34,639 bases of DNA from Bryobacteraceae bacterium CoA2 C42 (GTDB taxonomy: Bacteria > Acidobacteriota > Terriglobia > Bryobacterales > Bryobacteraceae). Shown here piece by piece: positions 1 to 34,639 of the stretch. The first letter of the stretch is position 1. The number at the start of each line of letters is the position of its first letter. The position numbers and the translations under genes are program-made. The DNA lies in assembly GCA_019931245.1 (NCBI GenBank), contig JAINDL010000009.1:1-34639 (forward strand), in the 5' to 3' direction. The notes beneath the pieces were generated by a model, which was not told the DNA's origin, searched no databases, and saw nothing but the letters and a program-made list of their open reading frames with translations.

Positions 1-367
1 GCTGCACGAGTTGCCACTGCTTGCCGTTCTTCACCCAGACCAGCAGCACGGTCAACTCCACATTCGGGCTCGCAATCGAAGTCACGCGGGCCCGGACAGT
101 GGCCGTCTTGCCGTAGACCTTGATCGACTCGCTGTGCACCTGAAAGTTCGGCTTGCCCTTGGCGATCGCCGCCAGCGCGGTGGCCTTGTCTTCGAGGAGA
201 GCGTTCGAGTGGCTATACTGCAGTTCGGGGGCGAACAGCTTGTCGAGCGTAGCGGTGTCGCCCGCCTTGGCCGCCTTCACAAACTCGGCGTGCGCCGCCT
301 TCACTTCGTTTTCCGCCTGGCCGAAGCTCAGCGCGGCCAGCATAAAGAATCCTAGGATCGTTTTCAT
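1..367 (-). CDS. SnoaL/DUF4440-like small secreted protein (3' end cut by window)
   Basis: The minus-strand reading frame opens at an ATG at 367 and runs off the left edge, giving about 122 residues with no stop. Residues 1-16 form a short hydrophobic leader (MKTILGFFMLAALSFG). The mature part begins with an alpha-helical stretch followed by a pattern typical of NTF2-fold DUF4440/SnoaL-like proteins: a helix with 'LDKLFAPELQYSHSN', a 'VHSESIKVYGKTATVRARV' strand pair, then 'ELTVLLVWVKNGKQWQLV'. Such proteins are small cone-shaped domains of varied or unknown role. It follows the DHDPS-like gene by 14 bp in the same direction, so co-transcription is likely. The missing C-terminus should be only a few residues. 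The family call rests on pattern recognition. No specific function can be assigned. Confidence 0.7.
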   Translation of the reverse strand, partial: MKTILGFFMLAALSFGQAENEVKAAHAEFVKAAKAGDTATLDKLFAPELQYSHSNALLEDKATALAAIAKGKPNFQVHSESIKVYGKTATVRARVTSIASPNVELTVLLVWVKNGKQWQLVQ

Positions 368-381
368 GGAACCCGATCATA

Positions 382-1128
382 TCAACTCTTGAGATCGTGC
401 AGCGCCGCGGTGATCGCCGGCTTGATCCATTCGGCCAGCGGAGTCCACGGCAGGCGGGGGACGCCGCCGTAGTAGCTGTTGCCGTCCATGGCGCACTTCA
501 GCGCCGGGACGCCGTGCGCTTCGACGAGGGCGACGAGCGGCCGGATGCGCTGCTGCCAGTCGGTGCCGGCCTCGTGTTCGCGCTGCCGGAAGGCCTCCCA
601 GATCAGTTGGACGGAATACGGAATCGCGTTGGCCACCGGCACGACGGCCGCACTGGCGCCGCCCTCGAAGGCGGCAAACAGGTTGGCAGCGTTCTGTGCC
701 AACGCCACGGGCAGGATGTTCGGATGCGCCGGGGCCGGTTCGCCGTCCACCAGTACCGGAACGCGCGCCCCGTCGGCCACGGCGCGGTAGTACAACTGCC
801 GGGTCTCGCCCGTGTATTCGGCCGCCGCCCGGACGAAGGCAAAGTGGTAGCCGAGTTCCGCCGCGCGGTTGGCCAGCGCCACCGTCTCCCGCACGCTCGG
901 CGCCGAGGCCGCCGCGCCCAGCAGTTTGCCCGGCTTGGTACTCGCCGCCACCCACTCCCACACCAGCGGCTTCTCTTCGGAGGTCAGCACCGCTTCGCCG
1001 GCCACGTAGCCGGCCAGCGCGATCGCGTTCAACCGCTCGACGTTACTCTTCAGCTTGGCCTTGTAGACGTCGCCGCGATGATCGAACGGCGTCGAAACCG
1101 GAACGAGAATGCCCTGAATTTTCAGCAT
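382..1128 (-). CDS. DapA/DHDPS-fold protein lacking catalytic residues
   Basis: A 248-residue protein whose N-terminus (MLKIQGILVPVSTPF) and overall order match the dihydrodipicolinate synthase / N-acetylneuraminate lyase TIM-barrel family, which is normally about 290 residues. Several family landmarks are altered. The GTTGE loop reads YVAGE (residues 41-45). The tyrosine normally followed by N-V-P is replaced in 'VPVLVDGEP' (123-131). The strand with the Schiff-base lysine is missing, because the text jumps from 'LAQNAANL' straight to 'FAAFEGGASAAVVPVANAIP', which aligns after that strand. There is no lysine at all between residues 69 and 210. The C-terminal part is preserved, including 'HGVPALKCAMDGNSYYGG'. 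A DapA-type aldolase or lyase reaction therefore seems unlikely; a divergent or non-enzymatic role is possible. It starts 14 nt after a strong hairpin downstream of atpE, and no good Shine-Dalgarno is seen. Confidence 0.75.
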   Translation of the reverse strand: MLKIQGILVPVSTPFDHRGDVYKAKLKSNVERLNAIALAGYVAGEAVLTSEEKPLVWEWVAASTKPGKLLGAAASAPSVRETVALANRAAELGYHFAFVRAAAEYTGETRQLYYRAVADGARVPVLVDGEPAPAHPNILPVALAQNAANLFAAFEGGASAAVVPVANAIPYSVQLIWEAFRQREHEAGTDWQQRIRPLVALVEAHGVPALKCAMDGNSYYGGVPRLPWTPLAEWIKPAITAALHDLKS

Positions 1129-1141
1129 ATAGAAACACGAA

Positions 1142-1176
1142 GGGCGCGGCGCTCCGAAGATCGGTGCGCCGCGCCC
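1142..1176 (-). terminator. Hairpin between atpE and the DapA-like gene, possible terminator or attenuator
   Basis: A perfect 11-bp inverted repeat (GGGCGCGGCGC at 1142-1152 and GCGCCGCGCCC at 1166-1176) encloses a 13-nt loop. On the minus strand it lies about 10 nt after the atpE stop and is followed by TTCGTGTTTCT, a weak U-rich tract. It probably ends or attenuates the ATP synthase transcript before the DapA-like gene, whose ATG is 14 nt further on. Confidence 0.6.
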
Positions 1177-1185
1177 GGAAAGAAA

Positions 1186-1464
1186 TCAGCCTTTGACGAA
1201 AACGATGACGAGGGTGAACAGCGCCAGCGACTCGATGAAGACGAGGCCCAGCAGACCGAGGCCACGGATCACCGTCGCCGCGCCGGGGTTGCGGGCGATG
1301 GCTTCGACCGCGCCGGCAATCGCCTTGCCTTGGCCGAGCGCGCACAGGCCCGAGGCAATGGCCATCGAGAAGGCGCTGGTGAGCACGATGCCGCCGTCAG
1401 CGGCCATCGAGGGGATCGCAAAGGCCATCAGTACGATGGCGAGGACAAACATTTTTCCGAACAT
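1186..1464 (-). CDS. atpE: ATP synthase F0 subunit c
   Basis: This 92-residue proteolipid forms the rotating c-ring of F-type ATP synthase and carries the coupling ion. Residues 1-22 form a hydrophobic, signal-like N-terminal extension ending in PSMAA. Helix 1 carries GQGKAIAGAVEAIARNP (44-60), including the conserved loop R-N-P. Helix 2 carries the ion-binding carboxylate E78 in VFIESLALF. Gln45 and Glu78 are 33 residues apart, as Q32 and E65 are in Ilyobacter tartaricus, and a serine follows the glutamate (S79). However, the positions matching T67 and Y70 of the Na+ enzyme are Leu80 and Phe83. The ATG has an AAAGGAG Shine-Dalgarno (minus strand 1480-1474) at about 9 nt. It is the last F0 gene of the operon, 107 bp after atpB. 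Subunits b and delta and all of F1 are absent here. Confidence 0.97.
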   Translation of the reverse strand: MFGKMFVLAIVLMAFAIPSMAADGGIVLTSAFSMAIASGLCALGQGKAIAGAVEAIARNPGAATVIRGLGLLGLVFIESLALFTLVIVFVKG

Positions 1465-1571
1465 AGGGTGTTGCTCCTTTGGGGTATGAATTGCGCTCAG
1501 GAGGTGGTTCCGTTCCTCCGTTGGGACGGGGAGGGCTCACACTGGCGCGGGGTTAATGCCAGATGAATCGT

Positions 1572-2303
1572 TTAGTGCTCGTCGCCCACCGCGGCGCCGA
1601 TGTAGATCAGCGTCAGCAGCGCGAAGACGTAGGCCTGAATGACCGAAATGAACACGTGCAGCCCCATGAAGGCCACCGGGACGATCAGATAGGTCAGGCT
1701 CAGGAAGACCAGCGTCACCTGCTCGCCGGCGAACATGTTGGCGAACAGACGTATCGTCAGCGAAACCGGACGGGCCGCGTGGCTGACAATCTCAATGGGC
1801 AGCATCAGCGGGGTCAACCACCAGATGGGACCCGTGAACTGGCTGATGTAGTGGCCGCCGTGCTGGCGGATGCCTTGAATGTTGTAGTAGAGGAAAGCGA
1901 GCAGGGCGATGCCGGCCGGAACGTAGTGGTACATCGTCGGCGATTCAAACGTGGGAATTACGCCCAACAGATTCGAAAACAGCACGAAAACGAAAAACGT
2001 GCCGGCGATCGGGATGTACTTCTTGTAGCCTTCGTGTACGTTGTCGTGCGCCTGTTCGCCCAAGAACTCGTACATGGCTTCGAGCACGTGCTGCAGTTTG
2101 CCGGGCGCCGTCATCGAAAAGCCGCTTTTGGCAATCGTAAACAGAATCACGATCAACACCGCCACCAGGATCTCCATGGTGATGTAGTTGGCCCACGGCC
2201 GGGCGTGGGTGGGCAGCCCTGCCGCGGAGAGAACGGAGTTGCCTAAACCGGCCAGATGATCGTTGAAGAGGGCGGTGAGCCAGAGCTCATGAGATTCGTG
2301 CAT
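1572..2303 (-). CDS. atpB: ATP synthase F0 subunit a
   Basis: This 243-residue integral membrane subunit a forms the ion half-channels next to the c-ring. The essential stator arginine is R185 in RPVSLTIRLFANMFAGE. Other family marks are the 'SNLLGVIPTFESPT' segment (110-123) and the C-terminal helix with 'VFISVIQAYVFALLTLIYIGAA' character, containing the conserved Gln223. Five to six membrane spans are visible. The N-terminal region has 'GLPTHARPWANYITMEIL', the periplasmic lead-in to the first helix. Its ATG overlaps the 3' end of atpI by 17 bp, so translation is probably coupled. An interval of 107 bp with its own Shine-Dalgarno precedes atpE, which may allow higher c-subunit expression. 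Confidence 0.97.
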   Translation of the reverse strand: MHESHELWLTALFNDHLAGLGNSVLSAAGLPTHARPWANYITMEILVAVLIVILFTIAKSGFSMTAPGKLQHVLEAMYEFLGEQAHDNVHEGYKKYIPIAGTFFVFVLFSNLLGVIPTFESPTMYHYVPAGIALLAFLYYNIQGIRQHGGHYISQFTGPIWWLTPLMLPIEIVSHAARPVSLTIRLFANMFAGEQVTLVFLSLTYLIVPVAFMGLHVFISVIQAYVFALLTLIYIGAAVGDEH

Positions 2304-2640
2304 AAATCAGTTGGTAGAGGGCTTCTCCCAGTGCCGCCGCGGCCGCCGTCAGCAGGCCGATCAGAAACGTAACCGGGGTAACCGCAAATATCTTGAGCAT
2401 AACATAGCCCACCCCGGCCAAGGCCGCCAAACGCAGACCCAGCAGGCCCGCGCGCGCCGGCGTCGGCCGGGAAAAAGCGCGTTCGAGCCAGCGGAAGTTA
2501 GCCCAGGCCGCCGCGGCGCCGCTCGCTACACCCAGCGCGGCCAGCCCGCCCCACCCCACGCCCGCCACCGCGGTAAACACCACGCCCCAGCCGGCAATGC
2601 CCCACTCCATCCGCCGCACCAAGGCCGCGTAGCCGTTCAC
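2287..2640 (-). CDS. atpI: ATP synthase subunit I-type membrane protein
   Basis: A 117-residue hydrophobic protein starting with GTG at 2640. That GTG overlaps the TGA of atpZ in a GTGA tetranucleotide. It shows four predicted membrane spans (about residues 12-30, 31-48, 63-83 and 86-108), with a basic cytoplasmic loop 'WLERAFSRPTPARAG' between spans 2 and 3. This topology and its place just upstream of atpB match the AtpI/ATP-synt_I family, a proposed assembly factor for the c-ring and possibly a Mg2+ handling partner. Sequence identity within this family is low, so the call depends mostly on context and topology. Confidence 0.85.
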   Translation of the reverse strand: MNGYAALVRRMEWGIAGWGVVFTAVAGVGWGGLAALGVASGAAAAWANFRWLERAFSRPTPARAGLLGLRLAALAGVGYVMLKIFAVTPVTFLIGLLTAAAAALGEALYQLIYARIS

Positions 2641-2864
2641 CGGGCGTCCTTATCCCGGTCAAACTCTTTGTTCAGTTTCCGGATCAGATCGCGCATCCCC
2701 GCAATTACCCCCACGATTAACCAGAACACCCCCCAGAACGTGGTCCCGAAGACATGGTCGAGCGCGGCGCCGATCCCGTAGCCCACCACCACGCTCACCG
2801 GCAAGATCAACGCCAGGTGCATGGCGTCGGAGATCATCCGGCCAACGCTGCGCTCCCGCTTCAC
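2637..2864 (-). CDS. atpZ: AtpZ/AtpQ-type F0 accessory membrane protein
   Basis: A small protein of 75 residues if it starts at the GTG at 2864, which overlaps the cytochrome stop as GTGA. ATG codons at 2837 and 2822 are alternative starts. It has two membrane helices: 'MHLALILPVSVVVGYGIGAALDHVFG' with the characteristic G-x-G-x-x-L-D turn, and 'WGVFWLIVGVIAGMRDLIRKLN' with the conserved G-x-x-x-G-x-R pattern. It ends in a charged tail (KEFDRDKDAR). This is the AtpZ (ATPase_gene1) family, which accompanies atpI-atpB-atpE in many bacteria and is reported to form a complex with AtpI. It lies between the hexaheme cytochrome and atpI, with 4-nt overlaps on both sides. Confidence 0.88.
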   Translation of the reverse strand: MKRERSVGRMISDAMHLALILPVSVVVGYGIGAALDHVFGTTFWGVFWLIVGVIAGMRDLIRKLNKEFDRDKDAR

Positions 2865-3367
2865 CGCGACGACACCGCCAGCGTATGCCGCGCATGGCAG
2901 TTCATGCAGGTCACCTTCGCCGCGCCCGCGCTCACCGGCGGCTGTTTGCACGCCGCCGGCGTCGAGGTGTGGCACCGCGCACAACCCGCCTGCGTCGCCG
3001 TCCATTCCTTCATATCGTGGTGACCGTGGCAGGTGCTGCAGTTGGCCGATTTCGCCGTCCGCTGGACCACCGCCGCATGATGTTTGCTCTGCATGTACTG
3101 GTTCTTTTCGAGCTGATGGCAGTTGCCGCACATGCCCGCCACCTCGTCGGGCGCCGCCACGCGCTCCGGCGGCGCCTCGCCGTTGCTTTTGCGGTGCTTC
3201 TCGCTCGGCCCGTGGCAGACGCCGCACTGCAGCCCCGCGCGCGAGTTGTGCTTGTGCTTGCTGAAGTCGGCAATCTGCTCGTTGTGGCACGGCGCGCAGT
3301 CCTGCTGTGCGTCTGTGCGAAACGAAGCCAACACCGGCAGCAAAACCAACCACAGCAGCCGGCTCAC
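2861..3367 (-). CDS. Periplasmic hexaheme c-type cytochrome
   Basis: A 168-residue protein starting with GTG at 3367, whose last two bases form a GTGA overlap with the stop of the upstream dehydrogenase. An N-terminal signal peptide (VSRLLWLVLLPVLASFRTDA) is followed by six CxxCH heme-attachment motifs at residues 24-28, 48-52, 80-84, 110-114, 129-133 and 154-158. Additional histidines (H39/H40 region, H97/H98, H116/H117, H161) could serve as distal heme ligands. The spacing resembles the multiheme cytochromes of the NapC/NrfB/doubled-CXXCH group, but I do not recognise a precise family. Its role is inferred as a periplasmic electron carrier. Its closest genomic partner is a Tat-exported FMN dehydrogenase translated in the same coupled chain, so it may accept electrons from that enzyme. 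Longer upstream in-frame starts overlap the dehydrogenase and do not look like signal peptides. Confidence 0.93.
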   Translation of the reverse strand: MSRLLWLVLLPVLASFRTDAQQDCAPCHNEQIADFSKHKHNSRAGLQCGVCHGPSEKHRKSNGEAPPERVAAPDEVAGMCGNCHQLEKNQYMQSKHHAAVVQRTAKSANCSTCHGHHDMKEWTATQAGCARCHTSTPAACKQPPVSAGAAKVTCMNCHARHTLAVSSR

Positions 3368-4506
3368 CCGAGCTTCCTCGTCACCAGGGTCCTTGTAATG
3401 TCGCCCGGCTTGGCCATCCCGGCCAGCGCCATGGCCAGTTTCAACTCGGCGTTCAGCATCCACAGCACCCGCTCGACGCCCGGCTGCCCGAACGCGCCCA
3501 GACCCCACAACGGCGCCCGGCCCACCAGCACGGCCTTGGCGCCCAGCGCCATCGCCTTCAGAATATCGGTGCCGCGGCGCAGCCCGCCGTCCATCAGCAC
3601 GGGCACGTTGCCTCCGACGGCGTCCACGCAGTCAGGCAGCGCCTCGAGCGTTCCCATGACGCCGTCGAGCTGCCGGCCGCCGTGGTTGGAGACGACAATG
3701 GCGTCCGCCCCGTGCTTCACCGCCAGCGCGGCGTCCTCCGGATGGATGATCCCCTTGACGATCACCGGGATCTTCGCCCCCTCCTTGAGCCAGGAGATCT
3801 GTTCCCAGGTCATCTGCGGCGTGTGCGGCTGCCACATGGCCGGCAGCGCCGGAGACTTCGGCGCCGGCTTCGGTTCGCCGTCCTTGGGCACCCCGGTCTG
3901 CATGTAGCCGTAGTCGAACCGGTTGCGGTTGTTGCGATCGCGGTTCGACTGGTATTGGTTGTCGACGGTGAGCGTGATGGCCCGGCCGCCGCCGTCTTCG
4001 ATGCGCCGTGCGTAGCCCCGGGCCTGCGCCTTGGTCGCCGCGCCGATCGTGTTGCTCCACCACAGCAGCGGCTCCCCTTTCTCAAGGATCTTCTGCACGC
4101 CGGTCGCCGAGCAGATCAGCGTCTTCGAGGCGAGCGCCGCCGCCGCCACCTTCTCATCGGCGCTTTCGATCACCAGGTTCTTGCCGCCGGTCGGCGCAAT
4201 GAGAATGGGACTCGCCAGCTTCATGCCGAGCAGGTCCACTTCGAGCGACACGTTCGAGACGTCGGTCATCACCCGCGGGCGCAGCGCGAACTTCCCGTAC
4301 GCCTCGCGGTTGGCCCGCAGCGTGTACTCGTCCTCAACGCCGCCGGCGATAAAGTCATAAGCCAGCTTGTGCATCTTCCGTTTGGCCACCTCCTCAAACT
4401 CGTGCACATTCACCGGGCCCATCAACTCATCGGGCACCGCGGCCGGCAACAGCGGCGATCCCGCCGCCAAGCCCACCAGGTTCCGCACCAATTCCCGCCG
4501 ATTCAT
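3364..4506 (-). CDS. Tat-exported FMN-dependent alpha-hydroxy-acid dehydrogenase (lactate/glycolate oxidase family)
   Basis: A 380-residue enzyme starting at the ATG at 4506, which overlaps the hemD stop as ATGA. The leader MNRRELVRNLVGLAAGSPLLPAA is Tat-like, so the protein is probably folded with FMN and then exported. The FMN-binding TIM barrel shows family marks: YDFIAGGVEDEYTLRANREAY (50-70), the FMN lysine region VIVKG (K251), and the catalytic SNHGGRQLD with His275 and Arg278. The MDGGLRRGTDILKAMALGA phosphate-binding segment follows at 305-323. The 'WFQLYV' substrate/FMN motif of glycolate and lactate oxidases is replaced by 'WWSNTIG' (149-155), so the usual Gln and active-site Tyr are changed. 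The substrate is therefore uncertain, although a 2-hydroxy acid such as lactate is likely from the family. A GTGA overlap with the hexaheme cytochrome suggests that the cytochrome, not O2, is the electron acceptor. Confidence 0.9.
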   Translation of the reverse strand: MNRRELVRNLVGLAAGSPLLPAAVPDELMGPVNVHEFEEVAKRKMHKLAYDFIAGGVEDEYTLRANREAYGKFALRPRVMTDVSNVSLEVDLLGMKLASPILIAPTGGKNLVIESADEKVAAAALASKTLICSATGVQKILEKGEPLLWWSNTIGAATKAQARGYARRIEDGGGRAITLTVDNQYQSNRDRNNRNRFDYGYMQTGVPKDGEPKPAPKSPALPAMWQPHTPQMTWEQISWLKEGAKIPVIVKGIIHPEDAALAVKHGADAIVVSNHGGRQLDGVMGTLEALPDCVDAVGGNVPVLMDGGLRRGTDILKAMALGAKAVLVGRAPLWGLGAFGQPGVERVLWMLNAELKLAMALAGMAKPGDITRTLVTRKLG

Positions 4507-5315
4507 CGTTTCGCCTCCAAGATCGCCGCCGCCTGTTCTCCGGCTTCTTTCACGAGAATGCCCATCTTCGGGTGCGACGGTTCCATATCGGCCTTTAATC
4601 CTATCTCTTCGAGCGCCTCCGATGTCGTGGGCCCGATCGAGCCGATCACCATCCGCCGCAGCGCGGGCAGCACGTCGACTCCCTCTTCGGCCGCCACCTG
4701 CAGCAGATGCGTCACCTGAATCGAGGTTGTGAGCAGCACCACGGCGAACTCTCCGGCCGCAATCCCCCGCGCCGCCGCCCGCAGTGGCGCCGTATCCTCC
4801 GGCAGCGCCCATTGGTAAACCGGCACCGGGGTCACCTCCGCCCCGGTCTCGCGCAGCGCGGCCAGCAAAGCCAGATTCGACTTGCCATACTCCTGCACGG
4901 CGATGCGCCGTTCGGTGCGCCCGCGCATCACCTGCATCAGCTCCCGCCAGGTGTTCGGCTCCGGGGCCATGGCCGCCGCGGGAACGTTCCACTCGCGCAG
5001 CACGGCCATCGGCTTCGGCCCCCGCGCCACCACGGGCCGCTTCCGTAACTCCGCGGCCAAGGCTCCTTCCGGCCAGCGCGTGGCGATCACGCGGTCGAGC
5101 GCCCGCGCGCCGACCCCCGTCAGCAGGATGACGAGATCGAACTCGCCGGCTTGCAACTGTTCGAAGAAGGCGAACGCTTCCGGGTTGTCAGCAATCGGCA
5201 CCTCCCGCATCGACGGCGCCACCGTCGCCACGCCCCCGTTCTTCTCCACCAGCACCGCCATCTCGGCCGCCCGCCGCGACTCGAGCGCCAGCACCCGCAA
5301 TCCGTCAAAACCCAT
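4503..5315 (-). CDS. hemD: Uroporphyrinogen-III synthase family protein
   Basis: A 270-residue protein with the two-lobed HemD fold. HemD closes hydroxymethylbilane with inversion of ring D to give uroporphyrinogen III, the precursor of heme, siroheme and cobalamin. Visible family marks are the N-terminal 'LRVLALESRRAAEMAVLVEKNGG', the first-lobe 'LVILLTGVGARAL' (about 61-73), the hinge 'PVVARGPKP', the second-lobe 'VVLLTTSIQVTHLLQ' and the C-terminal 'VIGSIGPTTSEALEEIGL...PSHPKMGILV'. Sequence conservation in HemD is low, but this last block is distinctive. It begins 4 bp after the upstream peroxiredoxin-like gene and overlaps the dehydrogenase by 4 nt. Its place directly ahead of a hexaheme cytochrome gene suggests that heme supply and cytochrome production are coordinated. 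Confidence 0.9.
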   Translation of the reverse strand: MGFDGLRVLALESRRAAEMAVLVEKNGGVATVAPSMREVPIADNPEAFAFFEQLQAGEFDLVILLTGVGARALDRVIATRWPEGALAAELRKRPVVARGPKPMAVLREWNVPAAAMAPEPNTWRELMQVMRGRTERRIAVQEYGKSNLALLAALRETGAEVTPVPVYQWALPEDTAPLRAAARGIAAGEFAVVLLTTSIQVTHLLQVAAEEGVDVLPALRRMVIGSIGPTTSEALEEIGLKADMEPSHPKMGILVKEAGEQAAAILEAKR

Positions 5316-5319
5316 GTCT

Positions 5320-6159
5320 CTAGGTTAGCTGGCAATAATCCGGCCGGTCGCCGGCCGTGGCGTGGCGGTACTCCTTCACAATCCGCCCGCCCCGCACAAG
5401 AAAGGCTCCCGGCATCTGAAACCCATCGCCTTCGAGAAACCCTACGCCGTGCTGCCGCCAGGCGAGGAAGCCGCGCCGCCAGACCGCCGGACCCAGCAGC
5501 TGCCACAGGCTCCCCCGCTGCAGCCCAAACGCTTTGTAGAGCGCCCGCTCCGGATCGCGCACCCGCTCGACGTCCGCCAAACCGTACCGGGCGAAGAACT
5601 CGTCCCCCGCGCCCATGTGCACGAGGACGATCTTCGTGCCATCAGCCTCAATCTGTCGCCGCTGCCGCGCGATGTCGGCCAGCGCTTCCCGGCAGAACGT
5701 ACAGCCCGCGTGCCGGAGAAACACGACGAGCGCGTCGCGATGCCGGGCCAGAAACGGCTCCGCCTCGCCCACCGGTCCGCGATCCCGCCACGCGCCCCGC
5801 AGAATGAGTGCGAACGGAATCAGCCAGATCAAATCGTTCGTGATGTTGTTCACCCCAAACCACCAGGAGAAGCGCCCCGCCACGGCCGCCTGCACGAACC
5901 CGATCGGTCCGAACAGTTTGCCCAGAAACCCCACCAGCACAATCGGCCAGTGGCGATACGGGTCAAGCGCGGCCAGCGCGTAGCCGACGCCGTACACCCC
6001 GACAATCATGGCGATACACTGCCACAACTCAGGGTAGTTCGGCCGCTCCATGCCAGCCCAATCAAACATCAGATGGGGCCAGAGCCCCACCAATAATCCC
6101 CAGCTGATGTTGTAGATTCCGGCCGCCAGCAACCAGCGCTTCATCCAGATTGGAGCCAT
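5320..6159 (-). CDS. Membrane-anchored peroxiredoxin-like (AhpC/TSA_2) protein
   Basis: A 279-residue two-part protein. About the first 125 residues form four hydrophobic segments (starting MKRWLLAAGIYNISWGLLVGLWP). The C-terminal half is a thioredoxin-fold domain of the AhpC/TSA_2 (PRX-like, SelL-related) group, with a redox motif 'FLRHAGCTFCREAL' giving a C153-x-x-C156 pair, and the later 'GDGFQMPGAFLVRGGRIV' strand-turn typical of peroxiredoxin-like folds. The likely role is thiol-dependent peroxide or disulfide chemistry at the membrane; the substrate is unknown. The start at 6159 is preferred because residues encoded further upstream are not membrane-like and would overlap the divergent TerC gene. 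ATG 6144 is an alternative. It is the first gene of the minus-strand operon leading to hemD and the F0 genes. Confidence 0.8.
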   Translation of the reverse strand: MAPIWMKRWLLAAGIYNISWGLLVGLWPHLMFDWAGMERPNYPELWQCIAMIVGVYGVGYALAALDPYRHWPIVLVGFLGKLFGPIGFVQAAVAGRFSWWFGVNNITNDLIWLIPFALILRGAWRDRGPVGEAEPFLARHRDALVVFLRHAGCTFCREALADIARQRRQIEADGTKIVLVHMGAGDEFFARYGLADVERVRDPERALYKAFGLQRGSLWQLLGPAVWRRGFLAWRQHGVGFLEGDGFQMPGAFLVRGGRIVKEYRHATAGDRPDYCQLT

Positions 6160-6223
6160 ACTTATGAGGACAGATGCGCAGAAACGGTTGCTGGTCGTGC
6201 TATCTTCAGGACACCAGCCCTGC

Positions 6224-6895
6224 ATGCCGGAACTGTCCCTTCAACTCCTCATCGACATCTTCGCTATCGTCCTGATTGACCTGCTCCTGGCCGGCGACAA
6301 CGCCGTCATTATAGCCCTGGCCGTCAAGTCGCTGCCCGATCGCGAGAAAAAGCTCGGCATCCTGATCGGCGCGGGCGTCGCCGTCGTGCTCCGTATCGGC
6401 CTCACGTTCTTCGCCGCCCAACTCCTGCAGGTCTCGTGGCTGAAGCTCGTCGGCGGCCTCGCGATTTTCTGGATCGCCATCAAGCTCCTCACCGACGCCG
6501 CCGACCACGACGCCGGCGGACCGCAGGCGGCGACGCTCATGTCCGCCATCTGGTACATCCTGGTGGCCGACATCACCATGTCGGTCGATAACATTCTGGC
6601 CGTGGCCGGCACTTCGAAGGGGAGCCTGCCGCTGCTGATCTTCGGCCTCGGCCTGTCGATCCCCTTCGTCGTCTTCACGTCCAAGATCCTGTCCACCATC
6701 ATGGACAAGTACCCGGTGATCGTCTGGATCGGCGCCGCCATCCTGGGCCGCGTCGGCGCCGAGATGATCCTCACCGACCCGGTCGTCCGTTCTTCTTTCC
6801 ATCCGCCGTTCGCCGTCGATGTCGCGATTCAGATCGCCGGCGCGCTGCTTGTGGTAGGCGCCGGCTGGTTCCTGGCTAAGCGAAAAGCGGCTTGA
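6224..6895 (+). CDS. TerC/YjbE-family integral membrane protein
   Basis: A 223-residue protein of the TerC superfamily, YjbE-like branch. The family is linked to metal-ion (Mn2+) export and tellurium resistance and is often controlled elsewhere by the yybP-ykoY manganese riboswitch. Key sites are the paired acidic motifs in membrane helices: 'LLLAGDNAVIIALAV' near the N-terminus and 'ADITMSVDNILAVAG' at mid-protein. Seven hydrophobic segments are visible, ending in a short basic tail (AKRKAA). The ATG at 6224 is chosen because TM1 begins right after it. The longer frame from 6164 adds a non-membrane, basic N-terminus. The region between the divergent genes is about 64 bp, too short to hold a yybP-ykoY element, and I see none. 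The 3' end overlaps the convergent DUF1501 gene by 20 bp. Confidence 0.88.
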   Translation: MPELSLQLLIDIFAIVLIDLLLAGDNAVIIALAVKSLPDREKKLGILIGAGVAVVLRIGLTFFAAQLLQVSWLKLVGGLAIFWIAIKLLTDAADHDAGGPQAATLMSAIWYILVADITMSVDNILAVAGTSKGSLPLLIFGLGLSIPFVVFTSKILSTIMDKYPVIVWIGAAILGRVGAEMILTDPVVRSSFHPPFAVDVAIQIAGALLVVGAGWFLAKRKAA

Positions 6896-8246
6896 TCACG
6901 TGTCCGTGCACGTCGGTCAACCGGCGCTGCAGGCCGTTGTGGTACCAGCTCAGCCGCGTGTGGTCGAGCCCCATCAGATGGAGAATCGTCGCGTGGAAAT
7001 CGTACAGCGTTACCGGGTTCTCCGCCGCTTTGTAGCCCATCTCGTCGGTTGACCCGTAGCTGAAGCCCTTCTTCAGGCCCGGCCCGACCATCCACGACGT
7101 GAAGCCTTCGGGGTTGTGGTCGCGCCCGCCTTCGCCCAAACCTTCCGAGATCGGCAGGCGGCCGAACTCGGTGGTAAAGACCACCAGCGTATCGTCGAGC
7201 ATGCCGCGCTGCTTGAGGTCCTGGAGCAGCGCCGCGGTGGGCTGGTCGAGAATGCGCGCGTTCTTGCCGTGGTTGGTGATCAGGTCCTCATGCGCGTCCC
7301 AGTTCACCCGGGGCGCGCCGAAGTGCCCGCCATTGTACATCTGGATCACCCGCACCCCGCGCTCCATCAGCCGCCGGGCCAGCAGGCAGTTGTAGCCGTA
7401 GTCCCGCATCTCCGGGTCGTCGAGCCCGTAGGCCTTGCGAGTGGCTTCCGTCTCGCCGCGGATGTCGGTCACCTCGGGGGCGGCCAACTGCATCTTGGCG
7501 GCCAGTTCATAAGCCCGGATGCGCGAGACCAGCGCGTCCTCACCGGGGTTGGCTTCGGCGTGCCCTTCGTTCAACCGGCTCAGCAGGTCGTAGCTGGCCG
7601 CCTGGGCTTTGGCGTTCACGGCCGCCGGCGGCCGCAGGTTCGCAATCGGCTGCTCCTGCGTGCCGAAGGCCACGCCCTGATGCACGGCCGGCAAAAAGCC
7701 GTTGCCCCAGTTGGCAACGCCGCACGGCGGCAGGCCGCGCCGGTCGGGCAGCACGACAAACGACGGCAGGTTCTCGTTCTCGCTGCCGAGGCCGTAGCTG
7801 ATCCACGAGCCAATCGAGGGGAAGCCCTGGAAGATGAACCCCGTCGACATCTGAAACAGCGCCGGGCCGTGGGCGTTCGACCGCGTGACCATCGAATGAA
7901 CGAACGTCGTGTCGTCGACGCAGGTGGCCAGATGGGGCAGCAGTTCGCTCACCCACTTGCCGCTCTGCCCGTGCCGGGCGAACTTCCAGGGCGACTGCAT
8001 CACGGTGCCGCGCTTGCCGAAAAACGGGGTGATGGTGTTGGCCCCCTGCGTCTCCTTGCCGTGGTGTTTGACGAGCTCCGGCTTGTAGTCGTAGGTGTCG
8101 ACGGCGCTCAGGCCGCCGGGCAGGAAGATCATGATCAGCCGCTTGGCCTTGGCCGGGAAATGGGTGCCTTTGCCCTGCAGCAGTTGCGCCAGCGCCAGTC
8201 CCGCGGCGCCGCCGCCCACATTCCAAAGTAGATCTCGTCTCGTCAT
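6876..8246 (-). CDS. DUF1501 protein, Tat-exported, sulfatase-like fold
   Basis: A 456-residue DUF1501 protein (alkaline phosphatase/sulfatase-like superfamily; biochemical function unproven). It starts at the ATG at 8246, overlapping the upstream DUF1549/1553 stop as ATGA. The leader MTRRDLLWNVGGGAAGLALAQLL is a Tat signal. Family marks: 'AKRLIMIFLPGGLSAVDTYDYKP' near the N-terminus, 'PSIGSWISYGLGSENENLPSFVVL' in the middle, 'LLARRLMERGVRVIQMYNGG', 'LKQRGMLDDTLVVFTTEFGR' and the C-terminal 'GRDHNPEGFTSWMVGPGLKKG', ending 'LYDFHATILHLMGLDHTRLSW'. The conserved Asp and His residues in these blocks are candidate metal ligands. It belongs to a two-gene unit with the upstream gene. Confidence 0.93.
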   Translation of the reverse strand: MTRRDLLWNVGGGAAGLALAQLLQGKGTHFPAKAKRLIMIFLPGGLSAVDTYDYKPELVKHHGKETQGANTITPFFGKRGTVMQSPWKFARHGQSGKWVSELLPHLATCVDDTTFVHSMVTRSNAHGPALFQMSTGFIFQGFPSIGSWISYGLGSENENLPSFVVLPDRRGLPPCGVANWGNGFLPAVHQGVAFGTQEQPIANLRPPAAVNAKAQAASYDLLSRLNEGHAEANPGEDALVSRIRAYELAAKMQLAAPEVTDIRGETEATRKAYGLDDPEMRDYGYNCLLARRLMERGVRVIQMYNGGHFGAPRVNWDAHEDLITNHGKNARILDQPTAALLQDLKQRGMLDDTLVVFTTEFGRLPISEGLGEGGRDHNPEGFTSWMVGPGLKKGFSYGSTDEMGYKAAENPVTLYDFHATILHLMGLDHTRLSWYHNGLQRRLTDVHGHVIKPLFA

Positions 8247-10759
8247 GGGATATACAAGAATTCGTTCGTGTTCAACAGCACGCGACAAAACAAAGCCAAC
8301 GAATGTTCGGCCGCGTAACGGCCGCCCAGCGCCAATTCGCGCTCCGTGGCCGGCCGCCCCAGCACGATCTCGTAGGCCCGGCCCACGCTGCCGGCGCGCG
8401 CGGCCAGTTTCTGCGCCTGCTCCCAGACAAAGTCGTCGTTGAGCAGCGTGAGCGCCTGCAGCGCCGTGTTCGAGGAGCTCCGCTGCGGCGTCGCCACCGA
8501 CGGGTCCGGGCAGTCAAAGTTATCCATCATCAGCCGGTCCCCGCCCCGCACGTTGAAGCGGTAGACGCTGCGCCGCCAGGTCTCCGGCCCCGGGTTATCG
8601 ACTGCCTTGAAAATGTAGGAGCCGCCCGACTGCATCCGGTGCAGCCGGAAGCTCGGGCCGCCCATCGTCAGGTCCAGCGTGCCGGCCGCGGCCAGCATCG
8701 AATCCCGCAGTGTTTCGGCGTCCATCCGCTTGAGCGGCATGTGCCACAGCAGGCGGTTGCCCGCGTCGATGGCGAAGGCTTTGGCGTTATGCGCCGCCGA
8801 CTGCTGATAGGCCTCGGTGAGCAGAATCTGCCGGTGCAGCCACTTCAGGCTCCAGCCGTTTTCGACAAACGAGGCGGCCAGCCAGTCGAGCAGCTCGGGG
8901 TGCGAGGGGCGGTCGCCCATCAGGCCAAAGTCGCTCGGGGTGTTCACGATGCCGTTGCCGAAGTGGAAGTACCAGACGCGGTTGACGATCACGCGCGCGG
9001 TGAGCGGGTTGGCCGGATCGGTCATCCAATCGGCTAGCGCCAGGCGCCGGTCTTTATCCGTGGCGAAAGCGGCCGGCAGCACGGACAAAGCGCCGGGGTC
9101 GACAGCCGCGCCCTTGCGCGTGATGCTGCCGCGCTCGAGAACATAGGCCTGTTCGGGCTTGTGCGGCATGGCGGCGTAGAGCTTTTCAGGCGCGGGGAGT
9201 TTGGCGATCTCCGCCTTCAGCCGGTCGCGCTCCCGCTTCAGTTCCGGCACCAGGCCCGGGTCCGGCGCCGCGGGCAGGCTGACCTCGACGCTGCGGATGT
9301 GATCGAGTGAACTGGCTACCTCCACCCACTGGTCTCCCCGCCGGGCTTCGACGCGGTAGACGGTAATCCCGCCGGGCCGCCGCGCCATCTGTTCATCGCA
9401 GGCCCAGGCGATTTCGCCCGGCGCGGCCACCTCGCCGAGGGGCAGGTAGACCGGCTCGTCCGGCGTGGCCTTGCGTTCGGCCTGCCACTTTTCGATGCGC
9501 CGTCCGCCCACGGTGAGCCAGTCGAGCTTAGCCAGCGGCCCGTCGTGGCCGGTGATGACGAGCCGCAGTTGGCCGGGCTCGCGGACGCGGTTGACGTTGA
9601 AGACGGGGTTGAGTGGAATGCGCCGGGTCTGGCCCTGGCGCGCGGCGTCAAACTCGCGGATCGCCTTCCGGAGGTAGGCCGCGCGCACGGGGTCTTCGGC
9701 GTCGGCAATCTGCTGCTCGACGGTTTTCAACTGCGCCCGCAGCGGCGCGACGGCTTTTTCGTAGGCGGCCTTGGCCTCCGGCGTCACCACCTCGCGGGTG
9801 CCGAAGCCGACGGTCTGGAAGACCCCGGTGAGCTTGTAGTAGTCCCGCGTGGGGATAGGGTCGAACTTGTGGTCGTGGCAGCGGGCGCAGTTGGCCGTCA
9901 TGGCCTGAAAGGTGTGCATGGTGGTGGTGACCATGTCGTCGAGCTCGTCCATGCGGGCGGTGGCCTTCATGGCGACGTCTTTGTTGAGTTCGGCGGAGAC
10001 GGAGTCCCAGGGGCCGGCGGTAAGGAAGCCGGTGGCGCGGACCATTTTGGGGTCCTGCGGGGCCAGGAGATCGCCGGCGATCTGTTCGCGCAGGAACCGC
10101 GGATAGGGCTTGTCGGCGTTCAGGGACTCGATGACGTAGTCGCGGTATGGCCAGGCCAGCGCCCGTTCGAAGTTGTGTTCGCCGCCGTCGGTTTCGCCGA
10201 AGCGGACGACGTCGAGCCAGTGCCGGCCCCAGCGTTCGCCGTAGCGGGGCGAGGCGAGGTAGGCGTCAATGACCTTCTCGTAGGGGGCCCGCTCGTAGGG
10301 CTGCGTTTCGCCCGGCGGTAGTCCCGTGAGGTCAAAGGCGAGCCGCCGGAGCAGCGTCCGCTCGTCGGCGCGCGGGGCGAAGCCGAGGCCTTTGGCTTGC
10401 AGCTTTTCGAGCAGGAATGCGTCGATGGGCGTCCGGGCACCGGTACCGGCGGGCACCGGCGGCTTCGCCACCGGCCGGAAGGCCCAGAACATCTTGCGCG
10501 GCGCCGCGGCCAAGGGTTTGGCGCCGCCCTCGACCCACGCCTTCACCGCTGCTACCTCTTCGGGCGACAGCCGTGGTCCGCCGAGCGGCATCTCGCCGCT
10601 TTCGATGCGCGCCATCACCCGCGGCGAGGCCGCTTTCGTCAGGTCGAAGCCTGCCGAGACCTTTTCGCCTCCATGACACTTCAGGCACCGGTCCCGCAAC
10701 ACGGAGGCGGGATCCGCCCCCCACGCCGTACCGGCCAACAGCAGCACGAGCCATCGCAT
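8243..10759 (-). CDS. PSCyt1-DUF1549-DUF1553 secreted cytochrome-like protein
   Basis: An 838-residue exported protein starting at the ATG at 10759 (leader MRWLVLLLAGTAWG). Residues 18-80 are a short, reduced PSCyt1-type domain with one heme motif (C25-L-K-C-H29). DUF1549 follows at about 105-310, with 'TLLRRLAFDLTGLPP', 'YGERWGRHWLDVVRF' and a second heme-type motif C291-A-R-C-H295. A linker of about 250 residues with coiled-coil segments leads to DUF1553, which contains 'NPLTARVIVNRVWYFHFGNGIV', 'SHPELLDWLAASF' and 'LRDSMLAAAGTLD'. The domain order is standard for Planctomycetes and Solibacter-type proteins, whose function is still unknown; roles in polysaccharide or sulfated-glycan degradation have been suggested. 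It is coupled to the downstream DUF1501 gene and starts 6 nt after the tRNA 3' end. Confidence 0.93.
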   Translation of the reverse strand: MRWLVLLLAGTAWGADPASVLRDRCLKCHGGEKVSAGFDLTKAASPRVMARIESGEMPLGGPRLSPEEVAAVKAWVEGGAKPLAAAPRKMFWAFRPVAKPPVPAGTGARTPIDAFLLEKLQAKGLGFAPRADERTLLRRLAFDLTGLPPGETQPYERAPYEKVIDAYLASPRYGERWGRHWLDVVRFGETDGGEHNFERALAWPYRDYVIESLNADKPYPRFLREQIAGDLLAPQDPKMVRATGFLTAGPWDSVSAELNKDVAMKATARMDELDDMVTTTMHTFQAMTANCARCHDHKFDPIPTRDYYKLTGVFQTVGFGTREVVTPEAKAAYEKAVAPLRAQLKTVEQQIADAEDPVRAAYLRKAIREFDAARQGQTRRIPLNPVFNVNRVREPGQLRLVITGHDGPLAKLDWLTVGGRRIEKWQAERKATPDEPVYLPLGEVAAPGEIAWACDEQMARRPGGITVYRVEARRGDQWVEVASSLDHIRSVEVSLPAAPDPGLVPELKRERDRLKAEIAKLPAPEKLYAAMPHKPEQAYVLERGSITRKGAAVDPGALSVLPAAFATDKDRRLALADWMTDPANPLTARVIVNRVWYFHFGNGIVNTPSDFGLMGDRPSHPELLDWLAASFVENGWSLKWLHRQILLTEAYQQSAAHNAKAFAIDAGNRLLWHMPLKRMDAETLRDSMLAAAGTLDLTMGGPSFRLHRMQSGGSYIFKAVDNPGPETWRRSVYRFNVRGGDRLMMDNFDCPDPSVATPQRSSSNTALQALTLLNDDFVWEQAQKLAARAGSVGRAYEIVLGRPATERELALGGRYAAEHSLALFCRVLLNTNEFLYIP

Positions 10760-10765
10760 AAAACC

Positions 10766-10841
10766 TGGTGGGCCCTGTTGGATTCGAACCAACAACCAAC
10801 GGATTATGAGTCCGCTGCACTAACCGTTGTGCTAAGGGCCC
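10766..10841 (-). tRNA. tRNA with CAT anticodon (Met or lysidine-type Ile)
   Basis: A 76-nt minus-strand tRNA with encoded CCA (10768-10766). The acceptor stem GGGCCCT/AGGGCCC is perfect, the D arm is GCAC/GTGC, the anticodon stem GCGGA/TCCGT holds the loop CTCATAA, and the T arm GTTGG/CCAAC holds TTCGAAT. The anticodon CAT is shared by elongator tRNA-Met and tRNA-Ile2 (C34 modified to lysidine). The D arm and the CTTAGC start resemble Ile2 tRNAs, but I cannot separate the two by eye. It sits between the ABC ATPase gene and the DUF1549/1553 gene, all on the same strand. Confidence 0.95.
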
Positions 10842-10859
10842 GGAACTATCAGACTACCA

Positions 10860-11642
10860 TCACCACATGTGATAAAAACCATCGTGTTCAAACACCTGGA
10901 CGGGCGTTTCAAAAACATCGCTCAGGCACGGCGGTGTGAGCACCTCGGCTTTCGGGCCATCGCGGTAGATCCGGCCGCGCCGCAGACAGACGACGCGCCC
11001 GATTTCGGGAATGATATCGGGCAGATGGTGCGTGACCAGAATCACCGTCACCCCGCTCTGCGCCAGCGTTCGCATCACCTCGCGCAGCTCCCGCATCGCC
11101 GCGATATCGAGCGAGTTGGTTGGTTCGTCCAGGATCAGCGCCTGCGGCCGGTGCGCCAGCGCCCGGCCGATGACGGCCCGCCGCACCTCGCCGCTCGACA
11201 TCTCGGTCAGCAACCGGTCTTTCAAGTGGCGAATCGCCAGCAGGTCGAGCAGCTCTTCGGCCCGCGCCTCCATCTCCGGCGTGATCGGGTGGTAGGGCCA
11301 GATGCCGACCGAAGAGTGGAAGCCGGACAGGATCGTCTCCATCACCGGGTAGGGTTGCGTGCACTGCCGCACCAGGTCGTTGGTGACCACCCCCATCCAC
11401 GCCCGCAACTGCCAGACGTTCCAGATCTGTTGGCCGTGCACCTCCATGCGGCAGCGCGGCGCCGGCCAGCGAGGGTACAGCTCCCGCGTAATGGTCTTGA
11501 TCAGGGTCGATTTGCCGGAACCGTTCGGCCCGAGGATCGCAATATGCTCTCCGGGGTTGATGGACAGCGAGCACGCATCGAGGGCGGTGACCTCGTCATG
11601 CATCACCGTCACGTTTTCCCATCGCAATAGAGGTGTCATCAT
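10860..11642 (-). CDS. Stand-alone ABC transporter ATP-binding protein (ModF-like)
   Basis: A 260-residue ABC ATPase. It has Walker A GPNGSGKST (38-46), a signature variant SSGEV (149-153) in place of LSGGQ, Walker B ALILDE (168-173) followed by PTNSLD, and the H-loop histidine in LVTHH (H205). The N-terminal 'LLRWENVTVMHDEVTALDACSLSINPGEHIAILG' is typical for importer or ModF-type ATPases. 'YPRWPAPRCRMEVHGQQIWNVWQLRAWMGVV' also resembles the ModF/YlmA-like group. No permease or binding protein gene is adjacent, so its partner must be elsewhere, or it works as a soluble regulatory ATPase. The start ATGATG at 11642 has an AGGA Shine-Dalgarno about 9 nt upstream. It is divergent from the Oar-like receptor gene with an 80-bp interval. 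Confidence 0.88.
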   Translation of the reverse strand: MMTPLLRWENVTVMHDEVTALDACSLSINPGEHIAILGPNGSGKSTLIKTITRELYPRWPAPRCRMEVHGQQIWNVWQLRAWMGVVTNDLVRQCTQPYPVMETILSGFHSSVGIWPYHPITPEMEARAEELLDLLAIRHLKDRLLTEMSSGEVRRAVIGRALAHRPQALILDEPTNSLDIAAMRELREVMRTLAQSGVTVILVTHHLPDIIPEIGRVVCLRRGRIYRDGPKAEVLTPPCLSDVFETPVQVFEHDGFYHMW

Positions 11643-11722
11643 TTCGAAATTCCTATTATGCCCTTGATAAGTTAAACTGATGGAACGAGGGGGCCCTCCC
11701 CCCGCTTTGGTAAGGAGAATCT
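11643..11722. promoter_or_regulatory. Divergent intergenic region with a G/C hairpin before the receptor gene
   Basis: This 80-bp region separates two divergent genes and should hold both promoters. A GGGGG-CCCT-CCCCC hairpin (11689-11702) sits just ahead of the AAGGAG Shine-Dalgarno (11712-11717) of the receptor gene. A TATTAT hexamer at 11654-11659 is -10-like, but I cannot pair it with a convincing -35 box. Confidence 0.35.
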
Positions 11723-14700
11723 ATGAAGCTTCAGAGAGCTCTACGCAGAGCTTCCAGTGCCTTTGTGGCACTTTGTCTGCTCGCCCTGTCCGGCTTTGCG
11801 CAGTCGGACAACGCGAGCATTTCCGGCGTCGTCAAGGACCCCAGCGGTGCTGTGGTCGCCAACGCAAAAGTCTCGGTCAAGAACGACAGCACGGCGTTCG
11901 AACGGCAGACCACGACAAACAATTCCGGTTTTTACACCGTCACCAATATCTCGCCCGGTTACTATACAGTCTCCGTGGAAGCGACCGGCTTCAAGAAGAC
12001 GGCCACCAGCCGCAACAAGCTCGACGCCGGTGTACCGATCGCCGTCAACATTGAACTCTCCGTTGGCCAGTTGACCGAATCCGTCACCGTCGAAGCCAGC
12101 GTGGCGCAGATCAACACGGAATCCGCGACCGTCGGCAAGACCGTCGAACAGGCGCAGATTCAGAACCTCACCTTGAACGGCCGCAACCCGCTGTTCTCGG
12201 CTCTGCTCCGCCCCGGTGTTCGCGGCGGCGCTCTGTCGGGCTTCAGCTTCGGCCTTTCGAGCGGTGGTTTCACCATCAACGGCGGCCGGTCGCAGGACTC
12301 GCTGATCACCGTTGACGGCGCCGTCGCCATCCGTACCCGCGCCAACGGCACCTCCATCGGTACCGCCGACGCCGACACCGTGCAGGAAGTGCAGATCCTC
12401 GCTGCCAACTACTCGGCCGAATACGGCCGGTCCGGCAACGGCCAGGTCCGCATGGTGACCCGCTCGGGCCAGAAGGACTTCCACGGCAGCGCCTACAACT
12501 TCTTCCGGAACAACGTGCTCGACGCCAACAGCTGGACCCGCAATCGGTCCACCACGACGAACTTCACGGCGCCCCTGCGTTATAACCAGTTTGGCTACAA
12601 CTTCTCTGGTCCTGTGATGCTTCCGAAAATCTTCAACAAGAACCGGGAGAAGCTGTTCTTCCTTTGGGCGCAGGAGTGGGTGCTGTTCCGTCAGGACGTC
12701 AACAACGGCGGCCAGCGCGTTCCCTCGCTCGCCATGCGCAACGGCGATTTCAGCGAACTGCTGGGCAACAATCTGTTCTACGGTTCGCCCCGTACGATCA
12801 ATGACCCGCTCACCGGCGCTCCCTTCCCGGGCAACATCATTCCGCAGAACCGCCTGAGCCCCAACGGCATCGCCTTCCTCCGCGCCTACCCCGCGCCGAA
12901 CGGCATCTTCCCAGGCAACGCCAACTTCTTCCAGGTTCGTCCGCAGCCGCAGAATCAGCGGAAGGACACGATCTCGATCGACTACAATCCGACTTCGAAT
13001 CAGGTGGTGCGTTTCCGCCACTTGAACTACGCCTTCGACGTGGCCAACGCCTTCGCCGCCGGCTTCGACTTTGCGCCGGCCGCTCTGGACCGTCCCAACA
13101 AGACCGCCAGTCTGACGCACGTCTGGACTCTGTCGCCCACCATGATCAACGAAGCGATGATCACCGGCTCGAACGACCGCGTCACCATCGCCGTGCAGAC
13201 CACGGGCCGCTACCAGCGCTCCGTGAACAACATCAACTACCCCTACCTGTTCCCGGAGCCGAAAGAGATCAACGACAAGATTCCTACCGTCGTGATCCCG
13301 AACGTCGGTACGATCGATGGCGGTCCGTATCCGGCCTCCTCAGCGGGTCCGATCTACACCTTCTCAAACAACCTGACGAAGATCTTGAACAACCACACGT
13401 TCAAGTTTGGCATCCTGTATGAGCGCTCCGGCCAGAACGACTTCGACCAGATCAACGTCTCTGGCGTTCCCGGCGGCACCAACAACCAGAACGGCCGTTT
13501 CGAGTTCAACGACGTCCGTCCGGGTGGCGTTCCGGGCACCGGCACCGGCTTGACCAACGCAGCTCTGGGTCTGTTCTCGACCTACGCCGAAATCGGCCCC
13601 CGCAGCTACACCCCGTACCGCAGCAACATGTTCGAGTTCTTTGCGCAGGACTCCTGGCGCGTCAACCAGAAGCTGAAGCTGGAACTCGGCTTCCGCGGCA
13701 CCTGGCAGAACGGTTACTACCGGTCGCTCTGGGGCAACATGGCGTATTTCAGCCCCTCGGCTTATAACCCGGCCCAGGCCGCTGTTCTCGACCGCGCCAC
13801 CGGCAACGTCCTGAGCGGCAACCGCTTCAACGGCGTTCGCATCCCCGGCGCCGCGTTCCCGGACGCTGGCCGTGGCCGCGTTCCCGCTATCGACTCGGGC
13901 GCGTTTAACAACTTGCTCGACGGTGGCAACGGCTACCCCGCGCCGAACCAGTTCAACGTGATGCCCCGGCTCGGTCTCGCCTACTCGGTCACCGACAAGC
14001 AGGTCATCCGTATGGGCTTCGGCGGCTTCATGGCTCGTCCCGGCGTCTATGACTCGGTCTTCCTGGGCGGCAACCCGCCGTTCCAGCCGATGGCCTCCGT
14101 CACCAATGGCAACGTCGACCAGCCCGGCGGCGCTACCCGCGTGAACTTCCCGCAGTTCTTCATGACCATGGACCCCGTCTACCGGATTCCGCGGTCTTAC
14201 CAGTGGAATGCGACCTACCAGCGGGAGATTGGCTTTGCCACGACCCTCGAAGTCGGCTACGTCGGCACCACCGGCCTGTTCCTGGCCCGCGAGCGCGACT
14301 TGAACCAGTTGCCCACCGGCACCACGTTCCAGGCCGCCAACGCCGGCGCCAACGTCAACTTCCTCCGCCCCTTCAAGGGCTTTGCCAACATTCCGATGCT
14401 CGAACACTCCGGCCGCAGCACTTACAACGGCCTCCAGATCGAAGCCAACCGCCGCTTCAGCAAGGGTTTCCTGTACAGCTTCTCGTACACCTTGTCGAAG
14501 ACGATGGACAACAACTCCGGTCCGCGTGACGGCTTTATCGACACGTTCAACCAGGGTCTGAACTGGGGCAAGTCCGCCAACGACACCCGCCACATCGCCG
14601 TGGCCAGCGTCGTGTGGGAACTCCCGTTTTTCAATGGTCAGGACACCAACAAGGCGTTGAAGTTCCTCGCCGGCGGCTGGCAGTTGCAGGGCGTCAACCA

Positions 14701-15169
14701 GTGGCAGACGGGTACCCCGATCACCATCGGTAACGGTGACGACTACCTCGGCATTGGCTCCACCAACTTCAAGCCGTGGAATCTGAACTTCACGCCGAAC
14801 AACTCCGGCCGGGCGTTCAGCAACGTGACGGCTGCCGGAAACTACGTTGGCGAACCCAACTTCTACTTCCCGGTTACCAACGGCACCACCAACCTCGCCA
14901 CTCGTCCCGCGAACGGCACCCTGCCCAACCAGATCCGCAACTCGATCTCCTTCAACAGCCCGGGCTTCCAGAACTGGAACCTCGCGATGCAGAAGGCGTT
15001 CCGGTTCATGGAGCGGCAGGCGGTGACGTTCAAGGTCGAGGCCTTCAACTGGATCAATCACCCGAACTGGGGCGGCGTGGATACCAATCCCAATGCTGCT
15101 ACCTTCGGCAAGGTTACCGGTAAGGGCAGCGAACGCAACATCCAGCTCAGCCTTCGTTACAACTTCTAA
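11723..15169 (+). CDS. Oar-like TonB-dependent outer-membrane receptor with carboxypeptidase-regulatory domain
   Basis: A 1148-residue outer-membrane protein preceded by AAGGAG at 6 nt. It has a signal peptide (about 1-26, ending SGFAQ), then a CarboxypepD_reg beta-sandwich (about 29-110: 'ASISGVVKDPSGAVVANAKV', 'NNSGFYTVTNISPGYYTVSVEATGF'). A TonB box-like 'ESVTVEAS' and a plug domain follow ('INGGRSQDSLITVDGAVA', 'EVQILAANYSAEYGRSGNGQV'), then a long beta-barrel rich in N, G and aromatic residues. The protein ends in LRYNF, the terminal aromatic signature of outer-membrane barrels. Proteins of this Oar-type architecture are abundant in Acidobacteriota. The cargo is unknown; oligosaccharides, peptides or metal chelates are possible. 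No SusD-like partner is seen. The gene stands alone and is closed by a strong terminator. Confidence 0.93.
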   Translation: MKLQRALRRASSAFVALCLLALSGFAQSDNASISGVVKDPSGAVVANAKVSVKNDSTAFERQTTTNNSGFYTVTNISPGYYTVSVEATGFKKTATSRNKLDAGVPIAVNIELSVGQLTESVTVEASVAQINTESATVGKTVEQAQIQNLTLNGRNPLFSALLRPGVRGGALSGFSFGLSSGGFTINGGRSQDSLITVDGAVAIRTRANGTSIGTADADTVQEVQILAANYSAEYGRSGNGQVRMVTRSGQKDFHGSAYNFFRNNVLDANSWTRNRSTTTNFTAPLRYNQFGYNFSGPVMLPKIFNKNREKLFFLWAQEWVLFRQDVNNGGQRVPSLAMRNGDFSELLGNNLFYGSPRTINDPLTGAPFPGNIIPQNRLSPNGIAFLRAYPAPNGIFPGNANFFQVRPQPQNQRKDTISIDYNPTSNQVVRFRHLNYAFDVANAFAAGFDFAPAALDRPNKTASLTHVWTLSPTMINEAMITGSNDRVTIAVQTTGRYQRSVNNINYPYLFPEPKEINDKIPTVVIPNVGTIDGGPYPASSAGPIYTFSNNLTKILNNHTFKFGILYERSGQNDFDQINVSGVPGGTNNQNGRFEFNDVRPGGVPGTGTGLTNAALGLFSTYAEIGPRSYTPYRSNMFEFFAQDSWRVNQKLKLELGFRGTWQNGYYRSLWGNMAYFSPSAYNPAQAAVLDRATGNVLSGNRFNGVRIPGAAFPDAGRGRVPAIDSGAFNNLLDGGNGYPAPNQFNVMPRLGLAYSVTDKQVIRMGFGGFMARPGVYDSVFLGGNPPFQPMASVTNGNVDQPGGATRVNFPQFFMTMDPVYRIPRSYQWNATYQREIGFATTLEVGYVGTTGLFLARERDLNQLPTGTTFQAANAGANVNFLRPFKGFANIPMLEHSGRSTYNGLQIEANRRFSKGFLYSFSYTLSKTMDNNSGPRDGFIDTFNQGLNWGKSANDTRHIAVASVVWELPFFNGQDTNKALKFLAGGWQLQGVNQWQTGTPITIGNGDDYLGIGSTNFKPWNLNFTPNNSGRAFSNVTAAGNYVGEPNFYFPVTNGTTNLATRPANGTLPNQIRNSISFNSPGFQNWNLAMQKAFRFMERQAVTFKVEAFNWINHPNWGGVDTNPNAATFGKVTGKGSERNIQLSLRYNF

Positions 15170-15198
15170 CGGAGCCCGGCCCCGGCCGGAAAACGAAA

Positions 15199-15229
15199 GC
15201 CTCCCGCCCTACCCGGCGGGAGGCTTTTT
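15199..15229. terminator. Intrinsic terminator of the receptor gene, likely bidirectional
   Basis: A perfect 10-bp stem (GCCTCCCGCC at 15199-15208, GGCGGGAGGC at 15215-15224) with a 6-nt loop is followed by TTTTT at 15225-15229, 29 nt after the receptor stop. On the opposite strand the stem is followed by TTTCGTTTTCC, so it can also end the convergent FAD oxidoreductase transcript. Confidence 0.93.
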
Positions 15230-15234
15230 GCCTT

Positions 15235-16902
15235 TCAGCGGGGTGTCAGCTTCGGCCACGCCAACTCTATCCCCTGCGCCGTCATCCGGGCCTGCAACTC
15301 CCCCAGCAGCTTCTTGTCGTTCCGGATCTTGCGCGGCGGATGCCCGGTCCGCACCGCCTCGGCCGCAATCTGCCCGGCCGCCTCGCCAATGTTCCACTCC
15401 ACCGGATGCAGCCGGTAGCAGCCGTTGGTAATGTGCGTCACGCCCAGGTTCTTACACCCGGCCAGCAGGTTCTCGACGCGCCGCGGCAGCAGCGCTCCCA
15501 TGGGAATCTGAAACGGCAGCGAACTGACGTCCACGTAGTTATCGCCGCCCGAGGATGGGTGCAGGTCGATGCGGTAGCTGCCCGTGCCCACGGTATCGGC
15601 GAACTCGGCCGCCCCGGCCTCGGGCCCGGCCACCTGCCGTCGCGCCTCCGTGCCCACGTGCTGCTCGAGCACCGTGAACTCGGCCTGAATCCGCCGCGCC
15701 TCGCGGACGTAAGGGTACTTGGCCAGGCCATCCTCCGTCCCCGCCAGGTCGTAGCGGAGCCGCAGGCCCGGCCACCCCTGCTTGCCGTCCTCGCGCGGGC
15801 ACTCGGTCTGCATCCAGTACAGCAGGCTCAGCGAAAGCTGCTTGGCCCGCGCCAGATGCCGCGCCGCCTCGGCCGCGGGCACCTCGCATAGATTGCCCAG
15901 CCAGTAGTCGTTCTGCGGCCAGTTGATGAGCGAGATGTCGTTGTAGGCGCCGGCGAAGTTGGCCTTGTTCGCAATGCGCCGGTAGAGCCACAGGTTCAGC
16001 GGGCCGGGCCGGCCGGAGCGTTCGCGCGGGTCGAAGGTCACCGGCCGCGGCGTCAGCCGGATCGGGTCCGACATCGCCCACCCCAGCAGCTTGCCTGGCC
16101 ACGGCGGGGTCATCTTCGGCACGTAGTCGCGCCAGAAGGCGTACTCGGCCGGCTTGTCGATCGTGTGGTCCTCGCCCTCGCGGTAGTCGATCGCGTAGCA
16201 GACCGTGAACGCCTGATGGTTCTGCGGCTGCGCCGTCTCGGGGGCGTGCGGTTCGCCCGTCTGCTGGCGGGACTCAAAGCCGGTAACGTATTCGGTCTTC
16301 GTCAGCGGCAGCACATCCCCGAGTTCGGTGGCATCAATGAAGTACGGCGCGTTGATCGTCAACTCGTTGCCCGTCTCGAGGCTCTTCACGGTCACCGCCC
16401 GCACCCGGTCGCCGCTGACGTCCGCCTTCACCGGCTTGTGCCGCAGCAGCACGGTCAACTGCCCGGCGCTGATCCACGGCGCGAGCATCGCCTCGAGCAC
16501 ATGCAGCGACACCGGCGGCTCGTGCGTAATCCGCGAAACGGACCCATCGCCGGGATTCAGATACTCCCGCCCCCGCGCCTCGGCCGTCAGCGGATAGTGG
16601 TCGCGGTAGTACTGCCGCACCGCCCGCCGATACTGCCGGTACAACTGCGTGCCGCCGTAGCTCTCGACGGACGGATGCTCATCCGGGGGCACCAGTTGCG
16701 AGGTTAACTGCCCGCCTACCCAATCGGTCTCCTCCGTCATCACCACGCGCCTGCCGTTGCGCAGCGCCGCCAACGCCGCGGCCACGCCCCCGGTGCTCGC
16801 CCCCAGAATGGCGACTTCGGCGCGCAGGTCGCGTCCGGCCGCCGCCAGCGGGGTTGCCGCGAGAATCTGCAGAAGGGTTCGACGGGAAAGCATCTCTAAC
16901 AT
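15235..16902 (-). CDS. Secreted FAD-dependent oxidoreductase (FAD_oxidored family)
   Basis: About 555 residues if started at the ATG at 16902; ATG 16893 is 3 codons further in and equally possible. A Tat-type leader (MLSRRTLLQILAATPLAAAG) is followed at once by a dinucleotide-binding fold, 'AEVAILGASTGGVAAALAALRNGRRVVMTEETDWVGGQL', matching the PF12831 group. Later family marks are 'FIDATELGDVLPLTKTEYVTGFES' and the C-terminal 'LLPRRVENLLAGCKNLGVTHITNGCYRLHPVEWNIGEAAGQIA', which closes the FAD site. Such enzymes are common in Acidobacteriota and Planctomycetes near carbohydrate genes. The substrate is unknown, with sugars or hydroxylated polymers as candidates. A much longer open frame continues upstream, but it is antisense to the M20 and murJ genes and is not coding. 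It is divergent from the dipeptidase with about 20 bp between. Confidence 0.9.
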   Translation of the reverse strand: MLEMLSRRTLLQILAATPLAAAGRDLRAEVAILGASTGGVAAALAALRNGRRVVMTEETDWVGGQLTSQLVPPDEHPSVESYGGTQLYRQYRRAVRQYYRDHYPLTAEARGREYLNPGDGSVSRITHEPPVSLHVLEAMLAPWISAGQLTVLLRHKPVKADVSGDRVRAVTVKSLETGNELTINAPYFIDATELGDVLPLTKTEYVTGFESRQQTGEPHAPETAQPQNHQAFTVCYAIDYREGEDHTIDKPAEYAFWRDYVPKMTPPWPGKLLGWAMSDPIRLTPRPVTFDPRERSGRPGPLNLWLYRRIANKANFAGAYNDISLINWPQNDYWLGNLCEVPAAEAARHLARAKQLSLSLLYWMQTECPREDGKQGWPGLRLRYDLAGTEDGLAKYPYVREARRIQAEFTVLEQHVGTEARRQVAGPEAGAAEFADTVGTGSYRIDLHPSSGGDNYVDVSSLPFQIPMGALLPRRVENLLAGCKNLGVTHITNGCYRLHPVEWNIGEAAGQIAAEAVRTGHPPRKIRNDKKLLGELQARMTAQGIELAWPKLTPR

Positions 16903-16923
16903 CGTAGAATGGAGATTCCCGCC

Positions 16924-18297
16924 ATGGTTGGTTATCAAGCCATCTCCGCCCACGTCGCCGCGCACCAGGAGCGCCTGCTCGACGAACTGCTCGCCTTCCT
17001 GCGCATCCCGAGCGTCAGTACGCTGCCGGAGCATCAGCCCGATGTTGTCCGCGCCGCCGAGTTCACCGCCGCCGCGCTCCGCGCCGCCGGACTGCCCCAC
17101 GTCGAAGTCATCCCCACGGCCGGCCACCCGCTCGTCTACGCCGAAAGCCTGCAGGCCCCCGGCAAACCCACCGTGCTCTGCTACGGCCACTACGACGTGC
17201 AGCCGCCGGACCCGCTTGAACTCTGGAAGTCCCCGCCCTTTACCCCCGTCATCGAGAACGGCAACATCTACGCCCGCGGCTCGGCCGACGACAAGGGCCA
17301 GTTCTACACCCACATCAAAGCCGTCGAAGCGCTCATGGCGCTCAACGGCCAACTGCCGCTCAACGTCAAGTTCCTCATCGAAGGCGAAGAGGAGGTGGGC
17401 GGCAAGTCGGTGGCGAAATTCGTGGCCGAGAACCCGGAAAAGCTGAAGGCCGATGTCGCGCTCGTCTCCGATACGGCCCTGTTCGCCCCGGGCCTGCCGA
17501 CGCTGTGCGTGGGCCTCCGCGGCCTCGTCTATCTCGAAGTTGAAGCCACCGGCCCGGCCCGCGATCTCCACTCCGGCCTCTACGGCGGCGCGGCGCCCAA
17601 CGCCGTCTACGGCCTCGTCCAACTCCTTGCCAAGGCCAAGGACGAACACGGCGTCATCCAAATTCCCGGCATTTACGACACCGTTGCCCCCCCCTCGCCC
17701 GCCGAAGTGGAAAGCTGGGCCAGCCTGCCCTACGACGAAGCCGCATACCTCCGCGAGGTCGGCTCGACGGCGCTCACCGGCGAACCCGGCCGCAGTACGT
17801 TTGAAAAGATTTGGGCCCGCCCCACCCTCGAAGTCCACGGCATCGCCGGCGGCTTCACCGGCGCCGGCGCCAAAACCGTCATCCCCGCCAAAGCCGTCGC
17901 CAAGGTCTCGCTGCGCCTCGTGCCCCACCAGGACCCCGATGCCGTCGTCGCCGCCTTCCGGCAGTGGGCCGCCGGCCATCAGCCCGAAGGCGTGCAGATC
18001 AGTGTCCGCGTGCTGAGCGGCGGCCCGGGTCTGCTCGTCAATCCCGACCATCCCGCCATCGCCGTCGCCGCCCGCTGCTTTGCCGATGCCCTCGGCCGCA
18101 AAACCGTCTTCGTCCGCAGCGGCGGCTCCATCCCCATCGTCGGCGATTTCGCCCAGCACCTGGGCATCCCGACCATCCTGATGGGCTTCGGCCTGCCCGA
18201 CGATGGCCTGCATTCGCCCAACGAGAAGTTTGCCGTGGAGAACTACTACAGTGGCATCGCCACGGTCGCCCATTTCCTCGAACAGTACGGAGCGTAA
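16924..18297 (+). CDS. M20 family dipeptidase
   Basis: A 457-residue zinc peptidase of the M20 (CNDP-like) group that removes residues from dipeptides or short peptides, probably in the cytoplasm, as no signal peptide is seen. Metal-site residues are visible: H89 and D91 in 'CYGHYDVQP', D122 in 'RGSADDKGQ', the catalytic/ligand glutamates in 'EGEEEVGG' (155-157), D183 in 'LVSDTA' and H430 in 'GLHSPNE'. The dimerisation (lid) domain runs from about 205 to 385, with 'GPARDLHSGLYGGAAPNAV'. The ATG at 16924 is preferred because a GGAG sits 9 nt upstream; the ATG at 16909 has no Shine-Dalgarno. The stop directly abuts the GTG of murJ. Confidence 0.95.
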   Translation: MVGYQAISAHVAAHQERLLDELLAFLRIPSVSTLPEHQPDVVRAAEFTAAALRAAGLPHVEVIPTAGHPLVYAESLQAPGKPTVLCYGHYDVQPPDPLELWKSPPFTPVIENGNIYARGSADDKGQFYTHIKAVEALMALNGQLPLNVKFLIEGEEEVGGKSVAKFVAENPEKLKADVALVSDTALFAPGLPTLCVGLRGLVYLEVEATGPARDLHSGLYGGAAPNAVYGLVQLLAKAKDEHGVIQIPGIYDTVAPPSPAEVESWASLPYDEAAYLREVGSTALTGEPGRSTFEKIWARPTLEVHGIAGGFTGAGAKTVIPAKAVAKVSLRLVPHQDPDAVVAAFRQWAAGHQPEGVQISVRVLSGGPGLLVNPDHPAIAVAARCFADALGRKTVFVRSGGSIPIVGDFAQHLGIPTILMGFGLPDDGLHSPNEKFAVENYYSGIATVAHFLEQYGA

Positions 18298-19932
18298 GTG
18301 AGCAGTAACGCGGCCGAGCCTCCCGCCGCCGTCTCCTCCAGCCAGTCGGTGGCGAGGTCGGCCGGGGTCACCAGTATCGCCGTCCTGGCCAGTCGCATCA
18401 CGGGTCTGGTCCGCGAGATCACGCTCGCCCACTACTTCGGCGCCACTGCCGCCTACGACGCTTATCTCCTCGGCTTCCGCATCCCCAACCTCTCGCGCGA
18501 TCTGTTTGCCGAAGGCGCCCTCAGTTCGGCCTTCGTACCCACCTTCGTCGAAGCGCTGCAGAAAAAGTCCCGCGCCGAAGCCGCCCACCTCGCCAACCTC
18601 GTCGCCACGGCCATCATTCTCGTCGTCGGTACGCTCTGCCTGCTCGGCATGATCTTCGCTCCCGAGATGGTCGACCTGCTCGCCCCCGGCTTCCGGCAGA
18701 TTGCGGGCAAACACGAACTCGCCGTCCGCCTCACGCGCATCATGTGCCCGTTCCTGCTGGTCGTCGCCCTGGCGGCCCAGGCGATGGGCATTCTGAACGC
18801 CTGCAACCAGTTCGCCCTGCCCGCGTTGTCCTCCTCCATGTTCAACGTGGGGTCGCTCGCCGTCGGTCTCTCGCTCGGTTTTCTCGCCGGCCCGCATCTG
18901 GGCATCCCGGCCATTGAAGGCATGGCGTGGGGGGTGCTCACCGGCGGGTGCATTCAACTGTTCGCCCAGGTGCCGGCGCTCATCCGCAGCGGGTTCGTTT
19001 TCCGCCCCGCCCTCGACTGGAGCCACGCCGGCCTGCGGCAGATTCTCCGGCTGATGGGGCCGGCCATCCTCGGCAACGCCGCCGTGCAGATTAACGTAAT
19101 GGTCAATACCAGCTTCGCCTCGGAGATCAACGGCGGCATGAGCTGGCTCGGCTACGCCTTCCGGCTGATGCAACTGCCGCTCGGCCTGTTCGGCGTCGCC
19201 ATCGGCGGGGCCACCCTGCCCGCCATCTCGCGCAGCGTTGCCCGCGGCGATATGGACGACTTCCGCCGCACGCTCTCCCGCTCGCTCGGCCTCGTCTTCC
19301 TGCTCACCATCCCCTCCTCGGCCGGCCTGTTCGTCCTGGGCCCGTCCATCATCGGCGCGCTCTTTGAACGGGGCGAGTTCACCCCCTACGACACGCAGCA
19401 GACGGCCATGGCCCTCGGCTGGTTCGCCCTCGGCCTGGCCGGCTACAGCGCGCTCAAGGTGCTCGTGCCCGCTTTCTACGCCCTGCGCGACGCCCGCACG
19501 CCGATGATCGTCAGTCTGGCCTCCATCGCCATCAACTACGGCGTCGTCTCCACCATGACCTCCCAGCCCGGCTTCGGCCTGGCCGGCCTGGCCATGTCCA
19601 CCTCCGTCGTCGCCATCACCGGCAGCCTGCTTCTGTTCACCATCCTCAAGCGCCGCATCACCGGCCTGTACGGCCGCGCCCTGCTGGCGAGCGTCCTGCG
19701 CGTTCTTGCCGCCGCCGCCGCCATGTCGGCCGTCATCTGGGCCACCAGCTGGCTGGTCGCCTCGCGCGTCGACCCCGGCCGCCTGCGCTATCTTCTCGAT
19801 CTGGCGCTCTCCATTCCCGCCGGCCTGGCCGTTTATTATTTCGCCTGCCGCCTGCTCCGGGTCGAAGAGATGGCGCTCGCCGTCGAAGCCCTCGAACGGC
19901 CCCTCGCGCGCCTGCGTGGTAGACTCCGCTAA
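18298..19932 (+). CDS. murJ: Lipid II flippase MurJ (MviN)
   Basis: A 544-residue polytopic membrane protein of the MviN/MurJ branch of the MOP flippase superfamily, which moves lipid II across the inner membrane for peptidoglycan synthesis. It starts with a GTG at 18298, directly after the dipeptidase stop (TAAGTG), with GGAG 5 nt upstream. The N-terminal block 'TSIAVLASRITGLVREITLAHYFGATAAYDAYLLGFRIPN' followed by 'LSRDLFAEGALSSAFVPTF' is diagnostic and carries the basic and acidic residues of the central cavity. Thirteen to fourteen membrane segments can be counted. The later 'LPAISRSVARGDMDDFRRTLSRSLG' and 'LKVLVPAFYALRDARTPM' are also family-typical. It sits in a plus-strand operon between the dipeptidase and the coiled-coil zinc-ribbon gene. 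Confidence 0.96.
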   Translation: MSSNAAEPPAAVSSSQSVARSAGVTSIAVLASRITGLVREITLAHYFGATAAYDAYLLGFRIPNLSRDLFAEGALSSAFVPTFVEALQKKSRAEAAHLANLVATAIILVVGTLCLLGMIFAPEMVDLLAPGFRQIAGKHELAVRLTRIMCPFLLVVALAAQAMGILNACNQFALPALSSSMFNVGSLAVGLSLGFLAGPHLGIPAIEGMAWGVLTGGCIQLFAQVPALIRSGFVFRPALDWSHAGLRQILRLMGPAILGNAAVQINVMVNTSFASEINGGMSWLGYAFRLMQLPLGLFGVAIGGATLPAISRSVARGDMDDFRRTLSRSLGLVFLLTIPSSAGLFVLGPSIIGALFERGEFTPYDTQQTAMALGWFALGLAGYSALKVLVPAFYALRDARTPMIVSLASIAINYGVVSTMTSQPGFGLAGLAMSTSVVAITGSLLLFTILKRRITGLYGRALLASVLRVLAAAAAMSAVIWATSWLVASRVDPGRLRYLLDLALSIPAGLAVYYFACRLLRVEEMALAVEALERPLARLRGRLR

Positions 19933-19934
19933 GA

Positions 19935-20684
19935 ATGCTACCCGAAGTGCAATCGTTGGTCCGGCTGCAGGACTGGGATCACGCCGCCACCCGCCTTGAA
20001 GCCGAACTCGCTGAACTGCCCAAGCGCCTCGACGCGCTGCAGAAAGAGGCCGCCGCCCAGGCCAAAGCCGTCGCCGCGCTCGAAACCCGCCTGAAAGCCG
20101 GCGAAACCGAGCGACGCAGCCTTGAAGGCGCCGTCGAACTGCACAAAAGCAAGATCGTAAAACTGAAAAAGCAGTTGAACGAAGCCCAGAACCTGACCCA
20201 AACCCGCGCCCTCGAACACGAAATCGACTGGGCCGAACAGGCCATCGCCAAAGCCGAAGAGCGCCAGCTTGAACTGCTGATGGAAGAAGAGCAGCTCCGC
20301 CCGGAACTCGGCACCGCCAAAGAGGCTCTGCTCGCCATGCAGAAAAACTTCGAGTCCTCCCGCCAGCAGGCCCTCGCCCGTCACAAGGCCGGTCTGGCCG
20401 AAATAGCCGCCCTCGCTGAACAGCGGAAATCCACCCTCGCCACGCTCACGCCCCAGATCACCAGCCTCTACGAACGCCTCCGCAAGAAGCACAAAAATGG
20501 CGTCGTCGCCGTCGAAGCCGTCAACGCCCAGTGCCAGGGCTGCTTCATGGAGATCCGTCTGCAACTCTGGCAGGAGCTTCGCGCCCACCCCGTGCTGATG
20601 ACCTGCGAAAACTGCGGCCGCGTGCTCTACCTCCACGCCGCCACCGGCTTCGACCCGCAGGTCGGCCCCGCAGCTGTGCATTAG
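19935..20684 (+). CDS. Coiled-coil zinc-ribbon protein (DUF164/CdsZ family)
   Basis: A 249-residue protein beginning 2 bp after murJ. Residues 10-185 form a long antiparallel coiled coil ('LEAELAELPKRLDALQKEAAAQAKAV', 'LNEAQNLTQTRALEHEIDWAEQAIAKAEER'). The C-terminus is a zinc ribbon with C200-x-x-C203 and C224-x-x-C227, matching the zf-RING_7/DUF164 group. CdsZ-like members have been linked to type III secretion and to nucleic-acid binding, but for most bacteria the role is unknown. It contains no membrane segment, so it is probably cytoplasmic. No Shine-Dalgarno is evident in the 2-bp gap, so translation is probably coupled to murJ. Confidence 0.88.
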   Translation: MLPEVQSLVRLQDWDHAATRLEAELAELPKRLDALQKEAAAQAKAVAALETRLKAGETERRSLEGAVELHKSKIVKLKKQLNEAQNLTQTRALEHEIDWAEQAIAKAEERQLELLMEEEQLRPELGTAKEALLAMQKNFESSRQQALARHKAGLAEIAALAEQRKSTLATLTPQITSLYERLRKKHKNGVVAVEAVNAQCQGCFMEIRLQLWQELRAHPVLMTCENCGRVLYLHAATGFDPQVGPAAVH

Positions 20685-20696
20685 AATAGGAATTGA

Positions 20697-23702
<3,006 letters not shown>

Positions 23703-23706
<4 letters not shown>

Positions 23707-25178
23707 GCCTGCTCCCGTTTCTCAAAGCGAACCCCGATCCCAGTGAAGAGTGCGTCGTCAACGAAGCCCGCCGCCAACTCCTGCGCGGTGGCCTTGGCGC
23801 CGTGGCCCTCTCGCAGTTGCTCTCGGCCGCGCCCAAGGCCGAAGGCGGCGTCCCGGGCCTGCCCGGTCTGCCGCACTTCGCCCCGAAGGCCAAGCGCGTC
23901 ATCTATCTGCACATGGTCGGCGCCCCGCCCCAGCACGACCTGTTCGACTGGAAGCCGAAGATGAAGGACTGGTTCGACAAGGACCTGCCGGAATCCATCC
24001 GTTCCGGCCAGCGGCTCACCACCATGACCGCCGGCCAGGCCCGCTTCCCCATCGCGCCCACCGTCTTCAAATTCGGCAAGCACGGCAAGAGCGGCATGGA
24101 GCTATCCGAACTCCTGCCCTGGACCGCCAAAATGGCCGACGACATCACCCTCATCCGGTCCATGAACACCGAGGCGATCAACCACGAACCGGCCATCACC
24201 TTCATCCAGACCGGCTTCATGATCGCCGGCAAGCCCTGCATCGGCTCCTGGGTCTCCTACGGCCTCGGCAGCATGAATCAGGACCTGCCCGCCTTCGTCG
24301 TCCTCAACGCCAAACACACCCATCCCAAAGCCAACGTGCAGGCCATCTCGGCCCGCCTGTGGAGCGCCGGCTTCCTCTCCGGCCAGTACTCCGGCGTCTC
24401 GCTCCGCAGCGGCGGTGACCCGGTGCTATATATCAATAATCCTGACGGCGTCCCCACCCCGATGCGCCGCCGCATGCTCGACGCCCTCGGCCAGATGAAC
24501 CAGCTCACCGCCGAAAAGCTCAGCGACCCGGAGACCCGCACCCGCATCGCGCAGTACGAAATGGCGTTCCGCATGCAAGCCTCCGTGCCCGAGCTGACCG
24601 ACATCAAGAGCGAACCCGAATCTACCTTCAAGCTCTACGGCGAAGCCGCCCGCGAAGGCGGCACCTTCGCCAACTCCGCCCTCATGGCCCGCCGCCTCGT
24701 CGAACGCGGCGTCCGCTTCGTCCAGCTCTACATGCGCGGCTGGGACGTCCACGGCCTGCTGCCCGAAGTGCTGCCCGCGCAGTGCAAGGATGTCGACCAG
24801 GCCTGCTACGCCCTCGTCCAGGACCTCAAGCAGCGCGGCATGCTCGACGATACGCTCGTCATCTTCGGTGGTGAGTTCGGCCGCACCATCTACTCGCAAG
24901 GCAAGCTCACCCCCACCGACTACGGCCGCGATCACCACCCGCGCTGCTTCAGCCTCTGGATGGCCGGCGGCGGCACCAAAGGCGGCTATACGCACGGCGA
25001 GACTGACGAGTTCAGCTACAACATCGTCAAAGATCCCGTCCACGTCCGCGACTTCCAGGCCACCCTGCTCCACCTGCTCGGCATCGACCACGAACGGTTT
25101 ACCTATAAGTTCCAGGGCCTCGACCAGCGGCTCACGGGCGTGGAAAAAGCCCACGTGGTCAAGGCCCTGCTGGCCTAG
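23703..25178 (+). CDS. DUF1501 protein, second copy
   Basis: A 491-residue DUF1501 protein starting at the ATG at 23703, overlapping the preceding stop as ATGA. A longer upstream open frame is antisense-like and is not used. The leader 'NEARRQLLRGGLGAVALSQLLSAAP' at residues 20-43 carries a twin-arginine, so Tat export is likely after an N-terminal extension of about 20 residues. Family blocks: 'AKRVIYLHMVGAPPQHDLFDWKP', 'CIGSWVSYGLGSMNQDLPAFVVL', 'LMARRLVERGVRFVQLYMRGWDVHG', 'LKQRGMLDDTLVIFGGEFGRT', 'GRDHHPRCFSLWMAGGGTKGG' and 'VRDFQATLLHLLGIDHERFTY'. The Asp/His residues in 'GRDHH' are candidate metal ligands by analogy to the sulfatase superfamily. If its upstream partner really is frameshifted, this gene may still be translated on its own, but coupling would be lost after early termination. 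Confidence 0.92.
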
Positions 25179-25193
25179 TTACTCATCGATTCA

Positions 25194-27023
25194 CTACTCG
25201 ACGCGGACGATCGGGTAGGCGTCTTTATCCGGCTCCAGGTAGGGGGACCGCTCGTACCACCACTGGAGCCGCGCCCGCGGGTTGGCCGCAAAGCGCCCAT
25301 CGTCCTTCACCTTGGCGTTGAACTCGGCGAGCAGCTGCGGATGCCGCCGCGCCATCTCCTGCGCAATCGGCTCAAAGACGTATTCGGAAAAGTACTCCTT
25401 CTGCTCGAAGATCGAGTTCAGAAAGCCCCAACGCACCAGCGAATCCGGCGCCGCCGGTTCCAGCAGGTTCAGCGCCACGCGCGCGGCCCGCTGGTTCATC
25501 GGCACATAGACGCTGCCGGCGGGAATCACCCGCTGCTCCTTCCCCGGCACCACCCGGAAATCCACCGCCAATCGCCCTTCAAACGGCGTCGTGCTCCACT
25601 TGGGCTCCTTCAGCCGGTAGGTGGCAAACTCGCCGCGAATCTCCCGCGTGGTCCGCTCCGTCTTCACGCCGTGCAGCGCCAGCCGCTCGATCACCTCGCC
25701 CCACTCGGCCGGCACGTAGTAGCCCTTTGGCATGGTGGCGGCCAGGGTCGTGGTCATGCGGTCGTAGATCTTCGTCGGGATATCGAGCGTGTCTTTTTGA
25801 TAGACCAGCACCGGCGCTCCGGCTAGCGAACTCGGCCGCGCCTCGGCCCGCAGCGCCCGAAACGTAAATGGCTTCGTTTCGTCACTGGACTTTCCGTCCA
25901 GGTGCACCGCCACCCCCGACCCCGCCAGCGCCGCCACCGCCCGGTCAGCCTCCCGCACCGCCTCCCGCAGCGTCTTCGGGTCGCGGACCAGGATTTCCAT
26001 CGACCGCTTCATGATGTTGTAGTGGCCCCAGCTCCGCGTCTTGAAGGTCTTCAGGCTGTGGGTTTCGACGAGCAGCGATGGCCGGTTCTGCGCGGCCAGG
26101 TAGCCGTTGGAAAAGCGCGGCGTAACGCCCAGCGTCTGAAAGCCGCTCTCGGGCCGGCCGCGCTGCCGGAAGCCGCCGTAGGGGCCCATCACGTGTCCAT
26201 CGGTAGTCATCGCGTCCTGCAGCGCCGGCAGGTAGCGCTCGCGGGTCCACCGGGCCAGGTTCTCCCAGATGTCCTGGTTCATGGGCGTGTCGATCGTGAC
26301 GTCGTACTGAAAATCGGCGCCGTCGGTCACGTGGTTGTCGATGAAGAAGTCCGGCAGCCAGGCGTTGAAGAACCGGAGCCAGGCCTGCATCTCCGGCGCG
26401 TCGGCCTTGAGAAAATCACGGTTCAGGTTCAACCGCTGCGCCGTGGCGCGGAAGCCCATGGCGTTCGGCCCCTGCTGATTAATGCGGTTGTAGCCGCTCC
26501 AGATCTCGTGGCCGTCCACGTTGAAGATCGGGATGTTGATCAGTATCACCTGGTCGAGCCACTCGGCGTACCGCTTGGTGACGGCGACATCGCGCAGCAG
26601 CATCTCGCCGGCCTCTTTGCCGTCCACCTCGCCGGGATGGATGCAGCTTTCAAGCAGCACAATCAGCTTGCCCGTCTTCCGGGCCGCTTCGGGCGTGAAG
26701 GCACGGTCCTTCGAGACGATCGTCGCGATCAGGTCCCGCCCCTGCGGCGATTTGCCGAAAGAGATCGTCCGCACCCAGGGGCTGGCTTTTTCGAGCGCCC
26801 GGGCAAAGGCGACCGAATCGGAGTATCGTCCGGTCTCCTGCCATTGGGACCGCTCTCCGACGGTCAATAAATTCATCGGCGCCGCCGAAGTGCTATCGGA
26901 GAGCGAAACGGCAAGTTGGGCCGCCGGCGGCTCCCATTGGGAAACCGGCGCCATCACGGGAACCTCGGCTACCTGGGCGAAGCTCAAACTGCTAAGGGCA
27001 ACTGCATGCAAGAGGATCCGCAT
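25194..27023 (-). CDS. Secreted M14-type zinc carboxypeptidase
   Basis: A 609-residue protein with a signal peptide (MRILLHAVALSSLSFAQ). ATG 27023 is preferred over the GTG at 27029. The M14 zinc site is visible: H129 and E132 in 'SCIHPGEVDGKEAG' and H231 in 'FIDNHVTDG', with the catalytic glutamate E320 in 'SLLVETHSLK'. Substrate-binding 'LNLNRDF' (198-204) matches the N-R pair of M14 enzymes. The C-terminal part (about 430-609) is a beta-rich extension of unknown role. Peptidases of this form are common in Acidobacteriota and hydrolyse C-terminal residues of peptides outside the cytoplasm. It is divergent from the third DUF1549/1553 gene and ends convergently 15 bp from the second DUF1501 gene. 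Confidence 0.92.
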   Translation of the reverse strand: MRILLHAVALSSLSFAQVAEVPVMAPVSQWEPPAAQLAVSLSDSTSAAPMNLLTVGERSQWQETGRYSDSVAFARALEKASPWVRTISFGKSPQGRDLIATIVSKDRAFTPEAARKTGKLIVLLESCIHPGEVDGKEAGEMLLRDVAVTKRYAEWLDQVILINIPIFNVDGHEIWSGYNRINQQGPNAMGFRATAQRLNLNRDFLKADAPEMQAWLRFFNAWLPDFFIDNHVTDGADFQYDVTIDTPMNQDIWENLARWTRERYLPALQDAMTTDGHVMGPYGGFRQRGRPESGFQTLGVTPRFSNGYLAAQNRPSLLVETHSLKTFKTRSWGHYNIMKRSMEILVRDPKTLREAVREADRAVAALAGSGVAVHLDGKSSDETKPFTFRALRAEARPSSLAGAPVLVYQKDTLDIPTKIYDRMTTTLAATMPKGYYVPAEWGEVIERLALHGVKTERTTREIRGEFATYRLKEPKWSTTPFEGRLAVDFRVVPGKEQRVIPAGSVYVPMNQRAARVALNLLEPAAPDSLVRWGFLNSIFEQKEYFSEYVFEPIAQEMARRHPQLLAEFNAKVKDDGRFAANPRARLQWWYERSPYLEPDKDAYPIVRVE

Positions 27024-27048
27024 TCCCACCAGTGTCGCAGACTACCCC

Positions 27049-27077
27049 TTGTCTCCGGTCCGGCTAAAATGTATGAT
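27049..27077 (+). promoter_or_regulatory. Sigma-70-like promoter predicting a leaderless transcript
   Basis: TTGTCT (27049-27054) and TATGAT (27072-27077) are 17 bp apart, matching the housekeeping consensus at 4/6 and 5/6 positions. Transcription would start at about 27083-27085, on or next to the A of the ATG of the downstream gene (27083), leaving no 5' leader. No Shine-Dalgarno is seen before that ATG, which agrees with a leaderless mRNA. The alternative ATG at 27089 also lacks one. Confidence 0.5.
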
Positions 27078-27082
27078 CCCTA

Positions 27083-29092
27083 ATGAATATGCGCTCTCCC
27101 CGCTTTGCCGCCCTGCTCTCGGCCCTCGTCGTGTTTCACGCGGCGGCGGAGGAGACTGTAGCGCCTCTCGGTACCTACACCGCTGTCGAACGCCGGCATT
27201 GGGCCTTCCAGAAACGGACCACCCCGGAGGTCCCGGCCTACTCTGACCCCGCCGACCAGGCCTGGGTGAAGAACCCCGTCGACGCCTTCGTCCTCGCCCG
27301 CCTCAAGAAAGCCGGGTTGCGCCCGGCGCCGGAGGCCGACCGCCGTACCCTGATCCGCCGCGCCACCTTTACACTCATCGGTCTGCCGCCTACCCCGGAG
27401 GAGGTGGAAGCCTTCGTCCAGGACCGCTCGCCGCAAGCCTGGGAGAAGGTCATCGACCGTCTGCTCGCCTCCCCCCACTACGGCGAACGCTGGGGCCAGC
27501 ACTGGCTCGACGTGGTCCGCTTCGCCGAATCGGACGGATTTGAATACGATACCCACCGCAACGGCGCCTGGCGCTTCCGCGACTACACCATTCAGTCCTT
27601 CAACGCCGACAAGCCCTACGACAAGTTCCTCATGGAGCAGCTCGCCGGCGACGAGATCGCGCCCAAAGAGGAGCCGATGCGGATTGCCGCCGGCCTCCAG
27701 CGCATGGGCCCGCTGCGCAAGAACGCCGGCAATCAGGAAGTGGCGAGCTCCCGCAACGAAGTGCTCACGGAGATGACCAACGTGGTCGGCGCCGCCTTCC
27801 TCGGCGTCACCCTCGGCTGCGCCCGCTGCCACGATCATAAGTTCGATCCCATTCGCCAGGCCGACTACTACCGCATCCAGTCCTACTTCTCGGCGACCCA
27901 CGAAAAAGATATGCCGCTCGCCGCCGAGGCCGAACAGGCCGCCTGGGAAGCCAAGGCCAAGACGATCCAGGAGGAGATCAAGACCCTCAAAGCCGAGTTG
28001 CGCGGCAAAGTCGGCGACGAACGCCTGGCCCTCGAAAAGAAACTCGAAGCGGCCAACGACCGGCTGCCCGCCCCTCTCCCCGCGCTCTACAGCGTCGAAA
28101 ACGATTTCCAGCGCGTCTCGCCGATTCATCTGCTGAACCGCGGCGAGTACAACCAGCCGAAAGAGAAGGTCGGCGCCCGGCCCCTCGGCGTCCTGCTGCC
28201 GGACGGCGCGCCGGAGCGGACGTCGCTGCCCGAAAACCCGCGCACCAAGCTGGCGGAATGGCTCATCGATCCGGAGAACCCGCTCACGGCTCGCGTCATC
28301 GCCAACCGCATCTGGCACTGGCAGTTCGGCCGCGGTCTGGTGGCCACGCCGAACGACTTCGGCAAGATGGGCCTCCGCCCCACGCATCCCGAACTGCTCG
28401 ACTACCTCGCCAATCAGTTGATAGCCGGCGGCTGGCGTATGAAGCCGCTGCACCGGCTGCTGCTGACTTCGAGCACCTGGCGGCAGTCGTTTGAATCGCC
28501 CATCGCCGCGCAGGCCACCGCCGCAGACCCCGAAAACAAGCTGCTCTGGCACTGGAGCCGGCGGCGTCTCGAAGCCGAAGAGCTCCGCGATAGCCTGCTC
28601 GCCGTCTCCGGCAAGCTCAATGCGAAAGCCGGCGGCCCCAGCGTCATCGTCCCGGTCGACCCCGAACTGGTTAACTTTCTCTACAAGCCCTCGCAGTGGG
28701 CCATCACCCCGGACCCGGCCGAACACGACCGCCGCAGCGTCTACCTGATGGCCAAGCGCAACCTGCGCCTGCCCATGATGGAGACCTTCGACGCCCCGGA
28801 CCTGCAGATCAGCTGCGCCCGCCGCGAGTCTTCCACCCACGCCCCGCAGGCGCTCGAACTCACCAACGGCGACCTCGCCTCCCGCATGGCCACCGCCTTT
28901 GCCCGGCGCATCGAAGCCGAAGCCCAAGGCGACCGCGGGAAAATGGTCGAGCACGCCTGGCAACTCGCCACCAGCCGCCCCCCCTCGGCTAAGGAACGCG
29001 CGCTCGCCCTGCAGTATCTCAACGAAGGCCGGCCCCTGCGCGAGTTCGCCCTGGCCGTGCTGAACCTCAACGCCTTTTTGTACGTGGACTGA
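27083..29092 (+). CDS. DUF1549/DUF1553 protein without the N-terminal cytochrome domain
   Basis: A 669-residue exported protein (leader MNMRSPRFAALLSALVVFHAAAE). Unlike the other two copies in the window it has no PSCyt1 domain: the mature protein begins almost directly with 'HWAFQKRTTPEVP' and DUF1549 ('NPVDAFVLARLKKAGLRPAPEADRRTLIRRATFTLIGLPP', 'YGERWGQHWLDVVRFAESDGFEYD'). The DUF1549 heme-type motif is kept (C246-A-R-C-H250). A coiled-coil linker (about 275-330, 'EAKAKTIQEEIKTLKAELRGKV') precedes DUF1553 ('NPLTARVIANRIWHWQFGRGLVATPNDFG', 'THPELLDYLANQL', 'LRDSLLAVSGKLN'). The function is unknown. It is paired with the DUF1501 gene 2 bp downstream. Confidence 0.93.
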   Translation: MNMRSPRFAALLSALVVFHAAAEETVAPLGTYTAVERRHWAFQKRTTPEVPAYSDPADQAWVKNPVDAFVLARLKKAGLRPAPEADRRTLIRRATFTLIGLPPTPEEVEAFVQDRSPQAWEKVIDRLLASPHYGERWGQHWLDVVRFAESDGFEYDTHRNGAWRFRDYTIQSFNADKPYDKFLMEQLAGDEIAPKEEPMRIAAGLQRMGPLRKNAGNQEVASSRNEVLTEMTNVVGAAFLGVTLGCARCHDHKFDPIRQADYYRIQSYFSATHEKDMPLAAEAEQAAWEAKAKTIQEEIKTLKAELRGKVGDERLALEKKLEAANDRLPAPLPALYSVENDFQRVSPIHLLNRGEYNQPKEKVGARPLGVLLPDGAPERTSLPENPRTKLAEWLIDPENPLTARVIANRIWHWQFGRGLVATPNDFGKMGLRPTHPELLDYLANQLIAGGWRMKPLHRLLLTSSTWRQSFESPIAAQATAADPENKLLWHWSRRRLEAEELRDSLLAVSGKLNAKAGGPSVIVPVDPELVNFLYKPSQWAITPDPAEHDRRSVYLMAKRNLRLPMMETFDAPDLQISCARRESSTHAPQALELTNGDLASRMATAFARRIEAEAQGDRGKMVEHAWQLATSRPPSAKERALALQYLNEGRPLREFALAVLNLNAFLYVD

Positions 29093-29094
29093 TC

Positions 29095-30507
29095 ATGTCT
29101 GAACACTTCCGCTGGACCCGTAACCGCCGCGAATTCCTCACCGATGCCTTCTGCGGCTTCGGCTCCCTGGCCCTGGCCCAGATGACGGCGCAGGCCGCCG
29201 TGAAGAACCCGCTCGCGCCCAAGCCGCCCCATATGCCGGACAAGGCCAAAGCCAAGTCCGTCATCTTCCTGTTCCAGGCCGGCGGCCCCAGCCACATCGA
29301 AACCTTCGACCCCAAGCCGCTGCTCAACCAGCTCAGCGGCCAGAAGCGTCCGGCCGAATTCGGCGAAGCCAAGTATCAGTTCGTCTCCAAAACCGCCAAG
29401 CTGCTCGGCACCAAGCGCACCTTCCGTCGCTACGGCAAGAGTGGCATCGAAGTCTCCGACCTGTTCCCGCACCAGGCCAGCATTGTCGACGAGTTAGCCA
29501 TTATCCGCTCCTGCCACGGTGACATGGTGGTGCACTCGGCCGCCCAGTATCAGCTCATGACCGGCCGCATTCTGCCCGGCTTTCCGAACATGGGCAGTTG
29601 GGTCGCCTACGGTCTCGGCACCGAGAGCGAGTCCCTGCCGGCCTACTGCGTGCTGCCCGACCCCAAGGGCGCCCTCGAAGCGGGCCAGCCCATGTACACG
29701 CAGGGCTTCCTGCCGGCTGTCTACCAGCCCACCATGCTGCGCCCCGGCGCCCGGCCCGTGCTGAATCTCGACCTGCCCGAAGGCATCACGACTCCGCAGC
29801 GCCGCCGCACGCTCGATCTCCTGCGCGGCCTCAACGAAGCCGAGATGAAGCCCGGCGACGCCGAACTCGAAGCCCGCATCGCCGCCTACGACCTCGCCTT
29901 CAAAATGCAGACCGAAGCCCCCGAGGCCTTCGATATCGCCAAGGAATCCGATGCCATGCGCGAACTCTACGGCATCGGCAAGAAGGAGACCGACGACTAC
30001 GGCCGCCGCTGCCTGCTCGCCCGCCGTCTCGTCGAGCGGGGCGTGCGCTTTGTCACGGTGGTCGCCGGCGGCGGCCCGGGCAATATGCAGTGGGACGCGC
30101 ACTCCAACATCGAAGAGAACCATATCCGCATGGCCGGCCACACCGACCAGCCGGTGGCCGCTTTGATCAAAGACCTGAAGCAGCGCGGTTTGCTCGATTC
30201 GACGCTGGTCGTCTGGGGTGGCGAGTTCGGCCGGTCGCCCGAGTCGGAAGGCACCGAGGGCCGCGACCATCACAACCTTGGATTTACGATGTGGATGGCC
30301 GGCGGCGGTATCAAGGGCGGCCAGACGGTGGGCGCGACGGACGCCATCGGCCTACGCGCCGTCGAGAATCCGTGCCACTTCCGCGATATCCACACGACGA
30401 TCCTGCACCAGCTTGGCCTGCAGCAGGATGCGCTCAGCTACCTCCACCTCGGCCGCCGCGAACGGCTGACGGAGGTGCATGGCCAGGTGATCACGCAGAT
30501 CGTGTAG
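29095..30507 (+). CDS. DUF1501 protein, third copy
   Basis: A 470-residue DUF1501 protein beginning 2 bp after its DUF1549/1553 partner. The leader 'RNRREFLTDAFCGFGSLALAQM' (9-30) is a clear Tat signal. Family blocks: 'AKSVIFLFQAGGPSHIETFDPKP', 'PNMGSWVAYGLGTESESLPAYCVL', 'LLARRLVERGVRFVTVVAGGG', 'LKQRGLLDSTLVVWGGEFGRSPESEGTEGRDHHNLGFTMWMAGGGIKGG' in order, and 'FRDIHTTILHQLGLQQDALSYLHLGR' at the end. Compared with the first copy, the sulfatase-like core is highly similar, so the three copies are probably paralogues serving different partners or substrates. The gene ends 6 bp from the convergent ABC permease gene. Confidence 0.94.
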   Translation: MSEHFRWTRNRREFLTDAFCGFGSLALAQMTAQAAVKNPLAPKPPHMPDKAKAKSVIFLFQAGGPSHIETFDPKPLLNQLSGQKRPAEFGEAKYQFVSKTAKLLGTKRTFRRYGKSGIEVSDLFPHQASIVDELAIIRSCHGDMVVHSAAQYQLMTGRILPGFPNMGSWVAYGLGTESESLPAYCVLPDPKGALEAGQPMYTQGFLPAVYQPTMLRPGARPVLNLDLPEGITTPQRRRTLDLLRGLNEAEMKPGDAELEARIAAYDLAFKMQTEAPEAFDIAKESDAMRELYGIGKKETDDYGRRCLLARRLVERGVRFVTVVAGGGPGNMQWDAHSNIEENHIRMAGHTDQPVAALIKDLKQRGLLDSTLVVWGGEFGRSPESEGTEGRDHHNLGFTMWMAGGGIKGGQTVGATDAIGLRAVENPCHFRDIHTTILHQLGLQQDALSYLHLGRRERLTEVHGQVITQIV

Positions 30508-30513
30508 CGGACG

Positions 30514-32187
30514 TCACCGGATCGAGATCGGCCCCTCCCGCTGCGAGGCGGTCAGGGCGCTGATCATTTGCTCCTTGCGCGCTTCGGCGGTTTCGATCGC
30601 CGCATCGGTTGCCACCCAATACAGGATTCCGGCCAGCAGCAGGTCCACTGCGAGCACCGCGAAAAAGGCGGCCTGGGAATCGAGCGCCCAGCGAGCGAGA
30701 TAGGCGAGCGAAACGGGGATCGACAGCACGGGATAGAGCAGCAGCAGCAGGGCGGTCACCATGCCGCCCGAGGAGTTGCGCATCATTTGATTGGGGTCGA
30801 CGGCGCGCGGATAGGCGATGCTCGAAAGATTGCCCGCGCCCAGCAGCACCAGTGAAGTCACGGCCAGCACCCCGGCGGCCTCCAGGAACTGGGTGAATCC
30901 CACCGGGACCGGCAGCAGCATCGAGGTGGCGGTGAGCACCAGCAGGCACGAGAACAGTACGAGCGCCGCCACCAGATTCTTAGCGTACAGCACCGTGCGG
31001 ATGCCAACCGGCATGACAAACGTCGCCTGCGCCGCGCCGCGCTCCATGCCGAAGATGTTCCACAACAGAATGTCGCTCAGCGTCATGAGGACGTATGACA
31101 TCGACAGCGTCAGATAGTTGCCGGCGACAAACCCCTCGCCGTTGACGCTTCGCATGCCGAACGGCAGAAACAGCAGCGGGCTCAGGACACAGCTCATCAG
31201 CAGCATCAGACGGAAGCGGGGCGAGCGCACAAGTAACCGGAACTCCTTTTCGATCACGGCCGCCAGCGGGTCCCGGAACAGAAGCGTCGGCGCACGGTAG
31301 ATCCCCTCAAGCCACGTCTCGCTCCGCCGCCACGTCTCGCTCCGCCGCCACGTCTCGCTCCGCCGCCACGTCTCGCTCCGCCGCCGCCCCCCGCTCGGTA
31401 CGGCGCTGAACTCCTCGAGACGCAGCGACCGCCGGAACTGCGTGCGGGCAAACCAATAGGCAAGACCAATCCAGCCACCGAGCAAAGCTAGCGCCTCCGC
31501 TCCGCCCTGGCCCGTGACCAGCAGGGCGGCAGCTTTCCACGGCAGGAAGCGGTTGAGCCGGACCGCCTGCTCGAACTGGGCCACCAGCGGCGCCGGCAGC
31601 CCATTCATCGAGACCAGTTGCGGCAACACCAGCAGCAGAAGCAGGCAGCCGACCAGGATCTCCCGCACCCAGCGGCGCTGCAGCATCCGATCGAGCAGCG
31701 TCTTCAGACCGCTCGATAGCAGTAAGTTAAACGCTCCGAAAGCCAGCAGGGGCACGGGCGCCCACCACGGCAGTCCCGGATTCCAGGCCGCCCCGGCGCA
31801 GACGCCCAACAGCACCAGCAGCATCTCGAGCCCCGTCGATACCCGCAGGGCCAATTCGAGCAGGAATAGTTGGCCGGGTGGGATGGGGTAGACGAGCAGC
31901 CGTTTGACGTCGAGGAAGGCGCCGCTCGAAGCCAGCACGATCGGAAACATCTGCCAGAAGAAAAAATTAAAGAAAAGAACGGTTCCGAACACCGGTTCGA
32001 TCGATTCCGACGGCCCGCCGCCCCGGCCCGTCAACAGCGCCGCACCCAGCGCCAGGCCCGCCCACAATCCGTACCAGAGCAGACCGCTCAACCAGGCAAG
32101 TAGGATACCCGTCTTGTGGGAGCCGAGTACGAAGTTGCGCTGCGCGCGCCACTGCGCCCAGAGAATCGCGCGGACCGGGCCCAGCAC
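30514..32187 (-). CDS. ABC-type multi-span permease with an internal RRSETW repeat
   Basis: About 557 residues if started at the GTG at 32187 (VLGPVRAILWAQWRAQRNF), which has GGAG 10 nt upstream and lies just after the ATPase stop. An ATG at 32208 overlapping the ATPase gene is an alternative. It has about 12 hydrophobic segments in two halves. Between them lies a cytoplasmic-type loop with four perfect copies of RRSETW (about residues 269-292), encoded by four identical 18-bp units. Flanking motifs 'LLFRDPLAAVIEKEFRLLVRSPRFRLML' start the second half. The protein resembles the large ABC-2-like permeases that pair with the upstream ATPase. Substrate unknown; export is likely from the ATPase type. 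Confidence 0.85.
   Translation of the reverse strand: MLGPVRAILWAQWRAQRNFVLGSHKTGILLAWLSGLLWYGLWAGLALGAALLTGRGGGPSESIEPVFGTVLFFNFFFWQMFPIVLASSGAFLDVKRLLVYPIPPGQLFLLELALRVSTGLEMLLVLLGVCAGAAWNPGLPWWAPVPLLAFGAFNLLLSSGLKTLLDRMLQRRWVREILVGCLLLLLVLPQLVSMNGLPAPLVAQFEQAVRLNRFLPWKAAALLVTGQGGAEALALLGGWIGLAYWFARTQFRRSLRLEEFSAVPSGGRRRSETWRRSETWRRSETWRRSETWLEGIYRAPTLLFRDPLAAVIEKEFRLLVRSPRFRLMLLMSCVLSPLLFLPFGMRSVNGEGFVAGNYLTLSMSYVLMTLSDILLWNIFGMERGAAQATFVMPVGIRTVLYAKNLVAALVLFSCLLVLTATSMLLPVPVGFTQFLEAAGVLAVTSLVLLGAGNLSSIAYPRAVDPNQMMRNSSGGMVTALLLLLYPVLSIPVSLAYLARWALDSQAAFFAVLAVDLLLAGILYWVATDAAIETAEARKEQMISALTASQREGPISIR
31313..31384 (-). repeat. 18-bp x 4 in-frame tandem repeat in the permease gene
   Basis: Four identical, head-to-tail copies of CACGTCTCGCTCCGCCGC (plus strand) at 31313-31330, 31331-31348, 31349-31366 and 31367-31384. 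Read on the coding strand each unit encodes RRSETW. The copies show no substitutions, which points to recent expansion or active copy-number change. The unit length is a multiple of three, so gains or losses keep the frame. Confidence 0.97.
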
Positions 32188-32188
32188 G

Positions 32189-32971
32189 CTAGAGCCACTC
32201 CAGCGCATCGGCCGCCCGCGGCGCCGCACCCACCACTCGTACAAAAATCTCTTCGAGCGTCTCGTCGCCCGCGCGCAGCCGGGACATCGGCTCGTCGATC
32301 ACCAGCTTGCCATCGTGAATGATCGCTACCCGGTCGCAAAGCCGCTCGACCACGTCGAGGACATGCGAGGTGAGAAAGATGGTGGCGCCGCGGCGGACGC
32401 GGTCAGCCAGGATATCCTTCATCAGCCGCGCGCCCACGGCGTCGACGCCCTCAAAGGGCTCATCGAGCAGGAACAGCTGCGGAGAGTGGATCAGCGCGGC
32501 GGCCATGGCCACGCGCTTCCGCATGCCTTTCGAATATTCGCCGATCAGCTTCTGTCCGTGGCCGTCCATTTCGAATAAGGCGAGCAGTTCCCGGCTCCGC
32601 TCCCGGGCGAGGTCCGGCGCGAGGCCATAGAGCCGTCCGCTGAATTCGAGAAACTCCGGGCCCGTCAACTGATCAAACAACAGCGTATCGTCCGGCACCA
32701 GACCGATCTGCCGCTTGATGGCCACGGCATCGTCCGGCATCCGAAGGCCTAGCATCTCGATCTCGCCCGCGGTGGGCGCCGCCAGGCCCATCAGCATCTT
32801 GATGGTGGTAGTTTTCCCCGCCCCGTTGGGTCCTAAAAAGCCGAAGAAGCAGCCCCGGGGCACGGTCAGCGTCAAACCGTCGACGGCGGCCCTGATGCCG
32901 TAAACTTTCCGCAAATCCCGGACGGCCACGGCGGGAGGCTGCACAAACGGAGGAGGCTCAATCACAACCAA
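32189..32971 (-). CDS. ABC transporter ATP-binding protein (ABC-2 exporter type)
   Basis: A 258-260-residue ATPase. The start is a TTG at 32971 or GTG at 32965; no ATG is available. It has Walker A in 'FLGPNGAGKTT', the Q-loop region 'IGLVPDDTLLFDQLTG', signature 'YSKGMRKRV' (the YSKGM variant common in CcmA-type exporters), Walker B 'LFLLDEPFEGVD' and H-loop 'LTSHVLD'. It resembles the ATPases of ABC-2 exporters (drug, lipid, or polymer export). It lies upstream of the permease gene in the same direction, and the permease GTG is 1 bp after its stop or its ATG overlaps it. The intergenic region to the divergent HDOD gene is 53 bp. Confidence 0.93.
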   Translation of the reverse strand: MVVIEPPPFVQPPAVAVRDLRKVYGIRAAVDGLTLTVPRGCFFGFLGPNGAGKTTTIKMLMGLAAPTAGEIEMLGLRMPDDAVAIKRQIGLVPDDTLLFDQLTGPEFLEFSGRLYGLAPDLARERSRELLALFEMDGHGQKLIGEYSKGMRKRVAMAAALIHSPQLFLLDEPFEGVDAVGARLMKDILADRVRRGATIFLTSHVLDVVERLCDRVAIIHDGKLVIDEPMSRLRAGDETLEEIFVRVVGAAPRAADALEWL

Positions 32972-33024
32972 TAGTCTAAGACTTTTATCCGAAGGGTCGA
33001 GGAGGTGATTGAGAAGTAGCCGCC

Positions 33025-33891
33025 ATGAATGCCATCATCACCCCTTCCGTAGCCAGAGAGAAAGCGCTGCATGCGCTAGGACAACTTCCCCCGTTCAACC
33101 CCGTTCTCGCCAAACTGATGGCCACCCTCGCCCGCGAGGATGTCATGCTCACCGATTTGGCGGATTGGATCGAGAAAGATGCCGTGCTGGCCGGAAACGT
33201 CCTACGCATCGTGAACTCGGCCGCCTATGGGCGTTCGGCCTCGATCAGCAGTGTCCGTCAGGCGATCGCGATTCTCGGCACCGTCAAACTGCGGAACATT
33301 ATCTTGGCGATGCAGGTGGCCCGGATGATGACACAGTTGAAGCTGCCGAAGGGATGGTCGGATACGCGCTTCAACCAGCACGCGATCGCCACCGCGCTCA
33401 TGGCGGATCTGCTGGCGCAGTATCTGCCCGTCGATTACGCCGAGGGAGCGTTTATCTCCGGACTGATGCATGATCTGGGTAAACTGATGTTCGCCGTGGG
33501 CTTGCCGGAGGCGTACTCCGAGGTCTGCCAGATGCAGAAGCAGTCCGGCCGACCGGCCGTCGAATGCGAGAGTGAACTGCTCGGGGTAACCCATCCGGAA
33601 CTGTCGCTGGCCGTGCTTGAGAAGTGGCAGCTACCAGTACCGATCCGCTCCGCGGTCCGCCACCATCATGCTCCCGAGGAGAATGCCGCCGGGCCGGGTT
33701 TGCTCTCACTGAGCCGGGCGGTTCAACTGGCCGACCAAGCCATTAATGGGTTAGGAATCACCCTACTCCCCACGGATAAGCCGCCGGTCGACCCCACCCC
33801 CTTGCTCGAACAAGCGGGACTGAAGAACAAGGCCGAGCGGGTGATCGATTCGTTCCAAAAGGACTTCAGTGCGATGAAGGCGGGCATCTAG
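33025..33891 (+). CDS. HDOD-domain signalling protein
   Basis: A 288-residue protein of the HDOD family (non-catalytic HD-like domain found in bacterial signalling proteins). The core spans about 15-215: 'LPPFNPVLAKLMATLAREDVMLTDLADWIEKDAVLAGNVLRIVNSAAYG', 'SSVRQAIAILGTVKLRNIILAM', 'FNQHAIATALMADLLAQYL' and 'AFISGLMHDLGKLMFAVGL', with the H149-D150 pair, and 'AVRHHHAPEE' after it. Unlike many HDOD proteins it has no receiver or GGDEF domain. The ATG at 33025 lacks a well-spaced Shine-Dalgarno; a strong GGAGGTG lies at 33001-33007, 17 nt upstream, in front of a five-codon frame GTG-ATT-GAG-AAG-TAG. Its stop overlaps the stop of the convergent propeller remnant. Confidence 0.92.
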   Translation: MNAIITPSVAREKALHALGQLPPFNPVLAKLMATLAREDVMLTDLADWIEKDAVLAGNVLRIVNSAAYGRSASISSVRQAIAILGTVKLRNIILAMQVARMMTQLKLPKGWSDTRFNQHAIATALMADLLAQYLPVDYAEGAFISGLMHDLGKLMFAVGLPEAYSEVCQMQKQSGRPAVECESELLGVTHPELSLAVLEKWQLPVPIRSAVRHHHAPEENAAGPGLLSLSRAVQLADQAINGLGITLLPTDKPPVDPTPLLEQAGLKNKAERVIDSFQKDFSAMKAGI

Positions 33892-34257
33892 CCGACGGGA
33901 ATCCAGGCGACATAGACGTGCGCGTGGCCAGTTCGGTCACTCGTGAACACCACCGAGCGTTCGTCGGGGCTAAAGGCTCGTCGGGGCTAAAGGCTCGTCG
34001 GGGCTAAAGGCTCGTCGGGGCTAAAGGCTCGTCGGGGCTAAAGGCTCGTCGCGGCTAAAGGCTCGTCGCGGCTAAAGGAAGGATGGGGGGGCGTCCGCTG
34101 CGGTTTATAAGCGGTGTCCGCGCCCGCTTCCATCGAACTAAGTCCTCGCCGTTGGCCCAGCCGTTCCGCGCCGCAGCGAAGTCCTCGGCGAGCGCATAGC
34201 GGCTCTGTCGCCACTGCGATCCCCCGTTGCTCGACTCCGACAGGCACAGGTAAGTAT
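33888..34257 (-). pseudogene. Remnant of a PD40-type beta-propeller gene, broken by a tandem repeat
   Basis: On the minus strand the last 28 or so codons before a TAG at 33890-33888 read FSPDERSVVFTSDRTGHA followed by HVYVAWIPVG, a typical C-terminal blade of PD40/TolB-like or oligogalacturonate-lyase-like beta-propellers. Just upstream comes a seven-copy 17-bp repeat, and beyond it the same frame shows 'PPHPSFSRDE'. If the repeat is collapsed to one unit, the two parts join as HPSFSPDERSVVFTSD, as expected for this fold. With seven units the frame meets a TAG inside the repeat (34040-34038). The preceding sequence to about 34257 has another frame with 'YLCLSESSNGGSQWRQS', which may belong to the same gene after a further shift. 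The gene is not functional as read here. The family assignment is inferred from short matches. Confidence 0.65.
33961..34078 (+). repeat. 17-bp x 7 tandem repeat
   Basis: Seven tandem units of TCGTCGGGGCTAAAGGC, starting at 33961, 33978, 33995, 34012, 34029, 34046 and 34063. The first five are identical; the last two carry C in place of G at unit position 7, and the last differs in its final base. The unit is derived from the coding text for FSPDE of the propeller remnant. Because 17 is not a multiple of three, each unit shifts the frame, but six extra units (102 bp) restore it overall. Confidence 0.97.
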
Positions 34258-34639
34258 CCGCCGGCAAAGCCGGGGGCCTTATTTCGTGAGCCGCTCAAAG
34301 CGGCTTTGCGGGGTCTCTAACGCGACGTCCGCTTGAGGTTAGCCACCATTACAGTGGCGGTTCAATAGTAAAGTTTCAACTGGTCCATTCGTTCATCTTC
34401 CTTCTCTTGGTTCCGAATATATTCGCGGATCACCGCCTCGTCCCGACCTACGGTCGACACGTAGTAACCGCGCGCCCAGAAGTGTTGCCCTACGAAGTTG
34501 CGCTTCCGCTCTCCGTAGACTCGCGCGACATGAATCGCGCTCTTCCCCTGGATGTACCCCACAACCTGCGACACCGATACCTTCGGCGGTATCTCGATCA
34601 TCCTGTGTACGTGGTCACTCATCAAATGCCCTTCTTCGA
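34258..34639 (-). mobile_element. IS200/IS605-type element, right part (cut by window edge)
   Basis: The transposase gene at 34362-34639 is followed on the minus strand by several hairpins typical of single-strand transposing IS200/IS605 elements: GCCAC/GTGGC (34342-34358), GCCGCT-CAA-AGCGGC (34290-34304) and CCGGC-AAA-GCCGG (34261-34273) with flanking pairs out to 34258-34276. The last is the likely right-end structure recognised by TnpA. The exact cleavage point is not visible, but it should be within a few bases of 34258. The left end lies outside the window. Confidence 0.6.
34362..34639 (-). CDS. tnpA: IS200/IS605 family transposase TnpA (5' part beyond window)
   Basis: The C-terminal ~92 residues of a Y1 transposase; the start is outside the window because the frame stays open to the edge ('EEGHLMSDHVH'). 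The HUH metal-binding motif is 'DHVHRMIEIPPK' with H-V-H. 'SVSQVVGYIQGKSAIHVARVYGERKRNFVGQHFWARGYYVSTVG' is family-typical. The catalytic tyrosine is in 'VIREYIRNQE' near the C-terminus, followed by the conserved glutamine. The protein ends in 'MDQLKLYY'. Such transposases move single-stranded DNA and need only this one protein. All visible catalytic residues are intact, so the element may be active. Confidence 0.93.
   Translation of the reverse strand, partial: EEGHLMSDHVHRMIEIPPKVSVSQVVGYIQGKSAIHVARVYGERKRNFVGQHFWARGYYVSTVGRDEAVIREYIRNQEKEDERMDQLKLYY

Follow-up and report, generated by a model that had tools for sequence, protein, structure and literature searches.

The window analyzed here is a 34,639-nucleotide stretch of DNA from Bryobacteraceae bacterium CoA2 C42, a soil-type bacterium. 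On its minus strand, seven genes follow one another from hemD to atpE, and an eighth gene lies directly upstream:

5320..6225, minus strand: gene with an AhpC/TSA_2 domain (Pfam AhpC-TSA_2, E 8.6e-11)
4503..5315, minus strand: hemD, uroporphyrinogen-III synthase (Pfam HEM4, E 1.3e-35)
3364..4506, minus strand: FMN-dependent dehydrogenase of the glycolate-oxidase superfamily with an N-terminal twin-arginine (Tat-like) signal (Pfam FMN_dh, E 5.2e-100)
2861..3367, minus strand: c-type cytochrome with six CXXCH motifs and a GTG start (Pfam Cytochrome_C7, E 6.2e-8)
2637..2864, minus strand: atpZ, ATPase_gene1 family (Pfam ATPase_gene1, E 1.4e-8)
2287..2640, minus strand: atpI (Pfam ATP-synt_I, E 2.2e-5; 25.2 bits, barely above the cut-off of 25.1)
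1572..2303, minus strand: atpB, F0 subunit a (Pfam ATP-synt_A, E 3.2e-51; the sole match in the genome)
1186..1464, minus strand: atpE, F0 subunit c (Pfam ATP-synt_C, E 3.1e-11)

All seven genes from hemD to atpE exceed their Pfam cut-offs in profile searches. The chain of overlaps described in a sequence-only reading of this DNA is real: on re-reading, hemD overlaps the dehydrogenase gene by 4 nt (ATGA), and 4-nt overlaps (GTGA) also join the dehydrogenase and cytochrome genes, the cytochrome gene and atpZ, and atpZ and atpI. The atpI and atpB genes overlap by 17 nt, and a 107-nt gap separates atpB from atpE. The chain goes beyond chance, because every one of the 17 testable genomes of the host genus carries it (two truncated by contig ends). 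The overlaps lend no particular support to the dedicated co-translation that had been suggested, since such starts are common in this operon of relatives as well. The AhpC/TSA_2-domain gene, absent from that reading, stops 4 nt short of hemD, so the transcript may begin further upstream. Relatives of this gene were found, among the loci searched, in only eight genomes (window included), all from one sub-group of the host genus. It is possibly the first gene of the transcript and a lineage-specific neighbor.

The dehydrogenase scores 335.3 bits against the Pfam FMN_dh model (cut-off 24.9), which places it in this superfamily. The positions that we take to be catalytic, Asp157, Arg164, Lys230, His254, and Arg257 (spinach numbering), are intact in all 58 ortholog rows. 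At the substrate site, the tyrosines of hydroxy-acid oxidizers are missing: the Tyr24 column contains Phe in 56 rows, Tyr in one, and a gap in one, and the Tyr129 column has no Tyr in any of the 58 rows, in a gapped part of the alignment that leaves the exact partner residue unsure. The fold matches that of glycolate oxidase (1al8, TM 0.74), and the nearest solved folds, those of glycolate oxidase and long-chain hydroxy acid oxidase, share ~34% identity with the window enzyme. Unlike these oxidases, the window enzyme has a Tat-like signal, a cytochrome neighbor, no Tyr in the Tyr129 column, and a Gly at the position of Trp108. Its Phe at the Tyr24 position is shared with long-chain hydroxy acid oxidase (PMC10153336), so Tyr24 is not strictly defining. 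With both substrate-site tyrosines almost always replaced, oxidation of lactate, which the sequence-only reading named as a possible function, is doubtful despite the intact catalytic residues. Lactate was dropped as an unsupported substrate, the score against the L-lactate dehydrogenase LldD model (NCBIfam NF033901) reaching 193.5 bits, far under its cut-off of 550. Assignment to pre-mycofactocin synthase MftD (NCBIfam TIGR03966) was likewise rejected, at 200.6 bits against a cut-off of 470.85, and no Pfam match to a fused cytochrome b5-like heme domain was found at E <= 0.001 within the 380 residues of the dehydrogenase. The N-terminus carries a twin-arginine consensus motif, of which R3 and R4 are invariant in 15 aligned rows, and the genome encodes TatC (203.9 bits); on these two features, the dehydrogenase is predicted to be a Tat substrate and to be exported. 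The pN/pS values of 0.06-0.17 in five comparisons indicate purifying selection.

The cytochrome is also under purifying selection (pN/pS of 0.18-0.34, five comparisons), and its six CXXCH motifs are invariant in 17 aligned rows. Its N-terminus, judged by eye, is a hydrophobic signal. Covalent heme attachment is predicted from the CXXCH motifs and from the cytochrome c assembly genes found in the genome. The protein scores 32.8 bits against the cytochrome c7 and related model (Pfam PF14522, cut-off 24.8), an assignment to a broad superfamily only. Its best profile resemblances are to the MtrA/DmsE-type model TIGR03508 (E 7.8e-9) and to PDB chain 6r2q_A (E 3.9e-7), which we take to be the Mtr complex, although its name in the search output is odd. 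Membership in the DmsE/MtrA decaheme family was rejected, since the window cytochrome has six hemes in ~150 residues rather than ten and scores 35.4 bits against the TIGR03508 cut-off of 192.2. The predicted structure (pLDDT 60) was too poor to use.

In relatives, the dehydrogenase and cytochrome genes form a unit that extends beyond the ATP synthase locus. A cytochrome above 90 bits is present in at least 48 of 200 genomes of the host family, a lower bound set by scoring at most 18 candidates per genome, and in 20 of these 48 it lies away from F0. In 19 family genomes, and in four genomes outside the family (three from other families of the order, one from the class), the stretch read around the pair contains no F0 gene. 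With gene starts picked by script, the overlap between the two genes among the 27 F0-linked loci measures 4 nt in 20 and 10 nt in six; among the 19 family loci away from F0, it measures 4 nt in 18 and 10 nt in one. This recurrence apart from F0, mostly with the same overlap, suggests that the pair is a real unit, an electron-transfer module. In a phylum-wide search that scored nine candidates per genome, and that is thus weak as a sign of absence, only the host's own cytochrome was recovered at E <= 1e-20 among 396 genomes. Neighbor-gene clustering of the 19 loci away from F0 gave no cluster except the pair in more than four loci; the simple gene caller used overlooked short genes, the cytochrome among them, in several of these loci. 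Pairwise distances of the two proteins agree (r 0.75, n=50; largest of 2000 permutations, 0.16), as shared descent would give. Across 23 F0-linked loci, the agreement between dehydrogenase and AtpB (0.915) is as good as that between dehydrogenase and cytochrome (0.916), so such figures cannot tell interaction from common inheritance.

Further support for a link between flavin and multiheme partners comes from near paralogs of the dehydrogenase, most of which have a twin-arginine N-terminus. In nine of the 16 paralog loci fetched, the gene adjoins a different cytochrome with four or five CXXCH motifs; the other seven, one of them at a contig edge, have no multiheme neighbor. This pattern favors electron transfer from flavin to multiheme cytochromes. 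Among the 80 top-scoring FMN_dh loci of a wide scan, only the two true orthologs have at least three CXXCH motifs in an ORF within 1.5 kb; this count includes 36 rows that lack the first queried residue and are uninformative on the substrate site. The pairing is not obligate. Seven family genomes have a dehydrogenase ortholog and no cytochrome: the gene is F0-linked in three of them, all from one genus, adjoins hemD in another two, and lies elsewhere in the last two. Genome G026 has the cytochrome before atpZ with no dehydrogenase ortholog at the threshold used. These dehydrogenase-only genomes, the replaced tyrosines, and the low E-value of the MftD match (3.1e-59) would suit an oxidase or an MftD-like maturation enzyme, with the cytochrome as an unrelated neighbor or a general electron sink. 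We regard this as quite improbable, given the sub-threshold MftD score, the paralogs beside other multiheme cytochromes, and the conservation of the pair beyond the family's borders. An exported flavoenzyme that works with a periplasmic multiheme cytochrome, as the sequence-only reading had it, is still the best reading of the pair.

In 23 of the 46 family F0 loci read, hemD directly adjoins atpZ and the pair is absent; the hemD-F0 link is therefore separate from the pair and broader than it, and hemD does not belong to a package of heme synthesis and cytochrome. The sequence-only reading took F0 genes to be usually grouped with each other or with F1 genes. In acidobacteria, however, the F0 a and c genes are reported to lie apart from the b and F1 genes, with the split between subunits c and b (PMC4154653). 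The atpI-atpB-atpE portion of the window resembles such a locus, and the F1 genes lie on another contig of the host genome; the placement of hemD and the pair before atpZ differs, a feature on which that account of the split is silent.

To account for this placement, the sequence-only reading proposed a dedicated module in which co-translation with F0 adjusts the electron input in the periplasm to the number of ATP synthases. Its expectation of retention beside F0 is borne out: beyond the 17 genomes of the host genus, the dehydrogenase gene, the cytochrome gene, or both lie upstream of atpZ in 11 additional genera, so the lack of retention that would speak against it did not occur at genus depth. 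In five of these genera (g23, g26, g54, g69, g70), no hemD is present in the upstream stretch read, and a link that lasts in this way fits some selection for F0 proximity. A crude consensus scan found no promoter-like site in the seven-gene chain and four terminator-like sites, none of them on the minus strand within the chain, a result that speaks for such a module; both counts are as in shuffled sequence. However, matching to ATP synthase dosage is not a general requirement, because the pair occurs without F0, where its overlap is kept, and because the cytochrome was found in only the minority of family genomes counted above. The F1 genes would have to be matched too, yet they lie on another contig. 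A dedicated module thus appears unlikely, and the interpretation offered by the sequence-only reading is, overall, partly supported.

The position beside the ATP synthase is probably inherited rather than special wiring. With unlinked outgroups as the root, the dehydrogenase tree requires seven changes of the F0-linked label, compared with 19.6 under shuffling, and dehydrogenase and AtpB distances agree at r 0.91 over the 23 F0-linked loci. From parsimony, we infer a single insertion between hemD and atpZ; against it counts the AtpB tree, in which only 21 of 72 inner branches are well supported. Horizontal transfer of the whole hemD-dehydrogenase-cytochrome-F0 block, in place of ancestral insertion and loss, could explain why F0-linked loci are scattered on the AtpB tree (nine changes) and why the dehydrogenase tree splits the host genus in two. 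Such transfer seems distinctly improbable, because the deep AtpB nodes lack resolution, the 13 AtpB rows of the genus form one clade (SH-aLRT 95), and dehydrogenase and AtpB distances agree.

The reading that we consider probable is a periplasmic two-gene dehydrogenase-cytochrome module that was ancestrally inserted and then inherited. The dehydrogenase would be exported folded by Tat, with FMN bound, and by the usual His-base FMN chemistry would oxidize a small molecule, which is probably a 2-hydroxy acid or a compound of related kind. Electrons would pass to the hexaheme cytochrome and from there to further c cytochromes of the periplasm. The module would have entered between hemD and atpZ in the family ancestor; many lineages would have inherited this position, and others would have repeatedly lost or moved the module. 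Proximity to F0 would then bring shared transcription, with no dedicated physical or regulatory link. A broader proposal, which we hold to be rather unlikely, is that Acidobacteria have a whole suite of FMN dehydrogenases that are exported by Tat and individually paired with a multiheme cytochrome, a hexaheme one in the window and a tetraheme or pentaheme one in the case of the paralogs. Together they would form an undescribed periplasmic oxidation system. In the host family, selection would hold one of these modules inside the F0 operon and thereby tie its output to the synthesis of ATP synthase.

In flavocytochrome b2, an FMN 2-hydroxy-acid dehydrogenase domain reduces a c cytochrome outside the inner membrane. 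The window dehydrogenase resembles this L-lactate:cytochrome c oxidoreductase in its FMN_dh domain and catalytic residues and differs from it in having no fused heme b, a separate hexaheme partner, replaced tyrosines, and a Tat-like signal. No description of the hemD-dehydrogenase-cytochrome-F0 arrangement was found in titles and abstracts of the open PMC literature. The locus illustrates how easily an operon neighborhood is over-read: what looks like one chain here consists of three blocks that can be separated, namely hemD, the flavoenzyme pair, and F0. If the favored reading is true, the module offers a signature by which it can be recognized in sequence and two partners that can be tested together, and the respiratory repertoire of the little-studied acidobacteria would gain the flavocytochrome b2 idea in a split form with a multiheme partner.

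The seven genes hemD, FMN dehydrogenase, cytochrome, atpZ, atpI, atpB and atpE lie on the minus strand, with successive overlaps of 4, 4, 4, 4 and 17 nt; atpB and atpE are separated by 107 nt. All seven have Pfam matches above cut-off (atpI barely), and the chain of overlapping genes described in the sequence-only reading is real. Six CXXCH motifs are present in the cytochrome, and the N-terminus of the dehydrogenase is Tat-like. Upstream, an AhpC/TSA_2-domain gene stops 4 nt short of hemD, so the transcript start may lie above it. The window is an entire contig of a 6.07-Mb assembly (237 contigs), and the genome has a single atpB match. The F1 and stalk genes are located on a separate contig (C98), where the ORFs around an OSCP match follow the order expected for atpF, atpH, atpA, atpG and atpD; these names come from reading the sequences by eye, and OSCP alone from a match. 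A c/b split of the ATP synthase genes is reported for acidobacteria in PMC4154653. No description of the present arrangement was found in the open PMC literature, which was covered mostly at title and abstract level. Other genes in the window include:

382-1128, minus strand: DHDPS-family gene, downstream of atpE and on the same strand
6879-10795, minus strand: DUF1501 gene adjoining a PSCyt2/PSD1 (DUF1549/DUF1553) gene
20697-21377, plus strand: PSCyt1 planctomycete-type cytochrome gene

At genus depth, the FMN gene and the cytochrome gene (the pair) are kept beside F0 genes. An FMN ortholog was found in 17 of the 19 genus genomes searched, and atpB in 18. In all 17 genomes with the ortholog, the FMN gene is a short way upstream of atpB on a single contig, and reading these neighbourhoods for gene content, window included, placed the cytochrome and atpZ between the two in every case (atpZ of G177 was called by a tuned profile only). 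hemD is seen in 16/17, the contig of G113 stopping inside the FMN gene; that of G192 stops inside atpB, leaving atpE beyond view. Of the two remaining genomes, G811 has a contig that stops at atpZ, and no atpB match was obtained for G812 (58% complete).

At family level, the cytochrome profile scored >90 bits in 48 of 200 Bryobacteraceae genomes, no more than 18 candidates being scored in each. When the loci were read, the cytochrome was upstream of atpZ (F0-linked) in 28 of the 48 genomes and 20 were unlinked, meaning that no F0 gene occurs in the stretch read, several such stretches being short (3.6 to 9.4 kb). The linked group includes G009, whose locus lies at the edge of a contig with 475 nt between cytochrome and atpZ, and G026, without an FMN gene; the unlinked group includes G057, a weak match (92 bits) with no adjoining FMN gene. 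For the FMN gene, a profile separated orthologs (≥490 bits) from paralogs (≤425 bits) across 299 class and 200 order genomes. Seven more family genomes carry it without the cytochrome (F0-linked in three, next to hemD but apart from F0 in two, at other places in two), a partial count for the 200 family genomes because these searches sampled class and order. The pair also occurs in four genomes outside the family, again with no F0 gene in the stretch read. Genus-specific states are an FMN gene that precedes atpZ with no cytochrome gene present (L207, L208, L209) and hemD-FMN without cytochrome or F0 (L210, L211). An unlinked ortholog without cytochrome in G122 (L212) carries a single in-frame TAA within the region matched and is possibly a decaying copy.

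Where both genes are present, FMN and cytochrome overlap by 4 nt in 20/27 F0-linked and 18/19 unlinked family loci, and by 10 nt in six and one, respectively; in the sole family exception, a gap of 104 nt was computed between them. The outgroup loci give -13, -4, 56 and 359. Gene starts were picked by script, and individual values may be wrong. Among 46 F0 loci lacking the pair, a set that leaves out L200, which has the cytochrome, 23 have hemD overlapping atpZ or ≤70 nt away from it. Since the FMN-cytochrome overlap also occurs away from F0, and hemD adjoins atpZ without the pair, hemD-F0 and FMN-cytochrome are separate associations, and the proposal that hemD, dehydrogenase, cytochrome and F0 form one package is not supported. 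An F0 link with hemD unseen in the upstream stretch occurs in other genera (g23, g26, g54, g69, g70). Four loci (L187, L208, L209, L220), each from a single genome, have 0.7-2.1 kb of additional DNA between atpZ and atpI or atpI and atpB.

An FMN tree of 58 rows (31 F0-linked, 25 away, two beside hemD), rooted on the unlinked outgroup, gave 7 changes of the F0-linked label, at least 5 of them forced by well-supported branches, against 19.6 in shuffles; an AtpB tree (75 rows) gave 9 versus 23.2. Because the F0-linked pair is directly before atpZ, the simplest reading is a single insertion with later losses and moves. The deep branches are poorly resolved, and the whole block could instead have been transferred. 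FMN and AtpB distances agree (r 0.91, 23 loci), which fits common descent; this agreement is as high as that between FMN and cytochrome at the same loci, and thus neither demonstrates interaction.

A structure model of the dehydrogenase (pLDDT 71.5, several loops poorly predicted) best matches glycolate oxidase. The orthologs share with that enzyme the catalytic Asp, Arg, Lys, His and Arg (58/58 rows) but differ in the substrate site: Tyr24 is Phe and Trp108 is Gly in 56/58 each, and Tyr129 is Tyr in 0/58. According to PMC10153336, long-chain hydroxy acid oxidase likewise has Phe at the Tyr24 position, and Trp at the 108 column is particular to glycolate oxidases. Given the retained catalytic residues and the Phe24 precedent, hydroxy-acid chemistry is possible, with a substrate that is not predictable from the residues; lactate, suggested earlier, has no support. 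Both pair genes are under purifying selection, and the genome has TatC and cytochrome c assembly genes.

Near paralogs were hand-picked from the class and order FMN search lists (16 loci, one from each of 16 genomes), and most have a twin-arginine N-terminus. Nine of them have, within 2.5 kb and also within 1.5 kb, an ORF carrying four or five CXXCH motifs; no multi-CXXCH neighbour was found within 2.5 kb in the other seven. The partners are as follows:

Tetraheme, homologous, with a non-heme N-terminal part: L224, L225, L226, L231, L235, L236, L237
c7-like pentaheme: L227, L229

None of the nine matched the hexaheme cytochrome profile, and the non-heme part had no Pfam match above cut-off in three tested. 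One of the pentaheme proteins is similar to QrcA, a subunit of menaquinone reductase (94 bits, below the cut-off of 180). Among the best 80 of at least 598 matches from a wide genome scan, a neighbour with at least three CXXCH motifs within 1.5 kb occurred only at the two true orthologs, a loose control, the other 78 loci being mostly from other phyla. That such enzymes recur beside multiheme proteins of different kinds is the pattern expected if the flavin donates electrons to these proteins, and gives independent support for electron transfer. The special link of the pair to the ATP synthase is the weakest part of the finding; the more interesting result is the pair itself, together with the larger group of Tat-type FMN enzymes that have multiheme proteins encoded nearby.
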